A DNA stretch of 64,000 bases from the NCBI RefSeq assembly GCF_029767755.1, contig NZ_JARUQS010000001.1, positions 620,001 to 684,000 of the forward strand, read 5' to 3'. Every line of letters starts with the position of its first letter. The first letter of the stretch is position 1. Shown here one piece after another: positions 1 to 64,000 of this stretch. Source of the stretch: Thiomicrorhabdus sp. zzn3. Lineage in GTDB: Bacteria; Pseudomonadota; Gammaproteobacteria; Thiomicrospirales; Thiomicrospiraceae. Below the pieces are notes generated by a model, which had not been told where the DNA came from, ran no database searches, and saw only the letters and a program-made list of their open reading frames with translations. Both the position numbers and the translations under genes were made by a program.

Positions 1-1110
1 CAAGAACTCTTCTCTTCTCTGGTTGGCAACGGGCCGGCCATGCAAAAAGTCAAAAAACTCATTCAACAGGTTGCTCAAACCGATGCGACCGTCTTGATAT
101 TAGGAGAGTCGGGAACCGGTAAGGAAGTGGTCGCCCAAACTCTGCATAACGCCTCTTCACGCGCAGGCCGCGCTTTTGTTCCGATTAACTGCGGTGCCAT
201 TCCAGGCGAGCTTTTGGAAAGTGAGCTGTTTGGACATGAAAAGGGCGCGTTTACCGGGGCGATTACTGCGCGTAAAGGGCGTTTTGAAATGGCGGAAAAA
301 GGCACCATTTTCTTGGATGAAATTGGTGACATGCCGTTGCCAATGCAAGTCAAATTGTTACGCGTGCTGCAAGAGCGCACCTTTGAGCGTGTTGGTGGGA
401 ATAAGAGCTTTGAATGTGATGTCCGTGTGGTGGCGGCGACGCATCGAAATCTAGAAGATAATATTGCGGAAGGGTCCTTCCGTGAAGACCTGTTTTATCG
501 TTTGAATGTCTTTCCTATTGAAATGCCGGCACTCCGAGAGCGCCCGGAAGATATACCTGGCCTGCTTGAATTTATGTTTAACAAGATTCAGGAAAGTGGC
601 CGTCAGGTGCCTCAGCTGACTGAAAAAGCGCTGATCGCCCTTCAACACTATCAATGGCCGGGTAATGTAAGGGAGTTGGGGAATCTGGCGGAACGCCTTT
701 CTATTTTATTCCCGGATTTACCCGTCGATTATGATGATTTGCCGCAGCGTTACCAGGTGGAGTTGCCTGAGTCGGCGGCGCTCATTCAAACCGATCCAAA
801 CGACATTGTACTAAGTGAGACAGAGCCGAATCGCGAGGCCGCTTCCGACGAGACTATTGACGTCGCCAGGCCGGTTGAATCGGGTGTTTTGGACAGTTCT
901 ACTCCTATGGGGTCAGAACAAAACACGGCCTTTGGTGTTCCAAGTTTGGAAGAGGGGTTAGATCTGAAATCCTACCTGGTCGAGATGGAAGTTCAGCTTA
1001 TCCAGAAAGCGCTCTCGCAAACGGACGGCAATGTCTCTCAGGCGGCTAAACTGTTGCAAACCAACCGAACCACCCTGGTTGAAAAAATCCGTAAATACGA
1101 GTTGAATTAG
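1..1110 (+). CDS. flrA: Flagellar master regulator FlrA/FleQ, 5' end outside window
   Basis: Sigma-54-dependent transcription activator that heads the polar flagellar hierarchy. The reading frame is open from base 1, so the N-terminal receiver-like FleQ domain lies upstream of the window and the ATG at 40 is internal. Visible parts are the AAA+ domain with Walker A GESGTGKE, the sigma-54 contact loop GAFTGA, the Walker B region FLDEIGD and the RLNVFP segment. A low-complexity acidic linker follows, then a C-terminal Fis-type helix-turn-helix ([20 protein letters not shown]). It is followed at once by the FlrB/FlrC two-component pair, the usual FleQ-FleS-FleR order. FlrA-type proteins switch on flrBC and early flagellar operons; the exact targets here are inferred. 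Confidence 0.95.
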
Positions 1111-1137
1111 GTCAAGAGGCCATTGGGGAGCATTGTT

Positions 1138-2286
1138 GTGCTGAATGAAGTTGAAAAAAGCAGGTTGGCAGAGCTTGAACAGGCGTTTGAACTGTTCAAT
1201 GAAACTTCATTGCAACTCACTCAGGCTTATGAATCGCTTCAGCAACAAGTCGCTGATTTACAGAGGCAGCTGGCGCAAAGTGATCGTGAAAAACGCAAAG
1301 TGGCCGACCGCTTAGGTCGGTTGCTTAAATTATTGCCTGCCGGTGTCATAGTGTTGAATCAGAATGGTCAGGTTATTGAAGTGAATGCCAGCGCAGAGGC
1401 GATTCTCGGTCAAGATGTGATGGGCCGAAGCTGGGACGTGGTGATCAAAAACGCTTTTTTAACGACCAACGATGCTGGCGAACTCATTACTCACGATGGA
1501 AAAATCTTTCAGCTATCGGAAACGCGACTGGATGAAACCTTAGGTAAAATTCTCTTGATTCAAGATGTTACCTCAGCGCGCCATTTGCAAGATCATATAA
1601 ACCGTCATCAGCGCCTGCATTCTATGGGTGAGATGGCCGCTTCTCTCGCCCACCAAATTCGAACCCCATTAGCATCGGCACTGCTTTATGTGTCGCAGAT
1701 GAATTCTGAACAGCTTGATGAAGCAAAACGCACCAAGTTTGTCGATAAAGCCTTACATAGCCTAAAACACCTGGAAGGCCTGGTGAAGGATATGTTGCAA
1801 TATGCTAAGGGTGGAAAAGGCAGTGTGCACCGTATTGAAATCGCTGATTTATTCGAGCGAGTCAAGCAGGCGGTTGAGACCCAAGTTAAAGTAACCGATA
1901 GTGAGTTAACCTTTGCTTCAAATGCATCCGGGGTAGCGATTAACGGTGACCTGGACGGGATGGCGACTGCGTTGCAGAACCTGATTAGCAATGCGATTGA
2001 TGTTGTTGGTAAAGACGCGAAAATTGAAGTGCATTTAGAAAAAGCTGCGGACGATCAAATCGATATTATTGTCAGTGACCAAGGTCCCGGCATAGAGGCC
2101 GATAAGCTGGAAAAAGTATTTGAACCTTTTTATACGTCGCGTGCAAAAGGAACGGGCTTAGGTTTGGCGGTTGTAAGAGCCATTGCTGAAGCGCATAATG
2201 GGCAGGCCTGGGTAAAATCGATTCCAGGGTATGGTTCTAAATTTGGTATTCGTTTGCCGCTCGCTGAAACGAAGGAGATTCAATGA
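1138..2286 (+). CDS. flrB: Flagellar sensor histidine kinase FlrB/FleS
   Basis: Soluble histidine kinase that phosphorylates FlrC. No membrane segment is visible. The N-terminus (about residues 5-65) is a Gln/Glu-rich coiled coil, followed by a PAS domain, an H-box (SLAHQIRTPLA) and an HATPase domain with the N box (LISNAIDVV), G1 (DQGPGI) and G2 (GTGLGLAVV). I chose the GTG at 1138 because GGGGAG lies 7 bases before it. A TTG at 1123 in the same frame would add five residues. The last codons overlap flrC by ATGA, so the pair is translationally coupled. Confidence 0.94.
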   Translation: MLNEVEKSRLAELEQAFELFNETSLQLTQAYESLQQQVADLQRQLAQSDREKRKVADRLGRLLKLLPAGVIVLNQNGQVIEVNASAEAILGQDVMGRSWDVVIKNAFLTTNDAGELITHDGKIFQLSETRLDETLGKILLIQDVTSARHLQDHINRHQRLHSMGEMAASLAHQIRTPLASALLYVSQMNSEQLDEAKRTKFVDKALHSLKHLEGLVKDMLQYAKGGKGSVHRIEIADLFERVKQAVETQVKVTDSELTFASNASGVAINGDLDGMATALQNLISNAIDVVGKDAKIEVHLEKAADDQIDIIVSDQGPGIEADKLEKVFEPFYTSRAKGTGLGLAVVRAIAEAHNGQAWVKSIPGYGSKFGIRLPLAETKEIQ

Positions 2287-3632
2287 GTATCGCTAAGATA
2301 TTGATTGTAGAAGATGATCAAGAGTTACAAGAAGCTCTAGTCGATACGTTGACTCTCAATGAATTTGAGGTGATTAGCGTTAGCAGTGCAGAAGAGGCGC
2401 TGGTGGCTTTGGACGATGATATTGGTATGGTGTTCAGTGATATCCGCATGGATGGAATGGATGGGTATACGCTGATGACCCGCATTCGGGCGATTAAGCC
2501 CTATCTGCCTATTGTTCTAATGACGGCCTACGGTACGATTGAACAGGCGGTTGAAGCGATGAAACTGGGAGCGGTAGATTACATTGTCAAGCCATTCGAA
2601 GCCTCCGTATTGGTCGAGAAAGCCAAGTCCTATTTCAACCGTGATGCATCCAGTGAGGACGATTTTGTGGCTGCCGATCCGGTGACGCAAAAAGTAAAAG
2701 CCATGGCTCAGAAAGTCGCCAATAGCGACGCAAGCGTCTTTATTAGCGGAGAGAGCGGGACCGGAAAAGAAGTACTGGCGCGCTATATTCATGCGCATTC
2801 CGAGCGTAGAGATAAACCGTTTGTTGCCATTAACTGCGCAGCGATTCCGGAAAACATGTTGGAAGCGATGCTGTTTGGGTACGAGAAGGGAGCGTTTACC
2901 GGAGCAGCCAAATCAATGCCTGGTAAATTTGAGCAGGCCCAGTATGGCACGATTTTTCTTGATGAAATCGGAGAAATGAAGCCGGATTTGCAAGCCAAAT
3001 TGCTCCGTGTGCTGCAAGAAAGGGAGGTCGAGCGTATTGGTAGCCACAAAGTGGTGAATCTTGATGTACGGGTTTTGAGCGCCTCAAACGTGAATATGCA
3101 ACAAGCGATTCAAAACGGCGTTTTCCGTGAAGACTTGTTTTACCGTCTGAATGTGTTTCCAATGCGTTTACCGCCTTTGAAAGAGCGGCCTAAGGATATA
3201 GCGTCGATTGCCGAACGCTTGCTGCAACGTCATTGTGGCCGGACCCGAATTGAACCGATGATCTCGGCACCCGCCATGAAGCGGCTGATTGAATACTCAT
3301 GGCCCGGCAACATCCGTGAATTGGATAATGTCATTCAACGGGCTTTAGTGATGATGTCGGGAGATACGATTCAGCCGCAAGATATTTTACTGGATGGCAT
3401 GGAAATGCAATCGACGATGACAGACGGTTTTTCCAGCGTTGGGATATCGTTGAATGATCAGCAAAATGATTTGCCGACAGACCTTAAAGCCAGAGAAGTG
3501 GCATTGATTCTGGAAACGCTTAAACAGCATAATGGACACCGTCAAAAAACGGCGGAAACGTTAAATATCAGTCCGCGCACGTTACGTTACAAATTGGCTA
3601 AATTAAAGGAACAGGGGGTGGATGTTCCTTAG
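2283..3632 (+). CDS. flrC: Flagellar response regulator FlrC/FleR (NtrC family)
   Basis: Activator of middle flagellar genes from sigma-54 promoters. Domains in order: receiver with acidic pocket (IVEDD) and phospho-acceptor Asp near residue 52 (FSDIRMDGMDG), conserved Lys in IVKPFEA; AAA+ domain with GESGTGKE and GAFTGA; Fis-like HTH at the C-terminus (KTAETLNISPRTLRYKLAKL). At 449 residues it is a normal length. Starts inside the flrB stop region. The sigma-54 promoter about 110 bases downstream, before fliE, is its probable first target. Confidence 0.95.
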   Translation: MSIAKILIVEDDQELQEALVDTLTLNEFEVISVSSAEEALVALDDDIGMVFSDIRMDGMDGYTLMTRIRAIKPYLPIVLMTAYGTIEQAVEAMKLGAVDYIVKPFEASVLVEKAKSYFNRDASSEDDFVAADPVTQKVKAMAQKVANSDASVFISGESGTGKEVLARYIHAHSERRDKPFVAINCAAIPENMLEAMLFGYEKGAFTGAAKSMPGKFEQAQYGTIFLDEIGEMKPDLQAKLLRVLQEREVERIGSHKVVNLDVRVLSASNVNMQQAIQNGVFREDLFYRLNVFPMRLPPLKERPKDIASIAERLLQRHCGRTRIEPMISAPAMKRLIEYSWPGNIRELDNVIQRALVMMSGDTIQPQDILLDGMEMQSTMTDGFSSVGISLNDQQNDLPTDLKAREVALILETLKQHNGHRQKTAETLNISPRTLRYKLAKLKEQGVDVP

Positions 3633-3742
3633 CCTTTTAGGTGCTTGGTTGCTTATTATCGTTAACTCAATTTAATGTTAACGGCAGGATGCACTATAAT
3701 TAAACCGAATATCAAAAAAATGACGCTTTTTATGTAAAGTAT

Positions 3743-3758
3743 TGGCATATCAATTGCT
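3743..3758 (+). promoter_or_regulatory. Sigma-54 promoter for the fliE operon
   Basis: TGGCATATCAATTGCT matches the -24/-12 sigma-54 pattern: GG and GC elements separated by exactly 10 bases, with TGGCA and TTGC both intact. It lies 76 bases before the fliE ATG in a 200-base gap after flrC. This fits activation by FlrC. A small CCCCT/AGGGG hairpin lies just before the fliE ribosome site. Confidence 0.8.
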
Positions 3759-3833
3759 GTTGCAATGAAAGCGAAAAACCTAAACGAGAAATAACGAAAT
3801 CCCCTACAAGGGGTGGTTGGAGTTCAAAAGCGA

Positions 3834-4172
3834 ATGAGCACAATTGATACACAGAGCTTGATGTTACAAATGCGTTCCCTGGCAGCGCAGGCTGCCTCTC
3901 AGCCTGGTAAAGTTGATAACTCTGTGGCTGAAAGCGGAGAAACCCAGACGGACAAATTTGCCGATTTGTTGAGTCAATCCGTGAATGCGGTCAATACCGA
4001 ACAACATAAATCTGCCGATATGAAAGCGGCATTTGAACGTGGTGACTTGGATGTCGAGCTGTCTGAAGTCATGCTTCAAGCTCAGAAGGCCAGCCTCTCT
4101 TTTCAGGCGATGACCCAGGTGCGTAACAAACTGACAGAAGCCTATAAAGATATTATGAATATGCCAATTTGA
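3834..4172 (+). CDS. fliE: Flagellar hook-basal body protein FliE
   Basis: FliE joins the MS ring to the proximal rod and is the first rod subunit exported. The 112-residue protein has the family C-terminus ([31 protein letters not shown]). I prefer the ATG at 3834, preceded by GGTTGGAG. A GTG at 3813 in frame would add seven residues but lacks a ribosome site. First gene of the long fli operon. Confidence 0.93.
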
Positions 4173-4230
4173 TTTTTAATATCCAATCTTTCACCAACTC
4201 TCTATTTCTTAATCATAAAGAAGATAATCT

Positions 4231-5925
4231 ATGGCTGATCAGCAAGCGTCAATGGATCCAACCTTAACTCCCCAGCAGCCGACGGGGTTTGGTTCGACGC
4301 TTTTGAATAATCTGATGGCGCTTTCCGTTGCTAAACAGGTCAGTCTCGTAATTGCGTTAGCAGCGGCTGTAGCTCTTGTTGTCGGTATCCTGCTCTGGTC
4401 ACAAGATAAGCCTTATACACTGTTATTTGGTAGCCTGGATGCTAAAGATGTCAACGAAGTCGTTCAAACCCTTGAACAAGAGCAGGTGGATTATCGTATT
4501 GACCAGACCAGCGGAGGCATTTTGGTGCCTTCGGATCAAGTCTATTCACTCCGTTTAAAGCTGGCAGCAGCCGGTTACCCTAAGCAAGCCGCTACCGGCT
4601 ACCAGCTTCTTGACGTTGAACAGGGCTTTGGTATTTCTCAGTTTAAAGAAACCACACAATACCATCGTGCACTTGAAGGTGAGTTGGCAAAATCGGTTGC
4701 ATCCATCAATGCGGTGAAATCCGCTCGAGTCATGCTGGGGATGCCCAAACGTTCTGTATTTGTGCGCAAGCAGCAAAAGCCGTCTGCATCAGTCGTGGTT
4801 AAGCTTTACCCAGGACGAAGCTTAAATGATGAGCAGGTCAGTTCAATTGTCTACTTGGTCTCTTCTAGTATTCCCAATATGGACGTCAAAGATGTCACTG
4901 TCGTCGATCAGAACGGTAATTTATTGACGGGTGATGCGCATGCAAGCGGTACTTTGAATATGAGTATTAAGCAGCTTGACTATACGCGTATGGTTGAAGA
5001 AACCCTATCGAATCGAATTATTAAACTGTTAGCACCTATTGTTGGTGGGGAAAACAAGGTTCGAGCGCAAGTCACAGCGGAGTTGGATTTTACGCAGCAA
5101 GAGCAGACGCGTGAAAATTATGAACCGGATCCAGAAGCAATCCGCTCTGAGCAAAAGATCAAGGAAATCAACCGTAATGAAGGTCCAACCGGCATCCCGG
5201 GAGCCTTAACTAATCAACCTCCTCGGGCGGGTATTGCGCCTGAAGAGGGGTATAGTGGACAAAACGCCGACCCTAATTTGCGTAATTCTTCAGAAAAGAC
5301 CACTAAGAACTATGAGCTAGATCGAACGGTCAGTCATATTAAAAATTCCGTAGGAAATATTCACCGCCTTTCCGTTGCGGTGGTGTTGGATGATAAAACT
5401 TCTTTGGATGCCGAACAAAATTTGGTGCGTACCCCTTTAACGGAAGATGAATTGCTGCGTTATCGCCGTCTGGTGAGTGATACGGTTGGCTTGGATGAAG
5501 CCCGAGGAGACACCTTAACGGTGGTCAATGCTTCATTTGTCGTCGCTCCTCAAGAGGAAGAAGAACCTGCGCCGATCTGGCAGCAAAACTGGTTCTGGGA
5601 TTTGGTCAAGCAATTGCTGGCAGGCCTGGCGGTATTGATTATTATCTTTGGCGTGATTCGACCCATGTTGAAAGAGTTGTCGAAGAAAGAAGAAGTGGTT
5701 ACTTATCTGGAAGAGGTGCCTGAGGAAGAAGAGGAAATTGAAAATGTCGATGAAATTTCCAAGGCACTCGAACAGATGAATGAAGAAGTTGAGCAAACCG
5801 CTGCTGAGGCCGAGGCTGAGTCGGATGAGGAGCATGACATGATTGAGAAAGTGCGTACGCTTGTGGCTTCTGATCCTAAGGTCGCAGCCCATATTATCAA
5901 GCAATGGATGTCAGGGAGTAAGTGA
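4231..5925 (+). CDS. fliF: Flagellar MS-ring protein FliF
   Basis: Forms the MS ring in the inner membrane on which the export gate and C ring assemble. The 564-residue protein has two membrane segments, near residues 36-56 and 453-475. Between them lies the large periplasmic ring-building region, and the C-terminus is an acidic tail ending in DPKVAAHIIKQWMSG, which is the FliG-binding peptide. A strongly Glu-rich stretch lies at about residues 490-540. The stop codon overlaps the fliG start. Confidence 0.96.
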   Translation: MADQQASMDPTLTPQQPTGFGSTLLNNLMALSVAKQVSLVIALAAAVALVVGILLWSQDKPYTLLFGSLDAKDVNEVVQTLEQEQVDYRIDQTSGGILVPSDQVYSLRLKLAAAGYPKQAATGYQLLDVEQGFGISQFKETTQYHRALEGELAKSVASINAVKSARVMLGMPKRSVFVRKQQKPSASVVVKLYPGRSLNDEQVSSIVYLVSSSIPNMDVKDVTVVDQNGNLLTGDAHASGTLNMSIKQLDYTRMVEETLSNRIIKLLAPIVGGENKVRAQVTAELDFTQQEQTRENYEPDPEAIRSEQKIKEINRNEGPTGIPGALTNQPPRAGIAPEEGYSGQNADPNLRNSSEKTTKNYELDRTVSHIKNSVGNIHRLSVAVVLDDKTSLDAEQNLVRTPLTEDELLRYRRLVSDTVGLDEARGDTLTVVNASFVVAPQEEEEPAPIWQQNWFWDLVKQLLAGLAVLIIIFGVIRPMLKELSKKEEVVTYLEEVPEEEEEIENVDEISKALEQMNEEVEQTAAEAEAESDEEHDMIEKVRTLVASDPKVAAHIIKQWMSGSK

Positions 5926-6944
5926 TGCCGGACGCAAGAGGTGAAATTGAAGAGGTTAAAGAATTAAGTGGCTTGGATCGTTCGGCCATTTTTCTTCTCG
6001 CGTTGGGTAAAGAGAATGCCGCTCAAGTGCTTAAGCACCTCAATCCAAGAGAAGTCCAGCAGCTCGGTTCGGCGATGACATCGGTTGAGAACGTGACGCG
6101 TCATGATATTCATCAAGTGATGCAAGCGTTTCTGGATGAAATGGGCGAGGATGCGCTGGGTGTGGATCCTAACGAATATGCACAGGCTTTGATGGCGGAT
6201 GCCTTGGGCGAAGGCGGCGGCCACCTGATGGATGCCGCTTTGTTGGGTGATCAAGTGAAAGGGCTTGAAGCGCTCAAATGGATGCATCCGTCAACCATCT
6301 CCAATATGCTCAGAAATGAGCACCCTCAGGTGGTGGCCATTGTGCTTTCTTATTTTGATCCAGACCAAGCCGCTGAAGTGTTAAGAGGGATTCCGGAACG
6401 CTTTCAGGCTGAAGTTATTTATCGTATTGCCACTTTGACGACGATTCAGCCCCGTGCGTTATTTGATTTGAATGATGTGCTTGAAAAGGCGTCGAGTGAT
6501 GGTGAAGGCGGCAAGCTGGCCACGATTGGTGGAGAGAAGCGGGCGGCTGAGATTCTCAACTTGGTTGGTAGCGGCGTGGACTCACGAATTTTGGATGATA
6601 TCGCGATCGAACACGAAGATGTCAGTAAAGCGATTCAGGACAAAATGTTTGTCTTTGATGATATTGAAGGCATTGACGATCGTGGTATTCAAACGATTGT
6701 TGCCGAAGTGCCCAATGAGGTCTTGTTGTTGGCTCTCAAAGGTGCGGACAATAAGCTCAAAGAGAAGTTCTTGGCGAACGTCTCCAAGCGTCAAGCGGAT
6801 ATTATGCGTGATGATTTGGAATCAGGCGGTCCAGTTAAACTCAGTGCTGTTGAAGAGGCGCAGCGTACGATTGTCCAAACTGTACGTCGCTTAGCAGATG
6901 AAGAGAAGTTGATGATGCCTGGTTCTGGTGAGGAGTTTGTGTAA
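5925..6944 (+). CDS. fliG: Flagellar motor switch protein FliG
   Basis: C-ring protein that contacts FliF through its N-terminus and the MotA stators through its C-terminus, generating torque. The middle domain has the EHPQ motif (NEHPQVVAIVLSYF), and the C-terminal domain has the charged helix (KRQADIMRDDLESGGPV). The ATG at 5925 shares its A with the fliF stop and has AGGGAG 6 bases upstream. A GTG directly before it is also in frame. Length 339 is typical. Confidence 0.96.
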   Translation: MPDARGEIEEVKELSGLDRSAIFLLALGKENAAQVLKHLNPREVQQLGSAMTSVENVTRHDIHQVMQAFLDEMGEDALGVDPNEYAQALMADALGEGGGHLMDAALLGDQVKGLEALKWMHPSTISNMLRNEHPQVVAIVLSYFDPDQAAEVLRGIPERFQAEVIYRIATLTTIQPRALFDLNDVLEKASSDGEGGKLATIGGEKRAAEILNLVGSGVDSRILDDIAIEHEDVSKAIQDKMFVFDDIEGIDDRGIQTIVAEVPNEVLLLALKGADNKLKEKFLANVSKRQADIMRDDLESGGPVKLSAVEEAQRTIVQTVRRLADEEKLMMPGSGEEFV

Positions 6945-7742
6945 GTGGATGAGGCCCAATCAACAAAGGCTCCTTCACTTGACGAAGAGGAGATCGAACT
7001 GGCTACGGTCATTCCGGCCGAGCAGGTGGCTGCACCTGAAATCCGTCCCTGGACATTGAATAATCTCGAAGAAGAAGAGCGGTTTAAGGCCTTAGAAACC
7101 GAACAAAAGGTCTATGAAGAAATTCAAGAACGCTTAAAGCCAGAGATTCAACGCCAAACAGAAGTTTTGAAAAAAGAAACCTACGAATTGGCTAAACGCG
7201 AAGGTTTCGATGCGGGGTACGAAGAGGGCAAGAAGCTTGGGCAGCAGGAAGCCAAAGAGATTGCCTTGGCTGAAGCAGAAAAGCAGCTGGCCAATGAGTT
7301 AGAGCGTATGGATGGGGTAATATCATCATTAAATGCCCCATATAGGCTGTTGGAGAATAAGGTTTATGAAAGTCTGACTCACTTGGCGTTACAGGTCGCT
7401 GAAGAGGTCATACAACAAGAAATTAAAGGGCGCTCTGATTGGGTCTTTAAAATCATCCATGAAGCGGTTAATACGCTCAATGACAGTCTGGCGCCGATTG
7501 ATGTCTTTTTACATCCTAACGACCTGAAGTTGATTGAAAGCCACTCTGATGACGTTGCCAAAAACTGGCGTTTACATGCGGATGAGGCGGTTTCAGAAGG
7601 GACGTGCCGAGTTAAGCAAGATTTTTCTTCCATCGATCATAATTGGAAAAACCGGTTTCAAACTATGGCGGTAAAGCTACAGGCACAAGCCGTGGCTGAA
7701 GACCAGCAGCGCTCTCAAGCTCATGTTGATGTTCATGATTAG
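6945..7742 (+). CDS. fliH: Flagellar assembly protein FliH
   Basis: Cytoplasmic regulator of the FliI export ATPase, related to the peripheral stalk of F-type ATPases. A Glu-rich coiled coil (about residues 40-125) precedes the conserved C-terminal domain (LTHLALQVAEEVIQQEIKG, then CRVKQDFSSIDHNWKNRF). GTG start abuts the fliG stop, with GGTGAGGAG upstream. Slightly longer than enteric FliH. Confidence 0.9.
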   Translation: MDEAQSTKAPSLDEEEIELATVIPAEQVAAPEIRPWTLNNLEEEERFKALETEQKVYEEIQERLKPEIQRQTEVLKKETYELAKREGFDAGYEEGKKLGQQEAKEIALAEAEKQLANELERMDGVISSLNAPYRLLENKVYESLTHLALQVAEEVIQQEIKGRSDWVFKIIHEAVNTLNDSLAPIDVFLHPNDLKLIESHSDDVAKNWRLHADEAVSEGTCRVKQDFSSIDHNWKNRFQTMAVKLQAQAVAEDQQRSQAHVDVHD

Positions 7743-7816
7743 GCCCCACCTCTCTTCTATTCGTTTTACGATACCGTTTATTTCTGGCGTTATTGAGCCT
7801 TAATAAAGGAGTGAAG

Positions 7817-9163
7817 ATGAGTTTTTCTCAAGACTTAAATCAATCCTTGTTGGATAAGCTTGATCGCCTTTCTCAACAAATTTCCCTGCCTTCCTCATTA
7901 ATGGTTTCCGGTCGTTTAGTGCGCATGGTCGGAATGACCTTGGAGGTTGTGGGTACCTATGCCCCTGTTGGATCAAGGTGCCAAATTGAGAGCAAGCATG
8001 GCGAACCAATCGAGGCGGAAGTGGTTGGTTTCCATGATGACCGCCTATACCTGATGCCGATTGGGGATACCCAGGGGTTATCTCCGAATGCCAAAGTGAC
8101 TCCGGTTCAAGGTGGGGTAAAAGTCCGAGTAGGCCATGCTATGTTAGGTAGAATCGTTGATGGGTCAGGTCAGCCTTTAGATAATAAAGGGAGCATTGAA
8201 ACCGAGCAAGAAGTGCCTTTATCAGGAAGGCGGATAAATCCGTTGAAACGCGCGCCGATTTCCGAACCTCTGGATGTCGGGATCAAAGCGATTAATGGCT
8301 TGCTGACACTGGGCAGAGGTCAGCGTATTGGTTTGATGGCTGGAACCGGGGTGGGTAAAAGTGTGTTGCTGGGCATGATGACTCGCTACACGAATGCGGA
8401 TGTTGTGGTGGTTGGTCTTGTTGGAGAACGTGGCCGTGAAGTGAATGATTTTGTTCGCAATAACCTGGGCGAAGAGGGGTTGAAGCGTTCAGTCGTCGTC
8501 GCTACGCCAGCGGATGACCCTCCATTGATGCGGCTGCATGGCGCCATGATGGCAACGGCTATCGCTGAATATTTTCGTGATCAAGGTTTGAATGTCTTGC
8601 TCTTAATGGATTCCTTGACGCGTTTTGCACAAGCTCAGCGTGAAATCGCGCTGGCTGTAGGCGAGCCCCCAGCCAGCAAAGGCTATCCCCCGTCGGTTTT
8701 TTCGAAGTTGCCGCAACTGGTTGAAAGGGCGGGTAATGGCCAAGAGGGGGCAGGGTCGATTACCGCTATTTATACTGTCTTGGCAGAAGGTGACGATCAA
8801 TCTGATCCGGTAGTGGATTCTGCACGGGGAGTTTTGGATGGCCACATTGTCCTGTCTCGTGAGATTGCGGATTCTGGGCGTTACCCCGCCATCGATATCG
8901 AATCGTCGATCAGTCGTGTGATGGTAGAAATTGTTTCTAAAGAGCAGTTGGGCCTGGCTAGACGTTTCAAGCAGCTTTATTCGACTTACCAGCAAAACCA
9001 AGATCTCATTAATGTTGGAGCGTACCGTAAAGGAACGGATCCGCAAATTGATGCGGCTATCCAGAAATATCCGCTGCTTAACCAGTTTCTTTCCCAGGAA
9101 ATTGGGGAATGTTTTGATGTTAAGCACAGTACGCTTGAACTGCAGAAAACGCTTGGTGAATAG
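7817..9163 (+). CDS. fliI: Flagellum-specific export ATPase FliI
   Basis: ATPase of the flagellar type III export apparatus, homologous to F1 beta. Shows the P-loop AGTGVGKS (about residues 174-181), the GERGREV motif, the Walker B region LNVLLLMDSLTRFAQAQRE and the family signature PPASKGYPPSVFSKLP. ATG at 7817 is preceded by AAAGGAG with 5-base spacing; an upstream in-frame TTG at 7793 lacks a site. Length 448 is normal. Confidence 0.96.
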   Translation: MSFSQDLNQSLLDKLDRLSQQISLPSSLMVSGRLVRMVGMTLEVVGTYAPVGSRCQIESKHGEPIEAEVVGFHDDRLYLMPIGDTQGLSPNAKVTPVQGGVKVRVGHAMLGRIVDGSGQPLDNKGSIETEQEVPLSGRRINPLKRAPISEPLDVGIKAINGLLTLGRGQRIGLMAGTGVGKSVLLGMMTRYTNADVVVVGLVGERGREVNDFVRNNLGEEGLKRSVVVATPADDPPLMRLHGAMMATAIAEYFRDQGLNVLLLMDSLTRFAQAQREIALAVGEPPASKGYPPSVFSKLPQLVERAGNGQEGAGSITAIYTVLAEGDDQSDPVVDSARGVLDGHIVLSREIADSGRYPAIDIESSISRVMVEIVSKEQLGLARRFKQLYSTYQQNQDLINVGAYRKGTDPQIDAAIQKYPLLNQFLSQEIGECFDVKHSTLELQKTLGE

Positions 9164-9208
9164 CGTTTGATTTCCATTCATTAACTAAAAGTTATTCTTG
9201 GGGTTTTT

Positions 9209-9649
9209 GTGAGTTCTCGCATTCAAAAAATTCAGACATTAGTCGGTTTAGCCGAATCAGAAGAGGATAAGGCTGTCAAAACGTTGGCTGAATTGCAGGG
9301 ACAGTATCAATTGCACGCCCAGCAGTTGGAAATGCTGCGTTCCTATGTTTCAGATTACTCCCCTTGTTCTACCGCTAATGGTTCTACGATCCAGCCGATT
9401 CAGGTGCTTTCAACTCAGGCATTCATTAATAAGCTTCAAGATGCCATTACCGCGGAAAGTCAAAAAGTTGATGATTTAGCTCACACCGTAGAGCGCGCCC
9501 GAGACATGTGGTTGGAAAAGAGAAGTCGCCTGAAAGCATTGCAGAAATTGCTGTTACGTCTTGAGAAAGATGAGCAGGCCCGTATTAACCGGGCTGAACA
9601 GCGCTTTTTGGATGAACTATCCAGTCAGTCTTCTTATCGAAACAGCTAA
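9209..9649 (+). CDS. fliJ: Flagellar export chaperone FliJ
   Basis: Small coiled-coil protein that fits into the FliI hexamer like the F1 gamma subunit and helps export. The 146 residues are almost entirely predicted helix, with heptad-like Leu/Gln/Glu patterns and no enzymatic motif. GTG start after TTGGGG. Assigned chiefly from its place between fliI and fliK and its length. Confidence 0.85.
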   Translation: MSSRIQKIQTLVGLAESEEDKAVKTLAELQGQYQLHAQQLEMLRSYVSDYSPCSTANGSTIQPIQVLSTQAFINKLQDAITAESQKVDDLAHTVERARDMWLEKRSRLKALQKLLLRLEKDEQARINRAEQRFLDELSSQSSYRNS

Positions 9650-9682
9650 TAATATTCATTTTATATGTTAAGTCTGAGCTTT

Positions 9683-9698
9683 AGGCACATAGATTGCT
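9683..9698 (+). promoter_or_regulatory. Sigma-54-type promoter before fliK
   Basis: AGGCACATAGATTGCT keeps GGCAC and TTGC with the required 10-base GG-to-GC spacing; only the first T of the consensus is replaced. It ends 40 bases before the fliK ATG, in the gap after fliJ. It suggests fliK and downstream genes can be transcribed separately from the fliE promoter. Confidence 0.65.
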
Positions 9699-9738
9699 TT
9701 GTGGATGATGCAGATAAATATCTATGTGGTAAAACGCA

Positions 9739-12021
9739 ATGTTAGAACAAGTACTATTAACCTCAAAAGGCTATGAATCAGCGGCTGCGGATGCCTCTCT
9801 ACGGCAAAATTTGCCCTCTCGAGGGGGCTTTGCCGAAGTCTTTGGAAGTGCCGTTAATGATCAGGAAGGCGGCGCGCCGGGATTTTTAGCAGGCCTGGTC
9901 AAAAAAACATGGTCGGAAAGCGGGAGCCCCGTTGGGCTTTCGGCGGCGTCGCTCGCCCATGTAAATGTCGGTGCACTCGCCGAAGACAGTGGGGTTGATG
10001 GAAAAGTAGCGACGTCCGGGGAGGCTGCACAAAAAGAAGCAGGTATTTTTCCGTTCTTAGCGTTTAAGGAGGGGCTGCCTTCGGAATCGGAAGTGGTTGC
10101 ACCGATTGATGCGGATGCCACTTTCCCCTCCCTAGGCGTGCAAGAGGCTTTATCTGAAGGGGGAGAGTCCGCATTATCTGATGAAGCCGTTTCGCTAAGT
10201 GGGGTTGCTCAAGCAGCGCAAAAAGTGGCGGATGTGACGCCGGAGTCTGCAAAAGAACGCGCTCAAGGATTTGTGTTTCATCCTGAGGAACACGAACTGT
10301 CTCTCCATGAATCCGGGCGATCAAGCGATGGGGCAACCTTGAAAGCAGGAGAGCACAGTACGAGTGAAGCAGCTGTCCCTGCATCGTCGATCATGAAAGA
10401 GCATGCAGTGTCTGCGATTGAGCACGCTAGCAGGGTACAACAAGCCTCTAAGAATGATGGATTGAGTGCAGTAAAACAAGAGCAGCCTAATCACGTGGAT
10501 ATATTGCGCTCACCGAAACGAAATATAGGAACGGTTGCGGAACAGTCAAAAGTAGCACATCTTTATGCAGATGATGAAGTGACGCAATTTGTAAGAGCTC
10601 GTTCTGATATTGAAGATTTGAAAGGGTTGCAAGACGCTTCTGCTTCTGAAGAGGCGTCAACACTTCGATCGACCGTGACAGGTTTGCCATTGAATCATTG
10701 CCGTGCTGACGATCAGACTGGTGAAAACACCGTTGCTTCTGAGAATGCGCCACAATGGTTCCGCAGTGAAAATCAAAAGCATGCTTTTCTCAATAAGAGT
10801 GAATTGCCGTCTATAGAAAAGTCCGCAGCAATCCAAGCCCTTGCTTCAGGGGAAGAGGAGATGGGTGAAGCGGCACTTGCTGAAGTCAAAATGCTGGGGC
10901 AGGTAACCCCGATGCCTGCTGGTAGAGTCGGGGCTGCTCTGGTAGAATCCGACGGCTCTGAAAATGCAGATGGCTTGGGGATTGTCGCTAAAGACGAGCT
11001 GGAGGGTAGTCTCGAGACTACCGAAGTGACTTTGCAAGCAGATGCCGCCGGTAGCCCTGAGCTGGTGAAGACAGAGTTGGATGCTTCTGCCGAGCAAAGA
11101 CGTGAGGTGGTTGGCGAGTTCATGGAAAACGCTCCACAGGATGATGCGGTCCTTGCCTCTGCTTTTGGCGCGTCTGAGCACACGGCTGTTAAACAGGAAG
11201 CGAAGCCGGATATGACTTCAATGCGTATTAATCTATCTCAGGATGGTGCGGGGAATTCTCACCAGGCCAATAATAGAAGCGCATTAGGTGGCGATTCTGG
11301 GCAAAGTGGAATGAATTCGTCCGGGCAGGGACAGCAGCAGTCAGGACAGCAAAATCAAGGACAAGCCACTCAGCAGCAGTTTATGCAGATGGCACAGACG
11401 ATGGCTCAAAATGTACAAACGGTGCGCCAGCAGAATCTACAACAGAATATTGAGCGAATTGCTACCCAAAACCCGAACGTAGACATGACCGTCTTAGCCT
11501 CCGATACAGAGACGACTTCTGATTTAGATATGCTGCATACCACTGTGTCATCGGACAGACGAGGCCAATTGCCTCAAGGGTTGCAGAGTATCGGTTTGCC
11601 GGTCAACCATGCTCGGTGGGGTAACTCATTTGGTCAAAGAGTGGTCTATATGGCCAATAACCAAATTCAGCAGGCGCAAATTACCTTGAACCCTGAAAAG
11701 TTGGGGCCTGTGCAGATTAAACTACATGTCGACAGAGATCAGCAGGTCCATGTGGTAATGAGTGCTCATCACGGTTCTACGCGAGAAGCGATTGAGCTCG
11801 CAATGCCGAGGCTGCGTGAAATGATGGAGCAGGCAGGCGTTGATCTTGGATCCGTGGATGTGAGTGATCAAAGAGAATTTGCTGAAAATATGAATGGAGA
11901 GGATGAGACGTCCCAACAACAAGGAAGCAACCCTTCTACTGCAGAATTGGGGATGGAGGCCTCTAATGAAGCCGACGTTACGACTCATACTACCGATAAT
12001 CTCGTCGACTTTTACGCCTAG
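9739..12021 (+). CDS. fliK: Flagellar hook-length control protein FliK
   Basis: Secreted molecular ruler that measures the hook and then switches FlhB export specificity. At 760 residues it is long. The first 600 residues are low-complexity, acidic and Ser/Ala/Glu-rich, with a Gln-rich stretch near 530-570. The conserved C-terminal hook domain is at about residues 627-715 (QAQITLNPEKLGPVQIKLHV). The acidic N-terminal part resembles no defined domain; length variation there is usual for FliK. The chemoreceptor gene starts 9 bases later. Confidence 0.92.
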   Translation: MLEQVLLTSKGYESAAADASLRQNLPSRGGFAEVFGSAVNDQEGGAPGFLAGLVKKTWSESGSPVGLSAASLAHVNVGALAEDSGVDGKVATSGEAAQKEAGIFPFLAFKEGLPSESEVVAPIDADATFPSLGVQEALSEGGESALSDEAVSLSGVAQAAQKVADVTPESAKERAQGFVFHPEEHELSLHESGRSSDGATLKAGEHSTSEAAVPASSIMKEHAVSAIEHASRVQQASKNDGLSAVKQEQPNHVDILRSPKRNIGTVAEQSKVAHLYADDEVTQFVRARSDIEDLKGLQDASASEEASTLRSTVTGLPLNHCRADDQTGENTVASENAPQWFRSENQKHAFLNKSELPSIEKSAAIQALASGEEEMGEAALAEVKMLGQVTPMPAGRVGAALVESDGSENADGLGIVAKDELEGSLETTEVTLQADAAGSPELVKTELDASAEQRREVVGEFMENAPQDDAVLASAFGASEHTAVKQEAKPDMTSMRINLSQDGAGNSHQANNRSALGGDSGQSGMNSSGQGQQQSGQQNQGQATQQQFMQMAQTMAQNVQTVRQQNLQQNIERIATQNPNVDMTVLASDTETTSDLDMLHTTVSSDRRGQLPQGLQSIGLPVNHARWGNSFGQRVVYMANNQIQQAQITLNPEKLGPVQIKLHVDRDQQVHVVMSAHHGSTREAIELAMPRLREMMEQAGVDLGSVDVSDQREFAENMNGEDETSQQQGSNPSTAELGMEASNEADVTTHTTDNLVDFYA

Positions 12022-12030
12022 GAGCATAAG

Positions 12031-13041
12031 ATGAAAAGTTTTCACAAAACAGCAATGGCTATGGTTCTGTTTTTGCCCACAATGGTGTTGGCCGGTGAAG
12101 GCCAAAATACAGGGGTGCCGACTGCAGGCTTTATTGCAATTGCGGTTGGGATTACAACGGTAATAGTGGCTTCGTTGGTTTATTTATTATGGTGTAATAA
12201 GTCATCAATTTGTGAGCAAACAGAGCTGCTTGAAGACCTACAAAAGTTATTGAAAACAGGGGAGTTGAGTGCTTCTCTGAAATCGGAAAACACTAATCCC
12301 AAACTGTTGAAGAAAATTAATCAGTTGCTCTCAACGGCCCAGGAAAAAATAGACTATGCTGAGCAATCCAAGCAGCAGTTGGAACGACAGGTTTCAGAAA
12401 TGGAAAGTCAAATTCAAGAGCTTAATCAAACTTTAGAGGCTTGCTATCACCAACAGAATGAAATGGCGGCGAGTGCATCAGGTGTTGAGAATGAGCACGA
12501 GAGTTTTGAACTTAAAAATACTTCGGAAAAATTAGCCACTGTGGTTGAGTTATTAAACGAAGGTTCGGTGCAAGGTAAAGAGTCTGTTGACCATGTCATT
12601 GAAGAAGTGATTGGTTTGAATGAAGAGGTGACTCACGCCTCTGAGGTTATTAAGCGTTTAGAAGAAGACAGCAGTAATATTGGAACGGTGTTAGTGTTGA
12701 TTCGAGATATTGCAGAGCAAACCAATTTACTTGCATTGAATGCGGCTATTGAAGCTGCACGTGCCGGCGAGCACGGCCGTGGATTTGCTGTGGTTGCCGA
12801 TGAAGTGCGGATTTTAGCCGGAAAAACTCAGCAGGCCACGACAGAAATTCAAACGATTATTGAAGAGCTTCAACAGCGCGCTCGTAATGCGGTAGAGGTT
12901 ATGGAGCATGGCCAACAGCGTGTGGAAGCGACCCAAACTCAAGCGGGTAGAGTTGGGGATGTTTTGGGCCAGATTAATGATAATTTGACTCAGTTGTTAG
13001 ATGCACAAAAAGCATTGGCTTCAATTGTTCAAAAACATTAA
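12031..13041 (+). CDS. Membrane-anchored MCP-type protein without ligand domain
   Basis: Carries the methyl-accepting chemotaxis signalling hairpin ([20 protein letters not shown], continuing to [13 protein letters not shown], about residues 227-268). Before it are only a signal-like hydrophobic segment (about 6-22), a second membrane helix (about 33-54) and a coiled coil with no HAMP or PAS domain. So it has no periplasmic sensor of useful size and may sense a cytoplasmic or membrane state. Its place between fliK and motA inside the flagellar operon is unusual for a receptor. Function beyond the hairpin is not deducible. Confidence 0.85.
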
Positions 13042-13083
13042 ATAAACTCTGAGTGAAAAAGATTAAAACAAGGTAACTCTGGT

Positions 13084-13935
13084 ATGAAAGCAATTGTTGG
13101 TACTCTGGTTGTGATAGGAACGCTTTTAGGTGGGTATCTGCCTCATGGTAGCGTTGGGATATTGATCCAGCCGCTGGAAGTGCTGATTATTTGTGGTGGC
13201 GCACTAGGCGCCTATGTCATCGCTAATCCTGGATGGGTGATCAAAGCCGGATTTAGCCAGGGCTTAGGGCTTGCCAAACCCTCTCCTTACACCAAAGAGT
13301 TACATATGGAGTTGTTGGGGCTGATGTTCAGTCTTTTTAATAAGGCTCGTCGTGAAGGTTTGATGTCAATCGAAGCCGATGTCGAGGAACCTCACTCTAG
13401 TGAGTTATTCAATCGATATCCTTTGGTAGCGAAGGATCATCATGCGATTGATTTTATCTGTGATTATTTGCGCTTAATGATCAGTGGCGCTTCGAACCCT
13501 TACCAGCTGGAAGATCTGATGATTTTAGAATTGGATCAGCATCATCACGAAGCTTTGATGCCTTCAGAAGCCGTGGGCAAAGTGGCAGAGGGGCTGCCTG
13601 CCTTTGGTATTGTGGCCGCGGTATTAGGGATTGTTATCACCATGTCTTATTTGGATGCCGGACCGATGGAAATTGCTCACCATATGTCGGTTGCATTGGT
13701 CGGAACCTTTTTAGGGATCTTGGTGGCTTATGGATTTGTTGCGCCTATCTCTAACGACTTGGCTAATAGAGCCAATGCGGGGAGCGCGTTTTACAGTGTG
13801 ATTAAAACTTGTTTAATGGCGAATTTGAATGGTTACGCGCCTCAGGTGGCGGTTGAATTTGGTCGAAAAGCCATACCAGGCGACATCCGTCCCAACTTTC
13901 AAGAACTGGATGAGTATCTTCAAAGCCAAAAATAA
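13084..13935 (+). CDS. motA: Flagellar motor stator protein MotA
   Basis: Proton channel subunit with four membrane segments that pushes FliG. Visible are the two N-terminal helices, the cytoplasmic loop with charged residues (KARREGLMSIEADVEE), the proline-containing third helix (GLPAFGIVAAVLGIV) and the C-terminal cytoplasmic tail. Length 283 is normal. It pairs with motB 28 bases downstream. Confidence 0.94.
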   Translation: MKAIVGTLVVIGTLLGGYLPHGSVGILIQPLEVLIICGGALGAYVIANPGWVIKAGFSQGLGLAKPSPYTKELHMELLGLMFSLFNKARREGLMSIEADVEEPHSSELFNRYPLVAKDHHAIDFICDYLRLMISGASNPYQLEDLMILELDQHHHEALMPSEAVGKVAEGLPAFGIVAAVLGIVITMSYLDAGPMEIAHHMSVALVGTFLGILVAYGFVAPISNDLANRANAGSAFYSVIKTCLMANLNGYAPQVAVEFGRKAIPGDIRPNFQELDEYLQSQK

Positions 13936-13963
13936 GTAGGCTTAACAAGATAAGAGAGTCGCA

Positions 13964-14833
13964 ATGAGTGATGAACAATCCATAATAATTAAGCGGATAA
14001 AAAAGTGTCCACATGGTGCACACGGTGGTGCGTGGAAAATTGCATTCGCCGATTTTATGACCGCTACGATGGCGTTTTTCCTATTGCTTTGGGTGTTGAG
14101 CGGCGTTAATGATGAAGAGATGAAAGCGATTGCTGAATATTTCCGGGATCCAACGGTGATCGAAGCAACGCCAATGAAGTTGATCGAGTCTGAGAGTAAC
14201 AGTCCTTCTGACTCCATGATCGATATGGGTGGCTTTCAGGATGCCCCTAAAGGCGAAATTGAAAACTTAGACGGGGCCAAAGAAAAAGAACAGCTTGAAT
14301 CAACAAAGCGCGCTTTGGAGCAAAAGTTAAATGAGAATCCAACCCTAAATCAGTTAAAAGAGCAGTTAAAAATCGATATTACTCCAAATGGTTTGGAGGT
14401 GCAGATTTTGGATGATCGTAAAAAACCGATGTTTGAATCTGGAGTGGACTTGCCTAGGGATTATGCTGCAAATCTGTTAAAAGAAGTTGGAAAAGTGCTT
14501 GCTAAAACCGGAAATAAAATCAGCATTACCGGGCATACCGATTCTTCTGCGTATCATCGTAATGCTGAGTATACAAACTGGGAATTGTCGGCAGATCGAG
14601 CCAATGCGGCGCGTCGTTTGCTTCTGGATGGCGGGGTAAAAGGGGATCGCATTGCCCAAGTGGTGGGTCTGTCTGATACCGTTCCTTTTGATAAGGAAAA
14701 CCCTTATAACCCAAGAAACCGTCGAATCAGTATTGTTGTTCTGACCAAAGAAGCGGAAGCGCGCCTGAAAAGTTTAAGTGAAGCCCCGGTGCTAGAGGAT
14801 TTAAATAAACAATTGGCAAACCCCGGCGGTTAG
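13964..14833 (+). CDS. motB: Flagellar motor stator protein MotB
   Basis: Stator subunit that anchors to peptidoglycan. The single N-terminal membrane helix contains the proton-binding Asp at about residue 30 (KIAFADFMTATMAFFLLLW). A linker follows, then an OmpA-like peptidoglycan-binding domain (ITGHTDSSAYHRNAEY, then NRRISIVVL). The preceding HGGAWKIAFADF is typical of proton-type MotB. Sodium use cannot be excluded from sequence alone. Confidence 0.94.
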   Translation: MSDEQSIIIKRIKKCPHGAHGGAWKIAFADFMTATMAFFLLLWVLSGVNDEEMKAIAEYFRDPTVIEATPMKLIESESNSPSDSMIDMGGFQDAPKGEIENLDGAKEKEQLESTKRALEQKLNENPTLNQLKEQLKIDITPNGLEVQILDDRKKPMFESGVDLPRDYAANLLKEVGKVLAKTGNKISITGHTDSSAYHRNAEYTNWELSADRANAARRLLLDGGVKGDRIAQVVGLSDTVPFDKENPYNPRNRRISIVVLTKEAEARLKSLSEAPVLEDLNKQLANPGG

Positions 14834-14902
14834 CTATAATTGGATGGATTTTTAGGTTTATGTGTCTAACTATGTGGACGAAATAGAGTTAAAGGACAAA
14901 GA

Positions 14903-15496
14903 ATGGCGGAAGAAGAAGTAAAAGAGAAAAGTGGCGGTGGTAAAGGCCTGATTATTATTTTACTGGTTGTAATGATTCTATTGGTTATCGGTATAGGGGT
15001 TTTGGTCTTCTTGCTGATGAGCGGTGGCGACAAGTCAGATGGTAATGGTGCCGCGGATACCGAAATGCATGCTGATGCGAATCATGGTGGAGCAATTGAC
15101 CCTGAAAATCCAAATGCCATCAGCTACTCACCTAAATACAAACAATTTGATCCGCCAACGCCGGAAACGCCGCCGATGTATTTCACCATGGATAAGTTTG
15201 TGGTGAATTTTAACGGTGATGGCCAAGCTAAATTTTTAGCGGTCGATCTTAAGTTTCTTTCATATTATGCCCAGTTGGTTGGGCCGGATGGCGAAATGGA
15301 GCACCTGCGTCCTATTCTGAAAAATGATATTCAGCGCCTTCTAAGAAACCAGCATTACAACGATTTAAATACTCCTGATGGGCCCGATAAGCTAAGAGAA
15401 GAAATTTTGGCAACGGCCAGAGGCATTTTGGAAAAACATAAAATCTATCCGGATTTATTAGTAGATGTTTATATGACACGTTTTGTCATGCAGTAG
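14903..15496 (+). CDS. fliL: Flagellar basal body-associated protein FliL
   Basis: Single-pass inner-membrane protein that rings the stators. A charged N-terminus precedes a membrane helix at about residues 14-36. A Gly/Asp/His-containing linker follows, then the periplasmic FliL domain (MDKFVVNFNGDGQAKFLAVDL to the end). Starts a block fliL-M-N-O-P-Q-R with short spacings. Confidence 0.92.
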   Translation: MAEEEVKEKSGGGKGLIIILLVVMILLVIGIGVLVFLLMSGGDKSDGNGAADTEMHADANHGGAIDPENPNAISYSPKYKQFDPPTPETPPMYFTMDKFVVNFNGDGQAKFLAVDLKFLSYYAQLVGPDGEMEHLRPILKNDIQRLLRNQHYNDLNTPDGPDKLREEILATARGILEKHKIYPDLLVDVYMTRFVMQ

Positions 15497-15519
15497 GATA
15501 GAAAAACAAGGCGCTATAA

Positions 15520-16539
15520 ATGGATGATATTCTAAGTCAAGACGAAGTCGATGCTCTGCTCCGAGGTATGGGGGGCGGTGATATTGATACCGAGGACGAT
15601 GATTCCGGTGAGAATACATCTGCAAAGGTGTATGACTTTACTAATCAGGAACGCATTGTACGTGGGCGTTTGCCGGCACTGGATATCATTAACGAGCGTT
15701 TTGCAAGAGGGTTTCAAAGGCATTTTAATGAGATGGTGATGGCCAGTGTCGAGGTCACTCCTGGCGAAGTCAAAATCATTAAAATGATTGATTACCTGCG
15801 AAATCTATTTGTACCGACCAGCTTGAATATTTATCGCATTAACCCTTTGAATGGGGTCTCGCTATTCACTTTGGATTCAAAGCTTATTTTTACAGCGGTA
15901 GATATCTATTTTGGCGGTACTGGATTGCTTCCTTTCAAAATTGAAGGCCGCGAATATACGCCTGTAGAAATGAGCATGGTTCGCAGTATTCTGGATATTT
16001 CATCTGATAACTTGCGTAAAGCTTGGGGTCCGGTTATGGACATCGAAGTCGAGTATATGCATTCGGAGATGAATCCTAAGTTTGCGGGAATTGTCGATCC
16101 AACCGACATGATTGTCGTTAGCCCGATTAATGTTCGTTTTGAGGGGGTTGAAGGGCGTGTTGATATTGTCATGCCCTATGCGATGCTTGAACCGATTCGT
16201 GATAAGCTTGAAGAGGGCATGCAGAACTTACAAGGTGAAAGTGATAATCGATGGTCGCGTACCCTGAAAGAAGAAGCTAAGAATATTGAAATAGGCCTGT
16301 CCGCGAATTTACTGGAATTGCAGATGAGTATGGACGACCTGGTGAAGATGGAAAAAGGCGATATTATTCCGATTGAAATGCCGAAACAGGTGACGGTGAA
16401 AGCGGAAGGAATTGCCATCATGCGTGGCAAGCTTGGTGAAAGCCATAATAAGAAAGCCATAAAGATAGAAAGTATTTTACATCACCCGGCATATCAAGAA
16501 CGCCGTGTGGACAATGTGAAGGAGTGGTATGATGAGTGA
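15520..16539 (+). CDS. fliM: Flagellar motor switch protein FliM
   Basis: C-ring subunit that binds phospho-CheY and turns the switch. The extreme N-terminus carries the CheY-binding peptide (ILSQDEVDALLRGMGGG). The CheC-like middle domain and the C-terminal SpoA domain (QVTVKAEGIAIMRGKLG) follow. Length 339. Its 3' end overlaps fliN. The N-terminal peptide resembles two motifs in CheA of this window. Confidence 0.96.
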   Translation: MDDILSQDEVDALLRGMGGGDIDTEDDDSGENTSAKVYDFTNQERIVRGRLPALDIINERFARGFQRHFNEMVMASVEVTPGEVKIIKMIDYLRNLFVPTSLNIYRINPLNGVSLFTLDSKLIFTAVDIYFGGTGLLPFKIEGREYTPVEMSMVRSILDISSDNLRKAWGPVMDIEVEYMHSEMNPKFAGIVDPTDMIVVSPINVRFEGVEGRVDIVMPYAMLEPIRDKLEEGMQNLQGESDNRWSRTLKEEAKNIEIGLSANLLELQMSMDDLVKMEKGDIIPIEMPKQVTVKAEGIAIMRGKLGESHNKKAIKIESILHHPAYQERRVDNVKEWYDE

Positions 16540-16987
16540 TGAAGAAGATTTGAGTGCATGGGGTGATGCTTTGGCTGAACAAGCCGAAGCGGAGGCGGAT
16601 TCTGACGAATCTGCATCTGCTGAAGATCCTTGGGGTGCGGCTTTAAATGAGCAAGCCGCAGCAGAATCAGACGCTCAGACTTCAACTTTGGATGAGCTGT
16701 CTGCAAGCCGTGGTGACAGTTCTGAAAAAGTGGATTTAGATGTTCTATTGGATATTCCGGTCACTTTACAGCTGGAGATAGGGCGAACTAAAGTTTCGAT
16801 TCGCAATCTGCTTTCTTATACGCAAGGTTCGGTGATTGAAATGGATCGTCTAGCCGGTGAACCACTCGATTTATTGGTTAATGGGACGTTGATTGCTCAT
16901 GGTGAAGTTGTGGTGATAAATGATAAGTTTGGCGTGCGTCTCACCGATGTTATCAGCCCGCAAGATCGAATAAAGAAGCTTAAATAG
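16529..16987 (+). CDS. fliN: Flagellar motor switch protein FliN
   Basis: C-ring base subunit. The acidic Ala/Glu-rich N-terminal 65 residues precede the SpoA domain (VDLDVLLDIPVTLQLEIGRT to GVRLTDVISPQDRIKKL). Starts within fliM; either of two successive ATGs (16529, 16532) could be used behind AAGGAG. Confidence 0.95.
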   Translation: MMSDEEDLSAWGDALAEQAEAEADSDESASAEDPWGAALNEQAAAESDAQTSTLDELSASRGDSSEKVDLDVLLDIPVTLQLEIGRTKVSIRNLLSYTQGSVIEMDRLAGEPLDLLVNGTLIAHGEVVVINDKFGVRLTDVISPQDRIKKLK

Positions 16988-16989
16988 CT

Positions 16990-17520
16990 ATGACGGTTTT
17001 TCCAATTACAGTAATGTGTACGTGTCTAAAAGTAAGAGGTTCTTTGCAACCTCTTTTTGCGTTTATAGTCACCGTGTTTTCGTCTTCGAGTTTTGCTCAA
17101 GAAACGGCTAAAATTGGCGATTCTGTGACTCAGCCGAGCGATTACTTTGTTCAAATTCTCTTTTCTCTGCTACTGGTTCTATTGATCATTTTTGTCGCGG
17201 CTTGGCTCTTGCGTCGATATGGTCGTTTCCCCGGAGTTGCTGATGGGAATTTGAAAGTTCTTGGAGCCCTTTCTGTCGGGCAAAGAGAGCGCATTTTGCT
17301 GCTGCAGGTGGGTAAGGAGCAGGTGTTGGTAGGAGTAACCAGCAGTAAGATCAGTACCCTCCATCAGTTGCAAGAGCCCGTTTCTATGCCACAATCCGAA
17401 AGCAACAACATTTCATTTTCTCAAAGGTTTCAAGAGGCTTTAACGCCGAAGCGGGCGGTTAACTCGGGCGCTTTACAAGAGGTGGAGTCTGCAGTGGCGG
17501 AACAAAAGAGTAAGGGATGA
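16990..17520 (+). CDS. fliO: Flagellar export-apparatus assembly protein FliO
   Basis: Membrane protein that helps FliP assemble into the export gate. A hydrophobic leader (about residues 20-38) is followed by a membrane helix near 57-75 (VQILFSLLLVLLIIFVAAWL), then the small cytoplasmic domain (LKVLGALSVGQRERILLLQV). Located directly before fliP, as usual. Confidence 0.9.
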   Translation: MTVFPITVMCTCLKVRGSLQPLFAFIVTVFSSSSFAQETAKIGDSVTQPSDYFVQILFSLLLVLLIIFVAAWLLRRYGRFPGVADGNLKVLGALSVGQRERILLLQVGKEQVLVGVTSSKISTLHQLQEPVSMPQSESNNISFSQRFQEALTPKRAVNSGALQEVESAVAEQKSKG

Positions 17521-17530
17521 CGTAACCACA

Positions 17531-18283
17531 GTGAAAGTCTTTAATTCGATTCTATTTGCACTTCTTGCGTTATTTCCTGTGTTAAGTTGGGCCATGCCAG
17601 GAATCCCGGCATTTACGGTTGAAACGGATGCGGCAGGTAACCAAGATTATACTTTAACCATCCAGATACTGTTGCTCATGACCGGGTTAACGCTGCTCCC
17701 AGCAGCGTTAATTGCCATGACCTCTTTTTTAAGGATTATTGTTGTGCTAGCCCTGCTGAGACAGGCGTTAGGTACAATGCAAACCCCTTCAACCAAAGTA
17801 CTCATTGCTTTAGCCTTGTTTTTGTCTCTTTTCATTATGTCGCCGGTGCTAGACAAGGTATATGATACGGCGGTAGCCCCATACCTGGATGAACAGATTC
17901 AGTTTAAGGAAGCTGTCGAGAATGGCGCCAAGCCGATGTATCAGTTTATGTTGCAACAGACGCGAGAAGACGACTTGGGGATGTTTGCAGAGATGGCAGG
18001 TGTCACGCTTGAGGATCCACAAAATATTCCTTTTAAGGTTTTGATTCCTGCTTTTATGACCAGTGAACTGAAAACAGCTTTTCAGATCGGGTTTATGCTG
18101 TTTATTCCGTTTCTGATTATCGATCTTGTGGTTGCCAGTTTGCTTATGTCAATGGGGATGATGATGCTTTCCCCAATGATCATTTCATTACCCTTTAAAC
18201 TGATGCTGTTTGTCTTAATTGATGGCTGGGCACTGGTTATGGGAACATTGGCGAACAGCTTTGTTGTGCCGGGAGGTGTCTGA
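17531..18283 (+). CDS. fliP: Flagellar export gate protein FliP
   Basis: Core subunit of the FliPQR export gate. It has a cleavable signal peptide (ALLALFPVLSWA), four membrane segments and the signatures LLTGLTLLPA-like and QTPSTKVLIALALFL. GTG start; the stop overlaps the fliQ ATG. Length 250 is typical. Confidence 0.95.
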   Translation: MKVFNSILFALLALFPVLSWAMPGIPAFTVETDAAGNQDYTLTIQILLLMTGLTLLPAALIAMTSFLRIIVVLALLRQALGTMQTPSTKVLIALALFLSLFIMSPVLDKVYDTAVAPYLDEQIQFKEAVENGAKPMYQFMLQQTREDDLGMFAEMAGVTLEDPQNIPFKVLIPAFMTSELKTAFQIGFMLFIPFLIIDLVVASLLMSMGMMMLSPMIISLPFKLMLFVLIDGWALVMGTLANSFVVPGGV

Positions 18284-18552
18284 TGCAACAGGATATGGTT
18301 TTGAGTCTTGGCCAAAAAATGCTTGAAGTCACAGCGATGCTGGCTGGACCACTATTAATACCAGCCTTGATCATTGGTCTTCTGGTGGGAATGTTTCAGG
18401 CAGCGACCCAGATTAACGAGATGACTCTAAGTTTCATTCCCAAGTTGGCTATTGTTGGGATAGCCTTGGTTATCTTTGGGCCTTGGATGCTGACGACGTT
18501 GATCTCTTTTACTCGGGAACTGTATGAAAATATTCCCGCATTGATTGGGTAA
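18283..18552 (+). CDS. fliQ: Flagellar export gate protein FliQ
   Basis: Small gate subunit of 89 residues with two membrane hairpin helices (ALIIGLLVGMFQAATQINEM in the loop between them). Starts at the last base of the fliP stop. Confidence 0.95.
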   Translation: MQQDMVLSLGQKMLEVTAMLAGPLLIPALIIGLLVGMFQAATQINEMTLSFIPKLAIVGIALVIFGPWMLTTLISFTRELYENIPALIG

Positions 18553-18554
18553 CT

Positions 18555-19337
18555 ATGACCTTTAGCTATACCGAATTTTTGCAACTGCTGGGATTGTATT
18601 TCTGGCCGTTTGTCAGAATCGGTGCCATGCTTTCCATTCTCCCTCTATACAGTGTTTCTGTGGTTACCCCGCAAACCCGTATTATTCTGACGTTATTGAT
18701 TACTCTTGTGGTTGCCCCGAATTTAACCCTGCCGCCTCCGGTAGACCCCTTTACTTGGATGGGAGTGTTGTATCTTGTTCAGCAAATTTTGATCGGCCTG
18801 GTAATGGGAACAGTCTTCTTGATTGTATTTCAGGCATTTGTGATGGCGGGGCATTTGATCGCGACGGCGATGGGGCTGGCATTTGCACAGATGGTAGACC
18901 CAGCTACAGGGGTAAACTCTCCTATTGTTTCTCAATACTTTACCATTATTGTGACCTTGTTGTTTTTAGCGCTAAACGGTCATCTTCTGGTGATTCAAGT
19001 GGTTGTAGACAGCTTTGAATATTTGCCCATCGGAACTAATTTTTTAACCCAGCAGAGCCTGCGAGAGGTGGTCGAGTTTGGCGGTTATATGTTTTCAGCA
19101 GGTGTTTTGGTGGCCTTACCTGCGGTGACGGCATTATTATTGATTAATGTGGCTTTTGGTGTGGTAACGCGTGCCGCACCAGCGCTGAATATTTTTGCTG
19201 TCGGTTTTCCGGTTACATTGTTAGCAGGCCTGGTCATGTTATCCTTGACGACGCCGTTGATTCTGCCTCATCTTCAGGAAATGATCCATCGTTCATTGGA
19301 TCTGATTTCCGGTCTTCAGTTAAACACAGGTAACTAA
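18555..19337 (+). CDS. fliR: Flagellar export gate protein FliR
   Basis: Gate subunit that caps the FliP/FliQ helical assembly. About six hydrophobic segments; conserved AFAQMVDPATGVNSPIVSQY region near the middle. Starts 2 bases after fliQ and ends 1 base before flhB. Confidence 0.94.
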   Translation: MTFSYTEFLQLLGLYFWPFVRIGAMLSILPLYSVSVVTPQTRIILTLLITLVVAPNLTLPPPVDPFTWMGVLYLVQQILIGLVMGTVFLIVFQAFVMAGHLIATAMGLAFAQMVDPATGVNSPIVSQYFTIIVTLLFLALNGHLLVIQVVVDSFEYLPIGTNFLTQQSLREVVEFGGYMFSAGVLVALPAVTALLLINVAFGVVTRAAPALNIFAVGFPVTLLAGLVMLSLTTPLILPHLQEMIHRSLDLISGLQLNTGN

Positions 19338-19338
19338 G

Positions 19339-20472
19339 ATGGCTGAAAACGAAGACGGTACAGAAAAATCCGAAGAACCCACCGAGAAAAAGCGGCGAGA
19401 GGCCAGGGAAAAAGGCCAGATACCGCGTTCTAGGGAGTTGACAACCTTACTGTTAACGCTCTCTGCGGCCTTCTTTTTACTGTTTTATGGTGGGCAAATG
19501 CTATTGGAGGTTCAGGCGATCGCGATCAAAGGGTTGAGCTTTGATCGTGATCATGCGTTTGATCTACTAAAAATGTGGGAGCTGATTCAAAGCATGTTGC
19601 TCGCTTCCATTTATATGGTATTGCCATTTATGCTGTTGATGGCGTTTATCGCTATTGTTTCTCCTTTGTTGCTTGGTGGCTGGGCCTTCAGTGCTAAAGC
19701 AATGGCTCCCAAGCTCAGTAAGTTGAATCCAGTTTCTGGCATCAAGCGAATGTTTTCGTTTAAAGCGTTGTTGGAACTGGTGAAAGCATTGGCCAAATTT
19801 ACGTTGGTGATTGCGATTGCAACTGTGTTCTTATATATGGTGTTTGCCGAGCTTTTGGGCTTGGGGGCAGAACCTCTTAAACAAGCCTTGGCACATGCCG
19901 GTACCTTGATTATTCAAGCGTTTATTTTTGTAAGCCTTTCCTTAATTATTGTTGCAATGATTGATGTGCCATTTCAGTTATGGGACCACAATCGACAATT
20001 AAAAATGACTAAGCAAGAAGTCAAAGAGGAGTTTAAACAACAGGAAGGTAATCCGGAGGTTAAAGGCCGTATTCGCCAGGTTCAGCGCGAGATGTCACAA
20101 AGCCGTATGATGCAAAATGTTCCACAAGCGGATGTGATTGTCACCAATCCGACCCATTTTGCAGTGGCTTTGAAATACGATGCGGAAAGCATGCAAGAAC
20201 CGGTTGTATTGGCGATGGGAGCCGATTTTATGGCCAGTCAGATTCGCACCATCGCTCGGGAGCATGATATTCCGATTATTGAAGCACCACCACTGGCCCG
20301 TGCGTTATACTATAATGCGGAAGTGGAAAGACCAATTCCGTACGAGTTATTTAAAGCGGTCGCAGCTGTACTGGCTTACGTCTATCAATTAAAATCTGGC
20401 GGCCGAGTAACGGATACAAACTTTAAAGATTTACCGATTCCGGAAGAGATGCAAGCCGAGTCGAGTGAATAA
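19339..20472 (+). CDS. flhB: Flagellar export switch protein FlhB
   Basis: Controls the change from rod/hook to filament export. Four membrane helices are followed by the cytoplasmic domain with the self-cleavage motif NPTH (VIVTNPTHFAVALKY, about residue 271). Charged N-terminus SEEPTEKKRREAREKGQIPRS is the family hallmark. A partial paralogue of the post-cleavage part is encoded at 29305-29583 on the other strand. Confidence 0.96.
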   Translation: MAENEDGTEKSEEPTEKKRREAREKGQIPRSRELTTLLLTLSAAFFLLFYGGQMLLEVQAIAIKGLSFDRDHAFDLLKMWELIQSMLLASIYMVLPFMLLMAFIAIVSPLLLGGWAFSAKAMAPKLSKLNPVSGIKRMFSFKALLELVKALAKFTLVIAIATVFLYMVFAELLGLGAEPLKQALAHAGTLIIQAFIFVSLSLIIVAMIDVPFQLWDHNRQLKMTKQEVKEEFKQQEGNPEVKGRIRQVQREMSQSRMMQNVPQADVIVTNPTHFAVALKYDAESMQEPVVLAMGADFMASQIRTIAREHDIPIIEAPPLARALYYNAEVERPIPYELFKAVAAVLAYVYQLKSGGRVTDTNFKDLPIPEEMQAESSE

Positions 20473-20494
20473 GGTACAGTGATATAAACACATA

Positions 20495-22585
20495 ATGGAT
20501 TTTCAACAGCTTCTGGCCACTATCAGGCATAATTTGACTCGCGGATTGGGCGTGCCCATCGCTGTCCTTGCATTGTTAGGGATGGTAACGATTCCGCTTC
20601 CTCCAATGCTGTTGGATGTTTTCTTTACCTTCAATATTGCGCTTTCTCTAGTGGTACTGATGGTAACGCTTTATGCAAAGCGCCCGTTAGACTTCGCGAT
20701 TTTTCCGACCATTATTTTACTGGCTACTCTGTTTCGCCTAGCGCTGAATATTGCCTCTACCCGTGTCATTCTGTTGGAGGGGCATCAAGGTGGCGCTTCA
20801 GCCGGCCACGTCATTGAGGCGTTTGGTGAGTTCGTGATCGGTGGTAACTTTGCCGTTGGTTTGGTTGTCTTTGCTATTTTGGTTGTCATCAATTTTGTGG
20901 TGATTACCAAAGGGGCTGGCCGTGTCGCCGAAGTGAGTGCACGTTTTACATTGGATTCCATGCCTGGTAAGCAGATGGCGATTGATGCCGATTTGAATGC
21001 AGGGTTGATTACTCAAGAGCAAGCGCAAGAAAGACGTCGGGAAATCGCTTCAGAAGCCGATTTTTATGGCTCGATGGATGGGGCGAGCAAGTTTGTTCGC
21101 GGTGATGCCGTCGCCGGGATTATCATTCTTTTTATTAACTTGATCGGTGGTTTTTCCATAGGGATGGGGCAGCACGGTCTTGGCTTTGGTGAGGCGATCC
21201 AGGTTTATACTATTTTGACCCTGGGGGATGGGTTGGTCGCACAAATTCCCGCTTTACTCCTGTCAACGGCAACCGCGATTATTGTCACCCGGGTCTCGGG
21301 TGATCAGAAAGAGATGGGCGAGCAGATGCAGATGCAGATGTTCGCCAACCCACGCTCTCTTGGGATGACGGCGGGTATTGTCGGTGTTCTGGGGTTGATT
21401 CCTGGGATGCCAAATTTAGCGTTCCTTTCGTTTGCCAGTGTGGCCGGGGCCGGTGCTTACTTGATTCACCGTAAACAGCAGCAGGCGCCTACGGAAACAG
21501 CCCAACCAACAGAAGAAGCCGTTGAGGAGAGCAAACCACCTGAACTGAGTTGGGAGGATGTCCAAGCGGTTGATATTTTAGGTTTAGAAGTCGGATACCG
21601 TTTGATCCCAATGGTGGATCAAAGTCAAAACGGACAGCTTCTGGATCGGGTAAAAGGGGTGCGGCGCAAAGTTTCTCAAGAGCTTGGGTTTTTGGTTCCC
21701 CCTGTACATATTCGCGATAACTTGGACCTAAAACCAAACCAATATAGAATTATGCTCATGGGGGTAAACCTCGGTGAAGGAGAGGTCTTTCCTGATAAGG
21801 AATTGGCGATAAACCCCGGACAGGTTTTGAGTGAGGTTCCGGGAATTACCACTACCGATCCGACGTTTGGATTGGAAGCGGTTTGGATTGATGTCAAAGA
21901 TCGCGAGCAAGCGCAGGCATTCGGTTATACCGTGGTGGATGCGAGTACGGTGGTCGCCACACATATTAGTCAGATTGTTCAGGATTATGCTTTCGAGCTG
22001 TTGGGGCATGATGAAACGCAGCAGCTGTTGGATAAGTTAAAGCAGTCATCGCCTAAGTTGGTGGATGAACTGGTACCGGATCGCTTGTCATTGGCTACGT
22101 TGGTTAAAGTGTTGCAGAATCTCCTGCAGGAAAAAGTGTCTATTCGCGATATGCGCACCATTCTGGAAGCATTGACGGTTAAAGCGCCGATGACTCAAGA
22201 TGCGAGTGAACTCACTCAGCATGTCCGTTCGGCTTTAGGTCGTTCCATCGTGCAGGATATTGTCGGTAACGCTTCTGAGTTAAAAGTGATTACGTTAGAG
22301 CCAGGGTTGGAACAGTTGTTGCTGCAAGCTACCCAAGGGGCGCCAGAAGGACAATTGGCAATTGAACCCGGTTTGGCAGAGCGCTTGCATGCAACGCTGA
22401 AAGAAGAGTCTCAGAAGCTTGAGATGGAAGGGCAGGCAGCGGTTCTGTTAGTCGCTCCGCAAATTCGTGCGCAGTTGGCAAGGCTGTTCCGTTACAGTTT
22501 GCCGACATTACATATTTTGGCGTATTCTGAGGTGCCAGAAAACCGACAGATCAGTGTGGTGGCAAATGTGGGACAGGGAGGCTAA
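20495..22585 (+). CDS. flhA: Flagellar export protein FlhA
   Basis: Large export-gate ring that docks substrate-chaperone complexes. Eight hydrophobic segments occupy the first half, including the FHIPEP-region loop (AEVSARFTLDSMPGKQMAID), followed by the cytoplasmic docking domain (LIPMVDQSQNGQLLDRVKG onward). Length 696 is normal. Confidence 0.96.
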   Translation: MDFQQLLATIRHNLTRGLGVPIAVLALLGMVTIPLPPMLLDVFFTFNIALSLVVLMVTLYAKRPLDFAIFPTIILLATLFRLALNIASTRVILLEGHQGGASAGHVIEAFGEFVIGGNFAVGLVVFAILVVINFVVITKGAGRVAEVSARFTLDSMPGKQMAIDADLNAGLITQEQAQERRREIASEADFYGSMDGASKFVRGDAVAGIIILFINLIGGFSIGMGQHGLGFGEAIQVYTILTLGDGLVAQIPALLLSTATAIIVTRVSGDQKEMGEQMQMQMFANPRSLGMTAGIVGVLGLIPGMPNLAFLSFASVAGAGAYLIHRKQQQAPTETAQPTEEAVEESKPPELSWEDVQAVDILGLEVGYRLIPMVDQSQNGQLLDRVKGVRRKVSQELGFLVPPVHIRDNLDLKPNQYRIMLMGVNLGEGEVFPDKELAINPGQVLSEVPGITTTDPTFGLEAVWIDVKDREQAQAFGYTVVDASTVVATHISQIVQDYAFELLGHDETQQLLDKLKQSSPKLVDELVPDRLSLATLVKVLQNLLQEKVSIRDMRTILEALTVKAPMTQDASELTQHVRSALGRSIVQDIVGNASELKVITLEPGLEQLLLQATQGAPEGQLAIEPGLAERLHATLKEESQKLEMEGQAAVLLVAPQIRAQLARLFRYSLPTLHILAYSEVPENRQISVVANVGQGG

Positions 22586-23770
22586 GTGAAAATTAAACGT
22601 TACTTTGCTCCGTCTATGCGGCAAGCCATGCTGTTGGTTAAAGATGAGTGCGGTGAAGATGCCGTCATTCTTTCAAGCCGGACCACGGATGATGGGGTTG
22701 AGGTGGTTGCAGCCGCAGATCCGGAAGCGCAGGATTACCAGCAAAAACAAGCGGAACAAAAATTTGGAAGTAGCTTTGTCTCGCCAGAGATGCCTTTGAT
22801 GCCTAATGCCGAAACGGTGAGTTCAACATCGCCTAACTCGGCAGAGCTGTCAAGTATGGCCCAGGAGTTGAAGCAGGTCCGAGCCATGCTGGAGAATCAG
22901 CTCTCAGGACTGGCGTGGGGGCATAACGAACGCGTCAACCCAGAGAAAGTCGCGTTGATAAAGAAATTAGTGAAACTGGGTGTTGGCTGGTCGCTAAGCG
23001 AAAAGCTTGTCGACTCAGGTTTGCAATATGGTCACCAGGCCTGGTCAGAAATTCTTGCGGACATTGAGCAAAGAATTCCTGTGGAAGAAAGAGATGTTAT
23101 TGAGCGTGGCGGAATCGTCGCTTTAGTTGGGCCAACGGGGGTTGGGAAAACCACAACGATTGCTAAAATGGCCAGTCGTTTTGTCATGCGAAACAGTCCA
23201 TCTGAGCTCGCTTTGATCACGACCGATTGCTATAAGATTGGTGCTCAAGCACAGTTAAAAACGTTTGCCGACCTGATCGGTGTGCCAGTGCATGTTGTTA
23301 ACTCCCAAGGTGAGCTTTACGCATTATTGGCTTCGATGAGTAGCAAAAAACTGGTTTTGATCGATACCGCCGGGATGAGTCAAAGAGATTTGCAGCTGTC
23401 GCAACAGTTGACTTCTGAACACGAAGGGGTCAGTAGTGTCCGCAATTATTTGGTGATGTCGGCGGCCACGCAGTTAAATGTAATGAAAGACATTGTCAAG
23501 TCGTTCGGAGCCGTGGGCTTGAGCGGTTGTATTTTAACTAAAGTCGATGAGGCTTTGCAGTTAGGCAATATTTTAACGGTGTTGATCGAGCACAAATTGC
23601 CTTTGGCTTTTCTGTCCGAGGGGCAGCGTGTTCCTGAAGATTTAAACCCGGTAAATCCACGACAGCTGATTGATCGCGCGATCGTATTAGGTCAACAGAA
23701 TTCGCAGATTGATAATGATGAGAGTGCATTCCTGATGGGAATGGGAAAGGAGATAAGTGATGCTCAATGA
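22586..23770 (+). CDS. flhF: Flagellar placement GTPase FlhF
   Basis: SRP-type GTPase that places the flagellum at the pole. N-terminal basic region (MKIKRYFAPSMRQAMLLVKD), helical N domain and G domain with P-loop GPTGVGKTT, then TTDCYKIGAQAQLKTFA, DTAGMSQRD and TKVDEA. GTG start abuts the flhA stop. Together with FlhG it implies a polar flagellum of controlled number. Confidence 0.94.
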   Translation: MKIKRYFAPSMRQAMLLVKDECGEDAVILSSRTTDDGVEVVAAADPEAQDYQQKQAEQKFGSSFVSPEMPLMPNAETVSSTSPNSAELSSMAQELKQVRAMLENQLSGLAWGHNERVNPEKVALIKKLVKLGVGWSLSEKLVDSGLQYGHQAWSEILADIEQRIPVEERDVIERGGIVALVGPTGVGKTTTIAKMASRFVMRNSPSELALITTDCYKIGAQAQLKTFADLIGVPVHVVNSQGELYALLASMSSKKLVLIDTAGMSQRDLQLSQQLTSEHEGVSSVRNYLVMSAATQLNVMKDIVKSFGAVGLSGCILTKVDEALQLGNILTVLIEHKLPLAFLSEGQRVPEDLNPVNPRQLIDRAIVLGQQNSQIDNDESAFLMGMGKEISDAQ

Positions 23771-24638
23771 CCAAGCAGCCGGCTTGCGAGCAATGCAATC
23801 AAACCAAGTGCAAAGTGCTACACCAGCCGCTAAGCCCGTGCGAGTGTTGGCGGTTGCGAGTGGTAAGGGGGGAGTTGGGAAAACCAATGTGTCCGTTAAT
23901 CTTGGGATCTCATTAAGTAAATTGGGCAACCGAGTCTTGTTAATGGATGCGGATATGGGGCTAGCCAATGTCGACATTATGCTCGGCTTACAGACTCGTT
24001 ATAATTTGTCTCATGTGCTTGATGGTGAAAAAACACTTAAGCAGGTTATTGTTGAAGGGCCAGCAGGTTTGAAAATCATTCCGGCCGCTTCTGGGGTCAA
24101 GCGTATGGCTCAATTGACCGCTATGGAAAATGCTGGAATAATTAACGCGTTTTCGGAGCTGAGCGACGAATTAGACGTGCTTATCGTGGATACGGCTGCG
24201 GGAATCGCCGACAGTGTCGTAAGTTTCTGTCGAGCTGCGCAGGAAGTGATCGTGGTTGTGACTGATGAACCGGCTTCTATTACCGATGCCTATGCACTTA
24301 TTAAAGTCTTAAGTCGGGACTATCAGGTGACGCGTTTTCGTTTGTTGGCCAATATGAGCCGATCTGAGAAGCACGGGCGCCAGCTGTACGAGAAATTAGC
24401 AAAAGTCAGCGAACAGTTTTTGAATGTATCATTGGACTATTTGGGGTCCGTCCCTTTTGATAATGATTTACGAGAAGCCGTTCAAAAGCAGGTTCCGGTG
24501 ACGGTGGGTAAACCCCATAGTTCGGCTGCACAGGCGTTTAAAGAAATGGCATATGAGATTGATTCATGGCCGATACCTCAAGGCGCTACAGGCTACTTGC
24601 AGTTTTTTGTCGAAAACCTATTTCAATCAGGTCATTAG
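23760..24638 (+). CDS. flhG: Flagellar number regulator FlhG/FleN
   Basis: MinD-like ATPase that limits flagellar number and antagonises FlrA/FleQ. Deviant Walker A SGKGGVGKTNVSVNLG, then MDADMGLANVDIMLG and DTAAGI. ATG 23760 has AAGGAG 7 bases upstream and lies inside the end of flhF, so translation is coupled. C-terminus ends in a helix that may attach to the membrane. Confidence 0.94.
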   Translation: MLNDQAAGLRAMQSNQVQSATPAAKPVRVLAVASGKGGVGKTNVSVNLGISLSKLGNRVLLMDADMGLANVDIMLGLQTRYNLSHVLDGEKTLKQVIVEGPAGLKIIPAASGVKRMAQLTAMENAGIINAFSELSDELDVLIVDTAAGIADSVVSFCRAAQEVIVVVTDEPASITDAYALIKVLSRDYQVTRFRLLANMSRSEKHGRQLYEKLAKVSEQFLNVSLDYLGSVPFDNDLREAVQKQVPVTVGKPHSSAAQAFKEMAYEIDSWPIPQGATGYLQFFVENLFQSGH

Positions 24639-24647
24639 GAAACAGGC

Positions 24648-25376
24648 ATGAGCGCAACGGATCTATATAGTGCGGTTCAAAGACAGGGAGCACAACGCTC
24701 CCATAATGATTTAGAGCAGTATCTACCGTTGGTCAAGCGTATTGCGTACCACATGAAAGGGCGTTTGCCGGAAAGCGTCTTTGTTGATGACCTGGTTCAG
24801 TCAGGCATTATTGGTCTAATGGAAGCGATGCAGAAATTTGATGCCAGCCAGGGGGCCAGTTTTGAAACCTATGCCGGAATTCGTATTCGCGGAGCCATGT
24901 TGGATGAGATTCGCAAGGGCGATTGGACGCCTCGGTCTGTACATCGAAAATCCCGAGAGGTCAGCGATGCGATTAATCGTATTGAGTCTCGCAATGGCCG
25001 TGAAGCCAAAGACGATGAAATTGCTCAGGAATTAGGGGTTTCGATTACCGAGTACCATGCCATTTTGCAGGATACGACGGGAGCGCAGTTACTGTCGATT
25101 GATGAACCGGACCATGATGAGTTGTCAGAAGATCGAATCACAAGTTCGTCTTTGACGCCGTTTGCTGAATTGACGGAGTCGGGTTTTCAAGAATCTCTGG
25201 CGGAGCAAATTGGCCAGTTGCCTGAAAAAGAGAAACTGGTTATGGCTCTCTACTATGATGAAGAATTAAATCTTAAAGAAATTGGGGAAGTGCTTGGGGT
25301 GAGTGAATCACGAGTGAGTCAGATTCACAGTCAGGCCATTAAGCGCTTACGATCCAGATTAGCGGACTGGATGTAA
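24648..25376 (+). CDS. fliA: Flagellar sigma factor FliA (sigma-28)
   Basis: Late-gene sigma factor. Region 2 (LVKRIAYHMKGRLPESVFVD, GIIGLMEAMQKFD), region 3 (VSDAINRIESRNGREAKDDE) and region 4 (YYDEELNLKEIGEVLGVSES) are all present; 242 residues. No flagellin or FlgM gene lies in this window. Confidence 0.95.
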   Translation: MSATDLYSAVQRQGAQRSHNDLEQYLPLVKRIAYHMKGRLPESVFVDDLVQSGIIGLMEAMQKFDASQGASFETYAGIRIRGAMLDEIRKGDWTPRSVHRKSREVSDAINRIESRNGREAKDDEIAQELGVSITEYHAILQDTTGAQLLSIDEPDHDELSEDRITSSSLTPFAELTESGFQESLAEQIGQLPEKEKLVMALYYDEELNLKEIGEVLGVSESRVSQIHSQAIKRLRSRLADWM

Positions 25377-25408
25377 AGGATTAGAAAAAGGACGTTAAGG
25401 GAAACGAT

Positions 25409-25813
25409 ATGCAAATTAACAGAGATATGAATATTTTGGTTGTAGATGATTTTTCAACCATGCGTCGTATTGTTAAAAACTTATTAAAAGAGTTAGGGTT
25501 TAGTAAGTTTGACGAAGCAGATGATGGCGCAACGGCTTGGCCAATGGTGCAGTCAGGCAAATACGACTTTATCGTCAGCGATTGGAATATGCCGCAGATG
25601 ACAGGAATTGACCTGTTGCGTCACGTGCGTGCCGATGAGAAACTGAAAGACACGCCTTTTCTGTTAATTACGGCTGAAGCCAAGCGTAGTCAGATCCTGG
25701 AAGCGGCTCAGGCAGGTGTTGATGGTTATATTGTTAAACCATTTACAGCCGCGACGCTAAATGAAAAAATTCAGAAGATTTTTGAACGCGTAGCCGAAAA
25801 ACAAAATAAATGA
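25409..25813 (+). CDS. cheY: Chemotaxis response regulator CheY
   Basis: Single receiver domain with acidic pocket (LVVDDFSTMRRIVKNLLKEL), phospho-acceptor Asp in VSDWNMPQMTG, Thr/Ser site ITAEA and Lys in IVKPFTA. The WNMP segment is typical of flagellar CheY. It should bind FliM when phosphorylated. A strong terminator follows before cheZ. Confidence 0.95.
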   Translation: MQINRDMNILVVDDFSTMRRIVKNLLKELGFSKFDEADDGATAWPMVQSGKYDFIVSDWNMPQMTGIDLLRHVRADEKLKDTPFLLITAEAKRSQILEAAQAGVDGYIVKPFTAATLNEKIQKIFERVAEKQNK

Positions 25814-25845
25814 TTCGTTTCGGTTTTCGTTAATTCAAGATAAAG

Positions 25846-25885
25846 AAACCCCGTCTGCAAGTGTTTGCAGAAGGGGTTTTTTTTT
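25846..25885 (+). terminator. Rho-independent terminator between cheY and cheZ
   Basis: AAACCCC-GTCTGCAA pairs with TTTGCAG-AAGGGGTTT around a 3-base loop and runs into nine T. It lies between two genes normally co-expressed, and would lower cheZ/cheA transcription relative to cheY. Confidence 0.85.
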
Positions 25886-25903
25886 GACCAGAGGAAGGAA
25901 CTC

Positions 25904-26578
25904 ATGACATTTTCTACAGATATTCACGTTGATAAGGTTCGTGCTTTGTTGCAAGCAATGGAAGCGGGTGATGAACGCTGTACCGTTGAAATATTGGATG
26001 ACATTACTCAGATTCGCAAGAGTGAATTGCACCAGCAGCTCAGCGAGTTGACAAAAAACTTGCATCAAACCTTGGATGATCTGGATGTTGATACACCGGT
26101 GTTGCTTCACGCCAAGCATGACCTTCCTGATATTACCGAGCGTCTTCAATATGTGCTAAATGAAACTCAGAAAGCCAGTGATAAAACCCTGGGCTCATCT
26201 GAGAATACCTTAGGACTGCTGGAAGAGGTTGGCACAATGCTCGAAGGTTCAGATGAAGTGTCAAAAATCCAACCTCTGCTCGATCAGGCGAGCCAGGAAT
26301 TAACCAATATTATGTTGGCACAGTCATTTCAGGATTTAACGGGACAGGTTTTGAATCGCGTTATTTTGATTGTGACGGAGCTGGAAGAAAGTCTGAAGGC
26401 CCTTATTGAGCGTTCACGTCATGATTACGACGCCATTCCGCAGAAAACACAGAGTGAAGCCGAGCAGAGTGCCGAGCACGAAAAAGGAGTCGGCCCGAAT
26501 GTCACGGCAAAATCAAAGTTGGATGCTGTCGAGTCGCAAGCAGATGTGGATGATCTGTTAAGTGATTTAGGAATTTGA
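25904..26578 (+). CDS. cheZ: CheY-P phosphatase CheZ
   Basis: Dephosphorylates CheY-P. Long helical hairpin with the conserved region MLAQSFQDLTGQVLNRV (catalytic Asp/Gln surface) and the C-terminal CheY-binding peptide (QADVDDLLSDLGI). I chose ATG 25904, behind GAGGAAGGAA. A longer frame from TTG 25865 would start within the terminator. Confidence 0.93.
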   Translation: MTFSTDIHVDKVRALLQAMEAGDERCTVEILDDITQIRKSELHQQLSELTKNLHQTLDDLDVDTPVLLHAKHDLPDITERLQYVLNETQKASDKTLGSSENTLGLLEEVGTMLEGSDEVSKIQPLLDQASQELTNIMLAQSFQDLTGQVLNRVILIVTELEESLKALIERSRHDYDAIPQKTQSEAEQSAEHEKGVGPNVTAKSKLDAVESQADVDDLLSDLGI

Positions 26579-26609
26579 GATCTCGATTTTCATGTATACG
26601 GTGAATTCG

Positions 26610-26625
26610 TGGCATGAGTTTTGCT
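26610..26625 (+). promoter_or_regulatory. Sigma-54-type promoter before cheA
   Basis: TGGCATGAGTTTTGCT has GG and GC exactly 10 bases apart, with TGGCA and TTGC intact. It lies 74 bases before the cheA GTG. This gives cheA its own entry point after the cheY terminator. Confidence 0.7.
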
Positions 26626-26698
26626 GTAAGAGCCCTATAGATCAGAGTAACAATCCAATCACAGCTTTGAATAGCTGATGAGAGATGAGGTATAGGTT

Positions 26699-28678
26699 GT
26701 GGATGAGGATATTTTACAGGATTTTTTGGTAGAAGCGACCGAACTGGTTGATCAACTGAATGAGCAGTTGGTTGATCTGGAGCAGGCGCCAAGTGATCGA
26801 GATTTATTGAACGCGGTTTTTCGTGGTTTTCACACCATTAAGGGGGGGGCTGGATTCCTCGGTATTACTCCCTTGATTGAGGTCTGCCATCGAGCGGAAA
26901 ACGTGTTTGATAAAATCCGTAATGGCGACGTGGAATATGATGCCGTTGTGGCCGATGTAATTTTGAGAGCATTTGATGTGATTAGTGATTCCATCGAACA
27001 ACTGAACAGCGGAGCCAGAGACCTGCCTGAAAATGACCAGGGCTTGTTGCAGGAGCTGGATGCGATTACCAAAGGTCAGGCGGTACAAGAAGTTGAAACA
27101 CAAGCAGATAATGCAGCCACAATGACAACGGATATTAAACTGGAACTTCCAGAGGGGGTTGATCCTGATGGTGAGATTTCGGATGACGAATTTGAAGCGT
27201 TGTTGAATCAAAGAGATATGCTTTCTGAAGCATCGTCCTCTTCCCCGCAAATTCCTGAAGAACCTAAATTAGAGTTGCCGGAAGGGGTCGATCCAGATGG
27301 AGAGATTACCGATGATGAGTTCGAGGCCTTACTTAATCAAAGAGATTTAATGGATTTTGCACAGGTTGATGAAACGCTTTCAATGCCTGAGCCTGCTTCT
27401 GAACCGGTGCCACAGGCAAAACCTGCCGATACAAAACCTGCCGCTCCTAAGGAGTCTGCACCGAAGCCCTCGGTCGCTCCTGCGGGTCCTGCTAAAGCGT
27501 CCAGTAAAAATACAGCCGAATCAACGGTTCGTGTCGATACTCGTCGTCTTGATGAAATTATGAACCTGGTAGGTGAGCTGGTGCTGGTGCGCAACCGCTT
27601 GCTCACGTTGAGAACCACTCAGGGAAGCAGTGAAGAGTTATCGAATGCGGTAGCCAATTTGGATCATGTTACTACAGACCTGCAAACTTCTGTCATGAAA
27701 ACCCGGATGCAACCGGTTAAAAAGGTATTCGGGCGTTTTCCACGGGTGGTACGTGATTTGGCACGTAAGCTTGGTAAGGAAATTGATCTTGAGCTGGTCG
27801 GTGAAGATACTGATTTAGACAAAAACCTGGTGGAAGCTCTAGCCGATCCTTTGGTGCATTTGGTCCGTAACTCGGTTGACCATGGTATTGAGATGCCACA
27901 AGATCGAATTGCTGCCGGCAAGCCAGAAAAAGGCACGGTCATTTTAGCGGCTCAGCAAGAAGGGGATCATATTCTGTTGTCGATTACTGATGACGGTAAG
28001 GGGATGGATCCTGATGTACTGCGTCGCAAGGCGGTGGAAAAAGGCTTAATGGATGAGATGACGGCGAATCAGCTGGATGATAAAGCCGCCTTTGAATTGA
28101 TTATGTCGGCCGGTTTTTCTACAGCGGAGCAGATCAGTGATATCTCAGGGCGTGGCGTTGGGATGGACGTGGTCAAAAGCATGATTACCAAGCTGAACGG
28201 CAGTATTGATATCCACTCCGTGTTGGGAGAGGGGACTCGCATGAGTATTCGAGTTCCTTTGACATTGGCGATTTTGCCAACCTTAATGGTGGCTTTTGAT
28301 GAAGATAATTACGCCATTCCTTTAACCAGTGTCCAGGAAATCTTTGATTACGAATCCGATAAGATCAATATGATTGACGGGCAAATGATGGTCAGATTAA
28401 GAGAGAAAAGTATTCCACTGTACTTTTTATCAGAGTGGTTAGCGCCTGAAAAAGTCAAAGAGGATTATGATGGCGACAAGGTCGTCATCGTATCGATTGG
28501 CAATCAGCGTGCTGGTTTAGTGGTTGAACAGGTAAACGGTCAGGAAGAAGTGGTTATTAAGCCTCTGGGCATGATGCTTAAGAAAATTTCTGGCTATGCT
28601 GGTGCCACGATTACCGGCAACGGCAGTATTGCGTTGATTTTAGATTTACCTGGTGTTATCCAGCGTTTTCAGTATTAA
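26699..28678 (+). CDS. cheA: Chemotaxis histidine kinase CheA
   Basis: Kinase that phosphorylates CheY and CheB. The Hpt domain carries the His of FHTIKGGAGFLG (about residue 46). Instead of a recognisable P2 domain, residues about 146-216 contain two near-identical copies of an acidic motif (LPEGVDPDGEISDDEFEALL), separated by about 17 residues, then a Pro/Ala linker. Dimerisation domain, ATPase (LVHLVRNSVDHGIE, DDGKGMD, GRGVGMDVV) and CheW-like P5 domain follow. GTG start behind GAGGTATAGG. Confidence 0.95.
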   Translation: MDEDILQDFLVEATELVDQLNEQLVDLEQAPSDRDLLNAVFRGFHTIKGGAGFLGITPLIEVCHRAENVFDKIRNGDVEYDAVVADVILRAFDVISDSIEQLNSGARDLPENDQGLLQELDAITKGQAVQEVETQADNAATMTTDIKLELPEGVDPDGEISDDEFEALLNQRDMLSEASSSSPQIPEEPKLELPEGVDPDGEITDDEFEALLNQRDLMDFAQVDETLSMPEPASEPVPQAKPADTKPAAPKESAPKPSVAPAGPAKASSKNTAESTVRVDTRRLDEIMNLVGELVLVRNRLLTLRTTQGSSEELSNAVANLDHVTTDLQTSVMKTRMQPVKKVFGRFPRVVRDLARKLGKEIDLELVGEDTDLDKNLVEALADPLVHLVRNSVDHGIEMPQDRIAAGKPEKGTVILAAQQEGDHILLSITDDGKGMDPDVLRRKAVEKGLMDEMTANQLDDKAAFELIMSAGFSTAEQISDISGRGVGMDVVKSMITKLNGSIDIHSVLGEGTRMSIRVPLTLAILPTLMVAFDEDNYAIPLTSVQEIFDYESDKINMIDGQMMVRLREKSIPLYFLSEWLAPEKVKEDYDGDKVVIVSIGNQRAGLVVEQVNGQEEVVIKPLGMMLKKISGYAGATITGNGSIALILDLPGVIQRFQY

Positions 28679-28696
28679 TGGAGAGGTTTATAAACG

Positions 28697-29197
28697 ATGG
28701 AATTACAAACAGCCTTACCTGAAAATAGCGGCTTAGCAACCGGGTTGGAAGAGGATTCAACCTATATCGGGCCGAGTGCGCGTTGTGTGCTCTTTACCTT
28801 GCAAGATGAAATTTACGGCATTTATGTTAAAAAAATTCGTGAAGTGCTGCGTGTAGGAACGATTCGTAAGGTAGCCGGGACGCCGCCACATGTGTTGGGA
28901 GTTATTAATGTCCGTGGTGTGATTGTCACGGTGGTTGATACACGCACCATTTATGGAATGCCGAGCAAGCCGGTAACGGATCTATCGCGCATTATTATTG
29001 TTGAGTTGGATGATGAACAGACCGTGGGCATGATGGTGGATTTCGTGATGGAGGTAAAAGACATTCCAGAAAGTAAATTTGAACCGCTGTCATCGACAAA
29101 AGAGAATGCATCCCGCTACATTCAGGGAATTGCGCACTATCAGGATAATGTGATCATTTTGATCGACGTGGACAATATGCTTATGAACTTTGAGTAG
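28697..29197 (+). CDS. cheW: CheW-like coupling protein
   Basis: Single CheW domain of 166 residues (CVLFTLQDEIYGIYVKKIRE, VLGVINVRGVIVTVVDTRTI). It connects receptors to CheA. A roughly 25-residue N-terminal extension precedes the domain. It follows cheA by 18 bases and closes the plus-strand operon before a bidirectional terminator. A second CheW is encoded at 30392-30916. Confidence 0.9.
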   Translation: MELQTALPENSGLATGLEEDSTYIGPSARCVLFTLQDEIYGIYVKKIREVLRVGTIRKVAGTPPHVLGVINVRGVIVTVVDTRTIYGMPSKPVTDLSRIIIVELDDEQTVGMMVDFVMEVKDIPESKFEPLSSTKENASRYIQGIAHYQDNVIILIDVDNMLMNFE

Positions 29198-29225
29198 TCG
29201 TTGAAAACAGTTCTTACTGGTGATG

Positions 29226-29252
29226 AAAAAGCCCCGTTTAACGGGGCTTTTT
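29226..29252. terminator. Bidirectional terminator
   Basis: AAAAAGCCCCG-TTTAA-CGGGGCTTTTT is a perfect hairpin with A-run and T-run on both sides. It separates the cheW-like gene from the convergent minus-strand operon. Confidence 0.9.
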
Positions 29253-29304
29253 CATATACTGATTTGCAGTCCATAGAGACTCAAAGTCTCAGAATAGAGG
29301 GGAA

Positions 29305-29583
29305 TTAATCTGGCTTTTCAACAGGCCACTTTTCGCTTATTTGGAATGCAAAAGCAAGTACCTGGGCGACCGCTTCATACAGCACTTCAGGAATTTCCTG
29401 GTTCAATTCAACTTGGCTTAACAGTTCGGTTAGCTGGGGGTCTTGCTTAATAGGGATTTGATACTCTTCTGCCAGAGCAAGGATTTGTTCAGCGATGTGG
29501 CCGGAGCCTTTCGCAGTCACAATCGGCGCGCCTTCCCCTTCGTATTGGAGGGAAACGGCAACCTTTTCATCAAGACGAGGCAT
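29305..29583 (-). CDS. Stand-alone FlhB C-terminal domain homologue
   Basis: A 92-residue protein that aligns with FlhB only from just after the NPTH cleavage site (VAVSLQYEGEGAPIVTAKGS, then LALAEEYQIPIKQDPQLTEL, and YEAVAQVLAFAFQISE). It lacks the membrane helices and the NPTH motif. Such proteins (FhlB/EscU-like small proteins) can substitute for or compete with the FlhB C-domain in export switching. Last gene of the minus-strand operon; starts about 22 bases after the STAS gene. Confidence 0.85.
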   Translation of the reverse strand: MPRLDEKVAVSLQYEGEGAPIVTAKGSGHIAEQILALAEEYQIPIKQDPQLTELLSQVELNQEIPEVLYEAVAQVLAFAFQISEKWPVEKPD

Positions 29584-29605
29584 GTTTCATGCAGGTTGAA
29601 AGTAA

Positions 29606-29881
29606 TTAAGCTAATTTTAGCGCTTCACTCAGCCCAATATTGTTGGCCGACGTCATAAACAGCTCATTGGTGTTTTGCCAGCTGATAGAGCGCTGGTTGC
29701 TTTCTGCTGTGCGAATCAGCATGAGCAATGACTGCAATCCACTAGTATCAATGGTTTCCACTGCACCGGCGTCGAAGACGATCTCTTCTCCCGTCTCCTG
29801 AATTTTTTGGTTAAGTTCGGCATAGGAGTCGTTGATGGTATGAATGGTAAGATTTTCAGGAAGGTTGATGATATCTGCCAT
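29606..29881 (-). CDS. STAS-domain protein
   Basis: A 91-residue STAS (anti-sigma-antagonist-like) domain with the segment VETIDTSGLQSLLMLIRTA, including the Ser that is phosphorylated in SpoIIAA-type proteins. STAS proteins of this size occur beside CheW/CheA genes, where they may modulate signalling. No partner kinase is evident here, so the role is open. Confidence 0.8.
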   Translation of the reverse strand: MADIINLPENLTIHTINDSYAELNQKIQETGEEIVFDAGAVETIDTSGLQSLLMLIRTAESNQRSISWQNTNELFMTSANNIGLSEALKLA

Positions 29882-29952
29882 GAGGATTACCTTTGAGAAG
29901 ATCGAGTTTCAGCCTAGCCAATAGCAATGTGACCAGGCCTGTTAGAAACGGG

Positions 29953-30312
29953 TTAAAGGACTCGGTTGATGACCGAAAGCAGTTTTTCCGGGCTGAATGG
30001 TTTAACAATCCAGCCGGTCGCACCCGCTTCTTTCCCTTTCGTTTTCATGTCGCCAGACGATTCAGTTGTCAAACATAAAATCGGTGTGAATTTATAATTC
30101 GGCAAAGCACGCAGCGCTGTAATCAACTCTATACCATTCATGTTCGGCATGTTGATATCTGTGACGATTAAATCAAATTGAGCCTGTTTGGCGATGTTCA
30201 ATGCTTCTGCACCGTCTTCCGCTTCCGTGACATCATGTCCCGCTGATTTTAGAGACATACTTACCATTTGACGCATCGACTTAGAGTCGTCTACAGCTAG
30301 AATTTTTGACAT
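29953..30312 (-). CDS. CheY-like single-domain response regulator
   Basis: 119-residue receiver domain (ILAVDDSKSMRQMVSMSLKS, phospho-Asp in VTDINMPNMNG, Thr in LCLTTES, Lys in IVKPFSPEKL). Distinct from the fliA-linked CheY, with INMPNMNG instead of WNMPQMTG. Probably acts as an alternative receiver or a phosphate sink; inferred from context. Confidence 0.9.
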   Translation of the reverse strand: MSKILAVDDSKSMRQMVSMSLKSAGHDVTEAEDGAEALNIAKQAQFDLIVTDINMPNMNGIELITALRALPNYKFTPILCLTTESSGDMKTKGKEAGATGWIVKPFSPEKLLSVINRVL

Positions 30313-30391
30313 TGTTACTCTCTCACACTTTTAAATAACTAAAAATGAAATACTAAAAAATTTAAAAAGGATTGATCTTCAGTGACCAAGA

Positions 30392-30916
30392 TTATTCTGC
30401 ATTTAAGCTTTTCTTAATGGAGGCCAAGATGCCTTCGTTGATCAGTTGATTTACATTAAGAACGACCAACATTTTGTCTCCTACTGTGGCGAGGCCATTG
30501 ACGTAATCGGTATGAATGGTACCGTTCATGTCTGGAGAACCTTGGATTTCAGTCGCGTTGATAGAATAGACGTCGGACACGCCATCTACCACTAGGCCGA
30601 TGATTTTTTGACTGCCCGATTCATCCTCCGCGCGCAGAATGATGACAACGGTGGATTCATTATAGGTAATGTTATCCAGTCCAAAACGAACACGTAGATC
30701 GATAATAGGAACAACCGCTCCACGTAGGTTGATGACGCCCATCACATATTCCGGCGTGTTCGGAATAGCCGTGGTTTTTTCCCAGCCTTTAATTTCTTGA
30801 ACCGTAAGAATATCAACGCCATACTCTTCGCGGCCTAAAATAAAGCTTAGTACTTGGTCATCGTGGTCATTCTTTTGGTTGATCTGTTCTTGAATGTTCT
30901 CAAGATTGGTGTCCAT
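30392..30916 (-). CDS. cheW: Chemotaxis coupling protein CheW
   Basis: CheW domain protein of 174 residues (SFILGREEYGVDILTVQEIK, VMGVINLRGAVVPIIDLRVR, GLVVDGVSDVYSI). More like canonical CheW than the copy after cheA. Starts about 140 bases after the FliK-like gene, long enough for its own promoter, though I could not assign one. Confidence 0.92.
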   Translation of the reverse strand: MDTNLENIQEQINQKNDHDDQVLSFILGREEYGVDILTVQEIKGWEKTTAIPNTPEYVMGVINLRGAVVPIIDLRVRFGLDNITYNESTVVIILRAEDESGSQKIIGLVVDGVSDVYSINATEIQGSPDMNGTIHTDYVNGLATVGDKMLVVLNVNQLINEGILASIKKSLNAE

Positions 30917-31056
30917 TATTTACTCGCTCGAGTTCATTAAACTATAAGGGGTAAAGTACATGATTCGAGCTTAAAGGTCTAGTCTTAAAGAAGGGGAATT
31001 TTCATTTTCTGAATAGGTATCCCCCTATTTTAAAGGAAGATAAGGGAGGTGGTGAT

Positions 31057-32190
31057 TCAGACGCTAATGTCAATGAGGGCGACCTGAGTGGATGTTGTCG
31101 ATGGGGAAGGTTTGAGTTTGGTTGTCTGAACGGTATTGACGCGCAGTCCGAGTTCTTGGAGGCGCTGTGTTAGGCTTGGAATAAAAGGAGCAATCTGGCT
31201 TTCAATTTCCTCTGTTTCATACCAAATGACGCATGTTAGATCACTCATATTCGATTGAAGGCTGAGTTTAAACGCGAGTTCTTGATGGTTTAAGTGCAGG
31301 TTCATCAGTACTTCCCAGACCTCTTCAGAGGAAGATCTGTTTTTATAGAACTTAAGTTGTACCGCGTCTAACCGACTTTCTGGGGGCAGGGGGAGTTCTA
31401 GGTTAAGCATCTGCGGGTTTTCGTATTGCTGCAGCTGCTGAATGGTGATTCGGTTGAGCGCTTGTGAAATAGCTTGCAAAGCCTTTTTCGCAGGGGAGGA
31501 CTCGCCTTTTTCGGCTATTTCGGCGAGTGCCATTTGTTGCAGTTTAAATAGGATCGCTTTCATATCCTTGGTCAGCGAGTTGTTTGTTGCCGTTTGTTGG
31601 GATGAGTTTACACGATGTTCAAAAAACAAGCCGCTGTTAAGCAGAGCGTGTTTAAGCTCTCTGCCGCTTAGACTTGTGGACGGTTTTAATAGCTGTTCCA
31701 CCAGTTGGTTAAGCAGGGATTGGATGGAGGCGGATAGATTCGGTAATTGGTTTAACGTTTGTACCGCCTGATGAATTGGAATTTGTTGTGCAATGTTAAG
31801 TTTATAGGCTGTTTGCAAGATGGGCTGCTGATTGGGTATTGGGCTTTGGTTTGTTTGAGTGGGGGGGCGTAAAGTCAGTACTAATGTGGGTTCAAGTTGT
31901 TTCACCAGTGCCTTAAACGTGCCGGTCAAAGCCGGTGATAATTTATGTTCCGCTACTAGGGTTTGAGTGCCTAGGGTAATTTGTGCCAGATTGCCTTTAA
32001 AGGCATGAATCTGCAAAGTCACTGTCTGACCGACTTGGAGTTTCAGCTCTCCAAGGGTTGGATTGGCTTTTATTTGTAGGCTGTCGAAGTTCAATTGCGG
32101 TATATTATTCATTGCGGTTTTTCGCCTAAATAGGCCAGCTCGATCGGAGAAGGATGACGGTAGCCAAGTTTCTTTCTTACAAACTAACAT
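31057..32190 (-). CDS. FliK C-domain-like hook-length control protein
   Basis: Second protein with a FliK-type C-terminal hook domain (LDAVQLKFYKNRSSSEEVWE, LHLNHQELAFKLSLQSNMSD, LTQRLQELGLRVNTVQTTKL). The N-terminal half is Gln/Leu-rich, including a low-complexity TNQSPIPNQQP stretch. I chose ATG 32190, preceded by AAGGA with 5-base spacing. ATG 32112, starting MNNIPQ, is an alternative nearer the expected protein start. Transcribed divergently from cheR. Its presence in one operon with a stand-alone FlhB C-domain suggests a linked function in export switching. Confidence 0.8.
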   Translation of the reverse strand: MLVCKKETWLPSSFSDRAGLFRRKTAMNNIPQLNFDSLQIKANPTLGELKLQVGQTVTLQIHAFKGNLAQITLGTQTLVAEHKLSPALTGTFKALVKQLEPTLVLTLRPPTQTNQSPIPNQQPILQTAYKLNIAQQIPIHQAVQTLNQLPNLSASIQSLLNQLVEQLLKPSTSLSGRELKHALLNSGLFFEHRVNSSQQTATNNSLTKDMKAILFKLQQMALAEIAEKGESSPAKKALQAISQALNRITIQQLQQYENPQMLNLELPLPPESRLDAVQLKFYKNRSSSEEVWEVLMNLHLNHQELAFKLSLQSNMSDLTCVIWYETEEIESQIAPFIPSLTQRLQELGLRVNTVQTTKLKPSPSTTSTQVALIDISV

Positions 32191-32269
32191 AACATTCCTT
32201 CTTTCATTGTGCCATTGGCAAAAGAAGAATAGCAACGCTGAGCGCTTGACAAATAGGTAGACGACATTA

Positions 32270-33097
32270 ATGAACGAACGAGAGTTTACTTTTACAGACC
32301 AGGATTTTTCCCGGATTAAGAAAATAGTCTATGACTTTGCAGGAATTGATCTAAACGATTCCAAAAAAAACTTGGTTTACAATCGCTTGGCAAAACGCAT
32401 TCGTTTTCTGGAGCTGCAGAGCTTCAAAGAGTACCTGAATTATGTACAGGAGCAAGGTGAAACCGAGTTTGTTAATTTGATTAATGCGGTCACGACAAAT
32501 TTGACGTTTTTCTTTAGAGAAAACCACCATTTTGACTATTTAGCCAACACGGTCATCCCTCTGCTTCTCGAAACGAACAAGGCAAGCAAAAAGATTCGTA
32601 TTTGGTCCGCCGGGTGTTCCACAGGGGAAGAACCGTACTCATTAGCGATTGTTCTCAAAGAATCTGTACCGCAAGGCTGGGACGCTAAGGTCATTGCAAC
32701 GGACCTAGATACGAATGTGGTTGATACGGCAAGAACGGGTATCTATCCTATTGAACGTTTAAAAGGGGTTGATGAAACGCGTAAAAAGCGTTGGTTTTTG
32801 AAGGGAAGTGGAAAGCAAGCAGGCCTGGTCAAAGTCAAGTCTGAGTTACAAACCTGTATTGAGTTTGGTCAAATTAATTTGATGCACGATTGGCCCATAA
32901 ACGATCCGATCGATGTGATTTTTTGTCGTAATGTTGTGATCTATTTTGATAAGCCGACTCAGGCAAGGTTATTTGATCGTTACGCAGACCTCTTGCCTGA
33001 GCATGGACACCTGTTTATTGGTCATTCTGAATCTTTGTACAAAGTGTGTGATCGTTTTGAATTGATTGGACAGACAATTTACCGCAAGGTGCGTTAA
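32270..33097 (+). CDS. cheR: Chemotaxis methyltransferase CheR
   Basis: SAM-dependent glutamate methyltransferase for chemoreceptors. N-terminal helical domain, then the SAM site (RIWSAGCSTGEEPYSLAIVL), VIATDLDTNVVDTA and VIFCRNVVIYFD. Length 275. Followed by cheB 40 bases downstream. Confidence 0.95.
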   Translation: MNEREFTFTDQDFSRIKKIVYDFAGIDLNDSKKNLVYNRLAKRIRFLELQSFKEYLNYVQEQGETEFVNLINAVTTNLTFFFRENHHFDYLANTVIPLLLETNKASKKIRIWSAGCSTGEEPYSLAIVLKESVPQGWDAKVIATDLDTNVVDTARTGIYPIERLKGVDETRKKRWFLKGSGKQAGLVKVKSELQTCIEFGQINLMHDWPINDPIDVIFCRNVVIYFDKPTQARLFDRYADLLPEHGHLFIGHSESLYKVCDRFELIGQTIYRKVR

Positions 33098-33137
33098 AGA
33101 GGATGAACAAGGCAAGTTATAAAGAGTTGAGCATTTT

Positions 33138-34253
33138 ATGAAAAAAATTAAAGTCTTGATCGTCGACGATTCCGCTTTAGTTCGCAAAATGTTGCAAGAG
33201 ATGTTGTCGTCAGATCCGGAATTAGAGGTCGTCGGTACCGCTTCGGATCCTTATATGGCGAGAGAAAAAATTAAAGAGCTCCACCCTGATGTGCTGACCT
33301 TGGATATTGAAATGCCGAGGATGGACGGGGTGACCTTCTTAAAAAATCTGATGCGATTGCATCCACTTCCAGTGGTCATGGTATCGACCTTGACCGAACG
33401 TGGTGCGGACATCACTTTTGAAGCGCTGGAACTGGGGGCCGTGGACTTTGTGACCAAGCCTAAAATTGATTTGGTCAATACCTTCGAGCAATATCAGGCA
33501 GAGATTTGTCGCAAGGTTAAAACGGCGGCGCGGGTTAGTAAAATAATGCTTGAACGCAAATATGCGCGGTATATACAAAATGCGCAAAAGCCTAAAGCCG
33601 CGCAGTCCATCTCAGTGACGGAAAAGTTAAGCGTAGACGCCGTTATTGAGAAAAAGAGTTTTAACCGGCGTCATTTTAAGACCACGGATAAAATTGTGGC
33701 ATTGGGCGCTTCCACCGGAGGGACAGAAGCGATCAAGGAAGTGTTGATGAAATTGCCTGCCAGTGCGCCAGGTATCGTGATTACTCAGCATATTCCAGCG
33801 GCATTCAGCCAGCCGTTTGCACAACGTATGGATTCATTATCCGCAATGACAGTGCTGCAAGCAGAAGATGGACAACAGATATTGCCGGGGCATGTCTATA
33901 TTGCCCCAGGAGATCGTCATTTATTGGTTGAGCGCGATGGTGCAAGATATGTCTGCCGCTTAAATGACGGCCCGCCGGTTAATAGGCATAAACCTTCGGT
34001 AGATGTGATGTTCCGTTCTGTTGTGCAGAATGTCGGTCCGAATGCGATTGGCGTTTTGCTGACGGGGATGGGAGATGACGGTGCGCGAGGGTTGAAGGAA
34101 TTGCAAGGGGTAGACGCGCCTACCATTGCCCAAGATGAGAAGACGAGTGTGGTGTGGGGGATGCCTGGAGAGGCGGTTAAGTTAGGCGCCGCGGATTCCA
34201 TTTTGCCATTGGAGAGTATCGCTCAGAGAATTTTGGACTATGCTGCAAAGTAA
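33138..34253 (+). CDS. cheB: Chemotaxis methylesterase CheB
   Basis: Receiver domain (VLIVDDSALVRKMLQEMLSS; Asp in TLDIEMPRMDG; Lys in VTKPK), a linker of about 50 residues, then the methylesterase domain with catalytic Ser (ALGASTGGTEA), His (TQHIPAAFSQPF) and Asp (LTGMGDDGARG). Also acts as deamidase in the family. Ends at a terminator. Confidence 0.96.
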   Translation: MKKIKVLIVDDSALVRKMLQEMLSSDPELEVVGTASDPYMAREKIKELHPDVLTLDIEMPRMDGVTFLKNLMRLHPLPVVMVSTLTERGADITFEALELGAVDFVTKPKIDLVNTFEQYQAEICRKVKTAARVSKIMLERKYARYIQNAQKPKAAQSISVTEKLSVDAVIEKKSFNRRHFKTTDKIVALGASTGGTEAIKEVLMKLPASAPGIVITQHIPAAFSQPFAQRMDSLSAMTVLQAEDGQQILPGHVYIAPGDRHLLVERDGARYVCRLNDGPPVNRHKPSVDVMFRSVVQNVGPNAIGVLLTGMGDDGARGLKELQGVDAPTIAQDEKTSVVWGMPGEAVKLGAADSILPLESIAQRILDYAAK

Positions 34254-34278
34254 ACGGAGTTAGATCAAACTGGCACAT

Positions 34279-34315
34279 AGCCTGCTTCTGCCTTAGGGCG
34301 GGGCAGGCTTTTTTG
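34279..34315 (+). terminator. Terminator after cheB
   Basis: AGCCTGC pairs with GCAGGCT across a 17-base loop containing a smaller GC-rich fold and is followed by six T. Confidence 0.75.
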
Positions 34316-34465
34316 TAACGGCCTTTTACTCGGTCAAAAAAACTTATCATTAACCAAGTTTTTTAAATGGCTTATAATCCCCCAGTTGAATGACTGCTGG
34401 ATCGCTTGTGGTTCCTCAGTTAACTCGTTGATATTTAGTGCATTATTAGGTAAGGACAGTGCCTC

Positions 34466-35701
34466 ATGCTTCAAGTAATAAAGACGTATTGGATTGCGTG
34501 GCTATTCACCATTCTAGGGGGGATTCTTAGTTTTATCGAGATTCCCTATATTGAACTTCTGAGTATGTTGATCATTTCATTGGTCTGGACACTTCAGGTG
34601 GCAAGAGTTGCCATGCCTGAGCCAAGCGATCAAGAATCCCCTGTTTCGCCTATGCCGCAAGCTGCAGCCAGTCATGCCCTGATTCCTATCACTAAAGTTG
34701 ATGAGTCGTTGAAAAGTGTTGCTGAAGATTTTGACCAGGCTATTGATCATGAATCGGAAGTCATTAAAGAGGAACTGGTTCAGGTTAAAGAATTGATTGC
34801 CGAAGCGATTGAAACTTTGAATAACAGTTTTTCAGATTTGCACGACCAGACGAATGCCGAGTATAAACTGGTACTTTCACTGCTTGAAAACTTGGGCGGT
34901 GACGCAAGTTCCAAGCACATGAGTGTGCAGCGCTTCTCATCTGAAATCAAAGTGGTCTTGCAATATCTGATTGACCTGTTAACGGCAGCCAGTCAGCGTA
35001 GCACTCAGACTGTCGATAAAATCGATGATATGGTTGGACAGATCGAAGCGATCTTTACCCTGTTAGAAGATGTAAAAGGCATTGCCGATCAAACCAATTT
35101 GCTTGCTCTGAATGCGGCGATTGAAGCGGCGCGTGCCGGAGAAGCCGGTCGAGGGTTTGCCGTGGTCGCGGATGAAGTTCGTAAACTGTCATTGAATTCG
35201 AACCAATTGAATGAGCAGATTCGCAAACAAGCTGAAAAAGCGCGAGGCACGGTGGATCAGGTAAGAAGTATTGTCAGTGAAACCGCCAATAAAGACATGG
35301 AGCACGCCGTCTCTTCACAAACAAAAGTGGACGGCATGCTCCATGACTTGGAAGAGATGAATAACGGCATTTCAGAAAACCTTGGAGATGTCTCCGGGAT
35401 TATCTCCGAAATCGAAGTCAGTGTTTCCAACGCCATGCGTTCTTTGCAGTTTGAGGATATTGTCCGTCAGTTGGTGGATCAAGTCATTCATCATCTGGAA
35501 AACCTGAATGAGTTTTCAGATAAGATTAATGCATTTCTTGACGAGAGTCGGACTATTCCGGTCTCTTCCGAAAGTGAGCACCAGGAACGTATCGATCAGT
35601 TAAAAATGGTGGTCGCTCAGCAGCGCCAACATATGGAAGAGTTCCGTATGAAGCGTGTACAAGCGGATAGCATGGAAGAGGGGGATGTCGATCTATTTTA
35701 A
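34466..35701 (+). CDS. Methyl-accepting chemotaxis protein, membrane-anchored
   Basis: 411 residues with two closely spaced membrane helices (about 8-26 and 30-48) and no periplasmic ligand domain. A helical region and the signalling hairpin ([33 protein letters not shown]) follow, and the C-terminal stretch [20 protein letters not shown] is typical of a subgroup found near cheB. No HAMP domain seen. Possible promoter TTAACC-17-TATAAT ends about 95 bases before the ATG. Confidence 0.9.
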
Positions 35702-35732
35702 AATCGATTTGTAATCCAGTCCTTACTAAAAC

Positions 35733-35770
35733 AAAAAGCCCTCTAGGTGATCCACTTAAAGGGCTTTTTT
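35733..35770. terminator. Bidirectional terminator after the MCP gene
   Basis: AAAAAGCCCT and AGGGCTTTTTT pair across an internal loop. A-run and T-run on the two sides let it serve the MCP gene and the convergent small membrane gene. Confidence 0.8.
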
Positions 35771-35793
35771 AATGCTTGAATAGAGCGCTGTTT

Positions 35794-36063
35794 TTAGGAC
35801 GGCGCCATTCCCCCCATTTGGTCGTTCCAAAGACTGCCGAAAATTAAGCTGAAAAACAGTCCGGTTGCGAAAACGATATACCAGTAGCGACGTTGTTTTT
35901 TCTGCCACTCATTCTCTTCTTCGGGTCTGTCTTTAAAAAAGATAAACAGAAATCCGATTGCTGAAATAAAGCCGGCAATATTGGCAAAATAATGAATCTG
36001 AGTCAGCATGGAAGTAATGCCAAGCAGTAGAATAACAGCATAGGTGATGAGTATCGGTCTCAT
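35794..36063 (-). CDS. Small hypothetical membrane protein
   Basis: 89 residues with three hydrophobic segments (about 4-20, 25-43 and 62-80), and a charged cytoplasmic loop KDRPEEENEWQKKQRR between the second and third. No family recognised. It stands alone between a terminator and the NIF3-like gene, which is transcribed in the opposite direction. Confidence 0.7.
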   Translation of the reverse strand: MRPILITYAVILLLGITSMLTQIHYFANIAGFISAIGFLFIFFKDRPEEENEWQKKQRRYWYIVFATGLFFSLIFGSLWNDQMGGMAPS

Positions 36064-36176
36064 ATCAATCCTTTTTATTTTTCATTGAAAGGTGAGCGTG
36101 CCTTTTTAGGCAATTCGCTTATTGTATTGAATTTATCCTCGTAGGGTAAAATTTTGGTCGGAGAGGGAGAGGTTAG

Positions 36177-36509
36177 GTGTTTAAGTTAAATGTGTTCATT
36201 CCTGAAACCCATTTGGAGGTGGTAAAGCAAGCACTGTTTGATGCGGGGGCCGGTAAGATCGGCAACTATGACGCTTGCAGCTGGCAGGTGAAAGGCGAGG
36301 GACAATTTCGTCCTCTTGAGGGGAGCCAGCCATTTATTGGTCATCAACATCAGATTGAAACCGTTACTGAATATAAAGTGGAAATGGTATGTGATGCAAC
36401 GCGGATTGCCGAAGTCATTCGCGCCTTAATTCAAGCGCATCCATATGAAGAGCCGGCGTATGAAGTTTATCAGCTGGTTGATGTAAATGCCTTGAGCATG
36501 ACTTCTTAA
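36177..36509 (+). CDS. NIF3/YqfO-type small protein
   Basis: 110 residues matching the CutA-like domain inserted in NIF3 family proteins (LNVFIPETHLEVVKQALFDA, IGNYDACSWQVKGEGQFRPL, HPYEEPAYEVYQL). The metal-binding NIF3 domain itself is absent, as in free-standing YqfO-like proteins of gammaproteobacteria. GTG start behind GGGAGAGG. Biochemical role unknown. Confidence 0.85.
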   Translation: MFKLNVFIPETHLEVVKQALFDAGAGKIGNYDACSWQVKGEGQFRPLEGSQPFIGHQHQIETVTEYKVEMVCDATRIAEVIRALIQAHPYEEPAYEVYQLVDVNALSMTS

Positions 36510-36624
36510 GAAGGGCGCTTATTCGATTAGTTGATGGAGTTTTATAAAAATTATTTATTTTTGAGCAAAAATAAAAATATAAGAAAAGTTTGATATAGGC
36601 AAATGATTATATTAGTATGGCTCC

Positions 36625-36709
36625 GTTGTTTTAACCAACACTCCTCTTGAAGAGCAACTTCATATTGACCGTATAGGTAAGCCCAGTTAATTGATTTAAC
36701 TGGGTTTTT
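36625..36709 (+). ncRNA. Candidate small RNA (about 85 nt)
   Basis: A possible promoter (TTGATA, 17 bases, TAGTAT) ends at about 36618. It is followed by a short segment with small hairpins (GTTG/CAAC, CTCTTGAAGAG, GAAG-AGCAA-CTTC) and a clear rho-independent terminator. There is no ORF. The terminator points to the plus strand only, so it does not serve the minus-strand FKBP gene. A long 3' untranslated region of the NIF3-like gene is the alternative. Confidence 0.4.
36682..36709 (+). terminator. Terminator before the FKBP gene, plus strand
   Basis: CCCAGTTAA-TTGAT-TTAACTGGG followed by TTTTTC. The opposite strand has no T-run after the stem. Confidence 0.85.
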
Positions 36710-36723
36710 CTTTTTATAAATGC

Positions 36724-37416
36724 TTATTCCGATTTGTCGAATTTAATCAATTCAATCGTAAAGATTAATGTTGAGTTCGGGCCAATACGATCACCAGCAC
36801 CTTTTTCTCCATACGCGAGCTCCGCAGGGATATAGACTTCCCATTTTGATCCTGCTTTCATCATCTTTAAGGCTTCCTGCCAGCCTTTAATTACGTTGCT
36901 GACCGGGAATTCGATCGGTGTTCCGCGTTCGTAAGAGCTGTCGAAGACGGTGCCATCAATCAGGCTTCCTTTGTAATGTGCGGTGATGACGTCACCGTCT
37001 TGAGGAGAAGGACCATTACCGGTTTCAATGACTTTGTATTGAAGGCCGCTGTCGGTGGTTTTAACGCCAGGTTTTTTCTTATTTTCAGCTAAAAAGTCAG
37101 CCCCGGCTTTCGCATTGGCTTCAGCCTGTTTTTTGCGAGCCTCCAGTTGCTTCTGCATCATCGCTTGTTTGACTTCATTGACCGCTGTTTGCATCTCTTC
37201 TTGGGTCAAACGAAGCGGTTTCTGGTTCAGTGCATCTTGCATCCCTGAAGTGAATGCCTCTACATCAATATTCAAGCCTTGTTTGGTAAAGTTCTTTGCC
37301 AAGTCGACGCCCAAAGTGTAGCTGGCTTTCTGTTCATTGGTTTTCAGTTGTGAATCTGCTGCCAGGGCATGATGAGTCAGGCCGAGCAACGTGGCAACCA
37401 AGAGAGTTTTTTTCAT
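36724..37416 (-). CDS. fkpA: FKBP-type peptidyl-prolyl isomerase (Mip/FkpA-like)
   Basis: Periplasmic folding helper of 230 residues. Signal peptide MKKTLLVATLLGLTHHALA, helical N-terminal dimerisation domain (to about residue 115, Lys/Gln-rich), then the FKBP domain (DGDVITAHYKGSLIDGTVFD, VYIPAELAYGEKGAGDRIGP, STLIFTIELIKF). The catalytic pocket residues typical of FKBP are retained. The subtype symbol is a best guess among FkpA, FklB and Mip. Confidence 0.88.
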   Translation of the reverse strand: MKKTLLVATLLGLTHHALAADSQLKTNEQKASYTLGVDLAKNFTKQGLNIDVEAFTSGMQDALNQKPLRLTQEEMQTAVNEVKQAMMQKQLEARKKQAEANAKAGADFLAENKKKPGVKTTDSGLQYKVIETGNGPSPQDGDVITAHYKGSLIDGTVFDSSYERGTPIEFPVSNVIKGWQEALKMMKAGSKWEVYIPAELAYGEKGAGDRIGPNSTLIFTIELIKFDKSE

Positions 37417-37454
37417 AAGAGATTTCCGTTTTTAATTAAGGTTGAACTGTGTAT

Positions 37455-37483
37455 AAAAAAACCACCTTGGAAGGTGGTTTTTT
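37455..37483. terminator. Terminator after trxB
   Basis: AAAAAACCACCTT-GG-AAGGTGGTTTTTT is nearly perfect and symmetric. It should stop trxB transcripts on the minus strand before fkpA. Confidence 0.88.
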
Positions 37484-37495
37484 AATTTTGCGAGA

Positions 37496-38479
<984 letters not shown>

Positions 38480-38740
38480 TTAAATTCTTTTCGTTTAAAC
38501 CCAGTGCTTAACAACCCTAAAAAAGCGCGGCCTTGATTATGCTAAGCAGCGAAACAGCTGAGTTTGTCTGTTACGGATGTGCTAAAATTTTAGCAGTTTT
38601 TAGGGGATAAACCAGACCTTAGCGCAGACCTTAGCATGAAAAAGGTCAATCTGGCTATTATTTGCTGTTGTAGTATTTGAGCTTATTGCGAAGTTTGAAA
38701 TGATTGATCCCAGCCATCAAATAGAGAAACAGATTCTTTT

Positions 38741-41290
38741 ATGACTTTTAAGCCTGTTAAAACGTCTTCTTCTGCCGTTGAAAAAATCGATGAACATGTC
38801 GAGCCTAACCGTCTTCATTGGCTCATTAAAGACACCCTGGTATTAAGTTGCATCGGCCTGGCTTTCTTCTTGTTTATTGTGTTATTCAGCTATGAACCGG
38901 CCGATCCGGGATTTGATACCGCCGGCAATACGCATCAAATCCAAAACTATGGCGGCAAGACCGGCGCTTGGATTTCATCGATGATCCTGTATGTCTTTGG
39001 AATTTTCGGTTTTCTGATTCCATTTGGTATTTTATTGGCCGGTTGGGTGACCTTAAAAATTCGTTCCGGCAGCGATATGGATTACCTGCGCTTTGGTTTG
39101 AGCCTTATCGGTTTATTGCTGTTAATTACCGCCGGTTCCGGGCTGTCCAATCTTTATATGGATCCGAATGGCGGTTTGATTCAGCTACCCTATTCGGCCG
39201 GCGGCGTGCTCGGCTATGAATTGAGCCAAGCTTTGGTCGATTCCATTGATTTGCTTGGCGCAACGCTGTTTTTATTGGTGCTGTTTGCCATTGCATTCAG
39301 CTTGCTCACCAGTTATTCGTGGTTAACCATTATTGAGGTAACTGGGCAGTTGGCCTGGCAATTGGCTGAATGGAGCCGTGATCTCTGGGAGAACAAAGTT
39401 CAGGCGTCAGAAAAAATGAAAGGCCTTTCTTCTAATAAGGCCTCCGCTGCGGAAAACGCAACAGGCCTGTCCATTTCCAGGCGACAGGATGTTCACGCCC
39501 AACCTACGGATGAAAAGCCGTGGCAGAAATGGGTGGCGGCGATTAAGCGCAAAAATGAAAAAAGAGGTTCCTCTGCCTTGGGCGTGGAAACGACTGAAGG
39601 CGCCTTTGAGAGCACGGTGGAGCCACAGCTGCAGAGCGTCGAACAGGCTCAAGTAGAGCCTGAGCCGGAACCTGCTACAGCGGCAAAACCAGCCATTGAG
39701 GTCCCTAAGTCAAACGAGCCTAAAGTCGGCAGTCTTTCCCATGTCAAGGTGGAGAGCAAGCAGAAACCGACTTCCACCGTACCGATTGTGCAGTCCGGCG
39801 ATTTACCCGGTTTAGATTTGCTGAATCCTCCGCCGGACTATGAAGAAGGCTTCTCCGAGGAGGAACTCAAGTCGCTTTCCAATCAGTTAGAGCAGCGTTT
39901 ATTGGAATTTGGGGTCACCGTTAAGGTGGAATCGGTCCAGCCGGGCCCAGTGGTCACGCGTTTTGAAATCTTGCCGGCGCCTGGAGTAAAGGTCAGTCAG
40001 ATCAATAATTTGGCGAAAGACTTGGCGCGCGTGCTGTCCGTTAAGTCGGTACGCGTGGTAGACGTGATTCCGGGTAAAGCGTTTGTCGGAATCGAAATTC
40101 CTAATGAGCAGCGTGAACTGGTCAGCTTCCGTGAAGTTCTGGCATCGGACGAGTTTCAGCGTTCCAAATCGCCATTGACCGTGGCGCTCGGTAAAGACAT
40201 TGCCGGTAAGCCGGTGGTGGCCGATATCGCGAAGATGCCGCACTTATTGGTGGCGGGGACCACGGGTGCCGGGAAATCGGTTGGCGTCAACAGTATGATT
40301 TTGAGTCTGCTGTATAAGAGCCGTCCGGATGAAGTGCGCCTGATCATGGTGGACCCTAAAATGTTGGAACTGTCGATCTACGAAGACATTCCGCATCTGT
40401 TGACTCCCGTGGTGACGGATATGAGCGATGCCGCCAATGCGTTGCGGTGGTGTGTCTTTGAAATGGATCGCCGCTATCAGCTGATGGCCAAATTGGGCGT
40501 GCGTAATATCGCCGGATTTAACCTCAAGGTGCAAGAAGCGATTGATAAAGGCGAGCCTTTAATCGATCCGCTCTATCAGCAAGCGGCCAACTTTGGCCAC
40601 GAGTTGGGCGAACAACCGCCGACCTTGGAACCATTGCCGTATATTGTGGTGGTGGTGGACGAGTTTGCCGACATGATTATGGTGGTCGGTAAAGAGGTCG
40701 AACAGCTGATTGCGCGTATTGCACAAAAAGCACGTGCGGCCGGGATTCACTTGATTCTGGCAACCCAGCGTCCCTCGGTGAATGTCATTACCGGTCTGAT
40801 CAAAGCCAATATTCCGACGCGCATCTCGTTTATGGTCAACACCAAAATCGATTCGCGTACCATTCTCGATCAAGGCGGTGCGGAACAGCTTCTAGGAATG
40901 GGGGATATGCTGTTCCTACCGCCCGGTTCCGGGTCGCCGCGACGAGTGCATGGGGCCTTTATGACGGATGAAGAGGTGCATCGAGTGGCCGAGTTCATCA
41001 AGTCGCAAGGCGAACCTCAATATTTGGAAAGCATTACTCAGTCGCCAGCGGCGGAAAGTGGAGGTAATGGCGGTGATATGGGCGATGCCGAGCAGGATGC
41101 GCTGTATGACGAGGCGGCCGAATTTGTCATTCAGGGTGGACGCGTCTCTATCTCTTCGATTCAGCGCCGTTTTAAAATCGGCTACAACCGCGCTGCGCGC
41201 ATTGTTGAAGCGATGGAGGCGGCCGGCTTGGTGTCTCCAATGCAGGCGAACGGTAACCGTGAAGTATTGGTGCCAAAGCCGCAAGATTAG
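38741..41290 (+). CDS. ftsK: DNA translocase FtsK
   Basis: Septum-anchored DNA pump that clears chromosome dimers. N-terminal domain with four or five membrane helices (to about residue 205), then a linker of only about 160 residues. The alpha/beta motor has Walker A GTTGAGKS and Walker [16 protein letters not shown], and the C-terminal gamma winged helix is [20 protein letters not shown]. At 849 residues it is one of the compact FtsK forms. First gene of the ftsK-lolA-rarA-crcB-serS block. Confidence 0.96.
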
Positions 41291-41375
41291 CTTTAAAACC
41301 TGTAAACGAATGAACTAAAACTGAACAGGCCTGGTGGGATTGTGTATCGATTCAGGCCCGTAGCGGGAACAGAGA

Positions 41376-42017
41376 ATGCAAAACAGACAAACACGATCTT
41401 GGAAAAATTTTGGTTTGAGTGTGCTGACCTCCGGCCTGGTGCTGTGGGGGACAGCCGCGCTGGCCCAGTCGGAACTGCAAACCTATGTCAACCAGCTTAA
41501 AACGTTCTCCGCCACGTTTGAGCAAATTCAACCGGATGAAGAGCGTTTCCAGCTCAACCAGTCGAGCGGCTACTTTCAGTTGCAGCGCCCGGGTAAATTG
41601 GTGTGGCATTATGAAAAACCGGAATCGCAGAAAATCGTCGTCGACGGTGTGAATCTATGGGTTCAGGACGATGATCTGGAACAGGTCACGGTGCGCCCGA
41701 TAGACGAGGTCCGCTCGGAAATTCCGCTGAGCTGGTTGCTGTATGACGAGCCGATTGAAGAGCGTTTTACCATTATCGAATCCGGCAGCAAAGAAAGCAT
41801 GCACTGGTTCAACCTGCAGCCTAAGGAAGCGACCTATTTTCAGAGTATTGAAATCGGCCTGAAAGACGGGCAGATGCGGGAAGTGTGGATGTATCAAAGT
41901 TCGGACAACGTCACCAAGGTGCGATTCGAAAACATTCAGTCCAACCAGCCATTGAATCCGGATGCGTTTGTTTACCGCCTTCCCGGACATTTCGATTTGA
42001 TAGGTCAGCCGCAGTAA
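41376..42017 (+). CDS. lolA: Outer-membrane lipoprotein carrier LolA
   Basis: Periplasmic chaperone that moves lipoproteins from LolCDE to LolB. Signal peptide ends near residue 30 (LWGTAALA-Q). The family core is ELQTYVNQLKTFSATFEQIQ, then GYFQLQRPGKLVWHYEKPES. 213 residues; directly followed by rarA with no gap. Confidence 0.93.
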   Translation: MQNRQTRSWKNFGLSVLTSGLVLWGTAALAQSELQTYVNQLKTFSATFEQIQPDEERFQLNQSSGYFQLQRPGKLVWHYEKPESQKIVVDGVNLWVQDDDLEQVTVRPIDEVRSEIPLSWLLYDEPIEERFTIIESGSKESMHWFNLQPKEATYFQSIEIGLKDGQMREVWMYQSSDNVTKVRFENIQSNQPLNPDAFVYRLPGHFDLIGQPQ

Positions 42018-43391
42018 ATGTCGCTCTATCAACCGTTATCGGACCGCTTGCGTCCGCAGTCGCTGGATGACTATGTCGGGCAAACGCATCTGCTGGGCCC
42101 TAACCGTGCCTTGTCGCGTATGTTCGCCAGCGGCAAACTGCATTCCATGGTGTTTTGGGGCCCGCCGGGGACCGGTAAAACCACCTTGGCACGGCTGATC
42201 GCCCAGCATTCGGATTTGCAGTTTATCAGCTTGTCGGCGGTGCTGGACGGAGTCAAAGAGGTGCGTGCCGCAGTGGAGCAGGCCAAATTGCATCGCGAGC
42301 AATTCAAGCAGGGCACGCTATTGTTTGTCGATGAAGTGCACCGTTTTAATAAAGCGCAGCAGGACGCGTTTTTACCGTTTGTCGAGGACGGTACTTTTAT
42401 CTTTATCGGTGCCACCACCGAGAATCCGTCCTTTGAACTCAATAACGCCTTGCTGTCTCGGGCGCGTGTCTATGTACTTAGAAGTCTGGATGAGTCCGAG
42501 TTGCAGGAGGTGCTGCTCAGAGCGCAACAGTTGCTGTCGGACGATTTGCAGGCCTCCACCGGACAGCGTTTGCAAATTGAAGAAGGCGCACAACAGCTAT
42601 TAATTCAGGCGGCCGATGGCGACGCCAGGCGAATGTTGAACCTGCTTGAACAGGCGGTGGATTTTGCCGAACCGCTAGAGCAGGAAGGGGGGGAGTCAAC
42701 AGGCCTGCTCAGTTTGTCTGTGGCACATTGCCGTGAAGTGGTCCAAGGCGGCGTGCGCCGTTTCGACAAAGGCGGGGAAGCGTTTTACGACCAGATTTCG
42801 GCACTGCATAAATCGGTACGCGGTTCTGATCCGAATGCGGCACTCTATTGGCTTGTGCGCATGCTCGATGGCGGGGTGGATCCGCGTTATCTGGCACGCC
42901 GCCTGATTCGCATGGCCAGTGAAGAGATCGGCAATGCGGATAATCGTGCGTTGCAGCTCACAATTAATGCCGCCGAAGCTTACGAGCGACTGGGTTCTCC
43001 TGAAGGCGATTTGGCGCTGGCGCACGCGGCCACCTATCTGGCGGTGGCGCCAAAATCGAATGCGGTCTACATGGCGTATAAGGCGGCGTTAGCAGACGTC
43101 AAAGAACATGGCTCCTACGAAGTGCCACTGCATCTGCGCAATGCGCCGACGAAGTTGATGGCGGAACTGGATTACGGCAAAGGGTATCGTTACGCGCACG
43201 ACGAACCGGAAGCCTTTGCCGCCGGTGAATGTTATTTCCCGGACGAAATGGAAGAACGCCGTTATTACCAGCCGGTGGAGCGCGGTTTGGAAATTAAAGT
43301 GGCTGCAAAGATGGCGCATCTGCGTCAGTTGAACGAGCAGGCCATTCACAAACGCCGGGATGCAAATTGGGGAAAACTGGATGAATCGTAA
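42018..43391 (+). CDS. rarA: Replication-associated recombination protein RarA
   Basis: AAA+ clamp-loader-like ATPase acting at stalled forks. RPQSLDDYVGQTHLLG, Walker A GPPGTGKTTLA, Walker B LLFVDEVHRFNKAQQDA, sensor GATTENPSFELNNALLSRAR, and the C-terminal tetramerisation part. Length 457. Confidence 0.95.
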   Translation: MSLYQPLSDRLRPQSLDDYVGQTHLLGPNRALSRMFASGKLHSMVFWGPPGTGKTTLARLIAQHSDLQFISLSAVLDGVKEVRAAVEQAKLHREQFKQGTLLFVDEVHRFNKAQQDAFLPFVEDGTFIFIGATTENPSFELNNALLSRARVYVLRSLDESELQEVLLRAQQLLSDDLQASTGQRLQIEEGAQQLLIQAADGDARRMLNLLEQAVDFAEPLEQEGGESTGLLSLSVAHCREVVQGGVRRFDKGGEAFYDQISALHKSVRGSDPNAALYWLVRMLDGGVDPRYLARRLIRMASEEIGNADNRALQLTINAAEAYERLGSPEGDLALAHAATYLAVAPKSNAVYMAYKAALADVKEHGSYEVPLHLRNAPTKLMAELDYGKGYRYAHDEPEAFAAGECYFPDEMEERRYYQPVERGLEIKVAAKMAHLRQLNEQAIHKRRDANWGKLDES

Positions 43392-43403
43392 CGGGAGTGG
43401 AGT

Positions 43404-43784
43404 ATGACGGGGTTAAGTTGGTTAGCTGTAGCCGCGGGTGGGGCCTTGGGCGCGGTTTCACGCTTTGCCATGTCGCATCAGGTCTACCAATGGTTCGGGC
43501 GCGAGTTCGCGTGGGGAACCCTGTCGGTCAATGTGCTCGGTTCCTTTATAATGGGCTTGGTTGCGGTACTGCTGGTCGATAAATTAGGCGCTTCCAATGA
43601 ATGGCGTGCCTTTATTATGGTGGGATTTCTTGGCGCCTTTACCACCTTTTCCACCTTCTCCTACGAGACTCTGCAATATATTCAGATTGGTGAATTAAGC
43701 AAAGCGGTGATGAATATCGGTGTAAGTGTCGTGGTGTGCCTGTTGGCCGTGCTGTTGGGAATGTTGATCGCTCGTCAGTTCTAA
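43404..43784 (+). CDS. crcB: Fluoride channel CrcB/Fluc
   Basis: Four-helix dual-topology fluoride exporter. GGALGAVSRFAMS near the N-terminus, NVLGSFIMGLV and the phenylalanine-rich GAFTTFSTFSYET helix break. Length 126. Starts 12 bases after rarA, so there is no room for the fluoride riboswitch that often precedes crcB. Confidence 0.94.
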   Translation: MTGLSWLAVAAGGALGAVSRFAMSHQVYQWFGREFAWGTLSVNVLGSFIMGLVAVLLVDKLGASNEWRAFIMVGFLGAFTTFSTFSYETLQYIQIGELSKAVMNIGVSVVVCLLAVLLGMLIARQF

Positions 43785-43812
43785 AAAATGCCGAGATGGC
43801 GTATGTTGCATG

Positions 43813-43835
43813 AAAGCCGTTGGCTTTACTTTTAT
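43813..43835 (+). terminator. Weak hairpin after crcB
   Basis: AAAGCC-GTT-GGCTTT followed by ACTTTTATTG. Short stem and interrupted T-run make this only a possible terminator. Confidence 0.35.
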
Positions 43836-43901
43836 TGCCCGCCAATGTCATGAAATCACCTGTTTAGATAGGGCATTTATTGTAGAATAAGCCACATTTA
43901 A

Positions 43902-45239
<1,338 letters not shown>

Positions 45240-45268
45240 CTCTATCTTAAAACGGACAGGCCTGTTCA

Positions 45269-45293
45269 AACTCAACAGGCCTGTTGAGTTTTT
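45269..45293. terminator. Terminator after serS
   Basis: AACTCAACAGG directly joined to CCTGTTGAGTT, a perfect 22-base palindrome, followed by more T. It contains the over-represented CAGGCCTG octamer. It lies between convergent serS and the MGMT-like gene. Confidence 0.75.
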
Positions 45294-45308
45294 CTTAGCT
45301 TGTTGTTT

Positions 45309-45650
45309 TTAGTTATCGGTAAACACAAAACAGATCTCATCTAAATTGACGATACGTCCGTCTGTTACCTCAACGCCTTCCTGTTTTAATAAGGCCTCTT
45401 TCCTTTCTTGTCCTAAGGCATAGCCGCCTAATTCCCCATTGCTTTTCACCACTCGATGACACGGCACTTCAATCAGATTAGGATTGGCTGACAACGCTTG
45501 ACCCACCGCTTGGTAAGATCGGCAGTGCAACGCCTCAGCCAGTGCTTTATAGGTCGTCACCTGACCGCACGGAATTTTCATTAACAACGCGTAACAGTGC
45601 TTCTGAAACAGGCTGATGGAAGGGGGGTTGGTAGCAGTTTTAGATTTCAT
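45309..45650 (-). CDS. MGMT-family DNA-binding protein (Ogt/YbaZ-like)
   Basis: 113 residues containing only the C-terminal DNA-binding and active-site domain of O6-alkylguanine-DNA alkyltransferases. It keeps the acceptor-cysteine motif PCHRVV (LIEVPCHRVVKSNGELGGYA) and the helix-turn-helix IPCGQVTTYKALAEALHCRS. Because Cys is kept rather than Trp as in ATL proteins, it may still be an alkyltransferase, but the N-terminal domain is missing. Confidence 0.88.
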   Translation of the reverse strand: MKSKTATNPPSISLFQKHCYALLMKIPCGQVTTYKALAEALHCRSYQAVGQALSANPNLIEVPCHRVVKSNGELGGYALGQERKEALLKQEGVEVTDGRIVNLDEICFVFTDN

Positions 45651-45735
45651 GAGTAGCTGATTTGCGGAAAATGGGCACGGTTAAAGGTTTTTGAATTATT
45701 CGCTCAAAATTTTACAAAAATATGACTTAAATGCC

Positions 45736-45763
45736 TTGCAAAAAACTCTGAGCCCTCTATAAT
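45736..45763 (+). promoter_or_regulatory. Sigma-70 promoter for tRNA-Ser
   Basis: TTGCAA, 16-base spacer, perfect TATAAT, then a GC-rich discriminator (ACGCCCC) typical of stable-RNA promoters under stringent control. Transcription would start about 10 bases before the mature tRNA. Confidence 0.8.
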
Positions 45764-45780
45764 ACGCCCCATCAAACAAA

Positions 45781-45871
45781 GGTGGACTGGCTGAGTGGTT
45801 GAAGGCGGCGGTCTTGAAAACCGTTGTAGGTTAATAGCCTACCTGGGGTTCGAATCCCTAGTCCACCGCCA
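45781..45871 (+). tRNA. tRNA-Ser (anticodon UGA)
   Basis: Acceptor arm GGTGGAC/GTCCACC, D arm with GGCTGAGTGGTTGAAGGC, anticodon loop CTTGAAA (anticodon TGA), long variable arm (GTAGG.../CCTAC), T arm GGGGTTCGAATCCCT, encoded CCA. 91 bases with a long variable arm, as expected for a class II tRNA. Its 3' end is the integration site of the mobile element that follows. Confidence 0.97.
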
Positions 45872-45875
45872 TATT
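45854..45875. repeat. attL, 22-bp direct repeat
   Basis: Begins ATCCCTAGTCCACCGCC and runs to CATATT; covers the last 18 bases of tRNA-Ser plus four beyond. Identical to 63322-63343. Confidence 0.93.
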
Positions 45876-45883
45876 CTTAAATT

Positions 45884-45907
45884 AACCCGCATTACGCGGG
45901 TTTTTTT
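45884..45907 (+). terminator. tRNA terminator supplied by the element
   Basis: AACCCGC-ATTAC-GCGGG then seven T. It lies inside the element, and ends the tRNA transcript before the integrase. A related but different hairpin stands at the same distance after attR. Confidence 0.85.
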
Positions 45908-45989
45908 ATGCCTCTAGAAACGTAAAATCAATAACTTAGCTGTATTTTGCGCTATTATCGGGTATTATTTGTATTACCACTGCTTATAA

Positions 45990-46053
45990 AAATGGGGTTA
46001 AGATTGGGGTTAATGCTCTGAGTTAACCCCAATGCATGTAAAGCGTTAACCCC
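45990..46053. promoter_or_regulatory. GGGGTTAA cluster before the integrase (arm-type sites)
   Basis: Four copies of the octamer GGGGTTAA: two direct (in the 24-bp segment 45990-46013) and two inverted (GAGTTAACCCC and GCGTTAACCCC, to 46053). The 24-bp segment recurs exactly at 63252-63275 near attR. Presence at both ends, beside att, suggests integrase arm-binding or regulator sites. The integrase ribosome site CAGGAGG follows directly. Confidence 0.65.
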
Positions 46054-46066
46054 AGGAGGTGTTCTA

Positions 46067-47311
46067 ATGCTTACCGATACAGCGCTAAAAGCTCTCAAAC
46101 CTAAAGAGAAAATTTACCGCAAGGCCGACAGCGAAGGACTGCAGATTGAGGTACGAACTACCGGCCGTAAATACTGGCGGTTCAAATATCGCTTCAATGG
46201 AAAACAAACGCTCTTAGCTTTGGGAGAATATCCCGCAGTAGGGTTAAGGCAGGCCAGAGACCTGAGAGACCAGGCAAAAGCACTTCTGGCTCAAGGCATA
46301 GACCCCAATCAACATAAGAAAGAACAAAAGCAAGCGAACAAAGCTGCTGAAGTCGATAGGATTATAGAAGAGAGCCGGCTTAACTTTACGCAACTGTTTG
46401 AACAGTGGCACTCACATAATAGTGAGAGTTGGAGTTATGCTCATTCAAAAGACATTCACGAACGGATCGAAAAACATCTGCTGCCAACACTTGGCAATTT
46501 ATCCGCAGATGACATTAAACCGAAAGACCTGATTAGAACACTCAAGCGATTAGAGGAAGCCGGTACTCTGGAAACCCTGAAAAGGGTTAAACAATATGCC
46601 AGCCGTATTTTTCGTTACGGTGTCGGAATGGGGCTTTGTGATCGAGATCCAACTCGCGACCTCCCAAACGACATTTTCAAAAAACAGGAAAAAGGCAATT
46701 ACCCGCATTTAACGGGCAGGGCTGATCTCCACCAGCTTTTAAACGCCATTGATTCCTATGTTGGTGACTACAGCACCCAAATTGCTCTTAAACTCGCACC
46801 ACATCTGTTTTTAAGGCCCAATGAACTAGCTGGCCTGCGTTGGGATGAGGTGGATTTAAAACACAGTTTAATTACTATCACTGCACAAAGAATGAAGATG
46901 AAGCGTCCACATCTGGTACCGCTATCTAAACAATCCCTGGAAATGATTAAACAAATGCGTAATTTCAGCACCGGGGATTTTGTTTTTCCCAGTCCGCGAA
47001 CCCAAAGCCGCCCGATCAATGAACAGAGTTTAAATGCTGGGCTGCACCGGATCGGATTTAAGGGACGGCAAACAGCCCACGGTTTTCGACATACTGCCAG
47101 CACCCTTTTAAATGAAATGGGGTTTAATTCCGATCATATCGAAAAACAGCTAGCTCATGAGCAGGTAAACAAAATACGCGGAACCTATAACAAAGCTGAA
47201 TATTTACCGGAAAGGGTCAAGATGATGCAGGTTTGGAGTGATCATTTGGATGCCATTAAATCCGGTGGTGATGTGGTTTCTATTTACAAAAAAGACTCGT
47301 CCCGCCATTAG
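46067..47311 (+). CDS. int: Tyrosine-type site-specific integrase (P4 family)
   Basis: 414 residues. N-terminal arm-binding domain (LTDTALKALKPKEKIYRKAD, LALGEYPAVGLRQARDLRD), SAM-like core-binding domain, and catalytic domain with Arg in LFLRPNELAGLRWDEV, HxxR in HGFRHTASTLLNEMG, and a probable nucleophile Tyr in RGTYNKAEYLPER. Strong site AGGAGG upstream. Faces away from the tRNA, the usual arrangement for tRNA-integrating islands. It should recombine the two 22-bp repeats. Confidence 0.95.
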   Translation: MLTDTALKALKPKEKIYRKADSEGLQIEVRTTGRKYWRFKYRFNGKQTLLALGEYPAVGLRQARDLRDQAKALLAQGIDPNQHKKEQKQANKAAEVDRIIEESRLNFTQLFEQWHSHNSESWSYAHSKDIHERIEKHLLPTLGNLSADDIKPKDLIRTLKRLEEAGTLETLKRVKQYASRIFRYGVGMGLCDRDPTRDLPNDIFKKQEKGNYPHLTGRADLHQLLNAIDSYVGDYSTQIALKLAPHLFLRPNELAGLRWDEVDLKHSLITITAQRMKMKRPHLVPLSKQSLEMIKQMRNFSTGDFVFPSPRTQSRPINEQSLNAGLHRIGFKGRQTAHGFRHTASTLLNEMGFNSDHIEKQLAHEQVNKIRGTYNKAEYLPERVKMMQVWSDHLDAIKSGGDVVSIYKKDSSRH

Positions 47312-47328
47312 TACGTTTAATTTTTACA

Positions 47329-47416
47329 GGGACGGACGGGACGAGAGGGACGGTCCCCGTGGTTACAGGGTTTTAGCCGTCCCGTTTTAGGTTTTTACCA
47401 AAGGGACAATAGGGAC
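47329..47416. repeat. Left iteron array (GGGAC, 9-bp phase)
   Basis: GGGAC at 47329, 47338 and 47347 (exact 9-base steps), and at 47403 and 47412 (9 bases). Inverted copies GTCCC are at 47353 and 47379. One unit, GGGACAATA, is also found in the right array. Located just after the integrase stop in a 210-base non-coding gap. Confidence 0.7.
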
Positions 47417-47521
47417 GGGCTCCCAAAAAGACAAAATTGGCACGGTCTAGAACAGTCGGCTTATTCATCCCTAGCCATGCCATGCTTTTTTCATGTGGAT
47501 ATATTTAGAGGGGGATACGAA

Positions 47522-48403
47522 GTGTTATTACCATTACCTGAAAAACCCAACATTCCAATAATTCTGAACGAGTTTTCGAAACTTGGTGATGATGTGTTTG
47601 ACTCGCAGTCTGCCAGGATATGTCAGTATGTCAATGAAGGTCTTTTGGAACTTTATTTTGATTACTCTGGCATGTCTTTTTATCGTTCAATTTACCTTGT
47701 TGAAGCCCTTGCTAATTTGGTTGATTTCAAATTTGATTCTAAGAAGGAATTGGATTCGTTTGTTGATGAGTTTAGACAATTTGAAGAATTACTGAATGAA
47801 AGAAATTTAGATATTAATGTCCATGACTTTGAGTTGTCGGAATTTATACATAAACGATTGCCTCTAGATTATGGGTTTTTCAATACAAAGCCCTTAACAA
47901 ACCAGGTGGGTACTATTGGCAATCTTGGTAATGGAAGAATCAGTTTGGTTAATCTTGATAGAGTCTTAAGAGTTGGAGTTTCTATAAGAGTTGGGCAAAT
48001 AGAAGAAATAACTCAAGACCATATTTTATTTGGCATAGATTTTAGTGCGATTAGATTTACACCATATCAAGATCGAGAAAATGGGGGGCTTGAAGTACTA
48101 ATGAATTTTAAAATGCCATTGTCAGAAGTTTATACCAACAAACTAAGTTTGGAACTTCTTTTAGGAATAAAAAGTCCAATAATTGAACAAGTCAAACCAG
48201 AGTTTCAAGACATTGAAAACAAATATTATTCCAGAGAGTTAGATATTTCAGTGAAAGCCCATCAGGCTGTTTTTAAAGGCGGCTATGGTAATCAAAGACA
48301 TGCATTAACCACCAGAATTAGGACATGGTTAGAAGAAAATTATCCAGATGAATCCGACGCTTTTTATAGAAGGGTTGTTACAGTAGTGAATCCTAAAAAA
48401 TAG
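47522..48403 (+). CDS. Hypothetical protein of the integrative element
   Basis: 293 residues, AT-rich gene unlike its neighbours. I recognise no family. N-terminal half is acidic and helical (FKFDSKKELDSFVDEFRQFE); the C-terminal half has alternating short hydrophobic stretches, and ends with GNQRHALTTRIRTWLEENYP. No signal peptide or membrane helix. GTG 47522 behind GAGGGGG was preferred to ATG 47477, which has no ribosome site. Position between the iteron array and the cargo block gives no clear role; a nuclease or abortive-type accessory protein cannot be excluded. Confidence 0.65.
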   Translation: MLLPLPEKPNIPIILNEFSKLGDDVFDSQSARICQYVNEGLLELYFDYSGMSFYRSIYLVEALANLVDFKFDSKKELDSFVDEFRQFEELLNERNLDINVHDFELSEFIHKRLPLDYGFFNTKPLTNQVGTIGNLGNGRISLVNLDRVLRVGVSIRVGQIEEITQDHILFGIDFSAIRFTPYQDRENGGLEVLMNFKMPLSEVYTNKLSLELLLGIKSPIIEQVKPEFQDIENKYYSRELDISVKAHQAVFKGGYGNQRHALTTRIRTWLEENYPDESDAFYRRVVTVVNPKK

Positions 48404-48587
48404 GGGTGTGTGGGTATTACTGGTCAAAATAACATAGTGTTGCTGTAACAATTTCCCCAGTAATTGCTGTTTTACCCTTCCCATAAATTGCTATTTATTT
48501 GGATCCACTTTGAACTAAATTAGCTCCCACCGGTAAATAAAAATATAATATTTGAGGAAAAAAATAATCTTTTGAACGAGGTGTTAT

Positions 48588-49109
48588 ATGAAATTTCATT
48601 TATTTCACGAATTAATGAGAGAAGCATCAGACCTTTCAATCAAATTTATATTGCCTGATGGACGTGCGATTCCTACACAATTTCATATAACTGATATTGG
48701 AGTGATCAGCCGTAATTTGATTGATTGTGGTGGTGTTACGCGACATGAACAGGCTGTTCATTTTCAACTATGGTTAGGTGATGATTTAGATCACAAACTG
48801 ACTAGCTCAAGGGTATTGAAAATTATAGAACAGAGTCAGAGTGTATTGAACTCTGGTGAAAGTGAATCGGTAGTCATAATTGAATATCAAGTAGAAGTTG
48901 GTGAAATGTCATTGTTTGCACTATTTGAGATTATTGATTATAAAAAGACAGGTACACAACTGGTATTTTATCTGGATAGTGTGAAAACCAATTGCCTTGC
49001 TGCAGATAGAGCGAGACAAACCAGCTCATCTTGTTGTAATGCAACTAGCTTAGATACGGGGAAACAGACTTGTTGTGCAACTTCAAAAGATACAAATGGT
49101 TGCTGCTAG
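48588..49109 (+). CDS. DUF6428-like protein with Cys-rich tail
   Basis: 173 residues. The N-terminal 135 resemble the DUF6428 family (PTQFHITDIGVISRNLIDCG, AVHFQLWLGDD), which often sits near arsenic or sulfur genes. The tail has three Cys pairs at about 149-150, 162-163 and 172-173 plus Cys136, a likely soft-metal or thiol-binding end. Convergent with the DsrE-like gene. Function unknown; family naming is from memory and moderately sure. Confidence 0.7.
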   Translation: MKFHLFHELMREASDLSIKFILPDGRAIPTQFHITDIGVISRNLIDCGGVTRHEQAVHFQLWLGDDLDHKLTSSRVLKIIEQSQSVLNSGESESVVIIEYQVEVGEMSLFALFEIIDYKKTGTQLVFYLDSVKTNCLAADRARQTSSSCCNATSLDTGKQTCCATSKDTNGCC

Positions 49110-49123
49110 TTGGCTGAAAAATA

Positions 49124-49480
49124 TTATAAATTTATGACCTTGTCGCTACTTGTCACCCAGTTAGATAGGTCTTTCATAGTAGATTTGTCAACGCCGAGAA
49201 TATATGGCTTGTTTTTATATATGCCGCAACGCGACATACAGGTTCCACAAGCTTTTATTTTAACTCCTTTTTCAATAAGATTATTCAGAATGGAGACCAG
49301 GTCTTGATCATAGGTTTGATTGTCAAGATTTATGTCTCGGACTAAATCAACCGCATCATTCATAATAAATATTCTGACTTCATGATTATCTTCATGTAAT
49401 TGGTTAGCTAACCTCAGACCATTCCAAGTGACATCAGTACCATCATAAGGCTCTTTATTGAAAATCAAGAGTACTTTCAT
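49124..49480 (-). CDS. DsrE-like sulfur-carrier protein
   Basis: 118 residues with the DsrE/F fold pattern (KVLLIFNKEPYDGTDVTWNG, LANQLHEDNHEVRIFIMNDA) and a Cys-rich loop KACGTCMSRCGI where family members carry the reactive Cys. DsrE-type proteins bind or pass on persulfide sulfur. ATG 49480 chosen over an upstream in-frame start at 49525, because the conserved fold begins there. Lies downstream of the hydrolase and MFS genes on the same strand. Confidence 0.8.
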   Translation of the reverse strand: MKVLLIFNKEPYDGTDVTWNGLRLANQLHEDNHEVRIFIMNDAVDLVRDINLDNQTYDQDLVSILNNLIEKGVKIKACGTCMSRCGIYKNKPYILGVDKSTMKDLSNWVTSSDKVINL

Positions 49481-49564
49481 ATAGCCTCCATTTGCTGAAA
49501 ACAAGTAAGAACACTTTCCTCCCACCTTTGATAAGAAAGGGCGGGAGGATTGAAAAAGTTAAAG

Positions 49565-50409
49565 TCAGTTAGCTTGAATAAATTCCACAACGGCTGTCGC
49601 CATATCTTCATTCGCAAAATCAAGAAAAAGGTGGTCAGCATCTTCTAGCATCAAGCTCTTTACCTTCCCCGAATCCACAAGAGGTGTGATTTTTTCTGGA
49701 AGGTCAGGCACGACAGTATCTGCACTTCCCATAATCACCAATGTCGGCTTTTTAATATTTTGCAAAACTGTAGGTGTGTCAAACTGTGGTTTTGGATCAT
49801 AGTAATCAACAAATGATGCCGCAGTTACCTGAGCTTTTTTCAAAATTGGGCTAAGCGGCTTACCGTATTTATGTTCATACTCATTAGCAGACTGCTGCTT
49901 ACCGGTAGCCGGTGCAATCAATACCACATCTTTAATTGCATCACTGTCATGCTCGGCCGCATACCACGCAGTCTGATTACCACCACGCGAATGTCCCATG
50001 AGAGTGACTTGTTTAGTGCCTTGCTTCTTTAACCAATTTAGCCAAAAATCAATCTCTTTAAGCGCATCAGTATGTTTATGAGTGTGTGGCACCGCACAAT
50101 CGTACTCGCCGTGTCGATCATTCACACCTAGGAAAGGTTAATCGCAAGCGAGCTAACACCTTGTGAAGCTAGATTTTTTTGTAGTTGTGCATAGGTGGAA
50201 CGGTCTTTATGCGTTAATGTGCCATGTGTTAGCAATACCATTTCATCGCCATAGCCTTTTCCGTCCGCCATCATTAAGTTCGCGTTGACCATTAGGTCAT
50301 TGTAAGTTTGCTTAATCTCTTTCATTTCTGTCGCATGGGCTGAGAATGCAGACAGCAGTAGCTGCATACCTAACAAGAATGAAAGAAAAGATGTCGATGT
50401 CTTTTTCAT
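49565..50409 (-). pseudogene. Secreted alpha/beta hydrolase, frameshifted
   Basis: Two abutting frames make one hydrolase. The N-terminal part (50128-50409) has a signal peptide (SFLLGMQLLLSAFSAHA) and LLTHGTLTHKDRSTYAQLQK. The C-terminal part (49565-50125 frame) has the nucleophile elbow GHSRGG, acid in VIMGSADTVVPD and His in LEDADHLFLDF. The frames join if one C is restored in the run CTTTCCTAGG, giving NLS-LGVNDRHG. No slippery heptamer is present, so a real loss or a sequencing error is more likely than recoding. Start ATG 50409 behind AAAGGAG. Confidence 0.8.
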
Positions 50410-50431
50410 AACCTATCTCCTTTGATTGGGA

Positions 50432-50462
50432 TAAAAACCATGCCTTATCAACGATAAGGGCT
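50432..50462 (-). terminator. Possible terminator after the MFS gene
   Basis: Read on the minus strand, CCTTATC-GTT-GATAAGG is followed by CATGGTTTTT. The T-run is separated by a few bases, so it is weak. Confidence 0.4.
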
Positions 50463-50524
50463 TTATGTTAAAAATTATACATATAAGTATTCAAAAATCT
50501 TTATCAGCCTAAGTTTATAAACTG

Positions 50525-51790
50525 TTACGCCTCATTAGGTTTTAACGCAAGTTTGACCCACAGGCCGGACAATAACATCATTACGCCCACGAAATAGAAA
50601 GGCCAAATAACGGATTCGGTATAGTAGGCCAAGGCTCCCATGAGTAAAGCACCAGCCGCATAACCAAAATCACGCCAAAAACGATAAATTCCCAAAATGC
50701 TGGCTCGCCATTTAGGCTCGCTCACATCCGCCACGGCTGCCCCCAGTGTTGGGTAGAGCATGGCCATTCCAAAGCCCATTACAGCCGCCAATAATGACCA
50801 TGCCCAAACGCTTTCAACCCAAACAAATAAGATACTGCTGATTCCGCAGAGCCAAAAGCCTCCTACGATTAACCCGCGGCGTCCCCATTTGTCTGATAGA
50901 GGTCCGGTAATCAACTGTGATGCACCCCATACCACACCATAAACAGCTATAATTGCGCTGGCTTGAATTAGAGTTTGAGCTTGACTCATTAAGAATACCG
51001 GCATAAAAACCCATACCAGTGCATCAATGAACTTCTCTACAAGCCCTGCCTGATTGAGTGCTACAAGTTCTCTTTGTTTAAATGTGGCATAAATCATCAT
51101 ACTTTTCAGTGAAACCGACTCATTACTGACAGTTTCGCCTTTAGCTGCCAAGGCCTCTCGGTGAACTTCTTGATGCAATTTTGACCATGGGTGAGTATCG
51201 ATTACTTTCCACAATGCCAGAAATAACCCAAGACCGATGACAACTAATCCGAATCCGAGTAATGCTTCGCGAGCGCCATATTGTTCCGCTAAATAGGCCG
51301 TAATCCATCCAGCAATACCCACTGCTGCGTAACCTGAGAATTCGTTAAATCCGTTGATCAAACCTTTCTGGCTTGCTTTTGCCAAATCCAGTTTGCTGTT
51401 AAGAGACATTGACCAACACAAACCTTGGTTAAGCCCGAGAAAAACCATCGCCCACAATATCCATTCCCACGATTGTGCGTAAAAAATTAGAAGTGGGACT
51501 GGTATAGCTAGAAGCCAACCCGCAATCAATAAACGGCGACGGCCAAAACGGTCACTAAGATGACCGGCCAGCAAATTCATAATGGCTTTAACAAGCCCAA
51601 AGATCACGACAAACAAAGCCAGACTCATAAAAGCTTGTGCTGCAAGTCCAAACTCACTTTCCGCAAGTCCCGGCACAACAGTCCGGGTCATTCCAATGGT
51701 TAGGCCAACAAGAAATACTTGTATTAACTGCTGAATGACTTGTTGTAGGTTCACATGGATACCATGCTGGACGTTTGAAGTAAGGGACAT
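50525..51790 (-). CDS. Major facilitator superfamily transporter
   Basis: 421 residues, about twelve membrane helices in two halves. MFS signature loops are GHLSDRFGRRRLLIAG after helix 2 and GPLSDKWGRRGLIVGG in the second half. Substrate is not deducible. Divergent from the persulfide dioxygenase and sharing its operator region, so it may export a sulfur compound or another product of the cargo. Good ribosome site CAGGAG. Confidence 0.9.
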   Translation of the reverse strand: MSLTSNVQHGIHVNLQQVIQQLIQVFLVGLTIGMTRTVVPGLAESEFGLAAQAFMSLALFVVIFGLVKAIMNLLAGHLSDRFGRRRLLIAGWLLAIPVPLLIFYAQSWEWILWAMVFLGLNQGLCWSMSLNSKLDLAKASQKGLINGFNEFSGYAAVGIAGWITAYLAEQYGAREALLGFGLVVIGLGLFLALWKVIDTHPWSKLHQEVHREALAAKGETVSNESVSLKSMMIYATFKQRELVALNQAGLVEKFIDALVWVFMPVFLMSQAQTLIQASAIIAVYGVVWGASQLITGPLSDKWGRRGLIVGGFWLCGISSILFVWVESVWAWSLLAAVMGFGMAMLYPTLGAAVADVSEPKWRASILGIYRFWRDFGYAAGALLMGALAYYTESVIWPFYFVGVMMLLSGLWVKLALKPNEA

Positions 51791-51813
51791 GTGTTACTCC
51801 TGAGAGAAATATA

Positions 51814-51833
51814 ATTCAACTGAATGGTTGAAT
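51814..51833. promoter_or_regulatory. Operator O1
   Basis: ATTCAACTGAATGGTTGAAT, a 20-bp palindrome with 7-base arms. It overlaps the -10 end and likely start site of the minus-strand MFS promoter. Confidence 0.75.
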
Positions 51834-51860
51834 AATAAAGTTATTTATTAAATAAAGCAA
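51832..51860 (-). promoter_or_regulatory. Promoter of the MFS gene
   Basis: On the minus strand: TTGCTT, 17-base spacer, TATTAT. The start would fall within operator O1. Confidence 0.65.
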
Positions 51861-51912
51861 ACCAAGAGACTTTTTTTCTCCCTAAAAGAATTGATGAAGA
51901 GCAAAAAACTTT

Positions 51913-51932
51913 AATCAACCATTTAGTTGAAT
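51913..51932. promoter_or_regulatory. Operator O2
   Basis: AATCAACCATTTAGTTGAAT, the same palindrome as O3 in inverted orientation with one arm base changed. It overlaps the -35 box of the dioxygenase promoter. Confidence 0.72.
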
Positions 51933-51955
51933 AATGGTGTGAAGATGGGTATAGT
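51927..51955 (+). promoter_or_regulatory. Promoter of the persulfide dioxygenase operon
   Basis: TTGAAT, exactly 17 bases, TATAGT. The -35 lies in O2 and the start falls at the edge of O3, so a bound repressor would cover both ends. Confidence 0.7.
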
Positions 51956-51962
51956 GACTAAA

Positions 51963-51982
51963 ATTCAACTAAATGGTTGAAT
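51963..51982. promoter_or_regulatory. Operator O3
   Basis: ATTCAACTAAATGGTTGAAT, best copy of the palindrome, covering the predicted start site of the dioxygenase operon. Confidence 0.75.
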
Positions 51983-52054
51983 ACAAGTATTTAACTAAGC
52001 AGTGCGCATTCAACATGCATTTAAAACTTTTGAAAGTCATAGAGGAATATACTC

Positions 52055-52798
52055 ATGTTTTTATTTCAACATACACCGGTATCAGAACCTGGTTCTTTGT
52101 CTTATCTGTTAGGCTGTGTTGGCCAAGGCTTGGGGATTGCTGTAGATGTTCACCAAGATGAAATTGATTTGTATTTGGATGTAGCAGAGAAAAAAGGCAT
52201 CAAAATTGCCTACGTTATTGATACACACGTTCATGCAGATCACTACTCTGGTGGTTATGAGCTTGCACAAAGAAGCGGTGGGCAGTATGCACTTCACAAA
52301 GATTCTCCTGCACAGTGTGATTTTATGCCACTGGATGACCGTCAAATCGTGAAAGCCGGAAACGTAGAGGTAGAAGTCATGTATACACCAGGGCATACCG
52401 ATGACAGCATCATCTTAATGGTTACAGACCGTTCCCGAGCAGATGAACCTTGGTTTCTGGTAACAGGTCACACCTTATTTGTAGGCAGTGTCGGGCGTCC
52501 GGATCTTCACGGAAGAGAAGAGGAAATGGCGAATAAGCTATACGACTCTATTCACGGACGTATCTTGCCGCTACCCGACACCATGGAAATTTTGCCAGGG
52601 GCTCAAGCAGGAAGTGTATGCGGTGCAGGCATTAGCGGGAAACCCATGTCTACCCTTGGTTTTGAAAAACGTTACAACGCTACGCTAAAGCTGGATCGTG
52701 AAGCGTTTGTAAAACAGGTCGCAGGAACAGTTTTACCAGAGCCGGACTCGATGAAAGGCATTGTGGCCTTCAATCTTAACCCTACCCAAAAATCATAA
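52055..52798 (+). CDS. ETHE1-type persulfide dioxygenase
   Basis: Metallo-beta-lactamase fold enzyme that oxidises glutathione persulfide to sulfite and GSH using oxygen. Iron ligands in THVHADHYSGG (HxHxD) and PGHTDDS, plus TGHTLFVGSVGRPDL typical of ETHE1 rather than glyoxalase II. 247 residues, cytoplasmic. ATG 52055 behind GAGGAA. First gene of the plus-strand sulfur operon; matches Blh of BigR-regulated operons in function class. Confidence 0.88.
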   Translation: MFLFQHTPVSEPGSLSYLLGCVGQGLGIAVDVHQDEIDLYLDVAEKKGIKIAYVIDTHVHADHYSGGYELAQRSGGQYALHKDSPAQCDFMPLDDRQIVKAGNVEVEVMYTPGHTDDSIILMVTDRSRADEPWFLVTGHTLFVGSVGRPDLHGREEEMANKLYDSIHGRILPLPDTMEILPGAQAGSVCGAGISGKPMSTLGFEKRYNATLKLDREAFVKQVAGTVLPEPDSMKGIVAFNLNPTQKS

Positions 52799-52879
52799 CC
52801 TTTAAAAAAGAAATAAAAAGTAATAGACATCCTTGAGTCTCATAAGCGAGATTTGTTGGATGCACCGAGGAAAACAAAT

Positions 52880-53977
52880 ATGGAATTATTAACGGCTTTC
52901 TGGCCTTATTACATTGGTATATTGGCATTAGCGGTGATCTTTGGATTTACCGCTCAACGCAGTGCGTTTTGTCCTGTCGGTGGTATGCGTGATTGGATGA
53001 GTCAAAAACAATTTGCCCGTTTAGGCACTTATTTCGGTGCAATAGCAGCGGCCATGATTTTTACATCGATTGTTGAGGGCACCAACTGGGTTGACCTTTC
53101 ACAGACGATGCCTCCGTATCGCAGTGCTGAATTTAGTTGGGGACGCTATATCATTGGCGGGTTCATTTTCGGCTTCGGGATGGTTTTAGCGGCTGGATGC
53201 GGGATGCGCAACCTAGTACGTGTTGGACAAGGAAGCTTTAAAGCAATATGGCTGGTGGCATTGATGTCTCTGATGGCCTACTTGATGACACGCACGGACT
53301 TTTATGCAAATTGGGTTTTGCCAATCGTATCTCCGCTGAGCGTAACTTTTGAACAAAGCGGCGCGCAAGATCTTGCCAGCATCATCAGCGGTAAAAGTGA
53401 GTATACAGCTACATTGCGTTGGATTTTAGGTGTACTAATCGGCCTTGGCGTATTCTTCTGGTTGCTGAAATCCTCTGCATTTAAGCAGGCCAAGCCAATC
53501 GCAACGGCTTTGATTATTGGTGGTGTCATTACAGCAGGATACAGCCTTACAGGTGGTTCTTATGCTGAGTATATTCAAGGTGAGGCGTCTTTTATGGATA
53601 TTCCACCAGCTGGACTAGGCACTCAATCATTTACGTTTGCCGCACCTATGGGCGATGTCGTTTACTGGTTATCTGAACCGAATTGGGCGTTGGTAAGTTT
53701 TGGCGTACTGGCTGTATTAGGCATGGTCATTGGCGCGGCTATCAGCTCGCTACTTCAAGGAAGCTTTAAATTGGAAGGGTTTTCATCCGGCAAAGACTTT
53801 ATCATTTCAAGCCTTGGAGCCTTGTTGGTCGGGTTTGGCGCCGTATTGGCAATGGGATGCTCAATCGGTCACGGTCTTTCCGGCGCAGCGACGCTTGCGC
53901 TAGGATCATTTGTCGCCTTAGCATCAATTTTGGCCGGTGCTTACACCGGTATTCGCTTAGAGTCACGTTGGCAATAA
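52880..53977 (+). CDS. YeeE/YedE family sulfur-compound transporter
   Basis: 365 residues with about nine membrane helices. Conserved Cys motifs of the thiosulfate-uptake family: AAGCGMRNLVRVGQGSFKA and AMGCSIGHGLSGAATL, and QRSAFCPVGGMRDW near the N-terminus. By homology to TsuA it moves thiosulfate or related sulfane sulfur. ATG 52880 has CGAGGAAAA before it; an in-frame TTG at 52853 is less likely. Confidence 0.9.
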   Translation: MELLTAFWPYYIGILALAVIFGFTAQRSAFCPVGGMRDWMSQKQFARLGTYFGAIAAAMIFTSIVEGTNWVDLSQTMPPYRSAEFSWGRYIIGGFIFGFGMVLAAGCGMRNLVRVGQGSFKAIWLVALMSLMAYLMTRTDFYANWVLPIVSPLSVTFEQSGAQDLASIISGKSEYTATLRWILGVLIGLGVFFWLLKSSAFKQAKPIATALIIGGVITAGYSLTGGSYAEYIQGEASFMDIPPAGLGTQSFTFAAPMGDVVYWLSEPNWALVSFGVLAVLGMVIGAAISSLLQGSFKLEGFSSGKDFIISSLGALLVGFGAVLAMGCSIGHGLSGAATLALGSFVALASILAGAYTGIRLESRWQ

Positions 53978-54016
53978 CATTGATTGCCGCAATTTAACTC
54001 AATGGATTGCTAATAA

Positions 54017-54592
54017 ATGAAAGTTCCGCAAAGCGACATGCCAGAACAAGAGCTATGGGAAAGCTTTTTTAACCCTACTGGACTAATGCAAACTTTTCTG
54101 CCAGATGCACCTCTGGCAGGAGATGTAGCTGAACTCGGTGTGGGTTATGGCACCTTTACCAAGGCTTTGATGGCATCGGTTAAAGGAAAAATACATGCCT
54201 ATGATATTGAGCCTGAAATATGTTCAGCTTTGCAAGCGCGCTTTAATGATTTCACACCAGATAGATTTGAGATTTATTGTAAGGATGTGTTATCTGAGGG
54301 GACTGGACTCCCTTCAAACTCGCTTAGTTTGGTAACGGCATTTAACTTGTTACACTTTGGTAATCCTCAGCGTTTATTAAGCCATGTTTATGACATCTTA
54401 GAGCCAAGAGGACATCTTCTGATTATTCATTGGCGTAGTGATATTGAAACGCCCCGTGGGCCAGATTTAGAATTACGACCAACTCCTGAAACGGTGAATC
54501 AGTGGTGTCAGGAAGCTGGATTCAATCTGCTTCGAAACCCAGATATTAGTGATAGCTGTCCGTGGCACTTTGCGGTCATCGCAACTAAATAG
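54017..54592 (+). CDS. Class I SAM-dependent methyltransferase
   Basis: 191 residues. SAM-binding motif I VAELGVGYGTFTKALM, acidic motif II HAYDIEPEICSAL, and motif IV LVTAFNLLHFGNPQRLLSHV. Substrate unknown. It lies 40 bases after the transporter and seems part of the same transcript, so a sulfur or chalcogen methylation role (for example thiol or selenide methylation) is possible but only inferred. Confidence 0.85.
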   Translation: MKVPQSDMPEQELWESFFNPTGLMQTFLPDAPLAGDVAELGVGYGTFTKALMASVKGKIHAYDIEPEICSALQARFNDFTPDRFEIYCKDVLSEGTGLPSNSLSLVTAFNLLHFGNPQRLLSHVYDILEPRGHLLIIHWRSDIETPRGPDLELRPTPETVNQWCQEAGFNLLRNPDISDSCPWHFAVIATK

Positions 54593-54609
54593 ATTCGACT
54601 TACAGCAAA

Positions 54610-54655
54610 CCGGCATTACACATCATCATTTAGATGATGTTACTGTCGTTTTTTC
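54610..54655 (+). terminator. Terminator before the ArsR-rhodanese gene
   Basis: ACATCATC-ATTTA-GATGATGT with a longer imperfect stem (CGGCATTA.../...TACTGTCG) and TTTTTT at 54649. It separates the dioxygenase operon from the regulator gene, which must have its own promoter. Confidence 0.7.
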
Positions 54656-54695
54656 ATATAGAATGAATTTTCTATTTATAGAAGAATGTTAACCA

Positions 54696-55358
54696 ATGTC
54701 ATCTCAACCACTTAAACGCAATTTATTTGAGCAGCTTGCACAGGTAAGTAAATCCTTGGGCCAAGCTAATCGTCTGATGATTCTGGACATACTGACACAG
54801 GGTGAGTGCGATGTGGATACTCTCCATCAAAAACTGGGATTGAGTGTTGCCAATGTTTCGAAGCATTTACAGAATCTCAAGCAGGCTGGATTGGTAAGAA
54901 ACCGTCGTGAAGGTCTGCGCGTTATTTACGCCTTAAGTGACGACTCTGTGTTTCGCTTAATTGTAAGCCTTCGAGAAGTCGCCGAAACCCAACTTGAAGA
55001 AATGCAGTCATTGTTAGCCGAACACATCAGGCCAAATACGCCATTAGAGCCGATTTCGTTGCAAGCGTTAAAGAAAATGCAACTCAATGACGAGCCTTTC
55101 ACATTACTTGATGTGCGTCCACAAGATGAGTTTTCAGCAGGTCATCTTCCCAGCGCCATTAATATACCTATTAATGAATTGCCAAAAAGCCTTGGAAAAC
55201 TTAATAACCAGAAACCAGTAATCATTTACTGTCGTGGACCTTATTGCATGTGGTCACATGAAGCCGTTCAAACTCTTCGTGCAAAAGGGTATGAAGCGAA
55301 ACGTTTGAATGAAGGTTATCCTGAGTGGCAAGCACAAGTCTACAATAGCAATGTGTGA
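54696..55358 (+). CDS. ArsR-family repressor fused to a rhodanese domain
   Basis: 220 residues. Winged-helix ArsR domain (LGQANRLMILDILTQGECDV, LGLSVANVSKHLQNLKQAGL), then a rhodanese domain (FTLLDVRPQDEFSAGHLPSA) with active-site loop CRGPYCMWSHEA. The active-site Cys and a second Cys four residues on could form a di- or trisulfide. Likely the sulfide/persulfide-sensing repressor of the three palindromic operators upstream; this link is inferred. Its last 105 bases overlap the convergent CoiA-like gene. Confidence 0.9.
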   Translation: MSSQPLKRNLFEQLAQVSKSLGQANRLMILDILTQGECDVDTLHQKLGLSVANVSKHLQNLKQAGLVRNRREGLRVIYALSDDSVFRLIVSLREVAETQLEEMQSLLAEHIRPNTPLEPISLQALKKMQLNDEPFTLLDVRPQDEFSAGHLPSAINIPINELPKSLGKLNNQKPVIIYCRGPYCMWSHEAVQTLRAKGYEAKRLNEGYPEWQAQVYNSNV

Positions 55359-56330
55359 ACCGGTTAATTTCGGTAAACCTTTTAACACTTCTGTCAGATT
55401 CGCGTCTGATGCTTTTTGCCTTTGTACATGAAGGCGGATTTCAGTCTGTCTTTTATGTTCCTTAAAAGCTTGTCTGGCTTTGAGCAGTTGTTCTTCTTCC
55501 TTTTTCTTTTCCTCGATATACCGTCTTTCAAAAGCTATACGTTCATTTTCAAACTCTGGTAAAAGGGAATTTGAATAATGTAACCAAGAAGATGATGAGT
55601 TAGGTTGAGTCAAGAATGTACGCATTGCGCCATAAGTGATTTCTGGCAAATCTTTTACATTGATTTCAATTGTAGGAATATCTAGTTTTATAATTTTTTC
55701 AAGCTTACTTTCATCGACAAAATGGGTATTGGCAATTTCCACTAAATGTTCCCTGTCCTCAATTTTCACAATTAGATCAGGACGTATGCCCCCTAACCAT
55801 TTCTCAACTCTAACGGAGTTAACGGTGGTCAAATCGTAAGGAATTTTTTTCTTCAGGGTGTGAATACCTGAGTGATGTAGCATATTATCTGTAAGCCATG
55901 CGGCTTCAATTGGTAAATAATTTATTTGATAAAGCTTTATTTTTTTTCCACATAAATGTGAGTCTAGGCCTTTGGCGTGGGAGGGAGTTCGGCTGAAAAA
56001 TTCATAAGAATTTTCAGGTTTTCTTATTGGAAGCAAAAAAGTATAGACCGGTATACACATCGGCAACCAGATTTCCTGTTCGTTCTCGATCACCTCTTTG
56101 GCAAGTAGATGCAACGTGCTTTCTAAGCCACCACCAGAACATTCCTGACCAAGATGATAAAAGTGATAAGTGCCGTTTTTGCTAATTCTACGTCTCAGTT
56201 TACCGTTACAATCTGGACAGAAGTAATCCTGTCTTTTTTTTGCTCTTGCTGCTGGGATTAATTCATTGTATCTGGTCACTGGAACGAGACTGGGTTTGGC
56301 ATATGGCGTCTTTATAATACTTTTGGTCAA
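55254..56330 (-). CDS. CoiA-like competence/nuclease family protein
   Basis: 358 residues. N-terminal zinc-ribbon-like segment (DYFCPDCNGKLRRRISKNGT, then YHFYHLGQECSGG) as in CoiA-related proteins. A PD-(D/E)xK-like core follows (IRPDLIVKIEDREHLVEIAN), then a Lys/Glu-rich coiled coil (about 285-325). TTG start with GGGG upstream; no ATG is available near the start. The last ~35 codons read antisense through the ArsR-rhodanese gene and end by chance, suggesting the natural 3' end was lost when the cargo joined here. Confidence 0.72.
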   Translation of the reverse strand: MTKSIIKTPYAKPSLVPVTRYNELIPAARAKKRQDYFCPDCNGKLRRRISKNGTYHFYHLGQECSGGGLESTLHLLAKEVIENEQEIWLPMCIPVYTFLLPIRKPENSYEFFSRTPSHAKGLDSHLCGKKIKLYQINYLPIEAAWLTDNMLHHSGIHTLKKKIPYDLTTVNSVRVEKWLGGIRPDLIVKIEDREHLVEIANTHFVDESKLEKIIKLDIPTIEINVKDLPEITYGAMRTFLTQPNSSSSWLHYSNSLLPEFENERIAFERRYIEEKKKEEEQLLKARQAFKEHKRQTEIRLHVQRQKASDANLTEVLKGLPKLTGSHIAIVDLCLPLRITFIQTFRFIPFCTKSLNGFM

Positions 56331-56720
56331 TCAAAATCCCCTTTTCCAAGAAAATTACATAAAGTGGGAATGCAAGGTTTCGTAATATCTCAATTGTGAA
56401 TTTGAATCAAAGGACTGAGAAAATTCATTAAATTGTATTTTAAGCTCATACACTGGATGTCCTTTTTTAACAGGTATATGGTCAGTATAGGTATTTGTGA
56501 ATTTGTAATCAAAACCATTCAAAAATTCAGACTAAATCGTCCAAAACAAAAAGTTACCTAACCCTAATTGAATTCTGTTTTAAAAGGATTTCAGTTTGTT
56601 TATCTGTTCAAATTCAACCCTACCTTACCCTATGGGGTAATCTTACCTTTTTACTGATAGTCATTAAGCTAGCACCTGAATTCTATTAAGGCAAACCACT
56701 AAATATTAAAGGGTGCAGTT
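56331..56720. other. Non-coding stretch before alpA
   Basis: 390 AT-rich bases with no credible ORF. It separates the minus-strand CoiA-like gene from the plus-strand replication operon, so promoters for both must lie here. Repeated TTACC(C/T) motifs (near 56551, 56625 and 56643) and two copies of TGAATTCT are the only structure I see. Confidence 0.6.
56625..56640. promoter_or_regulatory. Palindromic candidate operator upstream of alpA
   Basis: TTACCCTATGGGGTAA, 7 of 8 positions symmetric, about 80 bases before the alpA ATG. Size and place suit a repressor site controlling the replication operon. Confidence 0.5.
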
Positions 56721-56924
56721 ATGAATGAAAACACAACCAAACTAATAAGGATTGGTGAGGTATCTAATCTCACCACCATTTCTAAATCCCATTTATATTA
56801 TTTGATTAGAAATAATAGGTTCCCGCGTCCAATAAAAATTTCTGAACACACTAGTGTTTGGGATATTAAAGAAGTTAACGATTGGATTCTCTCTAAAAAA
56901 TCAGCTAGGGGAGAAGAACAATGA
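56721..56924 (+). CDS. AlpA-family regulator / excisionase-like protein
   Basis: 67 residues, MerR-like winged helix (LIRIGEVSNLTTISKSHLYY, FPRPIKISEHTSVWDIKEVN, DWILSKK). AlpA and P4 Vis proteins act as transcription regulators and recombination-directionality factors for P4-type integrases. Stop overlaps the next gene by ATGA, starting a tightly coupled operon. Confidence 0.88.
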   Translation: MNENTTKLIRIGEVSNLTTISKSHLYYLIRNNRFPRPIKISEHTSVWDIKEVNDWILSKKSARGEEQ

Positions 56925-57844
56925 CAAGTCAATATACAGCATTGAAGGATCTGATTGGTGAGGTTACTGGCTTTGAACTTCCTGATCACATTCCGGAAAT
57001 TGGAAAGCAGTATGATACGGCTATTCCAAACCCTGACGTTTACAAAACAGCAAATCGAGGCGCTTACTTTGTTTATTTTGGGGATGGAAATTTACTTTTG
57101 CACTCCAGGGTCACGGGTGAACAGTACCGTTTTGATGGTATTGAAAAGGACTATGCCGATTTTGAGAAAAAAGCACGGGGCTGGCGTAAACAAGAAGAAA
57201 AGATTTTGTGCAAGAAACTTTACCAAAATGCGGATAAAGTCGATTTAAAAGGGCATCCAGTAGCCAGTAAATGGAATGTAGATGACCTGATTCAGATGGG
57301 GGTAGTAAGTCATGAAGACTTTGCTCCTGATGGTATTTCGTTTGGTGAGTTGCGTTGTCATGATGATGATTTGGTTCAGGCGTTCTGGGCATTTGAAAAA
57401 GAAGATGGACGGTATCGTGTTGAGTCCGGCCATGCAAATTTGGTTGCGGTACGTATGCATGGTGCGAATGGGATTCATGATCCCTTTTCTACCGAAGATA
57501 TTGAACCTTGTTTACACATTCACCAGATGGTTTTCCAGTCAGAGCCGACGTTGCCATTCAAACGTTATGCGACAGAGCGGCCTGGCACACCGGTTTTCTG
57601 GACATGCGGGATTGAGAATGCTTTGAGGGCTCGACGTGACTATCCAGATTTCACCATTGTAGAGGCTTTTAATGTTGAGCACCTGAATAGTCTGGTCGAT
57701 AGAAAGCTGTTCGGTAATGGTGATGAGTATGTTGGTTTAAGTTCAAACGATCTGCGCGCGTTTATGTCGACTTATAGGGTGCATCCAAGGGAGGCCATGC
57801 GGTGTACCGGTGGTGTCACTGTTGTACCGATGAGGGCCGCTTGA
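56921..57844 (+). CDS. Unknown protein of the replication operon
   Basis: 307 residues, no family recognised. N-terminal part (TNRGAYFVYFGDGNLLLHSR-like segment around residue 45-60) and a Lys/Arg-rich helix (EKKARGWRKQEEKILCKKLY) could bind nucleic acid. The C-terminal part includes PVFWTCGIENALRARRDYPD. Translationally coupled to alpA before and the primase-like gene after (ATGA junctions at both ends), so it probably takes part in replication or its control. Confidence 0.75.
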   Translation: MTSQYTALKDLIGEVTGFELPDHIPEIGKQYDTAIPNPDVYKTANRGAYFVYFGDGNLLLHSRVTGEQYRFDGIEKDYADFEKKARGWRKQEEKILCKKLYQNADKVDLKGHPVASKWNVDDLIQMGVVSHEDFAPDGISFGELRCHDDDLVQAFWAFEKEDGRYRVESGHANLVAVRMHGANGIHDPFSTEDIEPCLHIHQMVFQSEPTLPFKRYATERPGTPVFWTCGIENALRARRDYPDFTIVEAFNVEHLNSLVDRKLFGNGDEYVGLSSNDLRAFMSTYRVHPREAMRCTGGVTVVPMRAA

Positions 57845-58890
57845 TGAAAACGGATGATAAGTTAGAGCCGGTTGATCTGGCCACTCTTTGCAGTATGCTG
57901 GATTTTATTTCGGCAGACCAGCCGCGTGAAGAGTGGACGCGGCTTTTGATGGCGGCTAAGTCTGAATTTGGTGACGGTGCCAAAAGTGTGATGCAGGCCT
58001 GGAGCGCTACCGCACCGAGTTACGATAAAAACGCCTTTCTAAGTACCTGGAAGAGCATTAAGGCTTCTGGTGGTGTGAGTATCGGCACCTTGATTCACGA
58101 AGCCAAACAGAACGGCTTTAGGTTTGCACCTATCAGCAAAGAAGAAAGGAAAAGGTTAAAAGCCGAACAGCGAAAACGAGAGGCGCAGCGTAAGCAGTCA
58201 GAAGCCAAGGAACGACAGGAGCGCGAGAAGTTACAAAGTGATGCTAAAGAACGCGCTCAAAAGTTGTTATCGGAGCGTGCATTCCTAGCTAATCCTGAAC
58301 ATCCGTATTTTGTGAAAAAGGGCATTAATGGAGAGGTAAACCGGTTGAGTCGTGTTTATCAGTTTGCTGAAACATTAATGATACCGGTGTATCAGCTAGA
58401 TAAGCGTGGCGAATTTGAACTCTGCAGTTTGCAATTTATCGGGCCAGATGGCGAAAAATTTTTTCTGAAAGGAGGCCTGACCAAAGGCGGGTTTTACCCG
58501 CTGCGTTTTAGTGGGCAGATTGTCACGATTGTGGTTTGTGAGGGCTTTGCCACCGGTGTGACGGTGGCGCTTCACTATGAGCCATTAGCGGAGGTAATTT
58601 GTGCTTTTAATGCGCGTAATCTGGCTCCGGTTGCCAGAGCGTTTAAACGGCGTTATCCGCTGGCCAGAATTATTATTGCCGGTGACAATGACCGGAAAAC
58701 CGAGAAAAAGACCGGTGTTAATGTTGGGGTGGTCAAGGCCTCTGAAGCGGCGCGCCTGGTAGACGGCGCCTTATTGATACCGGAGTTTGCAGAGCATGAA
58801 GCCGGTACTGATTGGAATGACCGATATTTGTTAGACCTGGCAAATCACACGGCAGCGAATGAAGCGGCGGGAGGTGCGGCTTATGGGTGA
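57844..58890 (+). CDS. PriCT_2/Toprim primase-like protein
   Basis: 348 residues. N-terminal region resembles the PriCT_2 domain (ADQPREEWTRLLMAAKSEFG, AWSATAPSYDKNAFLSTWKS). A Lys/Arg/Glu-rich helix (about 100-145) follows, then a Toprim domain with Glu in VVCEGFATGVTVAL and DxD-like IIIAGDNDRKT. Likely synthesises primers or assists the DUF927 ATPase, as split versions of P4 alpha protein. ATG overlaps the preceding stop; a longer frame from 57802 is not needed. Confidence 0.85.
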   Translation: MKTDDKLEPVDLATLCSMLDFISADQPREEWTRLLMAAKSEFGDGAKSVMQAWSATAPSYDKNAFLSTWKSIKASGGVSIGTLIHEAKQNGFRFAPISKEERKRLKAEQRKREAQRKQSEAKERQEREKLQSDAKERAQKLLSERAFLANPEHPYFVKKGINGEVNRLSRVYQFAETLMIPVYQLDKRGEFELCSLQFIGPDGEKFFLKGGLTKGGFYPLRFSGQIVTIVVCEGFATGVTVALHYEPLAEVICAFNARNLAPVARAFKRRYPLARIIIAGDNDRKTEKKTGVNVGVVKASEAARLVDGALLIPEFAEHEAGTDWNDRYLLDLANHTAANEAAGGAAYG

Positions 58891-60670
58891 ACTGCAAGCA
58901 TCCAACCGCGAAATTGATTTGACCGAAGCCGATCGGGCCAGTGAGAAAGTGAGCATCGTGGCCCAGAGAAAGGTTAATGAGCTTCCGGAAGGGTATTCCT
59001 TTGGTGAGAATGGCTTGAGCTATCTGGATCCGCACAATGATAACGCCAACCCTGTTTTAATTTGTTCAAAATTAGAAGTGACGGCGATGACGTGTGACAC
59101 TTCCGGAAATAACTGGGGTAGGGTGTTGGAGTTTTCCGATCCGCAAGGGCGTTCTAAAAAGTGGGTTATGCCTATGGAAATGCTGGCCGGTCGTGGCGAT
59201 CTCCTGCACAGTACGCTTCTGAATATGGGGTTAAGACTTTCCACCAGCAGTAAGGCTAAATCACTGCTGGCTCACTATATTCAGTCATGTACGGGTAATG
59301 GGATCTCAATTTGTGTTAACCGCATCGGCTGGTTTAAGAATTGCTATGTATTGCCTGACCGAACTATTGGCGATCGTGACGGTGAAGAAATATTGTTTCA
59401 AACGGACCACCCAACCAGTTTAGGTTTTAGTGTTTCAGGTACTCCGGAAGAGTGGCGGGATAATGTGGCTGTTTTTGGTATTGGAAACAGTCGTATAGCT
59501 TTTGCGATTAGCGCGGCGTTTACAGCACCATTGCTTTCTATGCTGGGCATTGAGGGCGGTGGTTTCCATTTTCGCGGTGAATCGTCAAAAGGTAAGACCA
59601 TTACGCTGTATGCTGGCGGTTCGGTTTGGGGTGGGCATGATCGAAAGAATACCTGGCGTGCGACTTCTAATGGGCTGGAAATGACTGCCTACCAGCACAA
59701 TGACAGTTTGCTGCTGCTGGATGAAATGGGTGAGATGAATCCCAGAGACATTGGAAATACGGTTTATATGTTGGCAAATGGCCAAGCAAAGCAGCGCATG
59801 AATGACGCTACCCCAAAGCAGTGGCGGCTGTTTTTTCTTTCTACCGGAGAGATCGATTTAAAAAGCGCAATGAGTGAAGTCGGAAACATCACACGTGCCG
59901 GTCAAGAGGTACGCCTGGTGGATATTGAGGCGGTGGCTGGTGAATACGGTGTATTTGATCGGTTGGCCGAAGGGTTTGCGTGCAGTAGAAGCCAGGCAGA
60001 ACACCTGCAGGAAATGACCGGGAAATTCTATGGGGCTGTCGGCCAGGTGTTTTTGGAGAGGTTTACCCTGCTTAAACAAGAATCGCTGGATTATTTTAAA
60101 GAGGCACGGGAAACGTTTAATCGAGAAAATGCGCCCGACCAGGCTAACAGCCAGGTACAGCGGGTGCTTAACCGTTTTGCGATTGTGGCCGCCGGTGGCG
60201 AGCTGGCGACCAGTTACGGTTTGACAGGCTGGGAGCAAGGAGAAGCATATAGCGCTGCCAAGGCGTGTTTTAACAGCTGGCTTTCAAATTTGCAAAGCGC
60301 AAAAGACTCACAAGAAGAAATCCAAGCGATTGACCAGATCCGGCTGTTTATTGAACAGCATGGAGAGAGCCGATTTACCGATCTTGACCATTACAGCGAG
60401 AGCAGGCCGATTAAAACCATTGATAAAGTCGGCTACCGGGCGGGTGAGAATGATGGTGGGCCAATTATGGTTTATTACTTCTCTCCCAGTGCATTTAAAC
60501 AGGTTGTATGTAAAGGAATAAGCTGGAAACTTGCGCTCAATGCCTTAAAAAATAGAGGATTCTTAAAACACGAACAAGGTAAATTACAATGCCGTACCCC
60601 CAAAGAGACGGAAAAGGGAAAAAGAGAGGGGTGTTATGCGGTTAAAGATTTAATTCTTCAGGATTTGTAA
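58883..60670 (+). CDS. DUF927 ATPase, putative replicative helicase
   Basis: 595 residues. DUF927 core with Walker A-like GESSKGKT (about residue 232) and Walker B SLLLLDEMGEMNPRDIGNTV. The C-terminal helical region ends with a winged-helix-like KQVVCKGISWKLALNALKNR. DUF927 proteins are typical of integrative elements and act with Toprim/primase partners. ATG 58883 follows GGGAGG and overlaps the previous gene by 8 bases. Confidence 0.87.
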   Translation: MGELQASNREIDLTEADRASEKVSIVAQRKVNELPEGYSFGENGLSYLDPHNDNANPVLICSKLEVTAMTCDTSGNNWGRVLEFSDPQGRSKKWVMPMEMLAGRGDLLHSTLLNMGLRLSTSSKAKSLLAHYIQSCTGNGISICVNRIGWFKNCYVLPDRTIGDRDGEEILFQTDHPTSLGFSVSGTPEEWRDNVAVFGIGNSRIAFAISAAFTAPLLSMLGIEGGGFHFRGESSKGKTITLYAGGSVWGGHDRKNTWRATSNGLEMTAYQHNDSLLLLDEMGEMNPRDIGNTVYMLANGQAKQRMNDATPKQWRLFFLSTGEIDLKSAMSEVGNITRAGQEVRLVDIEAVAGEYGVFDRLAEGFACSRSQAEHLQEMTGKFYGAVGQVFLERFTLLKQESLDYFKEARETFNRENAPDQANSQVQRVLNRFAIVAAGGELATSYGLTGWEQGEAYSAAKACFNSWLSNLQSAKDSQEEIQAIDQIRLFIEQHGESRFTDLDHYSESRPIKTIDKVGYRAGENDGGPIMVYYFSPSAFKQVVCKGISWKLALNALKNRGFLKHEQGKLQCRTPKETEKGKREGCYAVKDLILQDL

Positions 60671-60751
60671 GAGAGTTAAGCAAGTATTAAGGTTGGTTTA
60701 ATGTGTATTTCGTGTTATTTCTTTGTTAAGATGTGAATAAATATCTTTATT

Positions 60752-60766
60752 TGACATATTTTGTCA
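60752..60766 (+). promoter_or_regulatory. Palindrome on the RloA promoter region
   Basis: TGACATATTTTGTCA, 5-base perfect arms, includes a -35-like TTGACA (60751-60756), 33 bases before the rloA ATG. The -10 box is unclear. May be a repressor site for the defence pair. Confidence 0.45.
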
Positions 60767-60798
60767 TATTTACTCTTAAATTCTTATATGGGTTCCCT

Positions 60799-62082
60799 AT
60801 GTTAATTGAATTCTCTGTTTCGAACTTTCGTTCGTTTAACTCAACCCAAACATTTTCAATGTCTGCTGGTAATTTAAAAGAAGAATCTGCAGATCGCTCC
60901 TTTAATTTGTCTAATAGTGAGTACTTAGAAAATCTTACGCTATTAAAAAGTGCTGTTGTTTATGGGGCAAATGCAGCAGGGAAGTCGAATTTTATTAAAG
61001 CTATTGGGGCCATGAAGCGCATTGTTACAAGGTCAGCTAAGTCTGGACAAAGGGGCGACTTATTACCTGTAAGTCCATTTAAGTTGAACTCCAAAACAGT
61101 TGGTAATCCATCTGAGTTCGAGGTTATTTTCGTTTCGAATGGTGTTCGATATCAATATGGTTTTTCAGCTACATCTGAACAAGTCTATGATGAATGGTTG
61201 TTTGCATACCCTAAAGGGAGAGCGCAAAGATGGTTTTCTCGTGTGTGGGATAAAAGTTCAAATGATTATGACTGGGAATTTGGAACTAGCTTACTGGGAG
61301 AAAAACAGGTTTGGAAGAAGGCAACTCGAAAGAATGCACTATTTTTATCGACGGCAGTGCAGCTCAATAGTGAGCAGTTAAAACCGGTTTTTGATTGGTT
61401 TAGTGATACATGCCGTTTAATAGGTGTTAACGGCTTTCCGACTGAATTTAGCGCAAAATATTGCCATAAAGGTGAGAGTGAAGAGGTATTACGGTTTCTA
61501 AAAGAAGCTGATTTAGGTATTGACCACATTGATATTACACCTAATAAATTCGACGTTAATGAAGTTTTACCTGACGATATGCCTGATGCGTTACGTGAAG
61601 CTCTTGTGAATGAAATGAAGGACATTGATCAAGAAATTTATGAGGTAACAACCTATCACAATAATGAAAAGGGTGAAGCTGTGCCTTTTGAAATTGATGA
61701 AGAATCCACAGGAACACAAAAACTGTTTGCATATTCAGGGCCATGGTTGGATGTACTTAAAAACGGTTATGTTTTAGTAGTTGATGAATTGCATGATAAC
61801 CTTCATCCTAGATTAGTTCAGTACTTAGTCGAATTATTCCATCAACCAAAAACAAATCCTAAAAACGCGCAGTTAATTTTCACAACTCATGAAACATCAA
61901 TTTTAAATCAAGCTGTTTTTCGCCGTGACCAAGTCTGGTTTACCGAAAAAAATGATCTTTCAGAAACAGAGATTTATCCTTTAACTGATTTTAAACCAAG
62001 GAAAGGAAGAGAAAACTTAGAGGCAGCCTATTTGGCTGGACGTTACGGTGCTGTACCTTATGTAAAAAGCTCGGTGAAATAG
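60799..62082 (+). CDS. RloA-like AAA/ABC-type ATPase (defence)
   Basis: 427 residues. Starts MLIEFSVSNFRSFNSTQTFS, the OLD/RloA-type opening. Walker A YGANAAGKSNFIKAI at about residue 55; ABC-like signature EESTGTQKLFAYSG and Walker B VLVVDELHDNLHPRLVQYLV; the His of FTTHETSIL. Such ATPases pair with a Toprim-type RloB effector in phage-resistance systems (RloAB, AbiL; PARIS is analogous). ATG 60799 is the conserved start; the upstream in-frame ATG at 60733 adds a spurious hydrophobic leader. Confidence 0.87.
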   Translation: MLIEFSVSNFRSFNSTQTFSMSAGNLKEESADRSFNLSNSEYLENLTLLKSAVVYGANAAGKSNFIKAIGAMKRIVTRSAKSGQRGDLLPVSPFKLNSKTVGNPSEFEVIFVSNGVRYQYGFSATSEQVYDEWLFAYPKGRAQRWFSRVWDKSSNDYDWEFGTSLLGEKQVWKKATRKNALFLSTAVQLNSEQLKPVFDWFSDTCRLIGVNGFPTEFSAKYCHKGESEEVLRFLKEADLGIDHIDITPNKFDVNEVLPDDMPDALREALVNEMKDIDQEIYEVTTYHNNEKGEAVPFEIDEESTGTQKLFAYSGPWLDVLKNGYVLVVDELHDNLHPRLVQYLVELFHQPKTNPKNAQLIFTTHETSILNQAVFRRDQVWFTEKNDLSETEIYPLTDFKPRKGRENLEAAYLAGRYGAVPYVKSSVK

Positions 62083-62090
62083 GTGCGTTT

Positions 62091-62756
62091 ATGGGATCGG
62101 ATAACATGCATCACAAGAGAAAAGCAAGAAATGCGAGAACTCTTCATCGTAGAACGTCGAAAAGGTCTCCTTATGATAAGGTTTTAATTGTATGTGAAGG
62201 AGAAAAAACCGAACCATACTATTTTCAAGAGTTGATTGATCACTATCAAATTAATACCGCAAATGTCGTTGTGGATAGCAAATCTGGCTCTAGTCCAGAC
62301 CGAGTTTTGAAAAGAGCAGAAGACTTATACAAAGAGTCCGTAAAAACTGGAGATAATTACGATAAAGTTTTTTGTGTCTTTGATAAAGACTCTCATAAGC
62401 ATTTTATATCCACAAAAAAAGCTATAGAAATAAAAAAACCAAAGGGTGTCTTTGTATCTATTACGTCAGTTCCTTGTTTTGAATATTGGGTGCTACTTCA
62501 CTATAAGTATTCAGATGCCCCTTTTGTTAGAGGTGGTTCAAAATCGATTTGTGATAATGTTGCAAAAGAGGTCAAAATCTTTGACAAAGACTATAAAAAA
62601 GGAGCTAGAGGTTTATTTTTTAAATTAGAAAAAAATTTATCGATAGCTAAAAAGCATGCTGATATGTCATTAAAAGCAGCATTATCAACTGGAACTGATA
62701 ATCCAACGACTAATATTCATGAATTAGTTGATTATCTGCAAAACTTGAAAAAGTAA
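62091..62756 (+). CDS. RloB-like Toprim effector (defence)
   Basis: 221 residues of the RloB/AbiLii family. Basic N-terminus (HHKRKARNARTLHRRTSKRS), Toprim Glu in VLIVCEGEKTEPYYF, DxD-type acid in VFCVFDKDSHKHF, and the characteristic SVPCFEYWVLLHY. Probably a nuclease unleashed by RloA on infection. Starts 8 bases after rloA; low GC like its partner. Confidence 0.87.
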   Translation: MGSDNMHHKRKARNARTLHRRTSKRSPYDKVLIVCEGEKTEPYYFQELIDHYQINTANVVVDSKSGSSPDRVLKRAEDLYKESVKTGDNYDKVFCVFDKDSHKHFISTKKAIEIKKPKGVFVSITSVPCFEYWVLLHYKYSDAPFVRGGSKSICDNVAKEVKIFDKDYKKGARGLFFKLEKNLSIAKKHADMSLKAALSTGTDNPTTNIHELVDYLQNLKK

Positions 62757-62797
62757 TCTTAATAAGGGAAAAAACTTCTTTAAGAAATCGAGTTCTC

Positions 62798-62825
62798 TTT
62801 TCCCAAAAGAAGAATACCGCGCGCA
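62798..62825 (+). repeat. Inverted repeat, left arm
   Basis: 28 bases from TTTTCCCAAAAG to ATACCGCGCGCA; 25 of 28 match the reverse complement of 63172-63199, including an unbroken 13-base core AATACCGCGCGCA. Confidence 0.8.
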
Positions 62826-62851
62826 AAATCTGTATTTTTCAGAGGGTCCCT

Positions 62852-62941
62852 GTTGCATAAAGTCCTGTACGGGTGCGTAGAGGCGCGGTTTTCCGCTAGA
62901 TTTTCACTTGAACGTATAGGCAACTTACCCGCCTCTGCAAC
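62852..62941. other. Foldable segment (bulged stem)
   Basis: AGAGGCG (62879-62885) pairs with CGCCTCT (62930-62936), and GTTGC (62852-62856) continues the stem with GCAAC (62937-62941), leaving a 22-base one-sided bulge. Could be a structured RNA or a single-strand DNA hairpin such as a primase or nick site. Strand not determinable. Confidence 0.45.
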
Positions 62942-62993
62942 AATTCACCAGCCTGGTGCAAGTTTAAACGGTATAAATCATTAAAAGAATTTC

Positions 62994-63080
62994 GTCCCTT
63001 TCGTCCCTGTCTTGTCCCTTAAAAGGGACGGCTTCAAATCCTTTATAAAAGCGGTTCGTCCCTATTGTCCCTATTGTCCC
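62994..63080. repeat. Right iteron array (GTCCC, 9-bp phase)
   Basis: GTCCC at 62994, 63003, 63014, and at 63058, 63067, 63076 (exact 9-base steps in the second group), plus one inverted GGGAC at 63025. Read on the minus strand the units are GGGACAATA (twice), GGGACGAA-type (three times). The same GGGACAATA unit occurs in the left array. Orientation is opposite to the left array. Confidence 0.75.
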
Positions 63081-63171
63081 TTTAAAAAATATAACTGTTT
63101 ACAAAAAAGCCTTGTTTAATGAGAATGATCGGCGCGTGAATTTGGTTGTGATCGGATAAATGACTAAAATC

Positions 63172-63199
63172 TGCGCGCGGTATTTTCCTTTTGGAAAAA
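63172..63199 (-). repeat. Inverted repeat, right arm
   Basis: TGCGCGCGGTATT followed by TTCCTTTTGGAAAAA; partner of 62798-62825. The two arms enclose the foldable segment and the right iteron array. Confidence 0.8.
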
Positions 63200-63251
63200 A
63201 ACAAAAAACGGCTTTTTAATTATCCAGCGCAAAATATAGAGTGGCGAAATG

Positions 63252-63275
63252 AAATGGGGTTAAGATTGGGGTTAA
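63252..63275. repeat. 24-bp repeat near attR (arm-type site)
   Basis: Exact copy of 45990-46013, with two direct GGGGTTAA octamers separated by a short spacer. Lies 46 bases inside attR, in the same orientation as the copy near attL. Confidence 0.8.
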
Positions 63276-63321
63276 AGTTTGCTGATTGGCTTTTAACCTT
63301 ATGTTTTAAAAGGGATGTTTT

Positions 63322-63343
63322 ATCCCTAGTCCACCGCCATATT
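63322..63343. repeat. attR, 22-bp direct repeat
   Basis: Exact copy of attL. Only the last 18 tRNA bases are present, so no second tRNA gene is formed here. Confidence 0.93.
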
Positions 63344-63350
63344 TCAAAAG

Positions 63351-63386
63351 AACCCGCATAATCTCAAGGTTATGCGGGTTTTTTTA
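63351..63386 (+). terminator. Original chromosomal tRNA-Ser terminator
   Basis: AACCCGCATAA pairs with TTATGCGGGTT across an 8-base loop, then more T. In the empty site this would directly follow tRNA-Ser. The final GCGGGTTTTTTTATGCC is shared with the terminator beside attL. Confidence 0.85.
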
Positions 63387-63418
63387 TGCCCAAAATAAGT
63401 TGTTGACTGGTTTAAGCT

Positions 63419-64000
63419 TTAGAGATTGCCTTGGTTTACCACCACGCGATCTTTACCGCTGTTTTTAGCTTGATAGAGTGCTTTGTCCGCTTCGTGCCAG
63501 AATTCTTCAAGGCTGCCTTCGGTAAGTGCGATTCCCGCGCTGGCGGTGATAGAGAATTGACTGTCCATACTTGGACATTGAACGGTGGTGTTACGCACCT
63601 CTTTTAGAATGTTTTGGGCAATATCGGTGGCGTCGTTTAGATTACAGCCGACTAACAGCATGGCAAACTCTTCCCCGCCTATTCTGGCGACTAAGTCATG
63701 CTTTTTGCGATGATGGGTGAGGATTTGCGCAAATGAGATCAGGGCCGCATCACCCGCACAGTGTCCGTATCGGTCGTTAATCTCTTTAAAGTTATCGATG
63801 TCAAACATCACAAAACAGCAGGGGGTGATGTTTCTTTGAGCTTGACTGAGCAGGCCTTGTGCTTGTTCAACCAGGCCATGCCGATTCTGTACTTTGGTCA
63901 ATTGATCGAGCGTGGCAAGTTCTGAAAGCAGGCGATTGCTTTTTTTGAGCTCCACTGAGAGTCTGCGGAATTTGACAATGATTAGACCGGCAATCAAAAG
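63419..64000 (-). CDS. GGDEF diguanylate cyclase, 5' end outside window
   Basis: Makes cyclic di-GMP. Visible are the end of a membrane helix (LLIAGLIIVKF), a short coiled coil, and a complete GGDEF domain: DQLTKVQNRHG, FDIDNFKEINDRYGH, active-site RIGGEEFAMLL, and ADKALYQAKNSGKDRV. The A-site form is GGEEF, which is active in the family. An inhibitory RxxD site is not obvious upstream of GGEEF. The frame stays open to the window end, so the sensor part is missing. It is the first chromosomal gene beyond attR. Confidence 0.94.
   Translation of the reverse strand, partial: LLIAGLIIVKFRRLSVELKKSNRLLSELATLDQLTKVQNRHGLVEQAQGLLSQAQRNITPCCFVMFDIDNFKEINDRYGHCAGDAALISFAQILTHHRKKHDLVARIGGEEFAMLLVGCNLNDATDIAQNILKEVRNTTVQCPSMDSQFSITASAGIALTEGSLEEFWHEADKALYQAKNSGKDRVVVNQGNL

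Follow-up and report, generated by a model that had tools for sequence, protein, structure and literature searches.

The window, by which we mean the whole stretch of 64,000 nucleotides analysed here from Thiomicrorhabdus sp. zzn3, carries a block of five consecutive minus-strand genes, the outer two of which are related to FliK and FlhB, the proteins by which a flagellum under construction passes from building its hook to building its filament (the export-specificity switch). Throughout, class stands for Gammaproteobacteria, order for Thiomicrospirales, and family for the sample of Thiomicrorhabdus and its relatives. The features are listed below, the last two for context.

31057..32112, minus strand: FliK2, a FliK-C protein of 351 aa, with an ATG start
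30953..30982, minus strand: promoter-like motif, 36 bases ahead of the CheW2 start
30392..30916, minus strand: CheW2, a second CheW (Pfam CheW, 3.6e-34)
29953..30312, minus strand: CheY2, a single-domain response regulator (Pfam Response_reg, 2e-29)
29606..29881, minus strand: CheS-like protein with a single STAS domain (Pfam STAS_2, 5.9e-12)
29305..29583, minus strand: FlhX, a free FlhB C-domain of 92 aa (Pfam Bac_export_2, 1.1e-19)
9739..12021, plus strand: canonical FliK, whose tail, NLVDFYA, is of the same kind as that of FliK2
19339..20472, plus strand: canonical full-length FlhB

An initial annotation of this DNA had placed a FliK-C paralogue and a free FlhB C-domain at the two ends of such a block, with CheW, CheY-like and STAS genes between them, and this observation is confirmed for all five genes, the three inner ones and FlhX by their Pfam matches. 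The outer two are second, partial copies, as had been claimed, because the genome also encodes a full FlhB (19363-20382) and a canonical FliK (within 9739-12021). The order FliK2-CheW2-CheY2-STAS-FlhX is seen in 39 same-contig loci, the window counted, and in one further genome, where contig ends interrupt it; given this recurrence, the arrangement is not a matter of chance.

The description of the block as one operon stands only in part: the genes are consecutive and on one strand, but a 140-base gap containing a conserved promoter-like motif parts FliK2 from CheW2. The motif, CTAGAC[CG]TTT-N7-AAT..GTA.TTT, is conserved upstream of CheW2 in the Thiomicrorhabdus family and occurs at a single site within the 64-kb window (30982-30953). 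It is present in 25 of 40 CheW2 upstream regions, the window counted, although it was written after nine of the same sequences had been viewed, so that this count is not an independent test; shuffles, which preserved base composition only, gave a mean of 0.5 and at most 4, and the upstream regions of the other four genes gave 0-1 each. Ahead of the five genes, patterns of the sigma-28 and sigma-54 types occur sporadically, with the sigma-54 type reaching 10/40 before CheW2, and a sigma-70 scan gave fewer sites than shuffles did. FlhX is probably read together with CheW2, CheY2 and STAS from a promoter ahead of CheW2.

Identity of FliK2 and FlhX

The FliK2 frame is open upstream to a TTG at 32235, and the ATG at 32112 is taken as the start because relatives start there. 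By itself, the window FliK2 matches PF02120 weakly (E 0.0056, under the gathering score), whereas an alignment profile, A1, matches 2rrl, the FliK C-domain, at E 5.3e-9, so that a call weak from the single sequence becomes firm with the alignment. With 46.9 and 40.8 bits, two FliK2 proteins scanned from genus g2 exceed the gathering score of PF02120 (29.8), and the predicted FliK2 model matches both 5cuk, the PscP switch domain (Z 6.0, rmsd 3.4, 79 aligned), and 2rrl (Z 5.6, rmsd 3.4, 75 aligned), values of Z below 8 not being proof by themselves. On the profile, the g2 scores and the model matches taken together, FliK2 carries a FliK-type/T3S4 switch domain, and its parts are as follows.

FliK2 residues ~11-85: N-terminal S1/OB-like barrel (predicted model)
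FliK2 residues ~93-231: helical middle (predicted model)
FliK2 residues ~235-331: FliK-C/T3S4 switch domain
FliK2 C-terminal end: flexible tail, LIDISV

For the modelled N-terminal domain, S1/OB-like chains recur at Z 4-5, too weak for a family name, and Foldseek alone returned nothing at E 0.001. The tail fits a hydrophobic-Asp pattern, [LVIM][LVIM]Dxx[AVI] at the extreme C-terminus, which was defined here after the tails had been viewed and is not a published criterion. It is carried by 46/54 order and 37/53 class FliK2 proteins, by 11/17 canonical FliK proteins and by none of 1809 other open frames of at least 150 aa. The 17 canonical tails are those of 17 weak matches of the class FliK2 profile search, the weakest match (G177) being left out; FliK2 and canonical FliK are separated by score (83 bits or more vs 49 or less).

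FlhX lacks the N-terminal transmembrane part of FlhB, as its 92 aa match only positions 261-334 of the 335 in Bac_export_2 (PF01312) and leave 1-260 unmatched. It aligns to the post-cleavage B chain of FlhB, from chain residue 4 in 3b1s_B (E 3.4e-13) and from residue 5 in 3b0z_B, and so begins about at the cleavage point. The initial annotation had noted that the free domain lacks the autocleavage motif NPTH, and this extends well beyond the window: the motif is absent from the window FlhX and from all 111 relatives (drawn from 55 loci in the class and 56 in the order, the window FlhX outside the count). One apparent NPTH-bearing FlhX, L077|11954, proved to be a contig-end fragment of a true FlhB and was dropped. 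The residues of the early-substrate pocket, A286, P287, A341 and L344 in Salmonella FlhB according to PMC13344023, are largely kept among the 111, with A in 100 and P in 110 at the first two positions, and A (84) or V (25), then L (73) or I (36), at the last two. Invariant residues are present across 30 aligned FlhX proteins. FlhX differs from FlhB in an altered PPLARALY stretch and small deletions. Against TIGR00789 (flhB_rel), the window FlhX scores 81.8 bits (E 2.9e-23), under the curated cut-off of 117.35 bits, which was reached by none of 151 class genomes.

A free FlhX is found in 57/62 order genomes, each with a second, FlhB match, the FlhB frame of one (G036) being interrupted by a contig end. 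Several class FlhX matches lie in long open frames (257-775 aa); those examined as possible FliK2-FlhX fusions are open frames overlapping FliK2 in another frame, and some other long-frame matches are plain FlhB. In a plasmid collection of 50 records, three places were examined, giving one plain FlhB and two FlhX.

Pairing of FliK2 and FlhX across genomes

The initial annotation had proposed co-occurrence as a check. In a sample of 151 class genomes, 56 gave an FlhX call and 53 a FliK2 call, and all 53 with a strong FliK2 match are also FlhX-positive, as judged by a profile that was built from FlhX-linked sequences and could miss unlinked, divergent FliK2. In 53 of the 55 class loci fetched, the gene that immediately precedes FlhX is FliK2, with a spacing within about 25 bases in 50 and a 4-base overlap in 21 (a number that depends on start choice); the 53 include L114, where the two lie about 370 bases apart, and exclude L122, with only a weak FliK2 match upstream (E 0.019), and L145, with a degenerate FlhX and no FliK2 match. 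Among class genomes with an FlhB-family match, co-occurrence gives a Fisher value of 1.8e-17, related genomes not being independent, and because 24 of these 80 genomes are without FlhX, the module is dispensable in many. As anatomy, then, the supposed accessory pair holds: rather than occurring independently, the two genes are linked across the sampled Gammaproteobacteria. The pairing is far more general than the annotation supposed and is found in betaproteobacterial and clostridial genomes. Cupriavidus and Acetoanaerobium, both outside the class sample, also pair FliK2 with FlhX, their upstream partners scoring 45.4 bits (above the cut-off) and 28.6 of 29.8 (just under it) against PF02120. 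The gene just before FlhX in Bacillus ectoiniformans encodes a 655-aa protein without a match to the FliK2 profile or to PF02120; its start and last residues resemble FliK2 by eye, and it was not counted.

Training sequences of profile A1 overlap its matches (26 of the 52 other genomes found), and recovery with separate profiles is as follows. An order-only profile without g2 recovers 51/55 class loci; halves of the class set recover each other fully (25/25 and 26/26); and a class-only profile, at E 1e-3, recovers 50/54 FliK2 of the order without hitting any further ORF there. FliK2 was recovered only with a wider profile in L124 (E 1.8e-8) and L105 (PF02120 2.3e-16). An apparent FlhX without FliK2 in g2 and G018 was an artefact of single-sequence search, as G001-G004 and G018 each have a FliK-C ORF immediately before FlhX, and the class-only profile recovers FliK2 of g2 (E 2e-21 to 5e-20) and of G018 (1e-7). 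In G029 the two genes lie on separate contigs, each at a contig end, whereas in G052 and G060 FlhX, CheY2 and STAS are kept and FliK2 was not found. The pair adjoins chemotaxis genes in the window and stands side by side in many related bacteria.

The inserted signalling genes

Within the block, CheY and STAS are found in 50 and CheW in 40 of the 57 FlhX-positive order genomes. These insertions are family-specific: none of the class loci fetched outside the Thiomicrorhabdus family has CheW, CheY or STAS between FliK2 and FlhX, and the genera g2 and g5, inside the family, keep the pair unsplit. The genes differ in conservation, CheY2 having a median identity to the window protein of 92% over 49 order relatives, against 34% for FliK2 and 46% for STAS. 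A D-T-[SA]-G motif is shared by 19 aligned CheS-like STAS proteins. STAS has one match per genome in 50/62 order genomes and adjoins FlhX in all 50, also in genomes whose flanking genes have changed to one side or to both, and in those from which FliK2 is missing.

A second CheA (CheA2), encoded away from the block in this genome, has an ortholog at least 71% identical in 48 of the 50 STAS-positive order genomes. Among the best 29 of 44 non-own class STAS matches, viewed with flanks of 1.5 kb, STAS, a CheY2-type CheY and CheA are contiguous in 16, and the CheA scores better against CheA2 than CheA1 in 16/16. The class sample commonly shows STAS-CheY-CheA modules that have no FlhX adjoining them. 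In 5 of the best 29 loci, the nearest annotated gene upstream of STAS is canonical fliK, apparently a separate association. The inserted STAS and CheY resemble the CheS-CheY-CheA module of a second CheA, for which reason it is unproven that chemosensory signals control the switch directly. The reported role of CheS in Sinorhizobium meliloti, together with CheA, is in the flow of phosphate to and from CheY, not in export (PMC12654446). The interpretation of the initial annotation, an accessory switch linked to chemosensory signalling, is therefore partly supported: the signalling genes are there, local to the Thiomicrorhabdus family, but the pair stands without them elsewhere, and their reported counterparts serve phosphoryl flow from CheA.

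Interpretation and comparison with known systems

We propose, with a probability of roughly 0.45, that FliK2-FlhX is a widespread module copying the contact partners of the switch. The proposal draws on the profile and model matches of FliK2, the alignment of FlhX with the cleaved B chain, the missing NPTH, the kept pocket residues, the shared tail, and the co-occurrence and adjacency of the two genes. FlhX would replace, in soluble form, the C-terminal piece that FlhB yields on cleavage (FlhB-CCD); having neither the NPTH site nor anything ahead of it, FlhX comes ready 'cut'. We infer that it docks on the cytoplasmic face of FlhB, replacing or competing with the native piece, and that its early (rod/hook) substrate pocket would then hold the gate in, or return it to, the early mode. 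FliK2, having a FliK-type switch domain and a FliK-like tail with a different N-terminus (the predicted S1/OB-like barrel), would bind FlhX and govern when it occupies the gate and when it leaves. In the Thiomicrorhabdus family, the bicistron is split by CheW2, CheY2 and the CheS-like STAS. The mechanism is borrowed from the system of Salmonella, which is not known to have FlhX, a point against the proposal. There, according to PMC13344023, a FliK-dependent loss of FlhB-CCD accompanies the switch, the last five FliK residues are proposed to act on FlhB-CCD, and hook-protein export stops without it. The changes in the PPLARALY stretch and the small deletions might prevent docking, and the modelled barrel, at the end where FliK would have its ruler and export signal, could mean that FliK2 is never exported. 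The tail pattern is missing from 8/54 order and 16/53 class FliK2 proteins FliK2 itself from G052 and G060, and FlhX from the 24 class genomes mentioned above, which also count against the proposal.

Alternatively, FlhX could work off the gate, as a soluble decoy or holdase binding early substrates (or FliK) through its pocket, with FliK2 as partner, the two tuning the supply of substrates or of FliK without docking on FlhB. The kept pocket beside a lost cleavage site and PPLARALY stretch, the missing membrane part, and the tight spacing of the genes, often with a 4-base overlap, which suggests matched amounts of two partners, are all consistent with this. However, the FlhB C-homologue of Helicobacter reportedly acts as a 'spare part' (Wand 2006), and the HrcU C-domain of Xanthomonas works in trans (PMC3040844), which favours the docking proposal. 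The trans function reported for these free C-domains is in secretion by the apparatus, and we consider action off the gate unlikely. Far less credit goes to FliK2 and FlhX being functionless duplicates of fliK and flhB in decay, a disfavoured and highly improbable reading; the weak PF02120 match of the window FliK2, the class genomes without the pair and a remnant-like pair in G095, a genome without a full FlhB, would fit it, but co-occurrence, adjacency, the invariant FlhX residues and the spread to other phylogenetic groups argue against it.

The insertion calls for its own explanation, compatible with either reading of the pair. CheY2, the CheS-like STAS and CheW2 may be ordinary components of chemotaxis (a phosphate-sink arm) that came to lie between fliK2 and flhX by an accident of gene order and have no more than a transcript in common with them. 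The contiguous class modules with a CheA2-like CheA, the promoter-like motif ahead of CheW2 and the unequal conservation point this way, while the order kept across genera and the retention of FlhX downstream of STAS even without FliK2 do not, and the odds seem to us slightly less than even. That a CheA2-CheY2-STAS pathway instead sets the activity or amount of FlhX in the family is quite unlikely, although the constant STAS-FlhX adjacency, the CheA2 orthologs and the fliK-STAS neighbours would suit it; unsplit pairs, modules without FlhX and the reported role of CheS weigh against it, and chemotaxis and flagellar genes cluster anyway.

In the split five-gene block, a pair that is known but has been little studied takes on a new arrangement, and in the literature available to our search, no study of FliK2 and FlhX together was found despite their near-constant linkage. 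According to PMC13344023, the loss of the FlhB C-piece makes the flagellar switch irreversible. A widespread gene for a ready-cut FlhB piece, with its own FliK-like partner, offers a direct test of this one-way model and raises the question of whether the switch is truly one-way in bacteria with FliK2-FlhX, and the split version is a natural experiment uncoupling the two. It is conceivable, if very unlikely, that the module makes the switch resettable, with FlhX supply tied to CheA2-CheY2-CheS in Thiomicrorhabdus and its relatives. Free FlhX would then re-dock after FliK removes the native piece and restore early export, a finished gate could mend or lengthen its hook up to the point at which FliK2 cleared FlhX once more, and in the family a chemosensory signal would decide the re-arming.

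Among known systems, FlhX/HP1575 of Helicobacter pylori (FhlB/COG2257), the 'spare part' mentioned above, is like the window FlhX a stand-alone FlhB C-domain without a membrane part. The window FlhX differs in scoring under the cut-off of the TIGR00789 family model, and in being parted from its FliK-like partner by three signalling genes. PMC9321776 and PMC10746217 list FlhX among the components of flagellar secretion, and flhX-fliK are written together for Nitratiruptor (PMC9321776). With the FliK/SctP T3S4 proteins (2rrl; PscP, 5cuk), FliK2 shares a homologous switch domain, and its tail resembles the canonical one, but it has the barrel and helical middle in its model and, with FlhX as its partner, occurs in addition to a canonical FliK. 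Similarly, FlhX shares C-domain homology and pocket residues with the autocleaving FlhB/SctU (PF01312), yet is without the transmembrane part and NPTH and has an altered PPLARALY stretch. As in CheS-CheY1-CheA of Sinorhizobium/Agrobacterium, a single STAS domain here adjoins a CheY gene, and in other Gammaproteobacteria also CheA, a likeness of gene context and domain; here, in contrast, the second CheA lies elsewhere, CheY precedes STAS, and FlhX comes next. Finally, relative to the early-mode locks of Salmonella, FlhB-CCD and Fluke (PMC13344023), FlhX corresponds in sequence to FlhB-CCD, the lock that can be removed, but is encoded by a separate gene, so that resupply after the switch is possible in principle.

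The five-gene block and its two end genes

A minus-strand block joins a second FliK C-domain protein (FliK2) to a free FlhB C-domain (FlhX), with CheW2, CheY2, and a CheS-like STAS gene in between. The joining of these two paralogs in one block had been proposed in the initial annotation, and the case for it is now stronger than first claimed.

Features of the locus and its genome (window coordinates, except the last line)
32112 to 29305, minus strand: FliK2, CheW2, CheY2, STAS, and FlhX, in reading order
26699-29197, plus strand: cheA-cheW1, one flank of the block
32270-35701, plus strand: cheR-cheB-MCP, the other flank
9739-12021: canonical FliK, main flagellar cluster
19339-20472: canonical FlhB, main flagellar cluster
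30953-30982: promoter-like CTAGAC-type motif before cheW2, family-conserved, sole occurrence within the window
G000:C1:500762-504087 (L150 6763-10088), same genome: second chemosensory cluster of CheD, CheA2 (a second CheA), and a protein of 195 aa with no Pfam match

Pfam supports the identities of CheW2, CheY2, STAS, and FlhX, and the single FliK2 sequence falls below the gathering score. A FliK2 profile built on 42 relatives hits 2rrl, the FliK C-domain structure (E 5.3e-9), and both FliK2 relatives scanned from genus g2 exceed the PF02120 cut-off (n=2). In the predicted FliK2 model (mean pLDDT 85.5, 51 sequences), a barrel at the N-terminus is followed by a helical middle and a C-domain resembling PscP (5cuk, Z 6.0) and FliK (2rrl, Z 5.6); the tail is modelled with low confidence. 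The tail pattern, defined as two hydrophobic residues, Asp, any two residues, and a C-terminal Ala, Val, or Ile, is found in FliK2 of the order sample (46/54) and the class sample (37/53), in canonical FliK (11/17; NLVDFYA ends that of the window), and in none of 1809 other open frames. Judged by sequence and predicted fold, FliK2 is a FliK-type switch protein. Its start (31858-32082) is a predicted S1/OB-like barrel; by eye, most class FliK2 proteins whose N-terminus is complete start in a similar way.

FlhX lacks PTH, because its alignment to structures of cleaved FlhB starts at residue 4 or 5 of chain B, and NPTH is missing from all FlhX relatives (0/111), as had been claimed for the free domain. 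The early-substrate pocket residues of FlhB, named in section 12 of PMC13344023, are kept in FlhX: A in 100/111, P in 110/111, A or V in 109/111, and L or I in 109/111. At the sequence level, FlhX corresponds to the FlhB C-piece left after NPTH cleavage.

Co-occurrence and adjacency of FliK2 and FlhX

Free FlhX is present in 57 of 62 genomes of the order; those with FlhB but without FlhX, G016 and G020, are drafts of 84-85% completeness. FliK2 accompanies FlhX in 55 of the 57 (50 via protein search and five via reading the locus, confirmed with an independent profile), close by on one contig in 54 and split by contig ends in the remaining one. No FliK2 was found in G052 and G060, though CheY2-STAS-FlhX is intact; there it directly follows a PhoH gene (L040, L041; PF02562 E 7e-49 in L040).

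Among 151 class genomes, FlhX occurs in 56, including a partial (G095) and a degenerate (G204) copy, and all 53 with a strong FliK2 match carry FlhX. In 53 of the 55 FlhX loci read in the class, FliK2 is the next gene upstream; it lies within ~25 bases of where the FlhX domain begins in 50 and overlaps by four bases in 21. An order-only FliK2 profile alone recovers 51/55. Co-occurrence across gammaproteobacteria, the check suggested in the initial annotation, was thus found in these samples, and its refuting outcome, independent occurrence of the two genes with no linkage, was not. A long gap (~370 bases) separates the genes in one class locus (L114, G176). In G095, a one-contig genome rated 100% complete and without a full FlhB match, FliK2 and the partial FlhX (L146) look like a remnant after flagellum loss.

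A named scan yielded eight loci: the five-gene order in three Thiomicrorhabdus genomes and one Thiotrichales MAG, the adjacent pair in three gammaproteobacterial MAGs, and one locus in Bacillus ectoiniformans. FliK-C proteins also directly precede FlhX in Cupriavidus metallidurans and Acetoanaerobium noterae (Bacillota), the latter slightly below the Pfam cut-off. Bacillus ectoiniformans is not a clear case of the pair: the 655-aa protein directly upstream of its FlhX (L175, 2998-4965) matches neither PF02120 nor the FliK2 profile and is unrecognized as FliK-C; by eye, its start and end are FliK2-like. PMC9321776 and PMC10746217 already use the name FlhX, and the former writes flhX-fliK as a unit for one genus. 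Our literature search, a limited negative with most subscription journals outside reach, found no study of how the pair functions together or of the split gene order.

The inserted genes and the chemosensory link

The five-gene order is found in genera g1, g3, and g7; g6, as well as G006 and G009 of g3, has no CheW2 in the block, and g2 and g5 have no inserted genes. CheY2 and STAS immediately precede FlhX in 50 of the 57 FlhX-positive order genomes (G052 and G060 among them), and 40 have CheW2 in the block (G029 counted across a contig break). Adjacency is probably the older arrangement, given that the other Gammaproteobacteria sampled show it. The motif 36 bases upstream of cheW2 occurs in 25/40 regions, versus 0.5 in shuffles, and suggests that cheW2-cheY2-STAS-flhX has a start of its own; a scan of the gap between FliK2 and cheW2 gave no terminator-like site on the minus strand. 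CheY2 (29953-30312) has a median identity of 92% across the order, equal to CheY1 (92%), and its neighbors STAS and FliK2 have 46% and 34%.

A single STAS match, adjoining FlhX, occurs in 50/62 order genomes, 48 of which carry a CheA2 ortholog (identity at least 71%), the other two being drafts of 83-85% completeness. The STAS-negative draft G035 also has the ortholog; in g2, which lacks STAS, a CheA shares 53-63% identity with CheA2. CheA2 adjoins a CheD gene (PF03975 E 2.4e-25) at 501-503 kb, and no CheW, CheR, or CheB profile match was found in the 18-kb stretch read that holds this cluster. When class loci are ranked by their STAS match, the top 29 include 17 in which a CheY2-type CheY adjoins STAS; 16 of these also hold a CheA, scoring higher with CheA2 than with CheA1 in all 16. 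This set is reminiscent of CheS-CheY1-CheA, in which CheS reportedly binds CheA and affects phosphate transfer between CheYs (PMC12654446). In five of the 29 (L180, L186, L187, L203, L207), the first annotated gene upstream of STAS is canonical fliK, with gaps up to ~350 bases; CheY and a CheA2-type CheA follow STAS in four, and L207 ends after STAS. These five hint that switch and STAS modules meet more than once. The proposed chemosensory link is, as gene order, specific to one family, the pair being unsplit in the class loci read outside it, and as control of the switch it is unproven.

A possible role in export switching

According to PMC13344023, the cleaved FlhB C-piece keeps the export gate in its early (rod/hook) mode, is required for hook-protein export, and disappears in a FliK-dependent manner once the hook-basal body is complete; the last five FliK residues are proposed to act on it. 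From the C-piece features of FlhX without a cleavage site, and the acting domain and tail of FliK2, we infer that FlhX may be a resuppliable C-piece, for which FliK2 would serve as clearing or loading partner. That both act off the gate is a real alternative. The accessory switch of the initial annotation stands as far as the FliK-type domain and tail and the post-cleavage C-piece go, and a role in switching is plausible. Two reported cases fit the proposed roles of FlhX and FliK2. Helicobacter HP1575 was reportedly regarded as a 'spare part' by Wand in 2006, and the HrcU C-domain functions in trans (PMC3040844).
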